Under the pieces are notes generated by a model. It had not been told where the DNA came from and did no database searches. It saw only the letters and a list, made by a program, of their open reading frames with translations. Positions 1-58,027 of a stretch of DNA of 58,027 bases are shown here, piece after piece. Made by a program: the position numbers and the translations under genes. Source of the stretch: an uncultured Clostridia bacterium (lineage in GTDB: Bacteria > Bacillota > Clostridia > Oscillospirales > Ruminococcaceae); assembly GCA_947589035.1 (NCBI GenBank), contig CANPYZ010000013.1, positions 1-58,027 on the forward strand. Reading direction: 5' to 3'. Numbering within the stretch: the first letter of the stretch is position 1; every line of letters starts with the position of its first letter.

Positions 1-130
1 ACCAATTCAAGCCGTCAAAAGTAATTCTTGGATTGGAGTATTTCGCATCAACAGGGATTCTGCCAGGCTCTGCCAACCTGACAAGATTAAACCTCTGTTT
101 GTTCTTCTTTCGGCTTGTTGTCAGCTTTTC
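1..130. repeat. Direct repeat of the window's last 130 bp
   Basis: Aligns without gaps to 57898-58027 in the same orientation, with differences only at positions 7 (t versus g) and 93 (c versus t). Both lie inside tnpB, so this is a repeated element at each edge of the window. Confidence 0.95.
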
Positions 131-511
131 TAATTTTACATGGGTAGAAGTAAAGCTGATTTTAGAAGTATCCGCATAAAAAGACGGCTTTGACTTTCTT
201 CTGCTCTTGAATTTTGGGAATCCTGCAATACCGTTAAAAAATCTCTGATAGGCTGTTACTGCATCTCTGATTGCCTGTTTCGGAATATTATTGCTGTAAT
301 CGTTCAGCCACGCATATTCTGGTTGTGTTTTCAACTTCGTAAATAATTTTCTTAATTCATCACTGGAAATAAATTTATTTCCTGCTGCATAATTTTTCTG
401 TTCATAGTCCAATGCCCAGTTATACGCAAATTTTGTCAATCCCGCACATGCAAACAATTTTGTTTTCTGCTTGTTGTTCGGTAGAAGCATGACTTTGATT
501 GTCTTAATCAT
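1..511 (-). CDS. tnpB: IS605-family TnpB, N-terminal part, cut by window edge
   Basis: This is the first 170 codons of a TnpB/OrfB protein; the frame stays open to base 1, so the catalytic half lies outside the window. The start at 511 follows an AAAGGAG ribosome site. The N-terminus (MIKTIKVMLLPNNKQKTKLF) and the GFPKFKSRR stretch are typical of the TnpB wedge/REC region. TnpB proteins are RNA-guided nucleases encoded by IS200/IS605 elements. No tnpA transposase is visible beside it. Bases 1-130 match 57898-58027 with two mismatches. Joining this half to the right-edge half would give an in-frame protein of 387 residues, the normal family size. Whether this copy is intact cannot be told from the window. 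Confidence 0.88.
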   Translation of the reverse strand, partial: MIKTIKVMLLPNNKQKTKLFACAGLTKFAYNWALDYEQKNYAAGNKFISSDELRKLFTKLKTQPEYAWLNDYSNNIPKQAIRDAVTAYQRFFNGIAGFPKFKSRRKSKPSFYADTSKISFTSTHVKLEKLTTSRKKNKQRFNLVRLAEPGRIPVDAKYSNPRITFDGLNW

Positions 512-642
512 TTTTAGTAAGCTCCTTTATCATTTTTGACTTTTTCCTTTAAAATTATAAGAGTCAATACTTTATGACAACATTTTATAAAAATATTTTA
601 ACTGTTAAACGCCTCCTTAATATCACTTGAATAGATAATTTT

Positions 643-671
643 ATTATACCACATCTTTCTATTCGTTTCAA
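643..671 (-). promoter_or_regulatory. Sigma-A-type promoter with orphan ribosome site
   Basis: On the minus strand TTGAAA (666-671) and TATAAT (643-648) are 17 bp apart. About 26 bp downstream lies a full AAGGAGG (611-617), but no start codon follows at usable distance; the tnpB left flank begins instead. It may be the promoter and ribosome site of a gene displaced by the tnpB element. It could also simply drive tnpB at 511. Confidence 0.6.
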
Positions 672-741
672 GCTGTAACTGTTATATTTGTGCAATTTTA
701 CTAATATTTTTGTGCATTTTACACAAAATCAGAAAAGAAGA

Positions 742-768
742 AAAGGACAAGCGTTTCGCTCGTCCTTT
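742..768 (-). terminator. Terminator of tuf
   Basis: Inverted repeat AAAGGAC..GTCCTTT with an inner AGCG/CGCT stem, followed on the minus strand by a T-rich run, 19 bp after the tuf stop codon. Confidence 0.85.
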
Positions 769-786
769 CTTTAATTTTTTATGCAA

Positions 787-1986
787 TTATTCGTTAATCG
801 CAATAACTACGCCGGAACCTACTGTTCTGCCGCCTTCACGGATAGCAAAACGCAGATTGTTTTCAATAGCGATAGGTGTAATCAGTTCAACATCCATTTC
901 TACATTATCACCAGGACGGCACATTTCTGTTCCTTCCGGAAGTGTGATTTTGCCGGTAACGTCAGTTGTTCTGAAATAGAACTGCGGTCTGTAGTTGTTG
1001 AAGAACGGTGTGTGACGACCGCCTTCTTCCTTCTTCAGCACGTAAACCTGACCTTTGAATTTAGTGTACGGATGAATAGAACCGGGTTTGCACAATACCT
1101 GTCCTCTTTCAACGTCTTTTCTCTGAATACCACGTAACAGTGCGCCGACATTGTCACCAGCTTCACAGAAATCTAATGTCTTACGGAACATTTCCAGACC
1201 AGTAACAACAGTCTGTGTTTTTTCTTCTTTCAAACCAACGATTTCTACAGGTTCGCCGACATTCAGTTTTCCTCTTTCCACACGTCCTGTTACTACTGTA
1301 CCACGACCGGAAATTGTCATTGTGTCTTCAATCGGCATTAAGAACGGCTTAGCATCGTCTCTTTCAGGGGTAGGAATATATTCATCTACTGCATCCATTA
1401 ATTCAAGAATCGGTTTATATGCCGGATCGCTTAAATCGTCCGGAGCTTCCAGAGCCTTCAATGCAGAACCTTTGATAATCGGAATATCATCACCAGGGAA
1501 GTCATAGGAAGACAGTGTTTCACGAATATCCATTTCTACCAGTTCGAGCAATTCTTCATCGTCTACCTGGTCAGCCTTGTTCATGAATACAACGATTGCC
1601 GGAACACCTACCTGACGAGCAAGCAGAATGTGTTCTTTCGTCTGTGCCATAGGACCGTCAGAAGCGGCAACAACCAGAATTGCGCCGTCCATCTGTGCTG
1701 CACCAGTAATCATGTTCTTTACATAGTCAGCGTGTCCGGGGCAGTCAACGTGTGCATAGTGACGCTTGTCAGTTTCATATTCAACGTGTGCAGTGTTGAT
1801 AGTAATACCACGTTCACGTTCTTCCGGTGCCTTGTCAATCATGTCATAGGCTTCATATTTAGCCTGACCCTTCATTGCTAATGCTTTTGTAATTGCAGCT
1901 GTCAGGGTTGTTTTACCATGGTCAACGTGACCGATTGTGCCAATGTTTACATGGGGCTTGGTACGCTCAAATTTTTGTTTTGCCAT
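787..1986 (-). CDS. tuf: Elongation factor Tu
   Basis: GTPase that carries aminoacyl-tRNA to the ribosome. The 399-residue length is normal. The G domain shows GHVDHGKTT (P loop), DCPGH (G3) and NKAD (G4), and the RERGIT switch I motif is intact; domains II and III follow. Start at 1986 is fixed by a GGAGG site and the universal [20 protein letters not shown] beginning. It is the last gene of rpsL-rpsG-fusA-tuf but is separated from fusA by 172 bp and has its own strong promoter there, so it can be expressed above the operon level. A good terminator follows. Confidence 0.99.
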
Positions 1987-2064
1987 TGGAAATTTCCTCC
2001 TTCATTATCCATTCGTTCATCAATTTGTATTATCTTACACTGTTTCCAGTATCAGGATAATCTT

Positions 2065-2093
2065 ATTATAACACATTTGCAATCAGATTGCAA
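2065..2093 (-). promoter_or_regulatory. Promoter of tuf
   Basis: TTGCAA (2088-2093) and TATAAT (2065-2070) on the minus strand with a 17-bp spacer, inside the fusA-tuf gap. No terminator is seen after fusA, so this promoter adds to read-through. Confidence 0.75.
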
Positions 2094-2158
2094 GCATTTT
2101 CCAGAATTTTTCTCACAGAAAAATATTCACAAATTTATGCAATATGCTGAATTTTTCA

Positions 2159-4237
2159 TCAGCCTTTATTTCTGGAAGTCATGATTGTTTCTGCAATGTT
2201 CTTCGGAACTTCTTTGTAGCTGTGCGGTTCCATGGAATACTGACCACGTCCCTGTGTATTGGAACGTAACGTATTGGAATAACCAAACATTTCAGAAAGC
2301 GGTACAAGAGCATCTACCTGTACTGTACCCGGGCGGGTTTCCTGACCGAGAATTTCACCACGGCGGGAACTTAAGTCGCCGATAATATTTCCTAAATAAT
2401 CATCAGGCGCAATCACGGAAACTTTCATGATTGGTTCCATTAAAGCCGGCTGTGCCTTCCGCATCGCTTCTTTGAATGCCATAGAACCGGCAATTTTAAA
2501 TGCCATTTCGGAAGAGTCTACTTCATGATAAGAGCCATCGTAAAGTTCTACTTTTACGTCAACTACCTGATAACCTGCTAATACGCCGGACTGCATTGCA
2601 CCTTTAATTCCTGCATCAACTGCCGGAATATATTCTTTCGGTACAGAACCGCCGACAACGGAATTTTTAAATTCATAGCCTTTACCGGATTCGTTCGGTT
2701 CAACACGAATTTTAACATGTCCGTACTGACCAGAACCGCCCGACTGTTTCTTATATTTATAATCTACATCAGCATTACCCTTGATTGTTTCTTTATAAGA
2801 TACCTGCGGTGCGCCGACATTAGCTTCAACTTTAAATTCACGCAATAATCTGTCTACAATAATGTCCAGATGTAATTCACCCATACCAGCAATAATTGTC
2901 TGACCGGTTTCTTCATCTGTCCATGTGCGGAATGTCGGGTCTTCTTCAGCGAGTTTCGCTAAAGCAATGCCCATTTTTTCCTGACCGGCTTTTGTTTTTG
3001 GTTCAATTGCTAAATTGATTACCGGTTCTGGAAATTCCATAGATTCCAAAATAACTGGATGATTTTCATCGCAAAGTGTATCGCCCGTTGTGGTTTGTTT
3101 CAACCCAATAGCAGCGGCAATGTCACCGGAATATACTTTTTCCAGTTCTTTTCTTGCGTTGGCGTGCATTTGTACAATACGCCCAATTCTTTCGTGTTTG
3201 TCTTTCGTGGAATTTAACACGCCTGAACCTGCTTCCAATACACCGGAATATACACGGAAGAATGTCAACTTCCCTACATACGGGTCAGTAGCAATTTTAA
3301 ATGCTAATGCTGCAAACGGTTCATCATCGGAAGAAGGTCTTTCTTCTTCTTCGTTTGTTTCGGGATTAATTCCCTTAATTGCCGGAACATCTAACGGTGA
3401 AGGCATATAATCCACGATTGCGTCCAATAATTTCTGAACGCCTTTATTCTTGTAAGAAGTACCACATGTTACAGGTACCATTGTATTTGCAAGACAAGAT
3501 TTTCTGATACAAGCCTTAATTTCTTCAATCGTTAATTCTTCTCCTGCAAAATATTTTTCCATCAGGGTTTCGTCCATTTCGGCAACATGTTCAATTAAAG
3601 AATCATGATATTCCTGAGCTTTTTCTTTCAAATCTTCCGGAATTTCTTCTACTCTGATGTCTTTTCCTAAATCATCATAATACATATAGGCTTTCATTTC
3701 CACAAGGTCAATGATGCCTTTGAAAGTTTCTTCTGCCCCAATTGGCAGCTGAATCGGAACGGCGTTGCAATGCAGACGGTCTTTCATCATCTGTACAACA
3801 CGGTAAAAGTCTGCACCCATAATGTCCATTTTATTGACATAAGCCATTCTCGGAACCTGATATTTATCCGCCTGTCTCCATACTGTTTCGGACTGCGGTT
3901 CTACACCGCCCTTTGCACAGAGTACAGTAACAGAACCGTCCAGAACACGCAAGGAACGTTCTACTTCTACGGTAAAATCCACATGTCCAGGAGTATCAAT
4001 AATATTGATACGGTGTTCTTTCCAATATGCTGTTGTTGCAGCGGAAGTAATGGTAATTCCTCGTTCCTGTTCTTGTGCCATCCAGTCCATTGTGGCAGCA
4101 CCGTCATGTGTTTCGCCGATTTTGTGATTTACACCAGTATAGAACAGGATACGTTCTGTCGTGGTCGTCTTTCCGGCATCAATATGCGCCATAATGCCGA
4201 TATTTCTTGTTTTTTCCAGACTACAATCTCTTGCCAT
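2159..4237 (-). CDS. fusA: Elongation factor G
   Basis: Ribosomal translocase GTPase, also used with RRF in ribosome recycling. 692 residues, normal for EF-G. Visible motifs are [15 protein letters not shown] (P loop), [11 protein letters not shown] (switch I), DTPGHVDF (G3), NKMD (G4), and the C-terminal domains with GMGELHLD and RRGEILG. Start at 4237 has a GGAAACG-type ribosome site and the conserved [15 protein letters not shown] opening. It lies 106 bp after rpsG in the str operon. No second promoter is evident in that gap, so it should depend on the operon promoters upstream of rpsL. Confidence 0.99.
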
Positions 4238-4343
4238 AACGTTTCCTGCTACTAAAAATTGAGAAAATTCATATTTTATATTCTGAATTTCTCAAGTAGC
4301 CTTCTCCTTTCATCAAAAATAATCATTGTAATTTCTTTCGAAA

Positions 4344-4814
4344 TTACCAGCGATAGTGAGCAAACGCCTTGTTTGCTTCTGCCATTTTATGCGTATCTTC
4401 ACGCTTCTTGACAGCACCGCCTGTATTATTCAACGCATCAAGAATTTCTCCAGCCAGTCTTTCTTTCATGGTTTTCTCATTCCGTTCACGGGAATATTTC
4501 GTAATCCATCTTAAACCGAGTGTCTGTTTTCTTTCTGCACGCACTTCCATCGGAACCTGATACGTTGCACCGCCTAAACGGCGAGCCTTTACTTCGAGCT
4601 GAGGCATGATGTTTTCCATAGCCTCTTCAAAAACCTCCAGTGCATCTCTGCCAGTCTTTTCAGCGACAATTTCAAATGCACCATAAACAATCTTCTGCGC
4701 TACGCCCTTTTTGCCGTCTAACATCACATTGTTAATTAAACGGGTAACCAATTTAGAATGATAAACAGGGTCAAGCAGAACATCACGTTTTGCGACATTA
4801 CCTCTTCTTGGCAT
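4344..4814 (-). CDS. rpsG: 30S ribosomal protein S7
   Basis: Binds the 3' major domain of 16S rRNA and starts head assembly of the small subunit. I place the start at 4814 ([13 protein letters not shown]), giving the usual 156 residues with a GGAGGG site 8 bp upstream. An in-frame ATG at 4859 would add 15 residues but begins inside a perfect inverted repeat and has no ribosome site. The end ([12 protein letters not shown]) is canonical. In E. coli S7 represses its own operon by binding between rpsL and rpsG; here that gap (169 bp) also holds two palindromes. Confidence 0.98.
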
Positions 4815-4842
4815 TTCGCTTCCCTCCTTCACATTGATTAGC

Positions 4843-4896
4843 GTGATGAATTTCATCACTTCATGAATTCATAGGTACTCGTCCGGAAATTTCCGG
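4843..4896 (-). promoter_or_regulatory. Palindromes between rpsL and rpsG
   Basis: Two perfect inverted repeats sit in the 169-bp intercistronic region: GTGATGAA/TTCATCAC around one base (4843-4859), ending 15 bp before the rpsG ribosome site, and CCGGAAATTTCCGG (4883-4896). As RNA both would form hairpins. Position suits translational control by S7 or an mRNA processing site; function is inferred. Confidence 0.4.
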
Positions 4897-4983
4897 CACG
4901 TCAGGTCAAGTGAGAGATTGATATATTTCACCCACACTTCAATAACCTGTGGTAAACTAATAATTCAATCAAATCAGCAGGAA

Positions 4984-5406
4984 TTATTTCTTGCCTGCCT
5001 TCGGACGCTTTGCGCCGTATTTGGAACGAGCCTGATTTCTGTTGGCTACGCCCTGTGCATCAAGTGCGCCACGGATAATGTGATAACGCACACCAGGTAA
5101 GTCCTTCACACGTCCGCCACGAATCAGCACAACGCTGTGTTCCTGCAAATTATGCCCGATACCCGGAATATATGATGTGACTTCATATCCGTTTGTCAGT
5201 TTTACTCTGGCAATTTTACGCATAGCGGAATTAGGCTTTTTCGGAGTCGTTGTTTTGACTACTGTGCATACGCCTCTCTTCTGGGGCGCACTTTGGTCAA
5301 TCTGCACTTTCTTCTTAGCATTATAGCCTTTCTGAAGTGCAGGTGCAGTAGATTTAGACTGCTGAACCTTTCTGCCCTTGCGCACGAGCTGGTTAAATGT
5401 TGGCAT
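4984..5406 (-). CDS. rpsL: 30S ribosomal protein S12
   Basis: Decoding-centre protein of the small subunit. 140 residues, with the conserved [12 protein letters not shown] start behind an AAAGGAGG site. The [19 protein letters not shown] and [12 protein letters not shown] segments keep the lysines equivalent to E. coli K42 and K87, so the sequence is of the streptomycin-sensitive type. It is the first gene of the str operon. It faces away from rpoB, whereas in most Firmicutes it follows rpoC on the same strand. Two promoters read into it from the rpsL-rpoB gap. Confidence 0.99.
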
Positions 5407-5461
5407 CTGTTTTCCTCCTTTTTGACAGATTTATGCAGCAAAATGAACTGCATACTTGAAT

Positions 5462-5490
5462 ATTATACACTGTTTTTCCGAATTTGTCAA
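5462..5490 (-). promoter_or_regulatory. Proximal str-operon promoter P1
   Basis: Consensus TTGACA (5485-5490) and TATAAT (5462-5467) on the minus strand with a 17-bp spacer, 56 bp upstream of rpsL. Confidence 0.85.
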
Positions 5491-5598
5491 GCGTTTTTTG
5501 AAAAAAAATAAAATTTTTCTGCAAATTTTTATTTTTGGTCATTCTGCACAGAAAAAATTTTCAAAATTTGGATATTCCTATAAAAAACACGCCAGCCC

Positions 5599-5627
5599 TT
5601 GACAAATTTCTGAAAATATAGTATAAT
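5599..5627 (+). promoter_or_regulatory. Promoter of rpoBC
   Basis: Perfect TTGACA (5599-5604) and TATAAT (5622-5627), 17-bp spacer. Predicted start near 5634 leaves a leader of about 110 nt before rpoB. Confidence 0.88.
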
Positions 5628-5658
5628 TTTAAAATGCACTATTTCGGCTTGTTTCCAT

Positions 5659-5690
5659 TCGTGCAAAATAGTATAACATATTCTGCACGA
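5659..5690. other. Hairpin in rpoB leader overlapping an opposing promoter
   Basis: Arms TCGTGCA (5659-5665) and TGCACGA (5684-5690) match perfectly; AATA/TATT can extend the stem inward. It lies in the rpoB 5' leader and also covers most of the minus-strand promoter at 5670-5698. Either an RNA hairpin or a DNA operator is possible. Confidence 0.4.
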
Positions 5691-5698
5691 TTTGTCAA
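5670..5698 (-). promoter_or_regulatory. Distal str-operon promoter P2
   Basis: TTGACA (5693-5698) and TATACT (5670-5675) on the minus strand, 17-bp spacer. It lies downstream of the rpoB promoter, so a P2 transcript would run antisense across the rpoB promoter before reaching rpsL. Confidence 0.65.
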
Positions 5699-5745
5699 GT
5701 GTTTTCCGAAATAAAATTGCAATATTTTCAAGGAGGTATCCGCCT

Positions 5746-8700
5746 ATGGTAAATGTTACTGCCAAACAGCTCGGAAAAAATGTCAGAATGAGTTTCGGCA
5801 AAATTCCTGAAGTTCAGGATATGCCAAATCTGATTGAAATTCAGAAAAATTCTTATCGTTGGTTCCGTGAAGAAGGTCTGCGTGAAGTGTTCAAAGATTT
5901 TTCTGCTACGGATTACAACGGGAATTTAGTTCTGACGTTCGTGGACTATCGTTTTGATGACCAGCATCTGAAATATAAAACGATTGCTAAAGCGAAAGAA
6001 CATCAGGCAACTTACGCTTCTCCCCTCCGTGTGACGGCGAAACTTTGGAATAAAGAAACTGGTGAAGTCAAAGAAAGTGAAATTTTCATGGGTGACTTTC
6101 CGTTAATGACGGAAAGCGGAACATTCGTGATTAACGGTGCAGAACGTGTCATTGTTTCCCAACTCGTGCGCTCCCCTGGGGTTTATTACGATATGGAAAA
6201 AGACAAAACCGGCAAGGAATTATTCAAGTCTACGATTATTCCGAACCGTGGTGCATGGCTTGAATATGAAATGGATTCTAACGACATTGTTTATGTCCGG
6301 ATTGATAAAAACCGTAAAATTCCATTGACAACATTTTTACGGGCAATCGGTTTAGGTACAGATGAATCGATTGAAGATATGTTCGGGCATGATGAACGAT
6401 TATATCAGACAATTTTAGAAAAAGATACCGCTAAAACCAGTGAAGACGGTCTTATTGAAGTGTACAAAAAACTCCGTCCTGGTGAACCTCCTACAATTGA
6501 AAGCGCACAAGCGCATTTAGATATGCTTTTATTTGATCCAAGAAGATACGACTTGTGCAAATTCGGAAGATATAAATATAATAAAAAACTCGGCATTGCT
6601 TCCAGAATTGCCGGACATATTGCTTCACGTCCTATTATTGATGAACGCACTGGGGAAGTTCTCGCAGAAACAAATGAATTGATTTCCAGAGAAAAAGCAG
6701 AGGCAATTCAACAGGCAGGCATTTTTGAAGCATTCTTAACGGTTGAATCTAAACAATATTACACCAACGAACAAGGGCAAACTTCTGTTCGCATGGTCGA
6801 AAAAGAAATTAAAGTTCTCGGTAATGGTATGGTGGATTTAGCCGGATATGTGGATTTTGACCCGGCGGAAATCGGCATAAAAGAAAAAGTTTCCATTCGG
6901 GTACTGAATCAAATTTTAGAATCTACTGACCCCGCCGACATGAAAACCGTTTGCCGGAAAAAAGCAGAAGAACTCGTTCCGAATCATATTACACTGGACG
7001 ACATTTTCGCTTCTGTAAGCTATTTCTTAAATCTTTGTGAAGGTGTCGGCAATACAGACGATATTGACCATCTCGGCAACAGAAGAATCCGCCGTGTTGG
7101 TGAACTTTTACAGAATACTATGCGTTCCGGTATGGCTCGCATGGAGCGTGGCATTCGTGAAAGAATGAACCTCCAAACGCAAGACATGGACGTAATCACT
7201 CCACAGGCATTAGTGAACATTCGTCCGGTAACTTCACAAATTAAAGAATTTTTCTGTTCCTCCCCGTTATCGCAATTTATGGACCAGAATAACCCTCTTG
7301 CTGAATTAACGCATAAACGCCGTCTTTCCGCTTTAGGTCCTGGTGGACTTTCCCGTGACCGTGCAGGTTTTGAAGTGCGTGACGTGCATTATTCCCATTA
7401 CGGAAGAATGTGTCCGATTGAAACACCGGAAGGTCCTAACATTGGCTTAATTTCTTATTTAGCTACATTCGCTAAAATTAACGAATATGGTTTCATTGAA
7501 GCACCTTATCGCCGTGTAGACAAAAAAACCGGTATCGTTACAGAAGAAGTTGTTTACATGCCTGCCGACGTGGAAGAAAATTACATTGTCGCTCAGGCGA
7601 ATGAACCGCTTACCGAAGAAGGAAAATTCGCCCGTAAAAAAGTTACTGCCCGTTCCCGTGACAAAATTCTTGAAATTGATAATTCCAAAGTGGATTACAT
7701 GGACGTTTCCCCGAAAATGGTTGTTTCCGTGGCAACGGCAATGATTCCGTTCCTTGAAAATGATGATGCTAACCGTGCCTTAATGGGTGCGAACATGCAG
7801 CGTCAGGCTGTTCCGCTTTTGAAAACAGAACGCCCTTTCGTTGGTACAGGTATGGAATATAAAGCCGCTGTGGATTCCGGAGTTTGTATTATTTCTGAAA
7901 CAGACGGTGTTGTGACGTTCGTTTCCGCTGATAAAATTGTTGTTCAGGACGAACAGAAAATTGAACATTCTTATGAATTGATTAAATTCCAGCGTTCCAA
8001 TCAGGACACTTGTGTCAATCAGCGTCCAATTGTCAACGTTGGCGATAAAATTCAAAAAGGACAGGTTCTTGCTGATGGTCCTGCTACGGCTGATGGAGAA
8101 ATTGCCCTCGGTAAAAATGCCCTTATTGGCTTTATGACGTGGGAAGGCTATAATTATGAAGATGCCGTTCTGCTGAATGAACGTCTTGTTCGTGAAGATG
8201 TATTCACTTCCATTCATATTGAAGAATATGAATTAGAATGCCGTGACACAAAATTAGGTCCTGAAGAAATTACCCGTGATATTCCTAATGTTGGTGAAGA
8301 TGCCCTGAAAAACCTTGACGAACACGGAATTATTCGCATTGGTGCAGAAGTTACCGCCGGAGATATTCTCGTCGGAAAAGTTACTCCTAAAGGCGAAACC
8401 GAACTCACCGCAGAAGAACGCTTACTCAGGGCGATTTTCGGAGAAAAAGCCCGTGAAGTGCGTGACAATTCCTTGAAAGTTCCTCACGGTGAAGGCGGTA
8501 TTGTCATTGGCGTGAAAACATTCAAACGTGGCGAAAAAATTAGCAGTGATGACACTAATGCAGAAGTTTCCGAACTCGGTACAGGCGTAAACATGAAAGT
8601 CCGCTGCTATCTCGCACAAAAACGGAAAATTTCCGTTGGTGATAAAATGGCTGGTCGTCACGGAAATAAAGGCGTTGTTTCAAGAATCCTCCCTGAAGAA

Positions 8701-9654
8701 GATATGCCTTTCCTGCCCGACGGCACACCGCTTGATATTGTTTTGAATCCTTTAGGCGTTCCGTCCCGTATGAATATCGGTCAGGTTCTGGAAGTGCATC
8801 TCGGTATGAGTGCGAAAGCGTTAGGCTGGCACATTATGACACCTGTATTTGACGGTGCGCATGAAGATGATATTCGTGCTTGTTTCCGTGAAGCTAATGA
8901 AAAAAATGCCCCCTACAGAGATGAACCTTTTGAATTAAATCAAATGGACAAAGTCATTAACCCGAAAGCCTTAACCATGAATGAAGACGGGAAATTCACC
9001 CTTTACGACGGGCGAACCGGAGAAAAATTCGACAATCGGGTAACTGTCGGCTATATGTATTATTTAAAACTTCATCACCTCGTAGATGATAAAATTCATG
9101 CCCGTTCTGTTGGTCCTTATTCTTTGGTGACTCAACAGCCCCTCGGCGGTAAAGCACAATTCGGCGGTCAGCGTTTCGGAGAAATGGAAGTCTGGGCTTT
9201 AGAGGCTTACGGCGCAGCGTATACCCTTCAGGAAATTTTAACCGTAAAATCTGATGATACTATCGGACGTGTGAATACCTATGAACACATTGTTAAAGGG
9301 CAAAATGTTCCTAAACCTGGTATTCCTGAATCGTTCAAAGTTCTGATCAAAGAAATGCAGTCTCTCGGTCTTGATGTGAAAGTTCTTGACGAAAATCAGG
9401 AAGAAATTGACCTCAAACAGCATTTTGAAGAAGATGAAAATATTCCTATGCCTGCTACAGATTTCATGGAAGATTATCAGAGTGAAGACGATGAATTTGA
9501 AGAACACGGCTACTCTACACATGACATTGACGAAGAAGAGCAATTCAATGATGACGATGACGACAGCGATTCTCCTATTCTGGAAATTTCTGATGACACA
9601 GATTACAATGACATTTACACAGATGATGATGCTGACGATAGCGACTGGAGGTAA
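5746..9654 (+). CDS. rpoB: RNA polymerase beta subunit
   Basis: Catalytic beta subunit of RNA polymerase. I start at 5746 ([20 protein letters not shown]), which has AGGAGG 9 bp upstream and gives 1302 residues; an in-frame ATG at 5692 has no ribosome site. The rifampicin pocket reads [26 protein letters not shown], with the sensitive-type D, H and S residues. The C-terminal catalytic regions ([39 protein letters not shown]) are intact. The last 60 or so residues form a strongly acidic tail. rplJL is not upstream; the inverted str operon is. rpoC follows after 5 bp. Confidence 0.99.
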
Positions 9655-9659
9655 CGAAT

Positions 9660-12600
9660 TTGGAATCTAATACTTTTGCTTCTCTGCAAATCGGTCTTGC
9701 TTCGCCTGAACGTATTCGGGAATGGTCCTATGGTGTTGTGGAAAGACCGGAAACCATTAACTACAGAACTCAGAAACCGGAAACCGGCGGTTTGTATTGC
9801 GAACGTATTTTCGGACCAATTAAAGACTGGGAATGCCATTGCGGAAAATTCAAAAAAATTCGCTTTAAAGGGAAAATTTGCGACCGCTGCGGCGTAGAAG
9901 TGACCCGTGCCAAAGTCCGCCGTGAACGAATGGGACATATTGAACTCGCTGCTCCTGTTTCTCACATCTGGTATTTCAAAGGTACGCCCTCCCGTATTGG
10001 TCAAGTTCTGGAAATTTCTCAGAAACGTTTGGAAGAAGTGCTTTACTTCACGAAATATGTTGTCATTGAACCCGGCGAAACTGCATTACTGAAAAATACT
10101 CTCCTCACAGAAGAAGAATATACAAAAAATGTAGAAAAATATGGAGATGCATTCATTGCGGAAATGGGTGCGGAAGCAATTCAATGGCTTTTAGACGAAT
10201 ACGACCCTGAAAATTATGTTCGCTTTTTTGAAGCACATATGCCCGTGCTGTCAAAAATTTTAGATATGCCGGAACAGGATATTCGTGCTTATTTGCACAA
10301 AATGCATTACTTCATTGAATTTGCAGGTGAAACGGGCTATCAGGACGGGGATATTATTTCTTACGCCGAATATAAAGAAATCGTTTTGCCATATAACCGC
10401 AAATGTGAAGACGACGGCAACCCTGTTTCCATTGCGAGAACTGGTTTTGAATATATTCTTGCGCTTTTCGATGAGAAATTCGACCCCACGAATGAAGAAT
10501 ATGCAGAAATGCGCAAGGAAAATTGGGTTAATGATTTGCAATATACTGCTAATGACCTCAAAAATGAATTGAAAGGCTTGCCTAACGGACAGAAGAAAAT
10601 TAAACTGCTTAAGCGTTTAGAAATTATTGAAGCTTTTCTCCAGTCCGGAAATAAGCCTGCATGGATGATTATGAACGTTGTTCCGGTCATTCCGCCGGAT
10701 TTGCGCCCAATGGTTATGCTTGACGGCGGAAGATATGCTACTTCTGATTTGAATGACCTCTACCGGAGAGTGATTAACAGAAATAACCGTTTACAACGTA
10801 TGCTGAAATTGGAAGCCCCTGACATTATCGTCCGTAATGAAAAACGTATGCTTCAGGAAGCTGTAGATGCGTTAATTGATAACGGCAGACACGGCAGACC
10901 CGTTACCGGTCCGAATAACCGTGCGCTGAAATCTCTTTCCGATATGCTGAAAGGGAAACAAGGGCGTTTCCGTCAGAATCTTCTCGGAAAACGTGTTGAC
11001 TATTCCGGGCGTTCCGTTATTGTTGTAGGTCCTGAACTGAAAATGTATCAATGCGGCTTGCCGAAAGAAATGGCTTTAGAATTATTTAAGCCTTTCGTTC
11101 TGAAACGCCTTGTTGACACGGGTGTCATCGCCAATATCAAAAGCGCAAGGAAAATTGTTGACCGTGCTACAGATAAATCCGTATGGGACGCACTCGAACA
11201 TGTCATTAAATCCCACCCAGTATTATTAAACCGTGCGCCTACACTTCACCGTTTAGGTATTCAGGCTTTTGAACCAATTCTGGTTGAAGGGCGTGCGCTG
11301 AAACTTCACCCTTTAGTGTGTTCAGCATTTAACGCCGATTTCGACGGCGACCAGATGGCAGTGCATTTACCGCTTTCCGCAGAAGCACAGGCAGAAGCAA
11401 GATTTCTCATGCTTGCCGCTAATAACTTGCTGAAACCTTCTGACGGTCGTCCGGTTGCTGTACCTTCTCAGGATATGGTATTAGGTTCTTACTATTTAAC
11501 ACTCCTGAAAGAAGACGACAAAGGCGCAGGAAAATGTTTCCGTGATGTTGATGAAGCCATGATGGCATATTATGAAGGCGATGTCACTTTACACGCCCCG
11601 ATTAAAGTCAGAATCACTAAAGACATTGCCGAAAAGAAACTTTCTAAAATTATCGACTGCACAATTGGCAGATTGATTTTCAATGAAAATATTCCACAAG
11701 ACCTCGGTTATGTGGACAGAACAAAATCTGAACGGCAGTTTGATTTAGAAATTTCGTTCTTAGTCCGTAAAGGACAGCTTTCAGAAATTATTGACAGATG
11801 TATTAAAATTCACGGCACAACTACAACTTCTGAAGTTTTAGATAAAATTAAGGCTTTAGGGTTTAAATATTCCACAAAATCCGGAATTACGACTGCTGTA
11901 TGTGATGCAACGATTCCGCCGCAGAAAAAAGAAATTCTTGCGGCAGCAGATGCGAAAATCAACGAAATTGATAAAATGTATACTAACGGGTATATTTCTT
12001 CCCAGGAAAAATCTCAACTTGTTGTGCAGACCTGGAACCAGGCTACAGAAGACGTGACAGAAGCTTTACAGAAAAATATGAACCCGTATAACCCAATTCA
12101 AATGATGGCGCATTCCGGCGCACGTGGTTCAATTGCACAGCTCCGTCAACTTGCGGGAATGCGTGGACTGATTGCCAATACTTCCGGCGCAACAATTGAA
12201 ATTCCTATTCGTGCGAATTACCGTGAAGGGCTGAACATTATGGAATACTTCCTTTCTTCCCGTGGCGCAAGAAAAGGTCTTGCCGATACGGCTTTAAGAA
12301 CAGCAGACTCCGGTTATTTAACCCGCCGACTTGTTGACGTTTCACAAGATGTCATTATTCGTGAACAGGATTGCGGAACAGGTGATGGTATTGAAATTTA
12401 CGAAATCCGCAACGGCACAGAATTAATTGAAAAAATGCAGGACAGACTTGCAGGGCGTTTCCTTTGTCAGGATTTACGAGATGAAACGACTGGTGAATTA
12501 ATCATCAGCAAAGACAAACTCTTAACGGAAAAAGATGCTCTCAAAATTATTGACCTCGGTATTGAACGCATTAAAATTCGTTCCGTTCTCAAATGCAAGG

Positions 12601-13640
12601 CGAAAAAAGGCGTTTGCGCAAAATGCTACGGCGCAAACCTTGCCAATAATAACCTTGTTTCCGTTGGTGAAGCCGTTGGCATTATTGCGGCGCAGTCTAT
12701 CGGTGAACCAGGTACACAACTTACTATGCGTACGTTCCACACCGGCGGTATCGCCTCCGGCGGTGAAGGGGATATTACACAGGGTCTTCCCCGTGTAGAA
12801 GAACTTTTCGAGGCAAGAAAACCGAAAAATGCTGCAATTATTGCAAGTATTGACGGCGTGATTCACTTAGAAGAAGTGAAAACAACCAGAACGCTGACAA
12901 TTAAAAATCCGGAAACGGGTGAAGAAATCAGCGAAATTATCCCTTATAACTATAAATATAAAGTTCATGAGGGCGACATCGTGAAAAAAGGCGACCACTT
13001 AACGGAAGGAAACGTTTCTCCGGCAAGAATCCTTGAAGTTTTAGATACTTCCGCTGTACAGGATTATATTATTATTGAAGTACAGAAAGTGTATCGTTTA
13101 CAAGGTGTTGACATTAACGACAAACACATTGAAGTCATTGTTCGGCAAATGCTCCGGAAAGTTCGCATTGAAGATGCTGGAAGCGGAAATGATATTCCTT
13201 CTTCAGAATATTTACTTCCTGGAACGTTAATTGACCGTAAACATGTTGACGATATTAACGAACGGATTCAGGCGTTAATTGATGCTGGACAGACAGATTT
13301 ACAGCTTGTCACAACTTCCCCTATATTACAAGGCATTACTAAAGCGGCTTCCAGTTCGGAAAGTTTCATGTCCGCCGCTTCATTCCAGGAAACAACAAAA
13401 GCCCTTTCCGATGCGGCTATCCGTGGAAAAATTGACCATCTGGAAGGCTTGAAAGAAAATGTTATCATTGGTAAACTCGTTCCTGCCGGAACAGGTATGG
13501 ACATTTACAATAATATCCAGATTGTTCGCACGGCAAAAGTTTCCCCTCCCCCCGTTCCTGAAACGCCTATTGTACCAACTGAACATTTTGCACCGGCTGA
13601 ACATTCTCCTAATCCTACACCAACAACGACAATTTTATAA
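9660..13640 (+). CDS. rpoC: RNA polymerase beta' subunit
   Basis: Largest catalytic subunit of RNA polymerase. The start is TTG at 9660, 8 bp after a GGAGG that overlaps the end of rpoB; 1326 residues. Visible are the N-terminal zinc site ([22 protein letters not shown]), the catalytic [12 protein letters not shown] loop that binds the active-site Mg, the bridge/trigger region with [13 protein letters not shown], and the second zinc site ([13 protein letters not shown]). The last 30 residues form a Pro/Thr-rich tail (SPPPVPETP ... PTPTTTIL) beyond the conserved core. A strong terminator follows 8 bp after the stop. Confidence 0.99.
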
Positions 13641-13647
13641 TTCTTGA

Positions 13648-13692
13648 AAAACTGCACTGTCCGTAAATTTTCGGGCGGTGCAGTTTATTTTC
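13648..13692 (+). terminator. Terminator of rpoBC
   Basis: A stem of about 15 bp, from AAACTGCAC to GTGCAGTTT, with a short AT loop and a following T-rich run. The deacetylase gene ends just beyond on the other strand. Confidence 0.88.
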
Positions 13693-13698
13693 AAAATT

Positions 13699-14577
13699 TT
13701 ATTCCTGTAAAACTTTACTGAAAAATTCTTCCGTGGAATATTCCGGATTCCGGTTGTAACGTGATAAACCGTAAAGGCATTCAGGATTTTCTGTAATATA
13801 ATTCCCTTCTTCCCTGCAAATTAACGTACAAATATAGCCGAGTTCTTTCAGTACCGGAATACTTTCCCGACAGACAAAACCATAAGGATATGCAAATATT
13901 TTTGTTGTTAATCCTGTTTTTTCCTGCATTCTGTTCTGAAATTTTTCTAAATCAGCTTTTAACATTTGTGTATAAGCATTTTCATCTTCTCCATACCGAA
14001 TAGAACAACCTGCCCTTTCCTGATTGCTATGTAAATTATAAGTATGATTTCCGATTTCAATTCTTCCTGATTTCTGCAACGCTTCCACGTCTTCCCACGT
14101 CAGATAGGAATAATTTTCCGCATGAGGGTCTTTTTCCGCTGTGACATCTGTATAATACCCCACTAAAGAAATTACTGCCTGCATATCATATTCTTCCAGA
14201 ATTGGCAAGGCTGAAGATAAATTATTATAAAATCCGTCGTCAAATGTTAGCAGAATTGGCTTTTCCGGCAGCGTTCCCTTGTGTTCCGTGTAATTGAAAA
14301 GCTCCTGCACGGTAACTGTTTCATAGCCGTTCGCATAAAGATAATATATATCTTCCGCAAACGCTTCCGGCGAAAGCTGGTACTCTGTTTGCGGATTTTC
14401 CGTAATGCTATGATACATCACCACCGGAAGAAATATTCCTTTATCTTCACTTTTATTTGCACTTCCGGAAGTTTTCAGCGAACTGTGCAGAAAATTTCCT
14501 ATTCCTAAAATCATTACCACTATCACATCTAAAATTAAAAAGAATTTCATTTTTTCCGTCCGATAACACCCGTACAT
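13699..14577 (-). CDS. Membrane-anchored polysaccharide deacetylase, possibly sporulation-linked
   Basis: 292 residues. One N-terminal membrane segment (about residues 11-31) is followed by a NodB/CE4 deacetylase domain outside the membrane. Motif 1 is TFDDG (111-115) and the metal histidines are H178 and H183 in HTYNLH. Family enzymes remove acetyl groups from peptidoglycan or related glycans. The start at 14577 is chosen for its GAGGTGA site 6 bp upstream; an ATG nine codons later has no good site. It diverges from spoIIP across 92 bp, and a sigma-E-like promoter reads toward it, so expression in the mother cell during sporulation is inferred. The exact substrate is unknown. Confidence 0.88.
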   Translation of the reverse strand: MYGCYRTEKMKFFLILDVIVVMILGIGNFLHSSLKTSGSANKSEDKGIFLPVVMYHSITENPQTEYQLSPEAFAEDIYYLYANGYETVTVQELFNYTEHKGTLPEKPILLTFDDGFYNNLSSALPILEEYDMQAVISLVGYYTDVTAEKDPHAENYSYLTWEDVEALQKSGRIEIGNHTYNLHSNQERAGCSIRYGEDENAYTQMLKADLEKFQNRMQEKTGLTTKIFAYPYGFVCRESIPVLKELGYICTLICREEGNYITENPECLYGLSRYNRNPEYSTEEFFSKVLQE

Positions 14578-14601
14578 CTTCCATCACCTCGTCTTTTTCT
14601 G

Positions 14602-14630
14602 AATATATGCCGAATATTCCGGAATTATTC
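14602..14630 (-). promoter_or_regulatory. Sigma-E-like promoter of the deacetylase
   Basis: GAATAAT (14624-14630), 14-bp spacer, CATATATT (14602-14609) on the minus strand, close to the Bacillus sigma-E form (kmATATT, N14, CATACAnT). It overlaps the opposing spoIIP promoter. Confidence 0.5.
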
Positions 14631-14640
14631 TGCATATAGT
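14612..14640 (+). promoter_or_regulatory. Sigma-E-like promoter of spoIIP
   Basis: GAATATT (14612-14618), exactly 14 bp, then CATATAGT (14633-14640). Only one position of the -10 differs from the Bacillus sigma-E consensus. The predicted start lies about 10 bp before the GGAG ribosome site, which supports the spoIIP start at 14670. Confidence 0.65.
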
Positions 14641-14669
14641 ATAACAGAAAATGCTTGGAGATGAAAAAT

Positions 14670-15791
14670 ATGTACCCGAAAATCAATTCCTTTCTGAAAA
14701 AATTAACCCTGTTCGGCACGATTGCCCTTTTATTCACCGCTGGTGCTGGATGTTTAATTCAATATGTTCCTGTGTTGTCAGAAGCTGCTTATGAAAAACT
14801 TCACCCCGAAACAAATTCTATTCCGGAAAATTCCCCTCCAGATTTACTTCAGCCGGAATTTTACCTTTCGCAGGGATTCGGGATTCTCGAACAATCTAAT
14901 TCCGCTGTACAGGTTACCGCTACGGAAACAGAAACTATTCCGGAAGTTTCTGACCCGGGTGAAAAACCTTATCCTGAAAATTGGACGTTTACTGGTGGTA
15001 TAGTTGAACAAATGACTTACAGCGAATTTTCCGGTACAAATTTTTTCTCTTTGCCCCTTGCCGGACAGGTTCAGAATAAAACTTCCCTTTCTAATTCGAT
15101 GTTATACGAAGAAAGCCGGATTCTTCCTGAATTTCATATTCAGAAAAATTCTTCTCCGCAAATTTTAATTATGCACACCCACACAACGGAAAGCTTTGAA
15201 CCGGAAGAACGGGAATTTTTCGATGCGAATTTCAACTACCGGACAACTGACCCTTCTAAAAATGTCATCATGATTGGAAACCAAATCGCTGAACAACTTG
15301 AATCAGCCGGATTCAGTGTCATTCATGATACAACTATACATGATTATCCATCTTATACGGGTTCTTATGAACGCAGTGCCGAAACGGTCAAAAACATTTT
15401 AACGCAATACCCAGATATTCAAATTGTTTTAGATATTCACCGTGATGCTATCGGGGATAGTTCTTTAATTAAACAGCCCGTTGCCGAAATTAACGGAAAA
15501 AAAGCCAGTCAGATTATGATTATCTCTGGTTGTGATGATGGAACAATGAATATGCCAAATTATCTGCAAAATTTTCATTTCGCTTGTACATTACAGCAAC
15601 AAATGGAATTGGATTTTCCCGGGCTGACAAGACCAATTTTATTTGATTACCGGAAATATAATCAGGACTTAACTACCGGAAGCATTTTAATTGAAGTCGG
15701 CTCTCATGGCAACACCCTTGACCAAGTCCGTTATTCCGGCGAGTTAATCGGAAAATCTCTTGTTCACATGCTTGAAAAATTGGAGGAATAA
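14670..15791 (+). CDS. spoIIP: Stage II sporulation protein P
   Basis: Peptidoglycan amidase/endopeptidase that, with SpoIID and SpoIIM, drives membrane migration during forespore engulfment. The 373-residue protein has an N-terminal membrane segment, a spacer of low conservation and a C-terminal SpoIIP domain with HTHTTES, DIHRDA and VGSHGNT, which contain the usual metal and catalytic residues. The ATG at 14670 is preferred: GGAG is 9 bp upstream, whereas a TTG at 14655 precedes that site and lies almost at the predicted transcript start. A sigma-E-like promoter fits its known control. A small membrane-protein gene follows after 3 bp. Confidence 0.95.
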   Translation: MYPKINSFLKKLTLFGTIALLFTAGAGCLIQYVPVLSEAAYEKLHPETNSIPENSPPDLLQPEFYLSQGFGILEQSNSAVQVTATETETIPEVSDPGEKPYPENWTFTGGIVEQMTYSEFSGTNFFSLPLAGQVQNKTSLSNSMLYEESRILPEFHIQKNSSPQILIMHTHTTESFEPEEREFFDANFNYRTTDPSKNVIMIGNQIAEQLESAGFSVIHDTTIHDYPSYTGSYERSAETVKNILTQYPDIQIVLDIHRDAIGDSSLIKQPVAEINGKKASQIMIISGCDDGTMNMPNYLQNFHFACTLQQQMELDFPGLTRPILFDYRKYNQDLTTGSILIEVGSHGNTLDQVRYSGELIGKSLVHMLEKLEE

Positions 15792-15794
15792 TTC

Positions 15795-16082
15795 ATGAAA
15801 TACCGTCGTTTTTTTATCGGAATCATCTTGCATATTTTACTCAGCAGTGTGCTTTTCGGCGCAGTGATTGTTTACCAGAAAAGTTATAACACCACTCATC
15901 TTGAACCAATTCAAATGGCTGATGTCACTTTACAGGAAACACACGCAGACATTCAAATTCTGCATTATCATTTCCCCTTTCAACTTCCCGCAGAAAATAG
16001 CTTTTTCTATTATGTCACGTATTTGCTGACTGATACGCCTTTTCACGAATGGACAGCAATTTTCGACTTCATAAAAAATTAA
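15795..16082 (+). CDS. Small membrane protein of unknown function downstream of spoIIP
   Basis: 95 residues, start at 15795 with GGAGG overlapping the spoIIP stop region. It has one N-terminal hydrophobic segment (about residues 6-26) and a short, probably extracytoplasmic remainder without cysteine or any motif I recognise. Its 3-bp spacing from spoIIP suggests co-transcription and possibly a sporulation role, but that is inference from position only. Confidence 0.65.
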   Translation: MKYRRFFIGIILHILLSSVLFGAVIVYQKSYNTTHLEPIQMADVTLQETHADIQILHYHFPFQLPAENSFFYYVTYLLTDTPFHEWTAIFDFIKN

Positions 16083-16115
16083 CAAATTATTCACTGAATA
16101 TTTATGCAATTTCTC

Positions 16116-16144
16116 TTGCAAAATCTTCCGGAATGTGTTATAAT
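16116..16144 (+). promoter_or_regulatory. Promoter of the tRNA pair
   Basis: TTGCAA (16116-16121) and TATAAT (16139-16144), 17-bp spacer, 11 bp before the tRNA-Arg gene. Confidence 0.75.
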
Positions 16145-16155
16145 TAATTCATAAC

Positions 16156-16232
16156 GTGCCTGTAGTTTAGTTGGATAAAACAGAGGACTCCGACTCCTCA
16201 GAGCGCAGATTCGAGTTCTGTCAGGCACACCA
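16156..16232 (+). tRNA. tRNA-Arg (CCG anticodon)
   Basis: Acceptor stem GTGCCTG/CAGGCAC. The anticodon arm is GAGGA-CTCCGAC-TCCTC, giving anticodon CCG, and the T loop is TTCGAGT. The CCA end is encoded. Reads CGG codons. Confidence 0.95.
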
Positions 16233-16236
16233 CAAA

Positions 16237-16310
16237 CGGGATGTGGCTCAGCTTGGTAGAGCGCTTGCTTTGGGAGCAAGATGCCGCAGGTTCGAATCCT
16301 GTCATCCCGA
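16237..16310 (+). tRNA. tRNA-Pro (TGG anticodon)
   Basis: Acceptor stem CGGGATG/CATCCCG, anticodon arm CTTGC-TTTGGGA-GCAAG with anticodon TGG, T loop TTCGAAT. Unlike its neighbour it does not encode CCA (CTG follows the discriminator base), so CCA must be added by the nucleotidyltransferase. Confidence 0.95.
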
Positions 16311-16316
16311 CTGTTG

Positions 16317-16353
16317 AAAAATATACCTGTTTTTGCAGGTATATTTTTCTTTT
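16317..16353 (+). terminator. Terminator of the tRNA operon
   Basis: AAAAATATACCTG and CAGGTATATTTTT form a 13-bp stem, followed by TTCTTTTTT. Confidence 0.85.
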
Positions 16354-16365
16354 TTGCAAAATCAC

Positions 16366-16394
16366 TTGCATTTTATTTTAAAATCTGCTATAAT
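16366..16394 (+). promoter_or_regulatory. Promoter of the dockerin gene
   Basis: TTGCAT (16366-16371) and TATAAT (16389-16394) with a 17-bp spacer, 29 bp before the TTG start. Confidence 0.75.
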
Positions 16395-16423
16395 AAAGAA
16401 AATATCAGAAAGGGGTCATTTTT

Positions 16424-17824
16424 TTGAAAAAATATCTTCAATATGTTTCTGTTTTTACTGCAATCTGCTTTACGCTTTCCGGATTGCTGATTCAGCAGAA
16501 AAATCCTTCTGTAAAGGCGGAAGATGCACCAAAAATTGTTGTGGTTGGTGACAGCATTTCTTCCGGTGAAGGACTTGCTGAAGGCGAAAAGTCCTACGTT
16601 GATTGGGTAGATGCTTACACCGATGCGGAAATTTCCAACTTTGCGCAGGATAATTACACAACTGGCGATATTCTGGAAAGTTTAGAAAATCCTGAAATTC
16701 AACAGGCTCTTTCCGAAGCGGATTTCATTTTCGTGACTGCCGGAATGGAAGATGTCATGAATCCATTTTTCGGGAAAGCGCAGGAATATATGGAACAATT
16801 CGGATTTGAACAATTTTCCGATGTATTTTATGCAGAACTTGCGGATTATGGCATTTATTCCGAAGATGAATTGCTAATTTATTCCAATCAGCTGGGAGCA
16901 GCTGTGCGTTCCAATCAACAAACCGCTGCCGAAAATTTCAACGCCATTGTGGAAAATCTTTCCCAATATCAGCAGGCGAAAATCATTTACCAAACTGTTT
17001 ATAATGCAACAGATACTATTGAAAATTATAGCTCTCTTTCAGCGAAAAGACAACTCGCTTACAGTTCTGTTTGCAATCCAGTTAATTCCGTGGTGAATAA
17101 TTGTTTCAATAACTATCTGTATGAACTCGAAGAAAATGGAATGTGCCTTGTTGCAGACGTGTACACAGCTTTTAAGGGCTATGCTTACCAGTATACGAAT
17201 TTAAATTTTCTGGATGCTAACCCCACGGCAGAAGGACATGCTTTAATTGCTGATTTAATGATAGAAAAAGCCGGACTGGAAAAGCATGATATTCCTGAAC
17301 CGCCTACGGAGACAACCACGGAAACTACCACTTCCACAACGCTGGAAACTACCACTACAACTGAAACTACTACTACAACCGAAACAACTACTACTTCCAC
17401 TACAACTGAAACTACCACTACAACTGAAACAACTACTACTTCCACAACACCGGAAACAATCACCACGCCAGAAACAACTTCCACTTCTTCCACAACAACT
17501 ACGACTTCAACAACAACTTCCACTACTTCTACAACGGAAACTACCTCAGAAACAACTTCAACAACTGTAGAAACTTTCCCTCTCGGTGACCTCAATAACG
17601 ACCAGAAAGTCAACGCCGTTGATGCGGCTCTCGTTCTCCAGGCTGCTGCAAACATTGGAGCAGGTCTTCCAAATGGTCTCCTCTCAGAAGCTGAATTTTC
17701 CGCTGATGTCAATCAAGATAAAAAAATTAATGCCTCTGATGCTGCATTCATTTTGCAATATGCTGCTGAAAACGGTGCCGGAAATTTTCAGGATTCTTTT
17801 GAAAAATACATGCAAACTCAATAA
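16424..17824 (+). CDS. Secreted SGNH-hydrolase-like protein with dockerin
   Basis: 466 residues, TTG start 8 bp after AAGGGG. Order: signal peptide (1-32), SGNH/GDSL-like domain (about 36-285), Thr/Glu-rich linker (about 293-385), type I-like dockerin (387-453) with two calcium loops, DLNNDQKVNAVD and DVNQDKKINASD. Block I is GDSIS (S44 as nucleophile) and the terminal histidine is H272 in DANPTAEGH. The block that usually reads GxND is GMED (107-110), so the oxyanion Asn is replaced by Glu. Dockerins bind cohesins on scaffoldins, so the protein probably joins a cellulosome- or amylosome-like complex. Substrate unknown; an ester-cleaving role is plausible but the replaced residue makes activity uncertain. 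Confidence 0.87.
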   Translation: MKKYLQYVSVFTAICFTLSGLLIQQKNPSVKAEDAPKIVVVGDSISSGEGLAEGEKSYVDWVDAYTDAEISNFAQDNYTTGDILESLENPEIQQALSEADFIFVTAGMEDVMNPFFGKAQEYMEQFGFEQFSDVFYAELADYGIYSEDELLIYSNQLGAAVRSNQQTAAENFNAIVENLSQYQQAKIIYQTVYNATDTIENYSSLSAKRQLAYSSVCNPVNSVVNNCFNNYLYELEENGMCLVADVYTAFKGYAYQYTNLNFLDANPTAEGHALIADLMIEKAGLEKHDIPEPPTETTTETTTSTTLETTTTTETTTTTETTTTSTTTETTTTTETTTTSTTPETITTPETTSTSSTTTTTSTTTSTTSTTETTSETTSTTVETFPLGDLNNDQKVNAVDAALVLQAAANIGAGLPNGLLSEAEFSADVNQDKKINASDAAFILQYAAENGAGNFQDSFEKYMQTQ

Positions 17825-17835
17825 TTTTTCTTTTT

Positions 17836-17864
17836 GTTCTGCATGACCTCATGCAGAACTTTTC
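17836..17864 (+). terminator. Terminator of the dockerin gene
   Basis: Perfect 11-bp stem GTTCTGCATGA/TCATGCAGAAC with a CC loop, then TTTTCTTT. Confidence 0.88.
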
Positions 17865-17930
17865 TTTGTGCATTGTGCTTTTATTTTCCGGAATATCTTT
17901 GTACAATATGCAGATTTTGTAAATTATATC

Positions 17931-17959
17931 TTGTATTTGTCCGATTTTTTTGCTATAAT
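17931..17959 (+). promoter_or_regulatory. Promoter of the GGDEF-EAL gene
   Basis: TTGTAT (17931-17936) and TATAAT (17954-17959) with a preceding TG, 17-bp spacer. It leaves a leader of about 140 nt. Confidence 0.7.
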
Positions 17960-17967
17960 ATAGATAA

Positions 17968-18040
17968 GTATCTTATACGATACAAATCACTTTGTTTTTC
18001 AGAAAGAAAACGTTTTCCGTTGCGGAAACTATTTTTCTGA
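17968..18040 (+). promoter_or_regulatory. Structured leader of the GGDEF-EAL gene
   Basis: The leader holds a small hairpin GTATC/GATAC (17968-17983) and a longer one with outer arms TCAGAAA/TTTCTGA (17999-18040) and an inner TTTCCG/CGGAAA stem. It matches no riboswitch class I know; the conserved c-di-GMP-I core is not present. Could be an mRNA-stabilising or attenuator structure. Confidence 0.3.
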
Positions 18041-18107
18041 TTTTCTCTGCAAATTTACCTTAAAACTCAACAAAAAAATATTATTAAGAAATACAAAGGT
18101 GACTATT

Positions 18108-20384
18108 ATGAAATGGGTATATACCATTTATTTTTTCTGTACAGCATTAGCTTTGCTTGCTGGTTTGATTTATACATTTGTCAAATCCCGTCATGTGCCA
18201 ATTGAAGAACCATTACGAATTATGTTTCTTAGTGGAATACTAACATTGACATTGTATTCAGCAGGAATATTAAGCCATTCAGAATCAACTGCACGCATTC
18301 TGTTCGGAGGAGGTTATTTTTCTGTTGATTTAATGATGATTGGCGTAATGTCTTTCGTCCGACGATATACCGAAATTCGTCAATACAGGCATACTCTGCA
18401 CTTCACACTGGCAAGTCTTTCTTTAATTGACGGCGCATTAATGCTGATTAACCATTTTACACCAATTATGTTCCAATGCGAAAAAGTACAGTCTTCTTTC
18501 TGGCACGTCGGGCAGAAAAAAATGCTTTTCATTTATCATGAAGCGTTCATTTTCTTAGTAGGAATTTTAATTATTATTGACCTCCTCCGGAAAATGCTTC
18601 GTTCTCCGAAAATTTACAAAATTAAATATGCTGTGGTGTTAGTTTTCTGTTTTATTATTGCCGGCGTGCATATTTACAGTTTGCAGCGTTCTTTAATGAT
18701 TGATTATGCGCTGTTTATGGTGGCAATGTTTTTGTTAGTGGTGTTTTATTTCTCGATGTTTTATATTCCCCGTGGATTAATGGAAAGACTGATGTTTTTC
18801 ACCATTTCTAACATGCAGGACGGAATTATTTGCCTTGACCTTGATAACCAGTGCGTTCACGCCAACAAGGCAGCGAAAATTTTTTGTGACAACGAAATTA
18901 ACGCCCAAATTGAAAGCTGGTTCACGGAAAAAATTACTCCGGATACAGAAACTTCTGAATGGAGTACTGTACGCCGCATTGACGGCGAAAAACGATATTT
19001 CGCTATCGAATATAAAAAAATGTTCGACGCTGTCGGAAAGAAAATCGGCTGTTTTTTTACTATTCATGACCAGACAGAAGAAAAAACCCGCTTGTATGCG
19101 GAAAAATATTCCGCTACTCATGATACTTTAACTGGGATTTACAATAAAGAATATTTTTATGATGAAGTGAAACAAATTATACATAATAATCCGGAAATTC
19201 ATTATGTGCTTGTCTGCACAGACGTTAAAAATTTTAAAATCGTTAATGACGTTTTCGGCGTGGAAACTGGTGACAAATTGTTAATTCGTATCGCTGGTTC
19301 TATTCGATTCATGGCGAAAGAAGGCTGGGTTTACGGCAGATTAACCGGAGACCGGTTCGCTGTTTGCCTTCCAAAAGACGATTTCAGCGAAAAGAAATTT
19401 CTCGAACAAGCAGATAAATTATCCCGTTTATCGGAAAATTATATTTTCAAAATTCAATTACATATGGGCGTGTATGACATTTCCGACAGAAATTTAAGAG
19501 TTTCCGTGATGTGTGACAGAGCGAATTTAGCAATTCAAACCATTAAAGACAGCTATGAAAACTGTGTAGCACATTATCAGGAAAACCTCCGGCAGGATTT
19601 CCTGAACGAACAGAAAATGATTAACGAATTTGATTTCGCTTTACGTTCAGGAGCGTTTGAAGCCTATGTGCAGCCGCAAGTTTCCTCACAAACAGGGAAA
19701 ATTTCCGGCGGTGAAGTTTTAGTGCGTTGGATTCACCCGCAAACAGGTATGGTTCCGCCTTATCAATTCATTCCGGTATTTGAACAAACAGGTTTAATTG
19801 CCAAATTAGATAATTATATGTGGTGGCTCGCTTGTCATAAACTTCAGGAATGGCAAAACCAAGGACTTACTGAACAATATTTATCCGTGAATATTTCACA
19901 GAAAGATTTTTATTTATTGGACGTTTATCAGGTGATTACTAATCTTGTGGAAAAATATCAGATTAACCCGAAAAATTTACATTTAGAAATTACCGAAACG
20001 GCAATCATGAACAACCCTACAGAACAACTTCCGCTAATCCATAAACTTCGGGAATATGGTTTTCTAATTGAAATTGACGATTTCGGCAGCGGGTATTCTT
20101 CTTTGAATACGCTGAAAGACTTACACGCCGACGTGCTGAAAGTGGACATGGGTTTCCTGAAAGAAACAGAACATGAAGAACGCAGCAGAATTATTCTGAA
20201 AACAATTATTTCCCTTGCGAAACTGCTTGACATGGAAGTTATCACTGAAGGTGTCGAAACACAAAAACAAGTAAATTTCCTAAAAGAATATGGCTGTGAT
20301 ATTTTTCAGGGCTATCATTTCGCTAAACCTATGCCTATGCGTGAATTTGAAGATAAATTCCTGAATAAAACTATGCCCGTATAA
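18108..20384 (+). CDS. Membrane-bound GGDEF-EAL protein, probable c-di-GMP phosphodiesterase
   Basis: 758 residues. About seven N-terminal membrane segments (first 220 residues, of the 7TM sensor type) are followed by a PAS-like region, a GGDEF domain and a C-terminal EAL domain. The GGDEF signature reads TGDRF, so cyclase activity is unlikely. The EAL domain reads EVL in the first motif, keeping the catalytic Glu, and also has ITETA, DDFGSGYSSL, KVDM and EGVET, so c-di-GMP hydrolysis is likely. Start at 18108 has AAAGGTG 6 bp upstream; a GTG at 18099 lies inside that site. It is a single-gene unit between two terminators. Its signal is unknown. Confidence 0.9.
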   Translation: MKWVYTIYFFCTALALLAGLIYTFVKSRHVPIEEPLRIMFLSGILTLTLYSAGILSHSESTARILFGGGYFSVDLMMIGVMSFVRRYTEIRQYRHTLHFTLASLSLIDGALMLINHFTPIMFQCEKVQSSFWHVGQKKMLFIYHEAFIFLVGILIIIDLLRKMLRSPKIYKIKYAVVLVFCFIIAGVHIYSLQRSLMIDYALFMVAMFLLVVFYFSMFYIPRGLMERLMFFTISNMQDGIICLDLDNQCVHANKAAKIFCDNEINAQIESWFTEKITPDTETSEWSTVRRIDGEKRYFAIEYKKMFDAVGKKIGCFFTIHDQTEEKTRLYAEKYSATHDTLTGIYNKEYFYDEVKQIIHNNPEIHYVLVCTDVKNFKIVNDVFGVETGDKLLIRIAGSIRFMAKEGWVYGRLTGDRFAVCLPKDDFSEKKFLEQADKLSRLSENYIFKIQLHMGVYDISDRNLRVSVMCDRANLAIQTIKDSYENCVAHYQENLRQDFLNEQKMINEFDFALRSGAFEAYVQPQVSSQTGKISGGEVLVRWIHPQTGMVPPYQFIPVFEQTGLIAKLDNYMWWLACHKLQEWQNQGLTEQYLSVNISQKDFYLLDVYQVITNLVEKYQINPKNLHLEITETAIMNNPTEQLPLIHKLREYGFLIEIDDFGSGYSSLNTLKDLHADVLKVDMGFLKETEHEERSRIILKTIISLAKLLDMEVITEGVETQKQVNFLKEYGCDIFQGYHFAKPMPMREFEDKFLNKTMPV

Positions 20385-20390
20385 ATGGCA

Positions 20391-20416
20391 AAAATCCCTG
20401 CATTGCAGGGATTTTT
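20391..20416. terminator. Bidirectional terminator between the EAL gene and metA
   Basis: AAAATCCCTGCA/TGCAGGGATTTT stem with T runs on both strands; serves the plus-strand EAL gene and the converging metA. Confidence 0.85.
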
Positions 20417-20433
20417 AATTTAAGCTAATTAAA

Positions 20434-21354
20434 CTAAGAAAAATTTTTCAAATCTTTCAGGTCAAATGGCGTTTCCTGATATACCACATAATTCAGCCAG
20501 TTAGCGTAAAATAAATTCGCATGACATCGCCATGAAAATATCGGTTCATAATTCGGATTTCCCCCCGGAAAATAATTTTCCGGAATTTCAATCGGCAAGC
20601 CCTTTTCCAAATCCCGAAAATATTCTTCTTTTAAGGTATTCCGTTCATATTCCGCATGACCCGTCATGAAAATTTGCCTTCCGTTCAGCGACTGCACCAG
20701 TAAAACGCCCGCTAAAGGCGAATATGCTAAAATTTTCAGCTGTGGATTCTGTTCAACATCTTCCCGACGAAATTCAGAATGTCGGGAATGCGGTACCGGA
20801 AATTCATCATCAAATCCCCTTAATAAAGGCGTTTCCACTTCTGCCCTGTGCTGAAATATTCCGAATAATTTCTTTTTCAGTAAATGCTTTTCTATTCCGT
20901 AATGATAATATAACCCTGCCTGCGCCCCCCAACAGATATGCAAAACTGAATAAACATGCGTTTTTGACCATTCCATAATTTCACATAATTCTTTCCAGTA
21001 GTCCACTTCTTCAAAAGCAATATGTTCCACAGGTGCGCCGGTAATAATCATTCCGTCATAATCATTCTGACAGACTTCCGGAAAAGTCTTGTAAAATGCA
21101 TTCATATGACTTTGCGCTGTATTTTTGGAAATATGCGATACCTGCAATAATTCCACATCTACCTGCAAGGGCGTATTGCTTAATAACCGCATTAACTGAC
21201 ATTCTGTGTCAATTTTTTTCGGCATTAAATTTAAAATCAATACTTTCAACGGGCGTATGTCCTGATGTTCTGCACGGGCTTTCGACATCACAAAAATATT
21301 TTCTTTCTCTAAAATATGATAAGCTGGTAATTCTTCCGGAATGCGTATCGGCAT
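20434..21354 (-). CDS. metA: Homoserine O-acetyltransferase, MetA type
   Basis: First committed step of methionine synthesis: acylates the homoserine hydroxyl. 306 residues of the glutamine-amidotransferase-like MetA fold, with nucleophile Cys in HICWGAQ (C141). The residue that sets acyl preference is Glu (E110 in [15 protein letters not shown]), the form found in MetA enzymes that use acetyl-CoA; Gly at this place marks succinyl-CoA users. The acetyl assignment rests on that. Start at 21354 with AAGGAGA upstream. It follows the biotin carboxyltransferase genes after an 84-bp gap with a hairpin and no obvious promoter. hom, at 49893, makes its substrate. Confidence 0.95.
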
Positions 21355-21392
21355 TGTTCATTCTCCTTTCTGAAATTTTTCTTTCAATTGTT

Positions 21393-21427
21393 AAAATCCC
21401 CCGTCTGTAAAAGACGGGAGATTTTCT
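21393..21427 (-). terminator. Hairpin between oadA-like gene and metA
   Basis: AAAATCCCCCGTCT and AGACGGGAGATTTT pair over 14 bp with one mismatch. On the minus strand the stem is followed only by TTTTAACA, so it may be a leaky terminator that lets some transcription into metA. Confidence 0.6.
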
Positions 21428-21438
21428 GCATGTGTCCA

Positions 21439-22854
21439 TTAAACAGGATGAATCTGCTTTTCAGCATCTCCATGCTTGCCGTCAATGCCGAATTTTTCAT
21501 TCCGGCGTTTTTCAAAAAATTTCACGGCAACTTGTCCAAATTGTGCATAGCTTAATACATCTTCTTCGCTTTCTGCCCATTCTGCGCATTCTTTCCGGAG
21601 TTTTTCCAATTCTGGTTCGAGTAAATCCGCCGGACGGCAGTCAATCGGTTCTGCATTGCCAATAATTTTCTTCCGAAATTCCGGATCAATCGGAACAGGT
21701 GTCTGCCCATATTCCCCACGGACAACGCCTTTAAATTCTTTCGTTACGGTTTTGTATCTTTCGCCCATTAAAACATTAAATACTGCCTGCGTTCCGACAA
21801 TCTGTGAAGACGGTGTAACCAATGGCGGATAACCTGCATCTTTCCGCACTCTCGGCACTTCTAAAAGTACTTCATGCAGTAAGTCTTCTTTCCCTGCCTG
21901 CTTAAGCTGTGACAGCAAATTAGAAAGCATTCCGCCGGGTACTTGATAAATTAATGCGCCTGCATCAGTAGCTAACATTTTCTGGTCAATCAAGCCTTCA
22001 TCAATGTATTTCTTCCGTAAGCCCATGAAATATTCACGGATTTCCATTAAAAGCGGCAAGTCAATTCCTGTGTCGTATTCCGTTCCCTGTAATGCTGCTA
22101 CCATGGATTCCGTTGGAGCGTGTGATGTTCCTAAAGCTAATGGCGACATTGCCGTGTCAATAATGTCCGCTCCGGCTTCAATGCCTTTCAATAAACACAT
22201 TGACGCAAGTCCGGAAGTGTAATGCGTGTGTAAATCTACCGGCAAATCCACATTCGCTTTAATGGCTTTTACTAATTCTTCCGTTTTATAAGGCGTTAAT
22301 AAGGCTGCCATGTCTTTAATACAAATGGAATCCGCTCCGGCTTCCTGAATTTTTTTCGCATATTCTACATAATATTCTGTAGTAAATACTTCTCCTGTGG
22401 TGTAGGAAACAGCTACTTGCACTTCCGGCTTTTTCCCGCCACGGGTAGCCTTTTTAGCTGAATTGATTGCCGTCTGTAAATTTCGAATGTCATTCAATGC
22501 GTCGAATATTCGAATGACATCAATGCCGTTTTCTACAGATTTCTGCACAAATTCTTCCAGAACATCATCAGCATAATGCCGGTAACCTAACATGTTCTGC
22601 CCTCTGAACAGCATTTGTAAACGGGCATCAGGCATTTCTTTCCGGAGTGTCCGCAAACGTTCCCAAGGGTCTTCATTCAGAAACCGCAGGCAGGAATCAA
22701 ATGTTGCTCCGCCCCAGCATTCTATTGAATTGAATCCGACAGCATTCAGTTTCGGTAAAATTGGAAGCATATCTTCCAATTTCATTCTCGTTGCTAATAA
22801 TGACTGATGCGCATCACGGAGAACTGTTTCCGTGATTCTTATTTTTTTCGCCAT
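21439..22854 (-). CDS. oadA: Carboxyltransferase of the oxaloacetate decarboxylase alpha / transcarboxylase 5S type
   Basis: 471 residues in the HMGL-like TIM-barrel family plus the conserved PYC/OADA domain. Visible are ITETVLRDAHQS, the metal site DLHTHYTSG, and SICIKDMA with the lysine that is carboxylated in this family. It moves CO2 between oxaloacetate/pyruvate and carboxybiotin. The usual C-terminal biotin domain is absent; it is encoded separately just upstream at 22883. Start at 22854 (MAKKIRITETV) matches family starts; an ATG at 22890 would overlap the biotin-carrier gene. No membrane beta subunit and no biotin carboxylase are nearby, so a transcarboxylase is as likely as a decarboxylase. 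Confidence 0.9.
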   Translation of the reverse strand: MAKKIRITETVLRDAHQSLLATRMKLEDMLPILPKLNAVGFNSIECWGGATFDSCLRFLNEDPWERLRTLRKEMPDARLQMLFRGQNMLGYRHYADDVLEEFVQKSVENGIDVIRIFDALNDIRNLQTAINSAKKATRGGKKPEVQVAVSYTTGEVFTTEYYVEYAKKIQEAGADSICIKDMAALLTPYKTEELVKAIKANVDLPVDLHTHYTSGLASMCLLKGIEAGADIIDTAMSPLALGTSHAPTESMVAALQGTEYDTGIDLPLLMEIREYFMGLRKKYIDEGLIDQKMLATDAGALIYQVPGGMLSNLLSQLKQAGKEDLLHEVLLEVPRVRKDAGYPPLVTPSSQIVGTQAVFNVLMGERYKTVTKEFKGVVRGEYGQTPVPIDPEFRKKIIGNAEPIDCRPADLLEPELEKLRKECAEWAESEEDVLSYAQFGQVAVKFFEKRRNEKFGIDGKHGDAEKQIHPV

Positions 22855-22882
22855 GTTTCTTTGCATCCTTTCTTCATCTGCA

Positions 22883-23260
22883 TTAACCAACAGTTGCTAA
22901 TGTGTCACCACTCTGCACGTTGTCGCCCTTCTTCACTAAAATGCTCGTTACAGAACCGTCACACGGTGCAACAATGTCATTTTCCATTTTCATGGCTTCT
23001 AATACCATAATTACATCACCTTTGGAAACGCTTGCCCCATTGGAAACTTTCACGTCCAGAATTGTCCCCGGCATCGGAGCGGCGACTTTTTCACCTGCTC
23101 CCACAGCTGGAGCGGCTGGTGCTGCCGGAGCAGGAGCTGCTGCGGCTGGTGCGGGTGCTGTCGGTGCTGCCGGAACAGCTGCCGGAGCTGCGCCTTCGCC
23201 TAATTCTTCTACAGCAACATCATAAGATTTTCCATTCACAATTACATTAAATTTTTTCAT
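22883..23260 (-). CDS. Biotin carrier protein
   Basis: 125 residues. A short N-terminal strand region, an Ala/Pro-rich flexible linker (about 24-55) and a biotinyl domain with EAMKMEN, where K91 is the predicted biotinylated lysine. It shuttles carboxybiotin between two carboxyltransferases. Start at 23260 has GGTGG 7 bp upstream. It lies between the 12S-like and 5S-like subunit genes, the order expected if all three form one complex. Gene content resembles gcdC/mmdC or the 1.3S subunit of transcarboxylase; the context does not settle which. Confidence 0.93.
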   Translation of the reverse strand: MKKFNVIVNGKSYDVAVEELGEGAAPAAVPAAPTAPAPAAAAPAPAAPAAPAVGAGEKVAAPMPGTILDVKVSNGASVSKGDVIMVLEAMKMENDIVAPCDGSVTSILVKKGDNVQSGDTLATVG

Positions 23261-23295
23261 AATTTTACCACCAATCTATAAATTTATTCACTTAA

Positions 23296-24639
23296 TTATA
23301 ACGGGAAATTATTATGTTTCTTCGGCAAATTCGTTACACGCTTGCCTTCTAACATGGATAAGGCTTTGCTGACAGCGTTTCTCAATTCCGCCGGAGTAAT
23401 TATTTCATCTATGCAGCCTAATCCAGCAGCAGATTCCGCTGAAGCAATTGTATTTGCATACTCTTCCGCTAATTCTTTCCGTTTAGCCTGAAGATTATCG
23501 CAGCCTTTCAACTTGTCATGCCAAAGAAATTCTACTGCTGTTTCCGGCATTAACGGCGCAATACATGCATTTTCAAATGCATAGGAAAAATCTGCATTAC
23601 AGCCTTTTCCAGCTAAAGCCACAAATACTGCCCCGACTGCCGTTCCAGTAATAACGGAAATTTTCGGCGTGGTTGCTTCTGCATAGCTTCCTGCCAAACG
23701 AGTTAAAGCCCGAACTGAACCAGCAGTTTCCGTTTCCGCTGAACCGGAAAAACCTGCTGTGTCTACTAATGTAATGACCGGAATGGAAAATGCATCGCAT
23801 GTCCGGACAAACCGAGAAATTTTCGTGCAGTCTGTTTCCGTGAGTTTCGCATTAGTTTTATTCGTTGCAATAATAGCAACTGTTGAACCGGAAACTGTTG
23901 CTAAAGCCGTATATGCCGTTTCTGCATAGTCTGCATATACTTCCTGAATACTTCCGCCGTCGGCAATGCTTTCCACATAAGAAGCTAATTCTGTTCCTGC
24001 TGCAACAGTAGGTTCTTCATATTCCATGCACGGCGTGTAAGACATATTATTCAATGGTAATACGTTGATTAAATTTCTTGCCTGTGCAACGGCTTCTTCC
24101 GGCGTTTTCGCCGTTAATGCGGAAATACCATTCTTTGCACAAACTTTCGCACTGCTTTGTTCAATGTTCGGAGTGAAAAATAATTCCGCTTCTTCCGCCA
24201 TAATCACAAAATCTGCTGCACATGCCATTACTGCCGCTGTGCCTGCGCATACTCCGGCAATAATGGCAATTTGCGGAACAACTCCCGAAAGGGCAGAAGT
24301 TTGTTCTAACATCATGCTGTAAGCATTCAGTGACGCTGCTGTGCCGTCCATAAATGCGCCGTTGGAATCGTAAATTCCAATTACCGGAGAACCAGTTTTC
24401 GCTGCTAATCCGTAAAGTTTGCTGATTTTTTCAGCCTGTGCCATGCTGACTGCACCGTTTTCAATGCTTTTATCCTGCGCAAAAGCATAAACGGGATTGC
24501 CGTTGACATAGCCGTAAACCGTCACGACTGCCGCCAATTCATTTTTTTCTTTGACATATGCACCGATTTCCTGATACACATTGTCATCAAACAATTTTGC
24601 CAACAATTGTCTTGCCGGACTGTTCAGATTTCTTTCCAT
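23296..24639 (-). CDS. Acyl-CoA carboxyltransferase subunit (MmdA/12S-like), diverged
   Basis: 447 residues with two crotonase-like carboxyltransferase halves; conserved landmarks include IIAGVCAGTAAVMACAADFVIM and SVITGTAVGAVFVALAGKG. Family members transfer CO2 between carboxybiotin and acyl-CoAs such as propionyl/methylmalonyl-CoA. It lacks roughly the first 40-50 residues of standard MmdA and its oxyanion glycine-rich loops are unusual, so the acyl-CoA is not predictable. Start at 24639 has AGGAAGGAAG upstream; a longer ORF from 24672 has none. It is the first gene of the three-gene unit, preceded by a clear promoter. Confidence 0.85.
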   Translation of the reverse strand: MERNLNSPARQLLAKLFDDNVYQEIGAYVKEKNELAAVVTVYGYVNGNPVYAFAQDKSIENGAVSMAQAEKISKLYGLAAKTGSPVIGIYDSNGAFMDGTAASLNAYSMMLEQTSALSGVVPQIAIIAGVCAGTAAVMACAADFVIMAEEAELFFTPNIEQSSAKVCAKNGISALTAKTPEEAVAQARNLINVLPLNNMSYTPCMEYEEPTVAAGTELASYVESIADGGSIQEVYADYAETAYTALATVSGSTVAIIATNKTNAKLTETDCTKISRFVRTCDAFSIPVITLVDTAGFSGSAETETAGSVRALTRLAGSYAEATTPKISVITGTAVGAVFVALAGKGCNADFSYAFENACIAPLMPETAVEFLWHDKLKGCDNLQAKRKELAEEYANTIASAESAAGLGCIDEIITPAELRNAVSKALSMLEGKRVTNLPKKHNNFPL

Positions 24640-24681
24640 CGCAATTCTTCCTTCCTGACATGAAAATATCATTACTTCTTT

Positions 24682-24710
24682 ATGATACTATTTTTTTGGA
24701 ATTTTTTCAA
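24682..24710 (-). promoter_or_regulatory. Promoter of the carboxyltransferase operon
   Basis: TTGAAA (24705-24710) and TATCAT (24682-24687) on the minus strand, 17-bp spacer. It overlaps the end of the upstream gene. Confidence 0.6.
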
Positions 24711-25105
24711 GTGTTTACGGGATTTTCTTTGCATTTTTGACAATTTTCCATAACTTCGCTAATTTTTTCAAGAAGATTCTGGTTATTTTTCACAAAACCA
24801 AGTTTTTCTATTCTTGTCCGAATTTCCGGATTTCGTTCTAAAAATTCCGCCTGTTCAATGCCTTTGAGTTCTGCTTTAAATAATACAGAACGAATTAACC
24901 CGTCACAATAATTCCAGTCGCCGCCGTCATTCATTGCATAGAGGATTACTTTTTCCGGCTGATAACTGTAAAGAATCCAGCCTTTGACAACGTCGTTGTC
25001 GTCAATCGCTTCAGACAAATGCATTTGCACTTCTTCTGAAAGCGAACATTGACTGACGATTTCCTGATAAGCCGATAAATTTTTCTGTTCTAAAATTCTA
25101 AGCAT
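24707..25105 (-). CDS. Unknown protein, possibly GNAT-like
   Basis: 132 residues, starting 3 bp after rluB, so co-transcribed with it. The order (helical N-terminus, YSYQPEKVILYAMNDGG strand pair, CDGLIRSVLFKAELKGIEQAEFL, then IEKLGFV) resembles the second half of GNAT acetyltransferases, but the acetyl-CoA loop (Q/RxxGxG/A) is not evident. It ends with a CxxC. I do not recognise a function. It is the last gene of the scpA-to-rluB run. Confidence 0.7.
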   Translation of the reverse strand: MLRILEQKNLSAYQEIVSQCSLSEEVQMHLSEAIDDNDVVKGWILYSYQPEKVILYAMNDGGDWNYCDGLIRSVLFKAELKGIEQAEFLERNPEIRTRIEKLGFVKNNQNLLEKISEVMENCQKCKENPVNT

Positions 25106-25108
25106 AAT

Positions 25109-25840
25109 TCAGTTTTCCTTTCCTATAGCGTTCCGGATTGCCCTTAATTCATCCGGTGTTAATTCTCTCCATGTCCCTGGTTTCAGCATTCCTAACCGTA
25201 CTGGTCCTATGGAAGTTCTTCTCAATCGGGCAACTTCTAACCCTACTGCTTCACACATACGGCGAATTTGTCTGTTCCTGCCCTCTTTAATCGTAATTTG
25301 CAGAACAACTCTGCCTGTTTCGTTATGCAGAACAATAATATTCGCCGGTTGTGTTTTCTTTCCGTCAAGAACTATTCCTGATGCCATTTCCGAAAGTTGT
25401 TCTTCCGTTACAGAGGGTCTGACCGTGACACGGTAAGTTTTCGTAATGTGTTTGCTTGGGTGCATGATTTCATTAGCGAATTTTCCGTCATTCGTCAATA
25501 ACAACAAGCCTTCCGAATTGCGGTCAAGTCTTCCTATCGGGTAAACCCGTTCTTCCACACCGGAAATTAAATCCATGACACAACGCCTGTCTAATTCATC
25601 GGAAACAGTTGTCACATAACCTCGTGGCTTGTTTAACATAATATACCGGAAATTTTTCTTTCGGGATAAAATAATTTTTTCCCCGTCTACAGTAATCATA
25701 TCTTTATTAGAAGCCTTATCGCCTAATTTCACAGGTCTGCCGTTTTTTTTCACATGCCCTGTTTCAATTAATTTTTCTGCCTTGCGCCGTGAACAATATC
25801 CCGCATCGGCAATGTATTTCTGTATTCTGATTTCTGCCAT
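25109..25840 (-). CDS. rluB: Ribosomal large-subunit pseudouridine synthase, RluB/RsuA type
   Basis: 243 residues: S4 RNA-binding domain (about 1-55, MAEIRIQKYIADAGYCSRRKAEKLI) and a pseudouridine synthase domain with the catalytic aspartate in GRLDRNSEGLLLLTND. Acts on 23S rRNA (E. coli RluB modifies U2605; the exact site here is inferred). I choose 25840 because homologues begin near MAEIRIQK; an ATG at 25867 gives nine more residues. It overlaps the end of the upstream carboxypeptidase frame by 77 bp, an unusually long overlap. Conserved neighbour of scpAB in Clostridia. Confidence 0.93.
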   Translation of the reverse strand: MAEIRIQKYIADAGYCSRRKAEKLIETGHVKKNGRPVKLGDKASNKDMITVDGEKIILSRKKNFRYIMLNKPRGYVTTVSDELDRRCVMDLISGVEERVYPIGRLDRNSEGLLLLTNDGKFANEIMHPSKHITKTYRVTVRPSVTEEQLSEMASGIVLDGKKTQPANIIVLHNETGRVVLQITIKEGRNRQIRRMCEAVGLEVARLRRTSIGPVRLGMLKPGTWRELTPDELRAIRNAIGKEN

Positions 25841-27011
25841 TTCTGTTCTCTCTTTCTCTTGTTTCATTCGAATTTTTCAAAATTGTTTGCAATTTATCCC
25901 AGAATTTCATGATTGCATTTTTTTCAGGAATAATTTTTTCTGCAACTGCATTTTCCGCTAAAAGGGGCAAAGAACAAATTTTTATTCCGTTGAAATAATA
26001 TTCTAATTTGCCTAATTCTTCTCCTTCTTTCACTGGTGCATACGAAAACGGCGCAAGAAGAATTTTATAGTCAATGCCGGAAATATTCTGTTTCGTTGCG
26101 CCAATAACAACCGGATTTTCAATTTTCAACGAAATTTGCTCCTGTACGCCGTTCAATAATTGCTGATGTACTTCCGGAATTTCTAATGTTACTGGCTGAA
26201 CTTGCGAAAAGCCGTAATCATACAGCTGCATATGGTCGTTCCAGTCGTTCGGGTCGTTAAGTGTTACGCAAATTAACGTTACGCCGTTTTTTTCACAGGC
26301 GGAAACTAAACACCTTCCAGCTTCATCTGTAAACCCCGTTTTCACGCCAATTACGCCGTCATACATGCGCAAAAGCTTATTCGAATTATACAGCCGCCGT
26401 TCATAGGGAGGATTGCCGAATTTCACTAATGCAGATGTCTGACCGCAAATTTCCCGAAATGTTTCATTTTGCAGGGCTTCCCTTGTTAAAATTGCCATGT
26501 CGTGCGCTGAGGCTCCATGTCCGGTACCTTCCAATCCAGAAGGCGTAACAAAACAAGTCCTTGTCATGCCAATTTCTTTCGCTTTCGCATTCATTTTCTC
26601 CGCAAATGCCGGAATACTTCCGGCAATCGCTACCGCTGCCGCATTCGCTGCGTCATTTCCGGAAGGAAGAAGCATTCCATAGCATAATGCCCTTTTCGTG
26701 ACTAAATCATTTTCCTGTAATCCCATTGACGAACCTTCAACATGAATTGCTTGATTATCAACTCTAAATTCCGCATCTAAATCCCCGCTTTCAATCGTTA
26801 AAAGCGTAGTCATAATTTTTGTTGTGCTTGCCATTGGCAATTTTTCTTCAGCGTTTTTTTCAAATAAAATTTCCCCTGTTGCCGATTCAATCAAAATACA
26901 GGCTTTTGCAGAAATATCCATTTCCGCATGAACAGTCATTTCCGGAATACTGAACAGAAACCATATAGGCAAAATACACAGGACAGCCCATTTTTTCAAA
27001 ACAGTATACAT
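25764..27011 (-). CDS. dacF: D-alanyl-D-alanine carboxypeptidase, DacF/DacB type
   Basis: Penicillin-binding protein that removes the terminal D-Ala of peptidoglycan stem peptides. 415 residues: signal peptide (1-29), peptidase S11 domain with SxxK (ASTTK, S62-K65), SGN (116-118) and KTG (223-225), and the C-terminal PBP5 beta domain. Start at 27011 has GGAGGG 7 bp upstream. The last 34 residues are read from DNA that also encodes the start of rluB in another frame and look out of character (NETRERENRNGR...), suggesting loss of an earlier stop. DacF-type enzymes act in cell-wall or cortex maturation, in keeping with the ytfJ neighbour. Confidence 0.95.
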   Translation of the reverse strand: MYTVLKKWAVLCILPIWFLFSIPEMTVHAEMDISAKACILIESATGEILFEKNAEEKLPMASTTKIMTTLLTIESGDLDAEFRVDNQAIHVEGSSMGLQENDLVTKRALCYGMLLPSGNDAANAAAVAIAGSIPAFAEKMNAKAKEIGMTRTCFVTPSGLEGTGHGASAHDMAILTREALQNETFREICGQTSALVKFGNPPYERRLYNSNKLLRMYDGVIGVKTGFTDEAGRCLVSACEKNGVTLICVTLNDPNDWNDHMQLYDYGFSQVQPVTLEIPEVHQQLLNGVQEQISLKIENPVVIGATKQNISGIDYKILLAPFSYAPVKEGEELGKLEYYFNGIKICSLPLLAENAVAEKIIPEKNAIMKFWDKLQTILKNSNETRERENRNGRNQNTEIHCRCGILFTAQGRKIN

Positions 27012-27068
27012 TGTTTCGCCCTCCGTATTTAAAAAATTTCAGTTCAGTATATGCGGACAACATATTTT

Positions 27069-27497
27069 TTATGAATCTGTTCCGGAAGTTTCTGTTTTTT
27101 CGGATTTTCTGACTTTCACTTTTTCTTTTTTCTCTTTGGAAAACATACTGCTGAGTTTGTCCAGTAATTCAGGGAGTTTATCCATAATGACAGCAGTATT
27201 GCTTTCTCCGTGTTCGGGAAGTTGTATCATGCGGACTTCTCCCTGCTGAACGACTAAAAAGCCTACTGGTTTCACACTCATTCCAGCCCCCGCACCGCCT
27301 GCAAAATATTCTTTATTCGTGCGTGTGGGCAAATCTGAACCGCCTGAGGCAAAACCAACGGAAATTTTCGATACAGGAATGACGGTTACGCCGTCTTGAC
27401 AGGAAATTGGTTCTCCGACCATTGTGTCTGTATCTACCATACTACGAATTTTTTCTACACTTACTCCGATAAAATCATTGATTTTATGCTCACTCAT
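27069..27497 (-). CDS. ytfJ: GerW/YtfJ-family sporulation protein
   Basis: 142 residues of the YtfJ family: KINDFIGVSVEKIRSMVDTDTMVGEPI followed by the glycine-rich core VGFASGGSD ... GGAGAGMSVKPVGFLVV and a charged C-terminal tail. In Bacillus YtfJ (GerW) is made in the forespore and needed for normal germination. The molecular activity is unknown. Start at 27497 has AGGAGAA upstream. It sits between the DUF2953 gene and dacF, the usual Clostridial arrangement. Confidence 0.93.
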   Translation of the reverse strand: MSEHKINDFIGVSVEKIRSMVDTDTMVGEPISCQDGVTVIPVSKISVGFASGGSDLPTRTNKEYFAGGAGAGMSVKPVGFLVVQQGEVRMIQLPEHGESNTAVIMDKLPELLDKLSSMFSKEKKEKVKVRKSEKTETSGTDS

Positions 27498-27519
27498 GAA
27501 AATTCTCCTTTATTTAAGA

Positions 27520-28233
27520 TTATAATTTTTTCCGAATAACGGATTGCCCTGCTTCATGACTATCTTTCAGATAATACCATAAAAATACAAACAGAGCGAA
27601 AATAAATTTGCCAATATTGATTTTCACTTTACAGCGAAAATTATATTTGCTTTTGTCCTCAATAAAATCATATTTTAATTGGATGTTTTTCCTTTTGACA
27701 TGCACCCAAATTCCCGTCTGACTGAATAAATTCTGCAAAATAATTTGCATGAGTCCATATTCTTCCGCACAAGCCGCAGCATCTTCTGCCGCAATTAAAA
27801 TGTCCGTTTCAATGGAATCCCATGTCATTGCTTTCCCTAAATAAACCATTGTTTCCGGTAAAGCGTGCATTCCGCTTTCTGCCATGTCTAACCGGTTCAC
27901 TAATTTTTGCATTCTTTCTGAAAATTTATCTAAAATTAATTTTTTTGGCGGTTTTTCAAGTTCTGTTTCGGTTTCCGGTTCAGGCGAATGCTTGTTTTTA
28001 GGTTTAGCATTGGAATTAGAATTAGAATCAGAAACAGTTTTTTTCTTGCGTTTTGATTTAGAAGGCAGTAACTTAATTCCAAAATATCGCACATTCCAGA
28101 AAATTTCTCCGTCCCAGTACTGCACATGTACAATAATACTGGATAAACAAATGATTATCATAATGGCTAAAATAATCCATATGACTGTCCACAGAATTTT
28201 CAGAATGCTTAAAAGCCCTAAAATTATCATCAT
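27520..28233 (-). CDS. DUF2953-family membrane protein
   Basis: 237 residues. An N-terminal membrane segment (about 5-33), a Ser/Asn/Lys/Pro-rich variable stretch (about 60-95), then a conserved domain ending in another hydrophobic segment (FIFALFVFLWYY). DUF2953 proteins (YtfI in Bacillus) nearly always sit beside ytfJ and are thought to work with it; the role is unknown. Its ATG overlaps the scpB stop by 4 bp (ATGA), so translation is probably coupled. Confidence 0.85.
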   Translation of the reverse strand: MMIILGLLSILKILWTVIWIILAIMIIICLSSIIVHVQYWDGEIFWNVRYFGIKLLPSKSKRKKKTVSDSNSNSNAKPKNKHSPEPETETELEKPPKKLILDKFSERMQKLVNRLDMAESGMHALPETMVYLGKAMTWDSIETDILIAAEDAAACAEEYGLMQIILQNLFSQTGIWVHVKRKNIQLKYDFIEDKSKYNFRCKVKINIGKFIFALFVFLWYYLKDSHEAGQSVIRKKL

Positions 28234-28784
28234 TCAGACACGTCCTGTTTCATTAGTTCCCTTGTAAAGGCTTTCGGATTCGGGTCAGGTAATTCTTTCA
28301 GCGATTGTAAACCAAATACCCTTAAAAATAAATCCGTTGTCCGGTAGCCTATCGGATGCCCGGGAACGTCAATTCTTCCTGCCTCTTCAATCAAGCCTTT
28401 ATCCACTAAAGAATTTACTACGGAAGAACTATCTATTCCCCGGACTCGTTCAATAAATCCTTTGCTGACTGGCTGATTATAGGCAATAATGGTTAAGGCT
28501 TCCATTGCTGCATTAGATAAGGGCTGCATTCTTCTGGTTTCCATGCATGTCCGAATAATCGGGGCAAATTCTTGCTTTACGGCTAACTGCCACGCCGTTT
28601 CTAAATGCAAAAGCTGTAAAGCTGAATCCGGTTCAGCATATTTTTGCTTTAATTTTTCCATAATTAGTAATATTTCCTGTTTCGTAACTTCTAATAATTG
28701 GGCAAGTTTCGCCGTTTCCACGGGGTCACCCATTGCAAATAAAATCGCTTCCACTTCTGCACAAAGTTGTTTTTCTTCTGTCAT
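28230..28784 (-). CDS. scpB: Segregation and condensation protein B
   Basis: Partner of ScpA and SMC in the bacterial condensin complex. 184 residues with two winged-helix domains; TIIAYNQPVSKGFIERVRGIDSS and the GHPIGYRTTDLFLRVFGL end are family landmarks. The start at 28784 forms an ATGA overlap with scpA; an upstream ATG at 28814 would lie well inside scpA. Last of the M50-scpA-scpB-DUF2953 coupled run before ytfJ. Confidence 0.96.
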   Translation of the reverse strand: MTEEKQLCAEVEAILFAMGDPVETAKLAQLLEVTKQEILLIMEKLKQKYAEPDSALQLLHLETAWQLAVKQEFAPIIRTCMETRRMQPLSNAAMEALTIIAYNQPVSKGFIERVRGIDSSSVVNSLVDKGLIEEAGRIDVPGHPIGYRTTDLFLRVFGLQSLKELPDPNPKAFTRELMKQDVSE

Positions 28785-29506
28785 TCTTCTGTCACCGCCT
28801 TTTTCGTTTCGCACATTGTCAGCATAGTATTATCTTCATTTAACGCAATTCTTCCGGAACGGGTTAATTCCAACACAGCTAAAAATGTTGCCACTCTCGC
28901 TGAACGATTCGTTACCCCTTCATAAAGGGAATCTACAGAAACTGTTTTCCCTTGATATAATTTTTTTAAAATAATTGTCACTCTGGAAAGAACAGAAACG
29001 GTTTTTTCCTGTTGTGTGACTGTGTTAGTTATCCGTTCAGAAAGAATTTGCCCTCTGAGTTGGTTTTTGCCGATTTGTGCAAATATTTCCGCAAGTTTTT
29101 CCGGTGAATGCTGTAAAGAATATTGTTGTTTAATTTTCGGGAGTTTCATTGGCGAACGGACGAAAAAATCATCTGCAATAAAATGTTTTTTTAATTCTTT
29201 CGCCGCCGCCTGCGCAAGTGCGTATTCAATTAGTGTACCTTGCAATTCCTGTTTTGCTTTTTCGGCTTCCTGCGGTTTCGGCAAAAGCGAAATAGTTTTA
29301 ATATAAACCAGTCTCGCTGCCATTTCTAAAAATTCGCCTGCTAATTCAAGATTTTGTTCCCTTGCCTGATCCATGTAAGATAAATACTGTTCTAATAATT
29401 TTGTGATTTCAATATCATGAATATTCAGCTGATGACGGGAAATTAAATGCAATAGTAAATCTAAAGGTCCTTCAAATACATCTAATTTAAATTGGATTCC
29501 GGTCAT
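28781..29506 (-). CDS. scpA: Segregation and condensation protein A (kleisin)
   Basis: Kleisin subunit that bridges the two SMC heads. 241 residues; the N-terminus IQFKLDVFEGPLDLLLHLI is diagnostic, and the C-terminal winged helix (residues 170 on) is present. Start at 29506 overlaps the M50 protease stop by 4 bp (ATGA). Confidence 0.97.
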   Translation of the reverse strand: MTGIQFKLDVFEGPLDLLLHLISRHQLNIHDIEITKLLEQYLSYMDQAREQNLELAGEFLEMAARLVYIKTISLLPKPQEAEKAKQELQGTLIEYALAQAAAKELKKHFIADDFFVRSPMKLPKIKQQYSLQHSPEKLAEIFAQIGKNQLRGQILSERITNTVTQQEKTVSVLSRVTIILKKLYQGKTVSVDSLYEGVTNRSARVATFLAVLELTRSGRIALNEDNTMLTMCETKKAVTEE

Positions 29507-30126
29507 GTTACCATCACCAGAAAATTCGTTGAATAATATAATAATTGATAAATCCAGTTGCCAAGATAAGACAAGGGAATGCCTAATATTCCTGTAATCA
29601 TCAGCAACATCACAATCCCGTAAAAATACCGTTCATTCTTCATGAACCATAATGCCGCTTTCGGCGGGAGAAAATATGTTAATACCCTCGAACCGTCTAA
29701 AGGCGGAACAGGTATCATATTAAACACAAACAAATTAATATTAATCAAAATAAAATAAAACAACATATACCCTACAGTGTCCATTTCTCCGGAACGCAGC
29801 CGGAAAACAATCATTCCCACAAATGCCGCCAATAAATTAGAAAGTGGTCCTGCAATTGCTGTCAGCATCATGCCCTTTTTCGGATTCTTAAACCGATTCG
29901 GATTGACTGGTACAGGCTTAGCCCAGCCAAACCCACAGAAAAATAACAAGATTACCCCTAAAAAATCTACATGCGCTAACGGGGAAAGTGTCATTCTTCC
30001 TTCATTTTTAGCCGTGTCATCTCCTAATTTATAGGCTGACCATGCATGTGCAAATTCATGTAACGGGTTAATCAGCAAAATAATCATAATCCGCACAAAA
30101 TATTCAATTAACTGTTCAGAAGCCAT
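29503..30126 (-). CDS. Site-2 protease family (M50) membrane metalloprotease
   Basis: 207 residues with about six membrane segments. The zinc site is HEFAH (about residues 24-28) and the third ligand is in PVPPLDGSRVL. It is the short type without PDZ domains, common upstream of scpA in Firmicutes. The substrate is unknown; this subfamily is separate from SpoIVFB, which cleaves pro-sigma-K. First gene of the operon, with a clear promoter upstream. Confidence 0.93.
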   Translation of the reverse strand: MASEQLIEYFVRIMIILLINPLHEFAHAWSAYKLGDDTAKNEGRMTLSPLAHVDFLGVILLFFCGFGWAKPVPVNPNRFKNPKKGMMLTAIAGPLSNLLAAFVGMIVFRLRSGEMDTVGYMLFYFILININLFVFNMIPVPPLDGSRVLTYFLPPKAALWFMKNERYFYGIVMLLMITGILGIPLSYLGNWIYQLLYYSTNFLVMVT

Positions 30127-30172
30127 TCCCTTACTCCCTTCTCGTTCTACTTGTGTAACACAATACTCTTAT

Positions 30173-30201
30173 ATTATACTACAAATTCGTCCACATTGCA
30201 A
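30173..30201 (-). promoter_or_regulatory. Promoter of the M50-scpAB operon
   Basis: TTGCAA (30196-30201) and TATAAT (30173-30178) on the minus strand, 17-bp spacer, 46 bp before the start codon. Confidence 0.78.
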
Positions 30202-30260
30202 GCCTATTTTCTGAAAAATTTCCCTGAAAAAAATTTTTTTGAAAAATTTGAAAAAAACAC

Positions 30261-30289
30261 TTGCTTTTTTTCTGACTTTGTGCTATAAT
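30261..30289 (+). promoter_or_regulatory. Promoter of rpmB
   Basis: TTGCTT (30261-30266) and an extended TGcTATAAT with TATAAT at 30284-30289, 17-bp spacer. Confidence 0.8.
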
Positions 30290-30342
30290 ATATGACATAG
30301 GTGTTTTTACACGGTTTCAAATTCAAAAGGGAGGTGTATTTC

Positions 30343-30528
30343 ATGGCAAAATGTTCAGTTTGTGGCAAAGGCGTGACATTCGGAAATAAGGTTTCCCATT
30401 CACACAGAGCATCCAGCAGAACCTGGAAACCAAACGTACAGCGTGTGAAAGCTATTGTCAAGGGTTCTCCCTGTCACATTTATGTATGCTCCAGATGTCT
30501 GCGTTCCGGTAAGGTGGAACGTGCGTAA
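30343..30528 (+). CDS. rpmB: 50S ribosomal protein L28
   Basis: 61 residues, normal for L28. Start at 30343 (MAKCSVCGKGVTFGNKVSHSH) behind GGGAGGTG; an upstream in-frame ATG at 30301 precedes that site. It carries two CxxC pairs (CSVC near the start and CSRC near the end), the zinc-binding C+ form. C+ forms are often paired with zinc-free paralogues regulated by zinc; none is in the window. Monocistronic. Confidence 0.97.
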   Translation: MAKCSVCGKGVTFGNKVSHSHRASSRTWKPNVQRVKAIVKGSPCHIYVCSRCLRSGKVERA

Positions 30529-30543
30529 ACCACATAATGAAAA

Positions 30544-30594
30544 TCAATCAGGAGTCAAGGCTTATTTCGTCATGTACCCCTGATTTTTTCATTA
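30544..30594 (+). terminator. Probable terminator of rpmB
   Basis: ATCAGG and CCTGAT pair across a long loop, followed by TTTTTTC. Weak because the loop is about 25 nt. Confidence 0.45.
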
Positions 30595-30617
30595 GAATAA
30601 AATTTATGCGAAAATGC

Positions 30618-30646
30618 TTGACAAACCCAGAAATCAGTAGTATAAT
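30618..30646 (+). promoter_or_regulatory. Promoter of the SseB-like gene
   Basis: Perfect TTGACA (30618-30623) and TATAAT (30641-30646), 17-bp spacer. Confidence 0.85.
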
Positions 30647-30716
30647 AAAATAAGATAAGTTCCGTTTCGATGATTTTCATCGAATAAGTTTTTAATTTTA
30701 CAATGAGGTGAATATT

Positions 30717-31532
30717 TTGGCAGAAATTAAACAAAGTCAAAAGCCGATTACTAATCCGGCTCTCGTTCAGGCAATGGACGCTATGAAACAAGAACGTAAC
30801 CAGAAAACAGAAGTCACTTTTGTTAATCATCTGAAGGCTGCACGTTTCCTCGTTCCGGCAAATATTAAAACTGTTCAGAACGCTCAGGCAAATTCAGACG
30901 GTACTGTAGAACTTAAAGAACAACCACAAATTAGTTTCGTTCTGTTCAATGACTCCGAGAAAAAGAAATTTTTCCCCTTGTTTACGGATATTGCTGAACT
31001 TCGTAAATGGAAAGAATCTAATCAGCATCAGCTTGCTGCGCTTTCCTATCGGGATTTGTGCGAATTTCTGAAAAGAAATCCTGAAAATGAAATCGCTGGT
31101 GCTGTAGTGAACCCTTACGGGCAGAATATTATGATTCCTTTAGCAAGCCTTCACCGGATTCTTAACACAGAAGCCATTGCCCCAGGTACGCAAATTCAAA
31201 TTGGCACACTGAAAGAAGACCCGATTGAACTGTTAGATGTTCTTAAAGAATATTTAGCCACAAAACCTGAAGTGAATAAGGCTTATTTGCGTGTCATGAA
31301 ACGTGAAGACAAGCCGAACCCGAATTTCTTACTTCTTATTGATACAAGCGTTTCCGAAGAAACACAAGTCAGAGAATTATTTAACGGCATTTCTCAGGCG
31401 GCTAAACCACATTTGCGTGGCGTGGAATTGGCAATCGCTCCGACAACAAACCGATTCGGTGAAGCTGCTTTACGTGATGCCGTTCCTTTTTATGAAAGTA
31501 ATTCCGGCATTACCATGTCCACAAATGCATAA
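30717..31532 (+). CDS. SseB-family protein
   Basis: 271 residues. The N-terminal half (LKAARFLVPANIK ... ISFVLFNDSEKKKFFPLFTDIAELRKW) is the SseB N-terminal domain, and the second half (PIELLDVLKEYLATKPEVNKAYL ... LLLIDTS) fits the SseB C-terminal domain. In E. coli SseB gives enhanced serine sensitivity; the molecular role is not known. Cytoplasmic, no signal. TTG start at 30717 is 6 bp after GAGGTG; a GTG at 30708 overlaps that site. Own promoter and terminator. Its nearness to glyA (serine hydroxymethyltransferase) is suggestive only. Confidence 0.8.
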   Translation: MAEIKQSQKPITNPALVQAMDAMKQERNQKTEVTFVNHLKAARFLVPANIKTVQNAQANSDGTVELKEQPQISFVLFNDSEKKKFFPLFTDIAELRKWKESNQHQLAALSYRDLCEFLKRNPENEIAGAVVNPYGQNIMIPLASLHRILNTEAIAPGTQIQIGTLKEDPIELLDVLKEYLATKPEVNKAYLRVMKREDKPNPNFLLLIDTSVSEETQVRELFNGISQAAKPHLRGVELAIAPTTNRFGEAALRDAVPFYESNSGITMSTNA

Positions 31533-31570
31533 AATTTCTAAAAATTAGCATGATTAAACTATTAAAATAA

Positions 31571-31607
31571 GGTCAGGCACTCGTTCAGAGTGTCTGCCTT
31601 TTTTGTG
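31571..31607 (+). terminator. Terminator of the SseB-like gene
   Basis: Imperfect stem around GCACTC-GTTCA-GAGTG flanked by AAGG/CCTT, followed by TTTTTT. Confidence 0.65.
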
Positions 31608-31698
31608 AAGAAAAAAATTTTTTTGTCAGAAATGGGAACATATTAGCCGTTTTTCAAGAATTTTTCAGAAAATTTTCAGAAAGATTTCAGAAACTGAC

Positions 31699-31727
31699 TT
31701 GCTTTTTTTAGGCAAATATGCTATAAT
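31699..31727 (+). promoter_or_regulatory. Promoter of the alarmone synthetase gene
   Basis: TTGCTT (31699-31704) and TATAAT (31722-31727) preceded by TG, 17-bp spacer. Confidence 0.78.
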
Positions 31728-31762
31728 ATAGGAAATATATTTTAGAATTGAGGCGTATGTTT

Positions 31763-32437
31763 ATGGACGAAGAACAATTCATGCTTGATACTGTTGTACA
31801 GATTACCCCCGCCCAACAAAAAGAACTGGTGAACGTTTTTCATGAGTTTATCGAACTCGAACATTTGTACACTTCCGCCGCTGAATTAGTGAAAACTCAA
31901 CTCAGCATTTACGATTCTGAATTTAGCGTGAAATTCAAAAGAAATCCCATTCACAGCATTGAAAGCCGTATTAAATCCCCTCAGAGCATTGTCGGAAAAT
32001 TACAGAAAAAAGGTCTGGAATTGTCCGCTAAATCCGCTCAGAAAAATCTTATGGATATTGCCGGCGTTCGGGTCGTTTGCTATTATATTAACGATATTTA
32101 CGCCATTTCTGAACTGCTTTTCACACAGAGGGAATACAAAATTGTTAAAATTAAGGATTATATTAAAAATCCTAAGCCCAGCGGTTACCGCAGTTTACAT
32201 GTCATTGTTATGGTTCCTGTTTACCTTGCTACACAGAAAAAAGAAGTTCCCGTTGAAATTCAAATTCGAACTATTGCTATGGATTTCTGGGCAAGTTTAG
32301 AACATCAGCTGCATTATAAAACAAAATCTGTCGTTTCTGAATCCCTGAAAAAAGAATTACAGGATTGTGCCGAAATTATCGCTAATACAGATTTGCGAAT
32401 GCAGGATATTTACGAAAAAATCAACGAATTAGAATAA
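31763..32437 (+). CDS. relQ: Small alarmone synthetase, (p)ppGpp synthetase of RelQ type
   Basis: Makes (p)ppGpp from ATP and GDP/GTP. 224 residues with the RelA/SpoT synthetase domain only: KFKRNPIHSIESRIKSPQSIVGKL, the DIAGVRVVCYY strand, SGYRSLHVIV and VPVEIQIRTIAMDFWASLEHQ, where the Asp, Glu and Arg of the active site are kept. There is no HD hydrolase, TGS or ACT domain, so it is not the long Rel enzyme. Start at 31763 has GAGG 9 bp upstream; TTG at 31748 and ATG at 31757 are poorer. Followed by glyA with its own promoter. Confidence 0.94.
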   Translation: MDEEQFMLDTVVQITPAQQKELVNVFHEFIELEHLYTSAAELVKTQLSIYDSEFSVKFKRNPIHSIESRIKSPQSIVGKLQKKGLELSAKSAQKNLMDIAGVRVVCYYINDIYAISELLFTQREYKIVKIKDYIKNPKPSGYRSLHVIVMVPVYLATQKKEVPVEIQIRTIAMDFWASLEHQLHYKTKSVVSESLKKELQDCAEIIANTDLRMQDIYEKINELE

Positions 32438-32470
32438 TTGCAAAATATTTCAGAAAAGTTCAGAAAAGTA

Positions 32471-32499
32471 TTGCAATTTTTCTGAAAATCTTGTATAAT
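32471..32499 (+). promoter_or_regulatory. Promoter of glyA
   Basis: TTGCAA (32471-32476) and TATAAT (32494-32499), 17-bp spacer. Confidence 0.78.
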
Positions 32500-32557
32500 A
32501 GATTTAGTGCTTTGAGGAAAAGCAAATCTATTTCTTTAAAAAAAGGAGAAGTTTCCC

Positions 32558-33814
32558 ATGTACAAAGAATTAATGGATACGATCGGTTACGTTGCAAGCG
32601 TTGACCCTGAAGTCGGCGCAGGTATGCAGAAAGAACTTGCCCGCCAGAAAAGAAATTTAGAATTGATTGCCAGCGAAAATATTGTTTCCCCGGCAGTAAT
32701 GGCAGCAATGGGCAGTGTTTTGACAAACAAATATGCCGAAGGTTACCCCGGTAAACGTTATTACGGCGGTTGTGAATGCGTTGACGTTGTGGAACAGATT
32801 GCCATAGAAAGAGCTTGCCAGTTATTCGGCGCAAAATTCGCTAACGTTCAGCCACATTCCGGCGCACAGGCAAACACTGCCGTTTATGTAGCTGTTCTTC
32901 AACCTGGTGACACTGTTCTCGGCATGAGCCTTGACGACGGCGGACACCTCACCCACGGTTCACCAGTGAATATTTCCGGAAAATATTTCCATTTCGTTTC
33001 TTACGGTTTAGACGACGAAACAGAAACAATTAATTATGACACTGTGCAGAAACTCGCTGAAGAACATCAGCCGAAATTGATTGTTGCCGGCGCATCAGCT
33101 TATCCCCGTGCAATTGATTTCCAACGCCTTGCTGAAATTGCGCATTCCGTTGGTGCTTTATTAATGGTAGACATGGCACACATTGCCGGACTTGTTGCCG
33201 CTGGTGTGCATCAATCCCCCGTCCCCTATGCCGATATTGTAACCACAACCACACATAAAACTTTAAGAGGTCCCCGTGGCGGTTTAATTTTAACGAATGA
33301 TGAAGCCCTTGCGAAAAAAATTAACTCCGCTGTATTCCCAGGCACACAGGGAGGTCCTCTCATGCATGTAATCGCTGCAAAAGCTGTTTGTTTCGGGGAA
33401 GCCCTCAAACCCGAATTTAAAGCTTATCAGCAGAAAATTGTGGAAAATGCTAAAGCCCTCGCAGAAGGCTTGCTGAAACGTGGGTTCAATCTCGTTTCCG
33501 GCGGTACAGATAACCATTTAATGCTTGTTGACTTACGTCCTTTCCACATCACTGGAAAAGAACTCGAACACCGTCTTGATGAAGTTTACATCACGGTGAA
33601 TAAAAACGCTATCCACAAAGACCCTGAAAAGAAATTCGTTACCAGTGGCATTCGCATTGGTACTCCGGCTGTCACAACCAGAGGTCTTGGCGTGGAAGAA
33701 ATGGACAAAATCGCTGAATATATTTTCCTTTGTGCAACCGATTTTGAACATAAAGCCGATGAAATTCGTGCAGGCGTAACCGAAATTTGCAAGAAATTCC
33801 CTTTATATGAATAA
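32558..33814 (+). CDS. glyA: Serine hydroxymethyltransferase
   Basis: PLP enzyme that converts serine and tetrahydrofolate to glycine and methylene-tetrahydrofolate, the main source of one-carbon units. 418 residues; PLP lysine K234 in [21 protein letters not shown] at the N-terminus and the [13 protein letters not shown] segment are all conserved. Start at 32558 follows AAAAGGAG. Monocistronic by its promoter, with a short stem-loop after the stop. Links to methionine synthesis (metA, hom in this window) through methylene-THF. Confidence 0.98.
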
Positions 33815-33840
33815 TTTTTCCTGAAACAACAATTTGAAAT

Positions 33841-33868
33841 AGGCGGACTTTGTTCGCCTTTTCTTTTT
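33841..33868 (+). terminator. Terminator after glyA
   Basis: AGGCGGAC and GTTCGCCT pair (one G-U) around TTT, followed by TTTTCTTTTT. The next gene starts 16 bp on with no promoter of its own seen, so some read-through is likely. Confidence 0.6.
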
Positions 33869-33883
33869 AAGGAGCGAACGTTT

Positions 33884-34798
33884 ATGCGAAAAAAGAAATC
33901 TCAACAGGACGATTCCGAAAAATTACAGGCTCTTCTGCAATCATGGAATATTTCTTTTCCGGAAACTTCCCTGAATGATTTCCCTAAGGCAAATTTTCCG
34001 GAAACTGCACTTTCCCCTTCTGAAACAAAAGAAGAAATTCCTGAACCCGTTCCCCCCACAGAATCAGAAAATTCCCATTCTGAACCTGTTCCCTCTGCTG
34101 AATCTTTACAGCTTGAGCCTTTGCATTCGGATTTGTCTGCTGCACCAATGAGTAACCCCTCCCGACATCAGGATTTTGATTTAAATCAATTATTCAAAAC
34201 ACAAATAATTCAATCATTGCATGGAACTGTCCGCATGATTTCATTTGATTATTTTGTTTTCGCTTTAGTTTTATGTTTATACGGGATTTATTCCATGCAC
34301 GGAATTAAAGCAATTATTTCTGTTTTTTGCTTTTTAGCGGCTTTTTTATGGATTTGGTATATGTTCAGCTGGAAATTGACGTTCAACGGCGAAACAAATC
34401 GCTTTTCTTTCTGTTCTTTATTTCGGGAAGAAATCACTTTTCACGCTTCCGAAATTGAAAACTTAACGATAGAAGAACACTATTTCCGCCGCAGCATGAA
34501 AGAAGTGCTGATGATGACTGTGCATTCCCGTAAAATTATTATCGTTCTCGGCTATCCTGATGTAATAACTCGCTCTGAAAAATATTTTGGCGGTTATCCT
34601 AACGCAAAAAAATTACTGTCCTATTTGAATTATTATCAGGAATTGCACGGAGATTTCCGGTATTCGCATTTGAGGAAATATGCTTATGTTCATGCTGAAC
34701 AGCCAAATTCTGAAAAAAATTCTTCCTCTAAAGAAGAACTCATGGAATTATTGTCCAAATATCAACAACAAATTAACCAAAATCAGCGAGGTGATTAA
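33884..34798 (+). CDS. Membrane protein of unknown function with PH-like C-terminal region
   Basis: 304 residues. The first 110 are cytoplasmic, acidic and rich in Ser/Pro/Glu. Two membrane segments follow (about 122-137 and 143-161, YFVFALVLCLYGIYSM and the AFLWIWYMF region). After them, KLTFNGETNRFSFCSLFREEITFHASEIENLTIEE has the strand pattern seen in bacterial PH-like membrane proteins. The tail is charged. I do not recognise a named family. Start at 33884 follows AAGGAGCG. It overlaps no neighbour and ends 2 bp before rarA, so the two are probably co-expressed. Confidence 0.7.
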   Translation: MRKKKSQQDDSEKLQALLQSWNISFPETSLNDFPKANFPETALSPSETKEEIPEPVPPTESENSHSEPVPSAESLQLEPLHSDLSAAPMSNPSRHQDFDLNQLFKTQIIQSLHGTVRMISFDYFVFALVLCLYGIYSMHGIKAIISVFCFLAAFLWIWYMFSWKLTFNGETNRFSFCSLFREEITFHASEIENLTIEEHYFRRSMKEVLMMTVHSRKIIIVLGYPDVITRSEKYFGGYPNAKKLLSYLNYYQELHGDFRYSHLRKYAYVHAEQPNSEKNSSSKEELMELLSKYQQQINQNQRGD

Positions 34799-34800
34799 CT

Positions 34801-36060
34801 TTGCCACTTGCCGAACAAATCCGCCCGAAAACATTAGATGACATTTTCGGACAGAAACATTTACTTGCTAAGGGAAAACCTTTGCGAAAAATTATTGAAA
34901 GCGGTCATATTCCGAATATGATTTTCTACGGCTCGTCCGGTATCGGAAAAACTACCGTTGCCCGAATTATTGCCGAACAGACGAATATGTCTTTTCACCC
35001 CCTCAACGCCACGCAGGCAGGCATTTCCGACATGAAATCTATTTTTTCGGAAGTAGGCACATTCGCCGGAATGAATGGTATTTTGCTTTACCTTGACGAA
35101 ATTCAATATCTGAACAAAAAACAACAGCAAAGTTTACTGCCCTATATTGAAAACGGCAATATTACCCTGATTGCCTCCACAACGGAAAACCCTTATTTTT
35201 CAATTTATCATGCAATTATCAGCAGATGTACAGTTTTTGAATTTAAGCCGTTAAATTTTTCCGAAATGCAAAAAGCCGTGGAAAGAGCTTTCCAAAAAAT
35301 CAATTATACTGATTTTATTTTAGAAGACGGGGTAATTTCCCATATTGCCCACGGCAGCGGCGGAGATGTCCGGAAAGCAATGAACGCTGTGGAATTATGC
35401 TTTCTTTCCGCTGAAAAAACTCCAGAAGGAAAAGATTACATTTCCCTTGAAACGGCGAAACTTTTAACTCAGCGCAGTAATATGAATTATGACCGTGACG
35501 GCGATTCCCATTATGATATTTTATCCGCCCTGCAAAAATCCATTCGGGGCAGTGATGAAAATGCTGCTTTACATTATGCCGCCCGACTGATTCAGGCGGG
35601 AGATTTACTTTCTTTAACAAGAAGATTACTCGTCATTGCTTCTGAAGATATTGGTTTAGCATATCCTGCTGTTGTTCCCATTGTGAAAGCCTGTGTGGAT
35701 AACGCTTTACAATTAGGACTTCCGGAAGCCCGCATTCCCATTGCGGAAGCGGTCATTTTATTAGCAACTTCCCCGAAATCTAACAGTGCTTATCTTGCCA
35801 TAGATGCCGCTATTGAAGATGTAAACCAATACGGCGCATTAGATTTCCCCCGTCATTTACAAAATCAACATTTTGACGGAGAAGGGGCTGAAATAAAGGG
35901 TCAACATTACCTTTATCCGCACGATTACCCGAATCATTACGTTCCTCAGCAATATCTTCCTGATGAAATTAAAGACCATGTTTATTATCATTTCGGAGAA
36001 AATAAACATGAACAAGCCGCTTTTGCCTATCGGCAAAATATTCTTAAAAATTTAAAATAA
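34801..36060 (+). CDS. rarA: Replication-associated recombination protein A, AAA+ ATPase
   Basis: RarA (MgsA) acts at stalled replication forks and has ssDNA-dependent ATPase activity. 419 residues: AAA+ domain with Walker A GSSGIGKTT (44-52) and Walker B LLYLDE (D99, E100), sensor 1 in IASTTENP, then the C-terminal tetramerisation domain ending near QYLPDEIKDHVYY. TTG start at 34801; the GAGGTG site lies inside the end of the preceding gene. mtnN follows 20 bp later. Confidence 0.96.
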   Translation: MPLAEQIRPKTLDDIFGQKHLLAKGKPLRKIIESGHIPNMIFYGSSGIGKTTVARIIAEQTNMSFHPLNATQAGISDMKSIFSEVGTFAGMNGILLYLDEIQYLNKKQQQSLLPYIENGNITLIASTTENPYFSIYHAIISRCTVFEFKPLNFSEMQKAVERAFQKINYTDFILEDGVISHIAHGSGGDVRKAMNAVELCFLSAEKTPEGKDYISLETAKLLTQRSNMNYDRDGDSHYDILSALQKSIRGSDENAALHYAARLIQAGDLLSLTRRLLVIASEDIGLAYPAVVPIVKACVDNALQLGLPEARIPIAEAVILLATSPKSNSAYLAIDAAIEDVNQYGALDFPRHLQNQHFDGEGAEIKGQHYLYPHDYPNHYVPQQYLPDEIKDHVYYHFGENKHEQAAFAYRQNILKNLK

Positions 36061-36080
36061 TTATTCCAAGGAGAAAAACA

Positions 36081-36758
36081 ATGAAAATTATTGGTATTAT
36101 TGGCGCAATGCCTTCCGAACTGAAAAATATTCAAACCATTCAGGTCAATCCCGTAATAAAAAAAATTGCCGGCTATGATTTCCATGAAAGTATGCACGGC
36201 ACGAATAAAATTATTACTGTTTGCTGTGGTATTGGAAAAGTCAATGCCGCTGTCTGCACGCAAATTTTAATTGATATGTTCCACGTGGAACATATTATTA
36301 ACACCGGAATTGCCGGAGGACTAAAAACAAATATTCATGTTCTGGAAATTGTCATTTCTACAAGCGTTCTTCCGCATGATTTAGATGCACACTTTTTAGC
36401 GGATTATCCGCCATATCATGCAGAATTTGAAGCCGATACGGCTTTACAGTCCCTTGCTTGTGAAATATGCCGTGAAATGAACATTGTTTATCATCAGGGA
36501 AAAATCATTTCCGGAGATGCTTTTATTACGGATAGCCAGATTAAAGCAAATTTAATTGAACAATTTCACCCTTACGCCGTTGACATGGAAACCGCCGCTA
36601 TTGGTCAGACAGCGTGGAGAAATCAAATTCCTTTCGTTAGTATTCGGTGTATTTCCGATTTAGCCGATGATGACGGGGCAATGAGTTTTGACGAATTTGA
36701 ACTTCTTGCCGCTGAAAGAGTTGCCGAAATCGTCATGAAACTATGCGAAAATGCTTGA
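36081..36758 (+). CDS. mtnN: 5'-methylthioadenosine/S-adenosylhomocysteine nucleosidase
   Basis: Cleaves adenine from MTA, S-adenosylhomocysteine and 5'-deoxyadenosine, clearing products of methylation and radical-SAM chemistry. 225 residues. The N-terminal glutamate is in GIIGAMPSEL, the ribose-binding site in DMETAAIGQTAW, and the catalytic aspartate in SIRCISDLAD. Start at 36081 follows CAAGGAG. It is the last gene of the rarA unit, before a strong terminator. Supports the methionine cycle along with metA, hom and glyA. Confidence 0.95.
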   Translation: MKIIGIIGAMPSELKNIQTIQVNPVIKKIAGYDFHESMHGTNKIITVCCGIGKVNAAVCTQILIDMFHVEHIINTGIAGGLKTNIHVLEIVISTSVLPHDLDAHFLADYPPYHAEFEADTALQSLACEICREMNIVYHQGKIISGDAFITDSQIKANLIEQFHPYAVDMETAAIGQTAWRNQIPFVSIRCISDLADDDGAMSFDEFELLAAERVAEIVMKLCENA

Positions 36759-36770
36759 ATATTTAATTTA

Positions 36771-36803
36771 AAAAGGCAGAACCTGAAAAGTTCTGCCTTT
36801 TAA
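36771..36803. terminator. Bidirectional terminator between mtnN and the feo operon
   Basis: AAAAGGCAGAAC/GTTCTGCCTTTT, a perfect 12-bp stem with A and T runs on both sides; serves mtnN and the converging FeoB-partner gene. Confidence 0.9.
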
Positions 36804-36962
36804 TTATTTTTTCTTGTCTGAACCGGAACAGCCTGAACAACTTCCGCAACCACAACCGCAACTACAGCCTTTTCCGTTCTTTTTGTTCCGGATTACGGTG
36901 AAAATGGCTTTAATGATAATGATTCCAATCAGAATTATTAAAATTATATCAATTATATTCAT
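36804..36962 (-). CDS. FeoB-associated Cys-rich membrane protein
   Basis: 52 residues: one N-terminal membrane segment (MNIIDIILIILIGIIIIKAIF) and a short tail with a Cys/Gly cluster (CSCGCGCGSCSGC). This is the small FeoB-associated family found directly after feoB in Clostridia; it may bind metal near the ferrous iron channel, but the function is not proven. I start at 36962, where ATG overlaps the feoB stop (ATGA); an upstream ATG at 37046 lies inside feoB. Confidence 0.85.
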   Translation of the reverse strand: MNIIDIILIILIGIIIIKAIFTVIRNKKNGKGCSCGCGCGSCSGCSGSDKKK

Positions 36963-39301
36963 ACAAGCATTACTCCTATCCAATACACCGCTAACGAAAT
37001 GATCCACGCTACAACACATTGCCAGATAACTAAAATTACTGCCCAACGTCCGCCAAGTTCACGCTTTACAGCGGCAATTGCAGCAACACAAGGCGTATAT
37101 AACAGCGAAAAAACTAATAATGCTGCTGCTGATAAAGAACTCATTGCTGCACTGACATCTTCGCTGTAAAGAATTTCTAACGTGGAAACAACACTTTCTT
37201 TTGCCATGAATCCGCTGACTAAAGCAACTAATATTTTCCAATCGCCTAAACCTACTGGCTTCATTAACGGCGCAAATATTCCTGCTACTGCTGCTAAAAT
37301 GCTATTTTCTGCATTTTCTGTTAAATTTAAATTCAAATCAAAACTTTGTAAAAACCATACTGCCACTGTTGCAATTAAAATTACTGAAAATGCCCTTTGT
37401 AAAAAGTCTTTCGCTTTTTCCCATAAAAGCTGTAATACATTTTTTGCTCCCGGTAATCGGTAATTCGGTAATTCCATGATGAACGGCACGGCTTCCCCTT
37501 TGAAAATGGTTCTCTTATACAGGCACGCCGCTAAAATTCCAACAATAATTCCTAAAATATACAGCCCAACCATAATTAAACCACTATATTCCGGAAAAAA
37601 CGCATTCACGAAAAATGCATAAATCGGTAATTTCGCTGTACAACTCATGAACGGTGTCAATAAAATGGTCATTTTCCGGTCACGTTCACTTGGTAATGTT
37701 CTTGTTGCCATGACTGCCGGAACTGAACAGCCGAACCCAATTAAAAGCGGAACAATACTTCTTCCGGAAAGTCCTATTTTCCGCAATAATTTATCCATGA
37801 AAAACGCTACACGGGCAATATAGCCGCTGTCTTCCAGTATCGAAAGGAAAAAGAACAATGTTACGATAATTGGCAAAAAGCTTAATACACTGCCTACCCC
37901 TGCGAATATTCCGTCAATAATTAACCCATGCAGAACATCATTCGTTTGTGCGTTCGTCAATGCAGTATCCACAATTTCCGTGAATGCATCTATTCCTGTT
38001 TCGAAAATTCCCTGTAACCATGCACCAATCACATTAAATGTCAACCAGAAAATCAACGCCATAATGATAATAAACATGGGAATTGCTGTATATTTTCCGG
38101 TTAAAATCTGGTCAATTTTTTTGCTCCGGATATGTTCACGGCTTTCATGCGGTTTAGTAACTGTTTCCGCACAAAGTTTCTGTATAAAGGAAAATCGCAT
38201 ATCGGCAATTGCTGCACTCCGGTCAAGTCCTCGTTCATGTTCCATTTGTGTAACAATATGTTCCATTGCTTCTTCTTCATTTTTATCTAATGCAAGCTGA
38301 GAAATCACCAAAGAATCACCTTCAATGACTTTTCCAGCAGCAAACCTTAACGGTAAATTCGTTCGTTCTGCATGGTCTTCAATTAAATGACTGATTCCAT
38401 GTATGCAGCGGTGAACTGCTCCGCCGTGTTCCGTTTTACTGCAAAAATCCTGATATACAGGGCATTCCTGATAATGCGCAATATGTATGGCATGTTCAAC
38501 GAGTTCTTCAATACCTTCATTTTTCGCTGCGGAAATCGGCACTACCGGAACGCCTAAAATCTGTTCCATACGGTTCACGTCCACACTTCCGCCATTCGCT
38601 GTTAATTCGTCCATCATATTCAAGGCAATTACCATGGGAATATCCATTTCCAAAAGCTGCATTGTTAAATTTAAATTCCGTTCAATATTCGTTGCATCAA
38701 CAATATTGATTAACGCATGGGGTTTCTCCTGTAAAACAAAATTTCTGGAAACAATTTCTTCACTGCTATAAGGCGACATGGAATAAATTCCAGGTAAATC
38801 TGTAATTAACGTGTCCGGATGTCCTTTAATTGCACCGTCTTTTCTGTCCACTGTTACGCCTGGGAAATTTCCAACATGCTGTTTCGCACCTGTTAGCCGG
38901 TTAAATAAAGTTGTTTTCCCACTGTTTTGATTTCCGACTAAACCGAACCGCATTACCGTTCCTTCTGGTAATGGATTCCCGTCCCCTTTGGCGTGAAATT
39001 TTCCGCCTTCCCCTAATCCAGGGTGTTCAAGCGGTTTATGTTCATGTTGTTCAGAAGAAATTTTTTTCGGATTTTCCACCGGACAAACTTCAATTTTTTC
39101 TGCATCGGCAAGCCGAATGGTTAATTCATAGCCGTGCAGGCGTAATTCTATCGGGTCGCCCATAGGGGCATATTTCATTAACGTAATTTCCGTACCAGGA
39201 ATAATTCCCATATCCAGAAAATGTTGCCTTAACGCCCCGTCACCGCCTAATTCTTTTACGCAAACAGTCTGCCCGATTTGCGTATCTTTCAATGTAGCCA
39301 T
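36959..39301 (-). CDS. feoB: FeoA-FeoB fusion, ferrous iron transporter
   Basis: Takes up Fe2+ across the inner membrane. 780 residues: an N-terminal FeoA (SH3-like) domain (about 1-73) fused to FeoB, whose G domain has LVGNQNSGKTT (G1, 121-131), VGNFPGVTVD (G2), DLPG (G3), NMMD (G4) and ISA (G5), followed by the GDI helices and the membrane domain with the Gate motifs (SILEDSGYIARVAF, FGCSVPAVMATRTL). Separate feoA genes are more usual; here the two are one polypeptide. A good promoter lies 60 bp upstream, preceded by a possible metal-regulator site. Confidence 0.96.
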   Translation of the reverse strand: MATLKDTQIGQTVCVKELGGDGALRQHFLDMGIIPGTEITLMKYAPMGDPIELRLHGYELTIRLADAEKIEVCPVENPKKISSEQHEHKPLEHPGLGEGGKFHAKGDGNPLPEGTVMRFGLVGNQNSGKTTLFNRLTGAKQHVGNFPGVTVDRKDGAIKGHPDTLITDLPGIYSMSPYSSEEIVSRNFVLQEKPHALINIVDATNIERNLNLTMQLLEMDIPMVIALNMMDELTANGGSVDVNRMEQILGVPVVPISAAKNEGIEELVEHAIHIAHYQECPVYQDFCSKTEHGGAVHRCIHGISHLIEDHAERTNLPLRFAAGKVIEGDSLVISQLALDKNEEEAMEHIVTQMEHERGLDRSAAIADMRFSFIQKLCAETVTKPHESREHIRSKKIDQILTGKYTAIPMFIIIMALIFWLTFNVIGAWLQGIFETGIDAFTEIVDTALTNAQTNDVLHGLIIDGIFAGVGSVLSFLPIIVTLFFFLSILEDSGYIARVAFFMDKLLRKIGLSGRSIVPLLIGFGCSVPAVMATRTLPSERDRKMTILLTPFMSCTAKLPIYAFFVNAFFPEYSGLIMVGLYILGIIVGILAACLYKRTIFKGEAVPFIMELPNYRLPGAKNVLQLLWEKAKDFLQRAFSVILIATVAVWFLQSFDLNLNLTENAENSILAAVAGIFAPLMKPVGLGDWKILVALVSGFMAKESVVSTLEILYSEDVSAAMSSLSAAALLVFSLLYTPCVAAIAAVKRELGGRWAVILVIWQCVVAWIISLAVYWIGVMLV

Positions 39302-39360
39302 GTCATTTGTTCACTCCTGTTTTCAAATTAGCAAAAGCTGTAGAGTTCTGCTTATCAGTT

Positions 39361-39389
39361 ATTATAGCATGTTTGCGGAAAAAAGTCAA
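39361..39389 (-). promoter_or_regulatory. Promoter of feoAB
   Basis: TTGACT (39384-39389) and TATAAT (39361-39366) on the minus strand, 17-bp spacer. Just upstream, 39396-39415 reads GTTAGCCTATGCAAACTTAG, a partial inverted repeat that loosely resembles DtxR/IdeR-type sites. Confidence 0.7.
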
Positions 39390-39419
39390 CTTTCTGTTAG
39401 CCTATGCAAACTTAGATTC

Positions 39420-39447
39420 ACAAGGAAAAGCCTTCCTGCATATACTA
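39420..39447 (+). promoter_or_regulatory. Sigma-K/E-like promoter of sigK
   Basis: CATATACTA (39439-39447) fits the sigma-K -10 (CATAnnnTA) and nearly the sigma-E -10; an AC lies 17 bp upstream (39420-39421) as in sigma-K promoters. The -35 is too short for certainty. Confidence 0.4.
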
Positions 39448-39490
39448 TATATTATTTGATATATGATTTGAAAAGAGGAGGCTTTCGTTT

Positions 39491-40174
39491 ATGCTGTTAT
39501 CTTTGTTCAATCAGCTTTTTCTCTGGATTCTTCACGCAGACACGCCGAATCAGTTTCCTAAGCCACTCAAACCAGAAGAAGAACTCGCTTGTTTTGAGGC
39601 TATGGAACAACAACATGACCATAAAGCAAGGCACAGACTTATTGAACATAATCTCCGGCTTGTGGCGCATATCGTCAAAAAATATCACGGAAGCGAAGAA
39701 CAGGAAGAATTGATTTCTATCGGCACATTCGGACTGATTAAGGCTGTAGATACTTTCGATTATCATAAAAACACCCGTTTCAGCACTTACGCTTCAAAAT
39801 GCGTGGAAAATGAAATTTTAATGCATTTCCGGGCAAAAAAGAAACATCTTTCCGACATACACATGAATGAACCCACGATGACTGACAAAGACGGAAACAC
39901 ATTAACTTTAATGGATACATTAGAGGACGGCACGAATTTAGAAGAACAAGTTGAATATTCCATTCATTCCAAACAGTTATATGATTTTCTGAAACAATGC
40001 CTTGACAAGAGAGAATTAGAAATTATGGTTTACCGTTACGGACTTTATCAGCATATTCCACTAACGCAAAAAGAAGTTGCCGAAAAATTAAATATTTCCC
40101 GTTCTTATGTTTCCCGTTTAGAAAAAAAAGCCCTGAAAAAATTACGGGAAAAATATGACACTACGCCTTTTTAA
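39491..40174 (+). CDS. sigK: RNA polymerase sporulation sigma factor SigK, with pro-sequence
   Basis: Late mother-cell sigma factor. 227 residues: a hydrophobic N-terminal stretch (MLLSLFNQLFLWILHAD) like the pro-sequence that keeps pro-sigma-K on the membrane until SpoIVFB cleavage, then region 2 (LIEHNLRLVAHIVKKY, LISIGTFGLIKAVDTFDY, FSTYASKCVENEILMHFR) and region 4 with the helix-turn-helix (QKEVAEKLNISRSYVSRLEKKAL). The reading frame is continuous, so no skin element splits it. Start at 39491 follows GAGGAGG. Single gene with a terminator; its promoter resembles late sporulation promoters. Confidence 0.94.
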   Translation: MLLSLFNQLFLWILHADTPNQFPKPLKPEEELACFEAMEQQHDHKARHRLIEHNLRLVAHIVKKYHGSEEQEELISIGTFGLIKAVDTFDYHKNTRFSTYASKCVENEILMHFRAKKKHLSDIHMNEPTMTDKDGNTLTLMDTLEDGTNLEEQVEYSIHSKQLYDFLKQCLDKRELEIMVYRYGLYQHIPLTQKEVAEKLNISRSYVSRLEKKALKKLREKYDTTPF

Positions 40175-40178
40175 AAAA

Positions 40179-40207
40179 CAGGGAAACTTTCTGGAAGTTT
40201 CCCTGTA
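40179..40207. terminator. Bidirectional terminator of sigK and the lipoprotein gene
   Basis: CAGGGAAACTT/AAGTTTCCCTG, an 11-bp perfect stem, flanked by A and T runs. Confidence 0.85.
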
Positions 40208-40211
40208 AAAT

Positions 40212-40802
40212 TCAAGACTGATTATTTTTTTCGGCTTTTACGATTTGTTCTTTCGTAATGGGAACAGTAATTCTTGAAGCTCTGTCTGTTGTTTTCGGTG
40301 TATAATGCAGTTCCAGGGCTTTAAAATTCTTGTTCACTTCACAGGCAATATAGCCTGTACAGGAGCTACCGGCAGCAATTTCTTCATTCAGTGCATCAAT
40401 GCCATAGAAATCATATAATTTCCGCATGACCGGAATTGTACAGCATTTATCAGAAGGATATTCCACTCCGTCAGCTGTTAAAGAAAAATTATTCAAGTAA
40501 TTGGCATTTACTGTATTTTCTGTTTGGTTGTCAATCTGTATCTGAAAGAATAAAGCCATATTTCCGGAATCTTCCATAACCATTTCGGGGTCTTCCGCAG
40601 AAAGTACGGTTAATTTCATTCCGCCAAATTCCGCTTCCTGACCAAGTACAGCCTGCACTTCTGTCCCTTCAAAAACTGTTTCTTCCGTTGCTGTGCCGGA
40701 AGAATCGGAAGAAGTGTTCTGACACCCCGCAGATAAAATCATTCCTCCGGCAAGCATTAAACAAAATAGTGTTTTAGTAAATTTGCAGTTATTCTTCTTC
40801 AT
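40212..40802 (-). CDS. Lipoprotein with DUF4352-like domain
   Basis: 196 residues. Signal peptide with lipobox LSAGC (lipidated Cys about residue 27), a Ser/Thr-rich spacer, and one beta-sandwich domain (GMKLTVLSAEDPEMVMEDSGN ... ALFFQIQIDNQTENTVNANYLNNFSLTADG) of the DUF4352 immunoglobulin-like type. The function of such domains is generally unknown. Start at 40802 is set by GAGGAG 7 bp upstream, which lies inside the last repeat codons of the deacetylase gene; the two coding regions overlap by 14 bp. Longer in-frame starts just translate the upstream gene's repeats. Confidence 0.85.
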   Translation of the reverse strand: MKKNNCKFTKTLFCLMLAGGMILSAGCQNTSSDSSGTATEETVFEGTEVQAVLGQEAEFGGMKLTVLSAEDPEMVMEDSGNMALFFQIQIDNQTENTVNANYLNNFSLTADGVEYPSDKCCTIPVMRKLYDFYGIDALNEEIAAGSSCTGYIACEVNKNFKALELHYTPKTTDRASRITVPITKEQIVKAEKNNQS

Positions 40803-42213
40803 TAATATACTCCTCATCGTCAACATATTCTTCATCGTCGGTATATTCTTCATCGTCGGTATATTCTTCATCGTCGGTATATTCTTCATCGTCAACGTAT
40901 TCTTCTTCGGCAATGGTTTCTTCCGCATCTTCATCTATATAGTTTCCTTCAGCGTCCTGATAATACGCCCCGTTCGGGTGTACATCAAATAAAACAATAT
41001 CGTCCTTATCTTCAAAATTCCGGTAATACATCAATTCACTGACTGTCACTAACTGATAGCCTTCATCAAGCAAATCCGGAATAATTCGCTCTGAAGCTAA
41101 TGCACTTTCCGGATGAATGTCATGCATTAAAATAATATCTCCGTCTGATACGTTTTCCATGAGTACTTCATAATCTTTCTGAGAATCCAGCCATTTCCAG
41201 TCGTTCGTATCCAACGACCAGTAAATGAAAGATCTTTCTTCTTCTTTCTGAATTTCTTCACTATATTCCCCATAAGGCGGTCTGACGTGCTGCGGATAAC
41301 GTTTAATTGCTTTGTAAACAGCATCATCACATTTTTTAATTTCTTCTAATGCATCTTCTATGGACGAATCTTTTAAACTCTGATGACTCCATGTGTGATT
41401 GCCTACTTCACAACCGAGTTTTACTTCCCGTTGTAAAATTTTTCTTGTTTCCGGTGTCACCATTTCCCCCACAACGAAAAATGTTGCGTGGGCGTGATAC
41501 CTTTCTAAAATGTCTAAAATTTCATCTGTTGAACCGCTTAACGGTCCGTCGTCATAAGTAAGCGCAACCATTGGTTTACTAATATCAATTTTATAATGCG
41601 GGTCAATAAATGCAGCGTTTTCATCTGGTTCTGTTGTTGGTTCTTCTGTCGTGGGTTCTTCCGTTGTCGGGGCTTCTGTTATTTCCGGTTCTGTTTCTGC
41701 TGTCGCTTCCATCGCAGCAGCAACCGCTTCTTCATTTTTCAATGTGTTACGATAAGATGCCCAGACGGCTACCACTCCCCCGAAAATTCCTACTACACAC
41801 AAGCCCAGTAATGTAGATTTTACATTTTTCTTTAACCGATATTTTTTCTTCTTTGGTGTAGTAGTAGTGGATTTCTTTTCAGCAGTTACGGCTGGTTTTC
41901 CTGAATGAGTTTCCGGAACGGGAATTTTTTTCTTTATTGGTTCTTTCTCCGGAATAACGGGCTTTTTCCGGACAAGTTCTGTTTCCGGTGATGAAGGCTT
42001 TTTCCGGACGAGTTCCGCCTCTGGTGATGAAGGCTTCTTCCGGACAAGTTCCGCCTCTGGTGATGAAGGCTTTTTCCGGACGAGCTGCGCTTCCGGTGAT
42101 GAAGGCTTTTTCCGGACGAGTTCACTTCCGGCAGGATTTTGTTTTTTCTTAACAGTTACTGTTACTACTGTTCTGGATTTGTTTTTTGTCGCTGATGGTT
42201 CTTCTCCTTGCAT
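40789..42213 (-). CDS. Membrane-anchored polysaccharide deacetylase with charged repeats at both ends
   Basis: 474 residues. A Lys/Pro-rich cytoplasmic region (1-130) contains about five 12-residue repeats (ELVRKKPSSPEA). One membrane segment (131-153) follows, then a Thr/Glu/Pro linker, a CE4 deacetylase domain with TYDDGP (219-224), HTWSH (273-277), RPPYG (311-315), DTNDW and LMHDIH, and finally an acidic tail of six EEYTDD repeats. All catalytic motifs are kept, so peptidoglycan deacetylation outside the cell is likely. Start at 42213 has only a weak AGG site. The lipoprotein gene is coupled to it by a 14-bp overlap. Confidence 0.9.
   Translation of the reverse strand: MQGEEPSATKNKSRTVVTVTVKKKQNPAGSELVRKKPSSPEAQLVRKKPSSPEAELVRKKPSSPEAELVRKKPSSPETELVRKKPVIPEKEPIKKKIPVPETHSGKPAVTAEKKSTTTTPKKKKYRLKKNVKSTLLGLCVVGIFGGVVAVWASYRNTLKNEEAVAAAMEATAETEPEITEAPTTEEPTTEEPTTEPDENAAFIDPHYKIDISKPMVALTYDDGPLSGSTDEILDILERYHAHATFFVVGEMVTPETRKILQREVKLGCEVGNHTWSHQSLKDSSIEDALEEIKKCDDAVYKAIKRYPQHVRPPYGEYSEEIQKEEERSFIYWSLDTNDWKWLDSQKDYEVLMENVSDGDIILMHDIHPESALASERIIPDLLDEGYQLVTVSELMYYRNFEDKDDIVLFDVHPNGAYYQDAEGNYIDEDAEETIAEEEYVDDEEYTDDEEYTDDEEYTDDEEYVDDEEYINEEE
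40807..40914 (-). repeat. Six 18-bp tandem repeats encoding EEYTDD
   Basis: Units of 18 bp, the central ones identical or nearly so (atattcttcatcgtcggt on the plus strand), coding for the acidic tail of the deacetylase. Copy number is likely to vary between strains. Confidence 0.93.
41960..42128 (-). repeat. Tandem 36-bp repeats encoding ELVRKKPSSPEA
   Basis: Four full 36-bp units and a partial fifth in the N-terminal coding part of the deacetylase, differing at few positions. Not a CRISPR: no spacers and fully in frame. Confidence 0.93.
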
Positions 42214-42321
42214 TGACCTGTACCATTCCTTTCTGTTCTACCGATTTTATCAAATTTTTCTGTTTTCTAATCAGAATCGTTTTAATTTTCTCTATTGAAA
42301 CAAAAATAATGTCCAGAATTT

Positions 42322-42350
42322 ATTATAGCACACAAAATTTAAAAAGTCCA
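42322..42350 (-). promoter_or_regulatory. Promoter of the deacetylase-lipoprotein unit
   Basis: TATAAT (42322-42327) with TGGACT (42345-42350) 17 bp upstream on the minus strand; the -35 is weak. Confidence 0.55.
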
Positions 42351-42395
42351 GTTATTTTGACTGCTTGCGTAAATTTTGTTAATTATGTCCAATTT

Positions 42396-44114
42396 TTAAT
42401 TGCTTTTTTTGTCGGAATTGGCATCTTCCCATTTCTGTTGCTTTTCTTTTTCGATTAGTTTTTCAAATTCTTCCGCCGGCAGAGGTTTTGAAAAATAATA
42501 CCCCTGAATAATATCACAACCGGCTTTTTTCAGTAATTGATATTGTTCTTCTGTTTCTACGCCTTCAGCAATAACCGGAACATTTAAAAAAGCTGCAATT
42601 TCGAGCATGAGTTCTACCATTTTATAGGCTTTTTCGCTTGTGGTAATATTCCGGATAAATTGCATGTCTAATTTTAATGCATCAATCGGTAAAAGTGTCA
42701 GCATATTCAAAGAAGAATAACCGCTCCCGAAATCGTCCATTTCAATTCGGAAACCAATTGCCCTTAATCGATTCACGGTTTCAATAATCTGACTGGAATT
42801 TTCTGTGTAGGCGGATTCCGTGATTTCTAAAAGCACTTCCGCCGGTTCGAGTTCGTTCACACGAACAATTTCTGTGATTTCGTTTTCAAATTCGGGGTCA
42901 TACACATCAATTCGGGAAACGTTCACGGAAACAGGAATGCTGATTTGATATTTTTCTTTCCATTTACGAATTTGTTCAGCAGCACCATTCCAGACGAAAC
43001 GGTCAAGCTTATGCACTAAGCCATTCGATTCGAACAGCGGAATAAATACGCCCGGGCTAATCATACCCGTTTCAGGGTGAATCCAGCGAATTAACGCTTC
43101 TGCACTGGATAATACCGGTCTGTTCCCCTGAATGCTGTATTTCGGCTGGAAATATACTTTAAATTGCCGTTCAGCAAGGGCGGAATCCATTTCAGTGATT
43201 AATTTTTCCTGATACAGTTCTTTTTCATGTAACTGATTATCATAAACCATGTAGGCAGTCTGGTAAGAACTTCTCAAACTGGCACAAACCGTATTTGCCC
43301 GTTCAAAACGCTGTTCCATGTCAATACTCATGTCCGCATTCTGATAAACGCCAATGCGAATGCTAATTTTCGCTGAGTCCGTCCGTTCAATGAAACTTTC
43401 CGAAAATTGTTTCACTAATGCATCATAGTCCGAACATGCGGGAATGTATAAATAATACATGTCTGCCTCATAACGGCACGCAAGTCCTCCGGTTCTTTCG
43501 GCAATTTCCTGCACTAATTCCGCAAGGGTTTTCAGAATTTTATTTCCGTAATCCCTCCCGTGTAATTCATTCACTAAATGAAACCGGTTAATATTCAGCA
43601 CAATGGCATCTGTTGCCATTTCCGGATAGTAACGGTCATATTGCCGTGCGTACTGCATGAAAAATACTTTCGTATATAAATTCGTCAATGTGTCCCGTTC
43701 ATTTTCATGAATTAAATTATTCCCTTCCGCTAACTGAATGGAACGCTGTACTCTTGCTAAAATCACTTCCGGCATGTCATACGGTTTCGGAATGAAATCC
43801 ACTGCCCCCTGATGTAATGCCTGCACTTCAGCAGATTTTTCAGAAGTCAATACAATTACCGGTATTCTTCTTAATTCTTCGTCATGATTTAAAATGTCTA
43901 AAAGTTCATATCCGTCCATTTCAGGCATAAGCAAGTCTAACAGAATCAAAGAAAGTGTATTCTGATTTTGTTTCACTTGTTCTAATGCCTCTACGCCGTT
44001 TTCTGCATAAATGACATCGTAATCCCTGCCCACGATAAACCCTAATAATTCACGGTTAATCAATTCATCATCTACAACCAGAACTTTCCGGCGAATTTGA
44101 TTTTCAGAATGCAT
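42396..44114 (-). CDS. Response regulator with degenerate GGDEF and intact EAL domain
   Basis: 572 residues: receiver domain (about 8-125, acidic pair DDE, phosphoacceptor Asp in ILLDLLMPEMDG, Thr in VIVLTSEKS, Lys in FIPKPYD), GGDEF domain with YEADM in place of the signature, and an EAL domain with SAEALIRW, LEITESA, DDFGSGYSSLN, KLDMQFI and EGVETEEQ. A phosphorylation-controlled c-di-GMP phosphodiesterase is the likely role. No sensor kinase is adjacent. Own promoter; monocistronic. It is soluble, unlike the membrane-bound EAL protein at 18108, so two input routes lead to the same output. Confidence 0.93.
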   Translation of the reverse strand: MHSENQIRRKVLVVDDELINRELLGFIVGRDYDVIYAENGVEALEQVKQNQNTLSLILLDLLMPEMDGYELLDILNHDEELRRIPVIVLTSEKSAEVQALHQGAVDFIPKPYDMPEVILARVQRSIQLAEGNNLIHENERDTLTNLYTKVFFMQYARQYDRYYPEMATDAIVLNINRFHLVNELHGRDYGNKILKTLAELVQEIAERTGGLACRYEADMYYLYIPACSDYDALVKQFSESFIERTDSAKISIRIGVYQNADMSIDMEQRFERANTVCASLRSSYQTAYMVYDNQLHEKELYQEKLITEMDSALAERQFKVYFQPKYSIQGNRPVLSSAEALIRWIHPETGMISPGVFIPLFESNGLVHKLDRFVWNGAAEQIRKWKEKYQISIPVSVNVSRIDVYDPEFENEITEIVRVNELEPAEVLLEITESAYTENSSQIIETVNRLRAIGFRIEMDDFGSGYSSLNMLTLLPIDALKLDMQFIRNITTSEKAYKMVELMLEIAAFLNVPVIAEGVETEEQYQLLKKAGCDIIQGYYFSKPLPAEEFEKLIEKEKQQKWEDANSDKKSN

Positions 44115-44155
44115 ATCATCAAGACCTTTCCAGAAATTTTTCTTTCGTTTATTTC

Positions 44156-44184
44156 ATTATACCAGAAAATGCTACACTTTTCAA
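44156..44184 (-). promoter_or_regulatory. Promoter of the EAL response regulator
   Basis: TTGAAA (44179-44184) and TATAAT (44156-44161) on the minus strand, 17-bp spacer. Confidence 0.75.
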
Positions 44185-44201
44185 GCCTTTTTTGAAAAAA
44201 A

Positions 44202-44236
44202 AAGAAAACTGCTGTAATTTCTACAACAGTTTTCTG
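44202..44236 (-). terminator. Terminator of the HD-permease pair
   Basis: AGAAAACTG/CAGTTTTCT with an inner TGT/ACA, followed on the minus strand by a run of eight T. Confidence 0.88.
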
Positions 44237-44242
44237 AATTGT

Positions 44243-44968
44243 TCAGGATTTTTTAAATCGCTGTAAATTTTCCAGCAGCATTTCTTTCTGTTGCGCCTGT
44301 TTCTGACATAAATCTCTGTTTTTATCCAGAATTACTTCCTGCATGTCGGATAAATCTTCTAAAAGCCATTCAGGGTATCTTTTCTGTAACGCATAAGATA
44401 AACTACGAAATTCTCTGTTTAATAAAGCGTGCCACCGGATATAAAAACGGTATAACGTTTTGTTCACTCTCCGGAATGCCAACGCTGAAAGCAGAATGTC
44501 CAATGCTAACACAACCGCAAGACTGATTGCCAAAAACCGCCGGAAATGTGGATTCATTCTGTCAAATAAGGAAATTACTGACGGGTTAATCCATTTACTG
44601 ATAATTGTACACGCTGTACCGAAAAATAAAAATCCTAACAAGCATATCCTGCCTTGAATTTGAAACGCCATTCCGGTGTAATCCCATAATTTCATGCTGA
44701 AAATGTTTTCCAGCACACAAGCCGCTGTATATTCTACAATGATACATAATACAGCTGAACAGAAAAATAATTTCACCGGATTTTCAATATGCATTCCTAA
44801 TAATATTCCGAAACATGCCCCTCCACCATATACCGGACAATAAGGACCAAGCAATGAACCTCTGTTCAGGAAATACCCGCTTTCCCATAATGAACAGATT
44901 GTTGTTTCAAATACCCAGCCTGCAAAACTGTAAAGCATAAAATTCAGAAATAAATATTCAAGTGTCAT
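44243..44968 (-). CDS. Putative ABC-transporter type IV membrane protein (PF06541-like)
   Basis: 241 residues with about five membrane segments in the first 160; LYSFAGWVFETTICSLWESGYFLNRGSLLGPYCPVYGGGA is the hallmark of this family, which is named a putative permease but has no proven transport role. The C-terminal 80 residues are cytoplasmic and probably coiled coil. Start at 44968 forms an ATGA overlap with the HD-domain gene; an ATG at 44980 is also possible. Confidence 0.83.
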   Translation of the reverse strand: MTLEYLFLNFMLYSFAGWVFETTICSLWESGYFLNRGSLLGPYCPVYGGGACFGILLGMHIENPVKLFFCSAVLCIIVEYTAACVLENIFSMKLWDYTGMAFQIQGRICLLGFLFFGTACTIISKWINPSVISLFDRMNPHFRRFLAISLAVVLALDILLSALAFRRVNKTLYRFYIRWHALLNREFRSLSYALQKRYPEWLLEDLSDMQEVILDKNRDLCQKQAQQKEMLLENLQRFKKS

Positions 44969-45465
44969 TGTCGTATCCACACCTTTCCGAATGTTTCCGT
45001 TACTGCACAGAATTTATCTGCTAAACATACTGCCCATGCTTCTTTGCTTTTGGGCGGCAGAATCGTCAGTGGAAACATGTGATGTAAAATAATATCTTCT
45101 TCTTTGGGCGTAAGCGAATAATCTTTCCGGGCGTTGTGCAGGGCAAGTGTCGGGTGATATACGGCGTGCGCCGGATGGCAGGTTTTCCGGTTGTGCCAGT
45201 CATACAGAAAATAATCATGCAGAAGTGCGCCTGTAATCAGTTCTTTCCAGTCCGCTTCTATGCCCATTTTCCGGAATAACATGCAACTGACATAGGCGAC
45301 ATTGGCACAGTGTTCAAATACAGAACAGTCCCCATGCTGGCTGAATTGCTTTGTCACGTCAATTCTTCCGGATTTTTCCAGTTTTTTCGCAAGATAGCAA
45401 ATTAATTTCCGGCATTCTTTCGCATTATGGCAATGCATCAGCGCATATTTTTCTGAATTTTCCAT
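44965..45465 (-). CDS. HD-domain phosphohydrolase-like protein
   Basis: 166 residues. Metal-binding pattern: H in CSVFEHCANVAYVSCML, then LLHDYFLYDWH (HD pair), then HHMFPL, typical of HD hydrolases. The substrate (nucleotide or otherwise) cannot be told. Start at 45465 has AGGGGAAG about 10 bp upstream; an ATG at 45504 gives a longer form without a site. Translationally coupled to the membrane protein that follows. Confidence 0.85.
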   Translation of the reverse strand: MENSEKYALMHCHNAKECRKLICYLAKKLEKSGRIDVTKQFSQHGDCSVFEHCANVAYVSCMLFRKMGIEADWKELITGALLHDYFLYDWHNRKTCHPAHAVYHPTLALHNARKDYSLTPKEEDIILHHMFPLTILPPKSKEAWAVCLADKFCAVTETFGKVWIRQ

Positions 45466-45509
45466 TTCAAATCTTCCCCTTTCTGATTTTGTCATGTAAG
45501 GCATTTTTC

Positions 45510-45538
45510 TTGACTTTTGCCCCTAAAAGTATTATAAT
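45510..45538 (+). promoter_or_regulatory. Promoter of the TetR-family gene
   Basis: TTGACT (45510-45515) and TATAAT (45533-45538), 17-bp spacer. Downstream, GCCAA-N11-TTGGC (45562-45582) could be an operator, but the arms are short. Confidence 0.65.
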
Positions 45539-45620
45539 ATAATCAGACGCACAAATCAATTGCCAATATTATTCAATTTGGCGTTTATTCCACATTTTTT
45601 AAGAAAGTGAGTACAAATTT

Positions 45621-46187
45621 ATGGATAAAAGAGTGCAAAAAACCCGTGCCGCTATCCGCAAGGCTTATCTTGAATTGCTTTCCGAAAAAAAAACAACCCG
45701 CATGTCTGTTACAGAATTAACTAAACGGGCGAATATTAACCGGAAAACATTTTACTTGCATTATGTCACAACAGACGATGTCATGTATGATTATCATCAG
45801 CAGTTAATTCAAAAATTTATTTCTTTGTTAGGGAAACAGGAACTTTCCATGAGTTCACTTTGTTTTGCCGTTAATCAGATGATTAGTCAGAATTTAGAAT
45901 TTTTCCGGCAGATTACTATGACTAAAGACTGTGAACGTTTCTGGGAACAAAGTTGCGAATCCTTAATGACTGCCCTTTGTCATGCCTATAAAAATAAAGT
46001 GACTATATCAGAAAAAGAACTTCATTTGTACAGCAGGTTCATTCTTGCCGGAATGCTGGAAATTTACAAAGAATGGTTAAAAGGGAATCTGCCTTTCACT
46101 ATGGAGGAAATCGGAAAAATTGTCAGTCAAATGGCGTTCAACGGCGTTGCGCCTATACTTAAATCAGAGGAGGAAAACCATGATTAA
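45621..46187 (+). CDS. TetR/AcrR-family transcriptional regulator
   Basis: 188 residues: N-terminal helix-turn-helix (RAAIRKAYLELLSEKKTTRMSVTELTKRANINRKTFYLHY) and an all-helical ligand domain of the TetR_C_7 type often seen near dihydroxyacetone-kinase regulators. Ligand and targets are unknown. It overlaps the HAD phosphatase gene by 8 bp, so the two are one unit; the phosphatase may be its target. Confidence 0.92.
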   Translation: MDKRVQKTRAAIRKAYLELLSEKKTTRMSVTELTKRANINRKTFYLHYVTTDDVMYDYHQQLIQKFISLLGKQELSMSSLCFAVNQMISQNLEFFRQITMTKDCERFWEQSCESLMTALCHAYKNKVTISEKELHLYSRFILAGMLEIYKEWLKGNLPFTMEEIGKIVSQMAFNGVAPILKSEEENHD

Positions 46188-46833
46188 ACTTATGATTTTC
46201 GATTTAGACGGCACAATTTTAAATACTTTAGAAGATTTATATTTCAGTGCCAATTACGCATTAACACAAAATCAATTCCCCGAAAGAAGTCTTGACGAAA
46301 TCCGTCAATTCGTCGGAAACGGAATCCGGAAACTAATGGAAAGAATCGTTCCGGAAAATACTTCCGAAACGAAAATTCAACAAGTGCATGAAGTTTTCAC
46401 TTCCCATTACGAAAAACATTGCGCTGACCATACTGCACCTTATTCCGGTATTCCGGAAGTGTTACGGAAAATTCGCCTTTCCGGCTGCAAAACAGCAGTT
46501 GTTTCTAATAAAGCAGATTACGCTGTGCAAATTCTTTGTCAAAAATATTTCCCTGATTTGTTTGATGTTGCCATTGGTGAAAAAAATAATATCCGGAAAA
46601 AGCCTGCTCCGGATGCTGTATTTTCCGTTTTGGAAAAATTAAACATTCAGCCGGAACAGGCAATTTATATTGGTGATTCTGATGTGGATATTCTTACCGC
46701 TGAACATGCACACATGCCTTGTATCAGCGTTGAATGGGGCTTTCGGGATAGAAATTTTCTTTTACAGCACGGCGCAAAGAAAATAATTTCCCGTCCGGAA
46801 GAATTATTATCCTGTTGTTTTTCTTGTGCATAA
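46180..46833 (+). CDS. HAD-superfamily phosphatase, phosphoglycolate-phosphatase-like
   Basis: 217 residues. Motif I FDLDGTILNT with the nucleophile Asp, a helical cap, motif II in VVSNK, motif III lysine in IRKKPAPDA and motif IV GDSDVDILTA are all present, matching the Gph/PgmB-like subgroup. Substrate uncertain. Start at 46180 has AGAGGAGG and lies inside the end of the TetR gene; a start at 46120 would be deep inside it. Its 3' end overlaps the converging DUF1284 gene by 27 bp. Confidence 0.92.
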   Translation: MIKLMIFDLDGTILNTLEDLYFSANYALTQNQFPERSLDEIRQFVGNGIRKLMERIVPENTSETKIQQVHEVFTSHYEKHCADHTAPYSGIPEVLRKIRLSGCKTAVVSNKADYAVQILCQKYFPDLFDVAIGEKNNIRKKPAPDAVFSVLEKLNIQPEQAIYIGDSDVDILTAEHAHMPCISVEWGFRDRNFLLQHGAKKIISRPEELLSCCFSCA

Positions 46834-47193
46834 ATTTTCCCATTGGCAGCCACTGCACACGAGAGATAATTTTCTCGCATTCAGAATATGGGAAAAAATT
46901 TTCTCCTGAAAATCTTCCCATGATAAAATCTGATTTTCTTCCAGATGACATAAATTTAATATATTTTTGTCGTATTGTAAAACTTTTCCGGCACTTTCGC
47001 AAATACTTCCCACATTATGCGGACATGCATAACAAAAATAATCCACATGCAGAACAAGCCGGATTTCCGGACGGAAAGCATTTAATTCTTCAATCAGTTC
47101 TGCCATATGTCTGACGAAATTTTCGCTGTAGCCTTTCCCTTCAAAAAAGTGAATGCATAACCCGTGATGCGGTCTTATTTCAAAAACGGACAT
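46807..47193 (-). CDS. DUF1284-family protein
   Basis: 128 residues. IRPHHGLCIHFFEGKGYS at the start and CPHN, GSICESAGKVLQYD further on are family signatures; several cysteines (CYACPHN, SGCQWENLC) could bind metal or an iron-sulfur cluster. Function unknown. Its start overlaps the bioY end by 14 bp, so it is translated from the bioY mRNA. Confidence 0.85.
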   Translation of the reverse strand: MSVFEIRPHHGLCIHFFEGKGYSENFVRHMAELIEELNAFRPEIRLVLHVDYFCYACPHNVGSICESAGKVLQYDKNILNLCHLEENQILSWEDFQEKIFSHILNARKLSLVCSGCQWENLCTRKTTG

Positions 47194-47755
47194 ATTTTTT
47201 CACCCTGTTTGTCAGTAAAAAGGCAAGAATCATTTTCAAGATGTCCGCACCAATAAACGGAATTACACACCAGCTGAACGCCATACCGAAACTAATTGCT
47301 TCCGTTTCTCGGGTATATACCCACATGAACCATAATGTTCCGAATAAATAGCATAACACCGTCCCAATCATTAACGCTGACACTCGAAACCATAATTTTT
47401 CATACAAGGGGAATTTTTCCGCTATCTGGTAAACAATTGCTGTAGCGAAAAAGCCGATAATATAACCGCCTGTCGTTCCTAAAATTACCCCGATTCCACT
47501 GGAAAACCCTGCTAACACTGGAACGCCTGCCGCCGCAAGCAAAATATACACCAGTATCGCATAAAACCCTTTCTTTCCGCCGATACATTCTAAAGTGCAG
47601 TAAATGGCAAACGTTTGCAGCGTGAAGGGAACTTCTGTCGGCACAGATATCCACGAACAAACTGCAATCAATGCGGAAAACATTGCCGTATAGGCAATAT
47701 CTTTCGTTGTCCATGCCGTTTTCGGCGGTGTTTTTCTTAAACTTGTTTCTGTCAT
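47180..47755 (-). CDS. bioY: Biotin transporter substrate-binding membrane subunit BioY
   Basis: S component of an ECF-type biotin transporter. 191 residues with about six membrane segments; the family core TEVPFTLQTFAIYCTLECIGGKKGF, GFSSGIGVILGTTGGYIIGF is clear. ECF ATPase subunits are not in the window. Start at 47755 follows GAGGA. The promoter overlaps one arm of a palindrome resembling a BirA operator, so biotin repression is expected. It would feed the biotin carrier protein encoded at 22883. Confidence 0.95.
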   Translation of the reverse strand: MTETSLRKTPPKTAWTTKDIAYTAMFSALIAVCSWISVPTEVPFTLQTFAIYCTLECIGGKKGFYAILVYILLAAAGVPVLAGFSSGIGVILGTTGGYIIGFFATAIVYQIAEKFPLYEKLWFRVSALMIGTVLCYLFGTLWFMWVYTRETEAISFGMAFSWCVIPFIGADILKMILAFLLTNRVKKYVRF

Positions 47756-47801
47756 GTTTCATTCCTCATTTCTGTTTGATTTGCATTTGCATGATAATTT
47801 C

Positions 47802-47830
47802 ATTATAGCATATCTTTTCCGAATTGTCAA
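47802..47830 (-). promoter_or_regulatory. Promoter of bioY
   Basis: TTGACA (47825-47830) and TATAAT (47802-47807) on the minus strand, 17-bp spacer; the -35 lies inside the palindrome arm at 47824-47832. Confidence 0.85.
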
Positions 47831-47853
47831 CTATTTTTTTAAAAAGTTGACAA
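47824..47853. promoter_or_regulatory. BirA-type operator candidate
   Basis: Perfect inverted repeat TTGTCAACT-N12-AGTTGACAA, which equals 8-bp arms around 14 bp. Known BirA boxes are TTGT.AAC-type arms separated by 14-16 bp, next to biotin genes. Position over the bioY -35 fits repression. Confidence 0.7.
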
Positions 47854-47875
47854 AGAAAAATAATCCGGAAATCAC

Positions 47876-47904
47876 TTGACAAATTCCTGAATTTATGTTA
47901 TAGT
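47876..47904 (+). promoter_or_regulatory. Promoter upstream of the inserted tnpB element, probably original ACT-hom promoter
   Basis: TTGACA (47876-47881) and TATAGT (47899-47904), 17-bp spacer. The leader reaches a GGGGAG ribosome site (47953-47958) after which there is no usable start codon; the tnpB element begins there. Confidence 0.7.
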
Positions 47905-47981
47905 AAATTATGCAAGTACATTTGTTTTTTGTACACGGACGATTTGATATTCGGGGAGTGATAAAATAAGTAGTAAAAATA

Positions 47982-48009
47982 TTGACAAAAGTGTTTGAAC
48001 GTATAATAT
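47982..48009 (+). promoter_or_regulatory. Possible promoter of tnpB
   Basis: TTGACA (47982-47987) and TATAATAT (48002-48009); the spacing of 14-16 bp is short. The left flank of the tnpB at 1-511 has a similar TATTGAC-TATAAT arrangement. Confidence 0.4.
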
Positions 48010-48069
48010 ACTCATACAGGATTTATGGGTTAAGAAAATACAAAACTAAGATTAAGGGAGATGAAGAAA

Positions 48070-49245
48070 TTGCTAAGAAGTTATAAAACCGAAATTTTCC
48101 CTACACCTGAACAAAAGCAAATCATTCACAGAACAATCGGCATGTGCAGATTCGTCTACAATTTTTACATTGCACATAATCAAGAAATTGATGAAAAAGA
48201 AGAAAGATTCGTTTCAGGATATGAATTTTCAAAATGGCTGAATCATGAATATCTTCCACAAAATCCAGAATTTTCATGGATTCAGGAAGTCAGCAGTAAA
48301 TCCGTCAAGCAAAGCATCATGAACGCTGAAAGGGCATTCAGAAACTTTTTTGAACACAGAGCAGGTTTTCCCAACTGGAAGAAAAAGTCAAATTCTGATG
48401 TGAAAATGTATTTTGTCAGAAATGGAAAAACACGTCTTATTTCCTGCGAACGGCACAGAATCAAAATTTCTACTCTGGGTTGGGTAAGAATAAAAGAAAA
48501 AGGCTATATTCCAACAAATGCAGAAACACATATCATTAAAAATGGTACAGTTTCTATGAAAGCCGGAAGATATTATGTTTCTGTTCTGGTAGAAGAACCA
48601 GCACCACAAAAGCCCGTTCTGAATCATTTCGGAATTGGCATTGACTTAGGTGTAAAAGAATTTGCAGTCTGTTCAGACGGCAAAATTTTTACAAATATTA
48701 ACAAATCTGTCCGAATCAGAAAACTGGAAAAAAGTCTGAAACGGCAACAAAGAAAACTTTCGAGGAAATACGAAAGTTTGAAAAAATCACCAAATAACTT
48801 GAAAGGAGAAGCTACTCGACAGAATATCCAGAAACAAATGCTGAAAGTACAAAAAATTCATCATCAATTGGATTGTATTAGAACAGATTACCTCAATAAA
48901 GTAATTTCTGAACTGGTGAAAACCAAACCAGCCTGGATTACGCTTGAAAATCTGAACGTCAGTGGTATGATGAAGAACAGACATCTTTCAAAAGCGATTG
49001 CACAGCAGAAATTTTTTGAGTTCAGAACAAAATTAACTGCAAAGTGTAAAGTATACGGCATTGAATTAAGATTAGCAGACAGATTTTATCCGTCAAGTAA
49101 AACTTGTCATCAATGTGGCTGTATTAAGCATGATTTAAAACTATCTGACAGAATTTATCACTGTTCTGAATGTGGTTACACAGCGGACAGGGATTTCAAT
49201 GCAAGCTTGAATTTAAGAGATTGTCTGACTTATCAAATTGCATAA
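48070..49245 (+). CDS. tnpB: TnpB, RNA-guided nuclease of an IS605-type element
   Basis: RuvC-type nuclease that uses a guide RNA made from the element's right end. The TTG at 48070 is preferred (GGGAG 9 bp upstream; MLRSYKTEIFPT is the normal family start) over the ATG at 48061, which abuts that site. 391 residues. Counting from 48061, the RuvC residues are D195 (GIDLGVKEF), E296 (TLENLNVSGM) and the Asp pair of ADRDFNASLN (376/378). The zinc finger is CHQCG...CSECG (349-371). All catalytic residues are kept, so the nuclease is probably active. It differs clearly from the tnpB at the window edges, though both have the SGMMKNRHLS-like and RFYPSSK/RYYPSSK segments. Confidence 0.95.
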   Translation: MLRSYKTEIFPTPEQKQIIHRTIGMCRFVYNFYIAHNQEIDEKEERFVSGYEFSKWLNHEYLPQNPEFSWIQEVSSKSVKQSIMNAERAFRNFFEHRAGFPNWKKKSNSDVKMYFVRNGKTRLISCERHRIKISTLGWVRIKEKGYIPTNAETHIIKNGTVSMKAGRYYVSVLVEEPAPQKPVLNHFGIGIDLGVKEFAVCSDGKIFTNINKSVRIRKLEKSLKRQQRKLSRKYESLKKSPNNLKGEATRQNIQKQMLKVQKIHHQLDCIRTDYLNKVISELVKTKPAWITLENLNVSGMMKNRHLSKAIAQQKFFEFRTKLTAKCKVYGIELRLADRFYPSSKTCHQCGCIKHDLKLSDRIYHCSECGYTADRDFNASLNLRDCLTYQIA

Positions 49246-49362
49246 AAAGCTATGATAAGTAATACCGTAGGCTATACGGAAATTTACGCCTGTGGACTGT
49301 ACATGAACTTGTGAGTAGATAGTGGCTTGCCACGTTCAAAAGCATACAGGTTGAAGCAGGAA
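49246..49362 (+). ncRNA. Putative omega RNA (right end of tnpB element)
   Basis: Directly after the tnpB stop. It contains a CCGTA/TACGG hairpin, the block AATTTACGCC (49281-49290), GAGTAGAT (49313-49320) and a hairpin GTGGC-TT-GCCAC (49322-49333). The same blocks in the same order follow the other tnpB (57123-57244), where the last hairpin is ATGAC-TT-GTCAT. The paired changes keep the stem, as expected for a conserved RNA. Known TnpB guide RNAs overlap the 3' end of tnpB and run into flanking DNA as the guide. Confidence 0.6.
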
Positions 49363-49413
49363 TTTTCTCCATATGGGTATATTTGTCCATATTTTGAGTA
49401 GCAGGTCTTCTGC

Positions 49414-49851
49414 GTGGAACATCAATTGATTATTGTCGATGTCTCTGTTCTGCCAACTGTCATTCATAAAGTGTTGGAAGTCAAAAAATTATTAGCCAAC
49501 AGAGAAGAAAAAAGTTCCGCTGCTGCCTGTAAACGTGTTGGCATTTCCAGAAGCGCATATTATAAATATAAAGACTGCGTTTTTTCTTATGAAGATAAAC
49601 TGACACAGAGAATTATGAATTTACATGCTGTCCTTCGTGATGAAGCCGGCGTGCTTTCCAGTGTTCTGTCTGCGCTTTATGATTTAGATGCAAATATTTT
49701 GACGGTCAATCAGAATATCCCCATTGACGGCGTGGCAGAAGTAACATTTTCTATCCGTCTTTCAAACAGTCGCTATTCTCCTGCTGACCTTCAGGAACAT
49801 CTCATGCATATTGACGGCATAGTCAAAGTGAAAATTTTATCAGGAGAATAA
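49414..49851 (+). CDS. ACT-domain regulatory protein (PheB/YszB-like)
   Basis: 145 residues. An N-terminal helical part (VLPTVIHKVLEVKKLLANREEKSSAAACKRVGISRSAYYKYKD), typical of the family and with a helix-turn-helix look, is followed by an ACT domain (LHAVLRDEAGVLSSVLSALYDLDANILTVNQNIP). Such proteins usually precede hom in Clostridia and probably sense an amino acid. Start is GTG at 49414, with only AGCAGG upstream. The tnpB element lies just before it; the original ATG and ribosome site may have been separated from the gene, which would now depend on transcription from the element. Confidence 0.88.
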   Translation: MEHQLIIVDVSVLPTVIHKVLEVKKLLANREEKSSAAACKRVGISRSAYYKYKDCVFSYEDKLTQRIMNLHAVLRDEAGVLSSVLSALYDLDANILTVNQNIPIDGVAEVTFSIRLSNSRYSPADLQEHLMHIDGIVKVKILSGE

Positions 49852-49892
49852 TTTACTATCATTCATTCAATCAACAAAAGGAGTTTTTTAAC

Positions 49893-51128
49893 ATGGAAAA
49901 ATTAGCCGTTCTGGGCTGCGGTGTTGTCGGCTCGGGTGTCGTTGAACTGTTCGAAAAAAATAAACAACTCATTCAGAAACGCTGCGGAAAACAACTCGAA
50001 TTAGCGTATATTCTTGATTTGCGTGATTTTCCCGATAAACCTTACGCTGATAAAGTCGTCAAAGATATTCAGGTCATTCTTAATGACCCGGAAGTTTCCG
50101 TTGTCGCTGAATGTATGGGTGGTGTCAATCCGGCTTTCGATTTCGTGAAATCTTGTCTTGAAGCCGGAAAAAGCGTTTCTACTTCTAATAAAGAATTAGT
50201 CGCCGCTAAAGGAGATATTTTGCTCAAAAAAGCCAAAGAACATGACTGCAATTTCTTCTTTGAAGCAAGCGTTGGCGGAGCTATTCCGATTATTCGCCCG
50301 TTACATAAATGCCTTGCAGCAAATGAATTTTCTGCTATTGCCGGTATTCTTAACGGAACGACGAATTTTATTTTAAATAAAATGATTAAGGAAAATATGG
50401 ATTTTTCTTCCGCTTTAGCCCTCGCCCAGGAAAAAGGCTATGCCGAAAAAGACCCCACTGCTGACATTGAAGGCTACGATGCCTGCCGGAAAATTTGCAT
50501 TCTTTCTTCACTCGCTTTCGGGAAACATGTTTACCCTGAATCCGTTTACACAAAGGGAATCCGTGAAGTAGAACTCAAAGATGCGAAATTCTGCGGTCAA
50601 CTCGGCTATTCCATTAAATTGATTGCCAGAGTGCAGAAACTCGACAACGGAAAAATTCTTCCTGCGGTTCTTCCTATGGCAGTGGAAGAAGATAATTTAT
50701 TATCTCAGGTCAACGGCGTGTATAATGCCATTATGGTTCGGGGGGATGGTATCGGGAAAGCAATGTTCTACGGCAAAGGTGCCGGAAAATTCCCTACAGC
50801 CAGTGCCGTTCTCGGGGATATGATTGAACAGCTTCAACTCGAACATACTTGCATTTCCCAGACATGGCAGAATATTCATGATAACAGCTTTATTGAAAAT
50901 TTCGCTTCTTTTGCCGCAAAATATTATTTCCGGACAAGTTCTGCGGACGTTCACCAATTAACGGAAATTTTCGGCGAAATTCAGGAAAAAACAATTTCCA
51001 CAGATGAAGAAGAAACAGTATTCCTTACGGCTTCCCCGCTGAATGAACGTGAATTAGACAAGGCAGTCAAAACACTTGCCCAGAATCATATTCAGGTGCT
51101 TGCAAAATATCCCGTTCTTGAATCTTAA
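49893..51128 (+). CDS. hom: Homoserine dehydrogenase
   Basis: Reduces aspartate semialdehyde to homoserine, the branch point to threonine and methionine. 411 residues: N-terminal Rossmann fold (LAVLGCGVVGSGVVELF), catalytic domain with NGTTNFILNKM and EKDPTADIEGYDACRKICIL (catalytic Asp/Lys), and a C-terminal ACT-like extension. Start at 49893 follows AAAGGAG. It lies 41 bp after the ACT gene and probably shares its transcript, so the upstream tnpB element may alter its expression. metA (20434) uses its product. Confidence 0.97.
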   Translation: MEKLAVLGCGVVGSGVVELFEKNKQLIQKRCGKQLELAYILDLRDFPDKPYADKVVKDIQVILNDPEVSVVAECMGGVNPAFDFVKSCLEAGKSVSTSNKELVAAKGDILLKKAKEHDCNFFFEASVGGAIPIIRPLHKCLAANEFSAIAGILNGTTNFILNKMIKENMDFSSALALAQEKGYAEKDPTADIEGYDACRKICILSSLAFGKHVYPESVYTKGIREVELKDAKFCGQLGYSIKLIARVQKLDNGKILPAVLPMAVEEDNLLSQVNGVYNAIMVRGDGIGKAMFYGKGAGKFPTASAVLGDMIEQLQLEHTCISQTWQNIHDNSFIENFASFAAKYYFRTSSADVHQLTEIFGEIQEKTISTDEEETVFLTASPLNERELDKAVKTLAQNHIQVLAKYPVLES

Positions 51129-51144
51129 TTTTTGTGAAATTAGT

Positions 51145-51176
51145 AAAACAGGACTGGTTACAGTCCTGTTTTTTTT
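51145..51176 (+). terminator. Terminator of hom
   Basis: AAAACAGGACTG-GTTA-CAGTCCTGTTTT, a perfect 12-bp stem, then TTTTTT. Confidence 0.93.
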
Positions 51177-51205
51177 GTTGTTTCCTACAAATTTCCGAAA
51201 ACCTA

Positions 51206-51234
51206 TTGACAAACTTCCCTAAAAATAGTAAACT
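51206..51234 (+). promoter_or_regulatory. Promoter of the marR-ABC operon
   Basis: TTGACA (51206-51211) and TAAACT (51229-51234), 17-bp spacer. Confidence 0.7.
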
Positions 51235-51281
51235 GATTATGACAGTTCTTTTTTATTGACTATGCATAAAAGAGAATTATT

Positions 51282-51298
51282 TTTTCTGAATCAGAAAA
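51282..51298. promoter_or_regulatory. Palindrome before marR, possible operator
   Basis: TTTTCTGA-A-TCAGAAAA, a perfect 17-bp palindrome in the leader, directly before the AGAGGTG ribosome site. Its size and place suit autoregulation by the MarR protein. Confidence 0.55.
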
Positions 51299-51311
51299 GA
51301 GGTGAAGTTAA

Positions 51312-51776
51312 ATGAAAACTTCTGAATTGCAGGAACTGTTACTTGCAACAATGCCGCAGTGGCATTACTGGATTGATAAGCCATTCAAGCCTTTACTTGA
51401 TGACAATATCAATTTAAGTATGTATTACTGCCTTCAGATGCTGAAAGAACACGGCGAATCAATTACGATGTCCGAACTTGCCCGATTCACACACAGCCCT
51501 AAACAGCAAATGACTAAAACTGTTGACCGGCTTACGGAATGCAATTTCGCTGAACGTTCCCCTGACCCTAATGATAGAAGAATTGTCCGCTTGAAACTCA
51601 CTCAGCAGGGAAAAGATTATATCGGGCATTTCCTTTCGGAAAAAGCCGGTTATTATCAAAATCTTTTCGAAGAAATGCCCCCTGACGAACGAGAACAATT
51701 CTATCAGGCTCTGAAAACTTTGCATGAATGTTTCTGCAATCTGCACAAAAGAAAAATCAATCCGAAAAAATCTTAA
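51312..51776 (+). CDS. MarR-family transcriptional regulator
   Basis: 154 residues. The winged helix-turn-helix is clear (ITMSELARFTHSPKQQMTKTVDRLTECNFAERSPDPNDRRIVRLKLTQQGKDYI), including the wing motif DPNDRRIVRL. It precedes two ABC half-transporter genes with 17 bp to the first, so it probably represses this efflux operon until a ligand binds. Start at 51312 follows AGAGGTG. Confidence 0.95.
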   Translation: MKTSELQELLLATMPQWHYWIDKPFKPLLDDNINLSMYYCLQMLKEHGESITMSELARFTHSPKQQMTKTVDRLTECNFAERSPDPNDRRIVRLKLTQQGKDYIGHFLSEKAGYYQNLFEEMPPDEREQFYQALKTLHECFCNLHKRKINPKKS

Positions 51777-51793
51777 AGAAAGGACAGATGTTT

Positions 51794-53530
51794 ATGCATA
51801 TTCTCAAAAGGCTGCTTTCCTGCATAAGGGAATATAAACTTCCCACGATTCTGACATTGATTTTCATTCTCGGTGAAGCAGTCATTGAAACACTTCTCCC
51901 TTTTATTACGGCTAATCTTGTCACGCAAATTCAGGAAAGTTCCCCTATGAATACTATTCTGAGAACGGGAATTATTTTAACAATTATGGCAGTGATTTCC
52001 ATGCTGTGCGGAGGAACAGCCGGATTTACTGCTTCTAAAGCCGCTACTGGCTTGTCTAAAAATTTACGTCATGACATGTTCGAAAAAATTCAAATGTATT
52101 CATTCGAAAATATCGATAAATTTTCTTCTTCTTCCCTTGTTACCAGAATGACTACAGATATTACTAATGTTCAGATGTCGTTCATGATGATTATCCGCAT
52201 GGGGTTAAGAAGTCCGCTGATGTTCTTATTTTCAACGGTTATGGCGTTCTACATGGGCGGAAAACTCGCTATGGCGTTCGTCGTTGTTATTCCGGTTTTA
52301 GTTATCGGGCTTGGTCTTATCAGCAAATATGCTATGCCAGCCTTCCATAGAGTATTCAGAAAATACGATAAACTGAATGAATCCATTGAAGAAAATGTCC
52401 GTGCAATGCGTGTTGTGAAAGGCTTTTCCCGTGAAGAATACGAAAAGAAAAAATTCAGCAACGCTGCTGAAGATATTCGGAAAGATTTCACTAAGGCTGA
52501 ACAAATTATTGCCTTGAATACGCCGTTAATGCAAATTTGTCTGTATTTCGACATGGTTTTTATTTTGTTTGTTGGTTCTAAAATGGCAATTATTGACAGA
52601 ACAATTGATATTGGGCATATTTCTGCTATGCTGACTTACGGTGTGCAAATTTTAATGGCTTTAATGTTCTTGTCAATGATTTACGTTATGGTGACAATGT
52701 CCGTTGAATCTGCTAAACGTATTTGTGAAGTTCTGGAAGAAGAACCTACTTTACATAATTCTGAACAAAGTCTTGAATTGATTACTGACGGAACAATTGA
52801 ATTTGAAAACGTTAGCTTTAAATATTCCGCTCAGGCAAATAAATTCGCCCTCGAAAATATTAACCTTACTATTCCGGCAGGGCAGACAGTTGGCATTATC
52901 GGCGGTACTGGTTCAAGCAAATCTACTCTTGTTCAGTTAATTCCCCGTTTATATGACGTTTCGGAAGGTTCTGTGAAAATTGGCGGCGTAGATGTCCGCA
53001 ATTATGATTTAACTACTTTGCGTGATGCCGTGGCTATGGTTTTACAGAAAAATGTTTTATTTTCCGGAACAATTAAAGAAAATCTCCGCTGGGGAAATGC
53101 ACAGGCAACCGACCAGGAAATTATAGAAGCCTGCAAACTTGCACAAGCTGACGAATTTGTAGAATCTTTTCCGGATAAATACGACACACACATTGAACAA
53201 GGCGGTACAAACGTTTCCGGCGGGCAGAAACAAAGACTTTGCATTGCCAGAGCCTTACTCAAAAAACCGAAAATTCTCATTTTAGACGATTCAACCAGTG
53301 CTGTTGACACAAAAACAGATGCTTTAATTCGTCAAGGGTTCCGTGAATTTATTCCCGAAACAACGAAAATTATTATTGCACAGAGAATTACTTCCGTTCA
53401 GGAAGCTGACCAGATTATTGTTTTAGATAATGGGAAAATCAGTGCAATTGGTACGCATGAAGAATTATTGCAGTCCAGCCATATTTATCGTGAAGTTTAC
53501 GAACAACAAACACATGGAGGTGAGGAATAA
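51794..53530 (+). CDS. ABC exporter half, degenerate-site subunit
   Basis: 578 residues: six membrane helices and a nucleotide-binding domain. Walker A reads GGTGSSKST (Ser in place of the usual Gly), the signature is VSGGQ, Walker B is ILILDDST (Asp instead of the catalytic Glu) and the switch is AQR (Gln instead of His). This is the pattern of the degenerate half in TM287/288-type heterodimers. Start at 51794 is 9 bp after AGGA; a longer frame from 51728 is unlikely. Its stop overlaps the start of the second half (TAATG). Probably multidrug or peptide export; substrate unknown. Confidence 0.95.
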   Translation: MHILKRLLSCIREYKLPTILTLIFILGEAVIETLLPFITANLVTQIQESSPMNTILRTGIILTIMAVISMLCGGTAGFTASKAATGLSKNLRHDMFEKIQMYSFENIDKFSSSSLVTRMTTDITNVQMSFMMIIRMGLRSPLMFLFSTVMAFYMGGKLAMAFVVVIPVLVIGLGLISKYAMPAFHRVFRKYDKLNESIEENVRAMRVVKGFSREEYEKKKFSNAAEDIRKDFTKAEQIIALNTPLMQICLYFDMVFILFVGSKMAIIDRTIDIGHISAMLTYGVQILMALMFLSMIYVMVTMSVESAKRICEVLEEEPTLHNSEQSLELITDGTIEFENVSFKYSAQANKFALENINLTIPAGQTVGIIGGTGSSKSTLVQLIPRLYDVSEGSVKIGGVDVRNYDLTTLRDAVAMVLQKNVLFSGTIKENLRWGNAQATDQEIIEACKLAQADEFVESFPDKYDTHIEQGGTNVSGGQKQRLCIARALLKKPKILILDDSTSAVDTKTDALIRQGFREFIPETTKIIIAQRITSVQEADQIIVLDNGKISAIGTHEELLQSSHIYREVYEQQTHGGEE

Positions 53531-55440
53531 TGCCCGATCTGAAAAAAAGACCACAGCCCAAAAAAGGCGTATTTTCACGCCTGATGAAAATGCTGTTCAG
53601 CTTTTATCCGAAATTAGTACCGATTACAATTATTTGTATTATTTTCTCTTCTATTGCCTCATCTATTCCGGATATGTATATTCAGAAAGTCGTTGCCATT
53701 ATCGTGGAAGCACTCGAAAATGATTGGAATTGGAATAAAGCAAGTGCTGAAATTATTCCCATGATGATTTTTTTAGTTATGCTTTATTTGCTGGCTACTG
53801 TGGCAATTACAGTTTATTCGCAGTTAATGGCAGTCATTACGCAAGGTTTTCTGAATAAAATGCGCCAGTCCATGTTCCATAAAATGCAGAATCTCCCCAT
53901 TCGTTATTTCGATACACATAAACACGGGGATATTATGAGTTATTACACGAATGATATTGACGCACTCCGGCAGTTAATTTCACAGGGGCTGCCTACTTTG
54001 CTAAGAGCCGGAACGGTTGTCATTGCTGTATTTTTCATTATGATGTATTATAGTTTCTGGCTTACGCTTTTAACAATTGTTGGTGTAATTGCGATGATTG
54101 CCGTTTCTAAATTCATGGGCGGCGGCAGTGCAAAATATTTCCTCCGTCAACAAAAATCCCTCGGCGACACGGAAGGCTACATTCAGGAAATTATGAACGG
54201 GCAGAAAGTGGTAAAAGTCTTCAATCATGAATCTGTCTGTCAGAAAGATTTCGACGAAATCAACGAACGCCTTTGTCAGGATAGCTACAGGGCTAATGCT
54301 TACGCTAATACTCTCGGACCTATTGTCATGAATATTGGTAATATTCTTTATGTATTGATTGGTGTTATTGGCGGTTTATTAGTTTTAAATAATGTCAAAA
54401 ATTATAGCTTTTCCGGTTCGGTGCTGGAAGTGAGCATTGTTGTTGCATTCCTGAATATGACGAAACAGTTCACTGGTAACGTCAATCAAGTTGCACAGCA
54501 GGTCAATGCCGTTGTTATGGCGTTAGCCGGTGCGGAAAGAATTTTCAACGTCATGGACGAAATCCCCGAAACAGACGAAGGTTATGTGACTTTAGTCAAT
54601 GCGGAAATTTCTGAAAATGGTGAAGTTAAAGAAACGAAAAAACATACTGGTCAATGGGCGTGGAAACACCCTCATCAGGCAGACGGTTCCGTTACCTATA
54701 CGCCCCTTAAAGGTGACGTTCGTATGTTTAACGTAGATTTCGGCTATGAAGAAGGAAAAACTGTTCTGCATGACGTTTCCGTTTACGCTAAACCCGGTCA
54801 GAAAATTGCTTTCGTTGGTGCTACTGGAGCAGGAAAAACGACAATTACTAATTTAATTAACCGCTTTTATGATATTGCAGACGGAAAAATCCGTTATGAC
54901 GGAATTAACATCAACAAAATCAAAAAATCTGATTTACGGCGTTCTTTAGGGCTTGTTCTTCAGGAAACTAATCTTTTTACCGGTTCAGTATTAGACAATA
55001 TCCGTTACGGAAAATTAACCGCTACAGATGAAGAATGCATTCAGGCAGCTAAACTCGCCGGAGCAGATGATTTCATTACCCGTCTGCCGAACGGCTATCA
55101 GACGGAATTGTCCGGAAACGGTGCTAATCTTTCTCAAGGACAAAGACAATTAATTGCTATTGCCCGTGCGGCTGTGGCTGACCCTCCTGTAATGATTTTA
55201 GATGAAGCGACTTCTTCTATTGATACCCGCACGGAAGCTATTGTTTCCGCTGGAATGGACCAGTTAATGAAAGGCAGAACAGTATTCGTGATTGCACACA
55301 GGCTTTCCACTATCCGGAATGCGAATTTAATTATGGTGCTTGACCATGGTAAAGTCATTGAAAAAGGCAATCATGAAGAATTGATTGCCCAGAAAGGAAA
55401 TTATTACCAGCTTTACACTGGCGCATTCGAACTCGAATAA
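53530..55440 (+). CDS. ABC exporter half, catalytic subunit
   Basis: 636 residues: six membrane helices and a nucleotide-binding domain with Walker A GATGAGKTT, signature LSQGQ, Walker B MILDEATSSID with the catalytic Glu, and switch AHR. This is the consensus-site partner of the preceding half-transporter. About 45 extra residues (GEVKETKKHTGQWAWKHPHQADGS region) sit between the membrane and ATPase domains. Start at 53530 overlaps the upstream stop by one base, so synthesis is coupled and a 1:1 heterodimer is expected. Confidence 0.96.
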   Translation: MPDLKKRPQPKKGVFSRLMKMLFSFYPKLVPITIICIIFSSIASSIPDMYIQKVVAIIVEALENDWNWNKASAEIIPMMIFLVMLYLLATVAITVYSQLMAVITQGFLNKMRQSMFHKMQNLPIRYFDTHKHGDIMSYYTNDIDALRQLISQGLPTLLRAGTVVIAVFFIMMYYSFWLTLLTIVGVIAMIAVSKFMGGGSAKYFLRQQKSLGDTEGYIQEIMNGQKVVKVFNHESVCQKDFDEINERLCQDSYRANAYANTLGPIVMNIGNILYVLIGVIGGLLVLNNVKNYSFSGSVLEVSIVVAFLNMTKQFTGNVNQVAQQVNAVVMALAGAERIFNVMDEIPETDEGYVTLVNAEISENGEVKETKKHTGQWAWKHPHQADGSVTYTPLKGDVRMFNVDFGYEEGKTVLHDVSVYAKPGQKIAFVGATGAGKTTITNLINRFYDIADGKIRYDGININKIKKSDLRRSLGLVLQETNLFTGSVLDNIRYGKLTATDEECIQAAKLAGADDFITRLPNGYQTELSGNGANLSQGQRQLIAIARAAVADPPVMILDEATSSIDTRTEAIVSAGMDQLMKGRTVFVIAHRLSTIRNANLIMVLDHGKVIEKGNHEELIAQKGNYYQLYTGAFELE

Positions 55441-55443
55441 CAG

Positions 55444-55470
55444 AAAAGTCCCTCTCAGGGGACTTTTCTT
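55444..55470. terminator. Terminator of the ABC operon, overlapping the tadA end
   Basis: AAAAGTCCC and GGGACTTTT with loop TCTCAG, followed by TTCTTT. It covers the last codons of the converging tadA. Confidence 0.8.
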
Positions 55471-55919
55471 TGAAGTCTTAAATTCCGGAAAAAAGCAGTA
55501 AGTTTCTGACTGCATTCTTCCTGTAAAATTCCGCCTTGGGCAATGGTTTTAAACTGATTCGGCAGTAGAAACGCTTCCAGAATGGAATTGACTGCGCCAT
55601 TATGACAGTCATATGCGCCGAAATACACTTCTTCAATTCTTGCCTGTAAAATTGCCCCTGCACACATTAAACACGGTTCAAGCGTGACATACATTGCACA
55701 ATCCGGAAGCCGCCAGCCGCCAAGATTCCTGCACGCCTCATCAATGGCTAATAATTCCGCATGAGAAAGCGCATGTTTTCGCTTTTCTCTTTGGTTGTAT
55801 CCTTTTCCGACAATTTTTCCGGTTTTCCGCTGAACAATTACCGCACCAACGGGAACTTCGCCTTCTTTTTCGGCTTGTTCCGCTAATTGTAACGCAATAC
55901 GCATATAATGTTCTTCCAT
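55455..55919 (-). CDS. tadA: tRNA-specific adenosine deaminase
   Basis: Converts A34 to inosine in tRNA-Arg(ACG). 154 residues; zinc site H53-A-E55 and PCLMC (C83, C86), plus the family end EECSQKLTAFFRNLRLQRK. Start at 55919 directly follows the stop of the CPBP-like gene, so translation is probably coupled. The tRNA it modifies is not in the window; the tRNA-Arg here has anticodon CCG. Confidence 0.96.
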   Translation of the reverse strand: MEEHYMRIALQLAEQAEKEGEVPVGAVIVQRKTGKIVGKGYNQREKRKHALSHAELLAIDEACRNLGGWRLPDCAMYVTLEPCLMCAGAILQARIEEVYFGAYDCHNGAVNSILEAFLLPNQFKTIAQGGILQEECSQKLTAFFRNLRLQRKVP

Positions 55920-57122
55920 TTAGAATAACATCACCTCAATCACTAATAACAACACACTGCACACTAAAAAAGATACCATCGGCATAGCGGTGAAAAAAGC
56001 TTCTAATTTTTCCTGCAATGTTAAATAGGTTCTGTTCTGAATGGCTGTACTGGCGGAATTTTTATGAAGAAAAATATAAATTCCTGTTGCGAAACAAAAT
56101 ATACAGGTAATTCCTAAAATTACCCACCATTTTATTGACCCGTCATTATCTACAGAGTCAATATAAAATAATACAAACATGTAAATTTCATGAATAATTC
56201 GTAAGCAAACCACTGACCAGAAACTTCCGGTATGAATGAAATAATATGAAATGGCTAAATGAATTAGCCCGATTCGCACCCCGTCAAAAAAATTATGTGT
56301 TAATGCCCCCGCTAAAACTGCTGTGGAAATCATCGCAAATAAATCCCCGAATTGTCTTAACGCCTGAAACATACACCCATGCAGAAATAATTCCATGACT
56401 AACGGCGAAATAAATATTACCATTAAAAGATAAATCATCATTTTATGGTCTTCTGCGCCAATCATGCCGAAAATTGTTCTGTATTTTTCCAAATCTGCTG
56501 ACCTCGGCACGCTCAGCATTCCCATTCCGGTACTTAACAGCATAATTAAAGAAATACCCGACAGTAATTTTTGCGGCTTTCGCATTTTCAACGGCATACT
56601 CACCTGAACCGGCAATTTCATGACGGATTGCACTACTAACGCCGGAATGAAATATTTCAAAATATGTACGATAAATTCCAGCCAGAATACAAGCTGTTCA
56701 TCTCCGTAAAGTTTATTCTCCCCCAAAAATACTAACTCAATATGTAAATGCAGAAATTGCATTGCCCATACAATGACTTTATCAAAAAGATTTTCCACAA
56801 CAAGATAAATCATCATCGCACAACCAATCAATCTACCCATTCGATTCAATACATTCTGTTCCACTTGTGCAGGCGATTGCCTGACAATTGCATGACTTTC
56901 TGAAAAGGCGGTTTCTTTTGGGTTCACTGTAAAACGAAATGCATAAGGATTTTGTTTTCTTCTCCGCCATGAACGGAATGCTTCCTGATAATCACTTGTC
57001 TGATAGGGACAGGAAAAATCATCTACAACATCAACTACTTTCTGTATTGCTGTTTCTTCCGGCATCGCTATGCCGTTACTGAAAACTGATAAAAAGTGAT
57101 AAAACAAACTTTTCTGTTTCAT
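55920..57122 (-). CDS. CPBP-type intramembrane protein, diverged
   Basis: About 400 residues with an N-terminal cytoplasmic part of 95 and about eight membrane segments. The Abi/CPBP region reads PLVMELFLHG (243-249), THNF (H276) and IIHE (H311). Compared with the usual EExxxR, the first Glu is Met and the Arg is His, so protease activity is doubtful. The start is unclear: 57122 (MKQKSLFY) is the first reasonable ATG, with AAGGA touching it; the longer ORF from 57161 begins inside the tnpB right-end hairpin. The element probably replaced the native start region. Confidence 0.72.
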   Translation of the reverse strand: MKQKSLFYHFLSVFSNGIAMPEETAIQKVVDVVDDFSCPYQTSDYQEAFRSWRRRKQNPYAFRFTVNPKETAFSESHAIVRQSPAQVEQNVLNRMGRLIGCAMMIYLVVENLFDKVIVWAMQFLHLHIELVFLGENKLYGDEQLVFWLEFIVHILKYFIPALVVQSVMKLPVQVSMPLKMRKPQKLLSGISLIMLLSTGMGMLSVPRSADLEKYRTIFGMIGAEDHKMMIYLLMVIFISPLVMELFLHGCMFQALRQFGDLFAMISTAVLAGALTHNFFDGVRIGLIHLAISYYFIHTGSFWSVVCLRIIHEIYMFVLFYIDSVDNDGSIKWWVILGITCIFCFATGIYIFLHKNSASTAIQNRTYLTLQEKLEAFFTAMPMVSFLVCSVLLLVIEVMLF

Positions 57123-57244
57123 TCCTTGTTCATTGTGTCCACTTTTGATATGACAAGTCATTATCTACTCGTGTTTGATATGACACTCCAAAGGCGTAAA
57201 TTCCCGACTAACGTATCGGTACACACAAATTGCATTTGTTTTAG
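57123..57244 (-). ncRNA. Putative omega RNA of the right-edge tnpB
   Basis: On the minus strand after the tnpB stop: ACCGA/TCGG hairpin, AATTTACGCC (57193-57202), GAGTAGAT (57163-57170) and the hairpin ATGAC-TT-GTCAT (57150-57161). Same order as 49246-49362, with compensatory changes in the last hairpin. The guide would come from the flanking CPBP-like gene. Confidence 0.58.
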
Positions 57245-58027
57245 CTATGCAATGAGTTTCTTGTATCGCATTAAATTCACACTTGCCTGAAAATCTCTGT
57301 CAATCACAAGTCCACATACAGAACAATGATAAACTCTGTCAGACAATTTCAGGTCTTTCTTGATGTTTCCGCAACAGGAACATAATTTACTGGACGGATA
57401 GTATCTGTCAGCCGTGATAAATTCAATGTTATGCCATGCGCATTTATATTGAATCTGTCTGTAAAATTCATAAAAACATTGTTCCTGAACTGCTCTTGAC
57501 AAGTGTCTGTTCTTCATCATGCCTTTTACATGCAAATCTTCTAAAACAATAAACTTTGGTTCTCGGTCTATGATTTCAGAAGTCACAGAATGCAGATAGC
57601 TGTGACGAATATTCGTTAGTTTACGGGTGAGTTTCAAAAGTTTTCTTTCACTTTTTACAATATTGCGTGTTTTACAGTAACGTTCTCCTTTCTTGTTTTT
57701 TGAGTATTTCTTTGATACTCTGCGCTGCAATCTACGCTTTTTTTTCTTTAGTTTTCTGACTTTTGCGGTCTTGTTGATGTTTGGGTAACGACTCCCATCA
57801 GAACAAATTGCTAAGTCTTTGATACCAACATCAATGCCAATTCCCTGATTTGTTGGCTTTTCCTGTGATTCCTCACAGTCAATGCCAACGGAAATCCACC
57901 AATGCAAGCCGTCAAAAGTAATTCTTGGATTGGAGTATTTCGCATCAACAGGGATTCTGCCAGGCTCTGCCAACCTGACAAGATTAAACTTCTGTTTGTT
58001 CTTCTTTCGGCTTGTTGTCAGCTTTTC
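57245..58027 (-). CDS. tnpB: IS605-family TnpB, C-terminal part, cut by window edge
   Basis: The frame is open to base 58027, so the N-terminus lies outside. All catalytic motifs are here: GIDVGIKDL (RuvC I Asp), VLEDLHVKGMM (RuvC II Glu), VIDRDFQASVN (RuvC III Asp), and the zinc finger CSCCG...CSVCG. Probably an active nuclease. A methionine start at 57973 would be internal (it is a TTG Leu codon in RLAEPGR). Its first 130 bp repeat the window start. It is related to, but clearly different from, the tnpB at 48070. Confidence 0.92.
   Translation of the reverse strand, partial: EKLTTSRKKNKQKFNLVRLAEPGRIPVDAKYSNPRITFDGLHWWISVGIDCEESQEKPTNQGIGIDVGIKDLAICSDGSRYPNINKTAKVRKLKKKKRRLQRRVSKKYSKNKKGERYCKTRNIVKSERKLLKLTRKLTNIRHSYLHSVTSEIIDREPKFIVLEDLHVKGMMKNRHLSRAVQEQCFYEFYRQIQYKCAWHNIEFITADRYYPSSKLCSCCGNIKKDLKLSDRVYHCSVCGLVIDRDFQASVNLMRYKKLIA
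57898..58027. repeat. Direct repeat of window bases 1-130
   Basis: Same orientation, two mismatches in 130 bp, no gaps; the right partner of the repeat at 1-130, inside tnpB. Confidence 0.95.

Follow-up and report, generated by a model that had tools for sequence, protein, structure and literature searches.

RAGATH-18 guide RNAs of IS607-type TnpB elements in a Clostridia genome: landing in Shine-Dalgarno positions and a possible second role as host gene leaders

Background

The omega RNA of IS200/IS605 TnpB is a guide RNA of the right end which is read into flanking DNA, and in this respect it resembles the RNAs described below. The latter differ from it in their RAGATH-18 fold, in a TAM resembling the Shine-Dalgarno (SD) sequence and in a host genome free of Y1 transposase matches.

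For IS607-type TnpB, bound RNA and RNA-guided cleavage have been published for 23 relatives (PMC11061315). According to this paper, the reRNA bound to TnpB consists of a 73-nt core flanked by 37 nt on the 5' side and 64 nt on the 3' side, together with variable sequence, the complexes cut DNA adjoining an AGGAG or GAGGG TAM, and 64% of RAGATH-18 RNAs adjoin TnpB (Ren et al. 2024, PMC11061315). The structure 8IAZ contains ISFba1 TnpB with RAGATH-18-derived RNA and target DNA (PMC11061315). Our RNAs are like the ISFba1 reRNA in their Rfam family, their place 3' of tnpB, the best PDB match of the protein (8IAZ) and the SD-like left junctions. RNA-only leaders are a feature of the present set, and the words "Shine" and "ribosome" are absent from the main text of the ISFba1 paper (PMC11061315).

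Two other systems invite comparison. Group B IStrons, composed of IS607 and a group I intron (PMC4227781), are likewise IS607-type elements at GG-containing sites; they spare the host gene at the RNA level by splicing out, whereas the leaders reported here are proposed to fold out. TldRs are RNA-guided transcription factors derived from TnpB (PMC13418256). Both they and our leaders would represent domestication of a TnpB system, but in TldR it is the TnpB-derived protein that acts, whereas here the RNA is kept, even in genomes with no PF07282 match.

The guide-RNA family itself is thus known. In the openly licensed literature searched, we found no description of SD landing by IS607 elements, of RNA-only RAGATH-18 leaders or of the closing helix that delimits them.

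Results and discussion

Two tnpB elements with related right-end RNAs

The window, i.e. the whole stretch of DNA analysed (58,027 nucleotides), contains element A with both its ends, the right half of element B and the left half of a third element. Both window ends break within this element repeat. The features are as follows.

1..611, minus strand: third element, left half, with left end at about 611, tnpB N-terminus at 511-2 (PF12323) and AAGGAGG just outside (612-618); match at 548-609
47953..47958, plus strand: GGGGAG, left junction of element A, SD-like and in the TAM position, judged from the sequence, from the aligned left junctions of relatives (mostly GGAG, by eye) and from the published TAM
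47959..49404, plus strand: element A, with left end TGATAAAATAAG, promoter-like sequence (by eye), tnpB, RAGATH-18 RNA and right end TTTTGAGTAGCAG, delimited with copies L049, L050 and L043 of the same genome and with relatives
48061..49245, plus strand: IS607-type TnpB, 394 aa (Pfam matches; best PDB match 8iaz_A)
49289..49362, plus strand: RAGATH-18 core (RF03064) of the guide RNA, 64.8 bits
49318..49337, plus strand: apical helix P4, whose inner part is the hairpin 49322-49326/49329-49333 noticed initially; two-sided change at 7 of its 9 pairs among 19 sequences
49405..49424, plus strand: 20-nt guide as predicted, covering the spacer and the first part of the downstream gene; placed from the right-end boundary and from what has been published on guide position and optimal length
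49414..49851, plus strand: downstream ORF with ACT-domain similarity just under the Pfam cut-off; GTG start 9 nt past the right end at 49404
55920..57065, minus strand: Rce1-like gene downstream of element B; ATG at 57065, 7 nt past the right end
57073..58027, minus strand: element B, right half, with the 3' part of tnpB (57245-58027), RAGATH-18 RNA and right end CAGTAACGG at 57073; truncated where the window stops
57122..57194, minus strand: RAGATH-18 core of element B, 74.3 bits

An initial annotation had reported the same ordered blocks 3' of two tnpB genes, and these are present on both strands. The plus-strand copy consists of a CCG..CGG hairpin, AATTTACGCC, GAGTAGAT, GTGGC (49322-49326), TT and GCCAC (49329-49333). 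The minus-strand copy reads ATGAC TT GTCAT at the corresponding place, within 57194-57122; two of the five pairs are altered on both sides with pairing intact, just as described. Gene positions had to be amended: the first tnpB, placed at 48070, occupies 48061-49245 in the ORF list, and 57245, given for the second, is the stop of that gene, which runs off the window. The span assigned to the feature, 49246 to 49362, does hold the RNA blocks, but the right end extends beyond it, to 49404.

Both copies match Rfam family RAGATH-18 (RF03064), with 64.8 bits at 49289-49362 on the plus strand and 74.3 bits at 57194-57122 on the minus strand, above the gathering score of 44.9. In the Rfam alignment the annotated hairpin forms the apex and is enclosed by further helices. 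The first view of the locus had taken in the apical helix only and reached neither the outer helices nor the final 42 nt before the right-hand boundary nor the landing site.

TnpB of element A matches PF07282, PF01385 and PF12323. Its best solved structure is 8iaz_A (E=1.8e-164; next best 4.4e-59). The two TnpBs of the window share 46% identity over 245 aligned positions, and their elements combine unlike right ends with one RNA family. Right ends of the element A type read GAGTAGCAG or GAGTGGCAG in copies of the same genome and in relatives, and those of the second family read CAGTAACGG.

No match to Y1 transposase was found in the host genome, which is 95.9% complete. An IS200/IS605 reading, raised by TCAA after the hairpin, was dropped on this result and on the right-end comparison, which placed the terminus 42-49 nt beyond the core. 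The window ORF list contains no TnpA ORF beside tnpB of element A and no ORF of at least 90 aa between its left end and tnpB. In relatives, an ORF of 166-222 aa overlaps the tnpB start in 15 of 36 cases. All three of the ORFs beside tnpB that were tested encode a PF00239 resolvase domain and a MerR-type HTH, which is consistent with IS607 TnpA. The host genome has five PF00239 matches, none of which shares a contig with a RAGATH-18 match.

The window RNAs are therefore best read as RAGATH-18 right-end guide RNAs (reRNA) of IS607-type TnpB, and this reading is supported by the above data. The initial term "omega RNA" was right as to a right-end TnpB guide RNA; more exactly the RNA is the reRNA of IS607-type TnpB, omega RNA being the name for that of IS200/IS605. 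Such guide-RNA identity is membership in an already known family.

Covariation of the RAGATH-18 core

Nineteen sequences of the element A type, picked as 74 nt long and gap-free, were aligned; three come from the host genome (window included) and 16 from elsewhere. Over 22 pairs, 95.5% of cells are standard and nine pairs display two-sided change, while sliding the structure by 1-3 columns leaves at most 50.1% standard pairs. Within the nine-pair apical helix 89.5% of cells are paired and seven pairs are changed on both sides. The conserved RNA structure, at first deduced from covariation between two sequences, is real: four of the five inner hairpin pairs vary on both sides among the 19. When the same homologues were searched for uncompensated changes, the hairpin was found to be largely held, with 6 of 95 inner-pair cells unpaired.

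Could the hairpin and the right-end motifs be conserved as DNA instead, namely as binding sites of a transposase? Right ends are element termini, the ends of IS200/IS605 elements carry hairpins that are recognised as single-stranded DNA, and CAGTAACGG is common to tnpB-bearing and RNA-only copies. Nevertheless, we regard this explanation as very improbable. The genome lacks Y1 matches, Rfam and the published reRNA both put the fold in RNA, and the 5' strand of the closing helix (see below) is internal rather than at the left terminus in copies with a visible left end. Moreover, leader structure is kept in genomes with no PF07282 match.

Elements often land in Shine-Dalgarno sequences

IS607-type TnpB elements with RAGATH-18 RNA often land in Shine-Dalgarno sequences. 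Of 30 right flanks in the host genome, 18 open an ORF of at least 74 codons whose start codon lies 4-13 nt past the right end; by this test, the other 12 are not ribosome-binding site (RBS) positions. Genes following these right ends include those of PurA, NusB and a LeuD-like protein (Pfam). Among relatives of element A, a start codon opening 50 codons or more of reading frame lies 3-20 nt past the right end in 38 of 46 flanks, one of 47 having been left out for want of a right end. The same test is passed by 150 of 487 AGGAG sites and by 12859 of 76696 positions, a high background since internal codons count.

A stricter version was based on joined flanks, i.e. rebuilt empty sites. Three of the 28 given lacked a right end or a TAM-like motif and were set aside, and 17 of the remaining 25 are RBS positions. 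The background amounts to 47 of 322 AGGAG sites (14.6%; all AGGAG sites, not only intergenic ones) and 794 of 19462 positions (4.1%), with binomial p of 2e-9 and 2e-18, respectively. Of the other eight joined sites, three fall within a longer open frame and five have no start. Because the left junction was placed at the nearest TAM-like motif, these figures concern the right side of the site and not the TAM.

Left flanks were inspected for the second family in the host genome, where one of 30 loci is devoid of the left-end motif. A match of at least 4 nt to the SD consensus, which we take to be the complement of the 16S tail, was found in 27 of 29, compared with 30% of GG sites. Exact AGGAG or GAGGG is absent from some left junctions; element A of the window has GGGAG. 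Both window copies fit landing in an SD position. As the TAM of published relatives (AGGAG or GAGGG) is itself SD-like, the guide taken from the right flank is often a gene start.

This pattern might be a mere by-product of target preference: a serine transposase preferring GG would meet it mainly at the SDs of low-GC genomes, and insertions within genes would be purged. In line with this, IS607 of Helicobacter pylori inserts at (G)GG, the three tested ORFs beside tnpB of relatives have the MerR-type HTH and resolvase expected of IS607 TnpA, and two elements of group C (possibly introns; see the last section) apparently lie within genes. It gives no account, however, of the SD-like motif that precedes the closing helix in RNA-only families. 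We grant it close to an even chance. It agrees with the landing pattern, and the result on leader RNAs is unaffected by it.

RNA-only copies precede host genes

The host genome contains 33 RAGATH-18 matches. By eye, 19 follow the end of tnpB, four are cut by contig ends and ten have no tnpB end in the upstream sequence viewed. Several RNA-only copies are near-identical and 420 bp long; others are divergent and located before host genes. The 420-bp elements (L026, L042, L046 and others) have a promoter-like TTGACA-17-TAGGAT, recognised by eye, upstream of the RNA.

RNA-only relatives occupy the corresponding SD position ahead of glgB, rplK, rplW, hpf, spoVG, rplT, efp and other genes. NCBIfam identifies products of leader-bearing genes as GlgB (named from a partial protein, under its curated cut-off), L23, L11, HPF, SpoVG, EF-P, L20, chorismate synthase, an AbrB-like protein and FabF, and Pfam as L15-type, a LeuD-like aconitase domain, NusB and PurA.

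An alignment of 12 leaders from six genes reveals a 5' domain TTTGGCAAAT...AAGAAAGGA..GTTACTG, followed by the RAGATH-18 core and then, a short way ahead of the start codon, by CAGTAAC. Over 34 pairs, 98.0% of cells are standard and 11 pairs are changed on both sides, with slid controls reaching at most 41.2%. In shuffles of this alignment the two-sided pair count was attained by 6 of 500; the count of further pair types, one of five measures, was attained by 500 of 500.

The 12 leaders were used to build the model R1, so that their own high scores follow by construction. Within the genus, 18 of 63 R1 matches score at least 143 bits, six of them outside the model, and the next score is 116.9. 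These six include two more glgB copies, a chorismate synthase gene and an AbrB-like gene. Family-wide, 7 of 297 genomes are matched, the host genome and one genus member included, and from another genus this contributed the leaders of efp and rplT in G454; ten loci were viewed, four of them without a core by the pattern used. An order-wide Rfam search with stricter filters matched 5 of 295 genomes, again including the host genome, and most sampled members of the order gave no match.

A closing helix with an SD-like motif outside it

The motifs flanking the leader RNA, GUUACUG and CAGUAAC, can pair to form a closing helix. In two copies both strands have changed: to GUUACCG/CGGUAAC before rplT of G454 (L250) and to GUUAUUG/CAAUAAC in G002:C239. 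The evidence for the helix consists in these two-sided changes only, because the search pattern, which passed only C-A mismatches and only at two of seven pairs, largely imposed the pairing; pairing in all 28 counted sequences is thus no test. The count started from 35, of which three are without the 5' motif, three were missed by the core pattern and one is without the 3' strand. Two of the left-out RNA-only copies, G032:C89 and G030:C83, have one mismatch each in the helix (by eye). The predicted optimum fold contains the closing helix in 26 of 28 leaders, the exceptions being the rplW leader of the host genome and G028:C59, and this fold test is weak, as shuffled interiors still pair the helix at 0.36-0.94 on average.

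Directly before GTTACTG, 25 leaders have an SD-like match of 7-8 nt, AGAAAGG(A) in 22 and GAGGTGA in three; the second RNA-only family is characterised by GAGGTGA (GAGGUGA in the RNA) in place of AGAAAGG. The start codon is situated 9-14 nt after CAGTAAC in 23 of the 25. A local 5-nt SD match occurs in three of 25, e.g. in G031, where AGGAG precedes the rplO start by 3 nt. Measured across the closed helix, the SD-like motif is about 12-18 nt from the start codon, which is longer than usual.

These data can be arranged in the following model. TnpB with its RNA would cut DNA in which SD and gene start lack the element, as published work implies, so that retention of the element would be favoured. 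An RNA-only element inserting in an SD sequence would split the ribosome-binding site. The leader RNA may then fold out into a closed domain, with its two ends brought together and its own SD-like motif set beside the start codon, and the gene would still be translated. In the glgB group the folded leader would have been retained by the host.

We consider it likely that the main parts hold jointly, i.e. right-end reRNAs of IS607-type TnpB, frequent SD landing, and RNA-only leaders that fold out with their own SD and are kept by the host at glgB. The particular notion of a mobile guide RNA turned host leader, in which RNA-only copies enter SDs, fold out and rejoin an RBS split by about 130-300 nt, is put forward tentatively, as a possibility somewhat short of even.

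If true, folding out would be the translational counterpart of intron splicing, and it would become testable how a mobile element can land in a ribosome-binding site and leave the gene active. The AGGAG requirement of this nuclease family would be explained by a motif that marks gene starts, and mobile RNA would have given rise, time and again, to domesticated 5' leaders such as those of glgB, ribosomal protein genes, hpf and efp.

The glgB leader

A divergent RAGATH-18 RNA was first seen before the same gene, glgB, in seven genomes of the genus. A survey of glgB gave 34 strong matches in the genus, of which 30 were fetched. The RNA is present at 10 of these 30 loci, one being the decayed copy of the host genome. 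At the 20 others, inspection by eye showed a similar promoter, with a leader that is short and contains a G-rich, SD-like stretch. One site was found both empty and filled: in G034, AAGGGGGG is followed by TAATGCT-ATG, while in G002 AAGGGGGG is followed by the element and then by TAATACTGCT-ATG. The G002 copy resembles other copies in its genome and may therefore be a separate insertion. The SD-like motif of the glgB leader is AGAAAGGA. Up to 20 nt from the glgB start, the longest stretch able to pair with the 16S tail measures 3-5 nt at loci with the RNA and 4-9 nt at loci without it.

Nine glgB orthologues display two-sided change in 7 of 34 predicted pairs, as counted without a shuffle control. 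In the nine aligned copies the closing-helix strands are identical and the loops vary. The leader of the host genome (L211; contig C1, 115124-115267) scores 78.3 bits and is decayed, with an altered RAGATH-18 core; it retains the closing-helix strands and the SD-like motif.

Such decay could mean that the leaders of glgB and of the ribosomal genes are passive relics heading for loss. Left ends of the glgB group look eroded by eye, and the RNA occupies only 10 of 30 loci. The two-sided changes among orthologues, and closing-helix strands that stay identical while loops vary, speak against it, and we find this explanation improbable.

PF07282 matches occur in seven of the ten genomes with a glgB leader. 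None was found in G004, G012 and G015 (drafts 82, 91 and 77% complete), in which the leader is present; the RNA is therefore kept where no nuclease was found. The RNA half of a TnpB system may thus be able to outlast the protein half, as a host leader.

The same genomes bear on another explanation, by which the leaders regulate in cis through a bound protein (a k-turn-binding protein, or TnpB acting in trans) or serve as standing guides for TnpB made elsewhere. A crystal structure has confirmed a k-turn in RAGATH-18, the start codon is placed immediately beyond the closing helix, and seven of ten leader genomes do have PF07282 matches. The three without such a match speak against it, and we judge it rather unlikely, if less so than passive decay.

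Other tnpB-like genes of the genome

With no RAGATH-18 match nearby, another TnpB-like protein of 416 aa scores 48 bits to PF07282 (L017 and L018, on contigs C3 and C44 of the host genome). Group C (L009 and L010, on contigs C4 and C2) represents a third tnpB type, with a protein of 399 aa and a shortened apical loop. Its long 5' region resembles a group I intron by eye (possible IStron), and no group I intron was detected in L009 or L010 at the Rfam gathering score. Both group C elements apparently lie within genes, adjoining TGGG.
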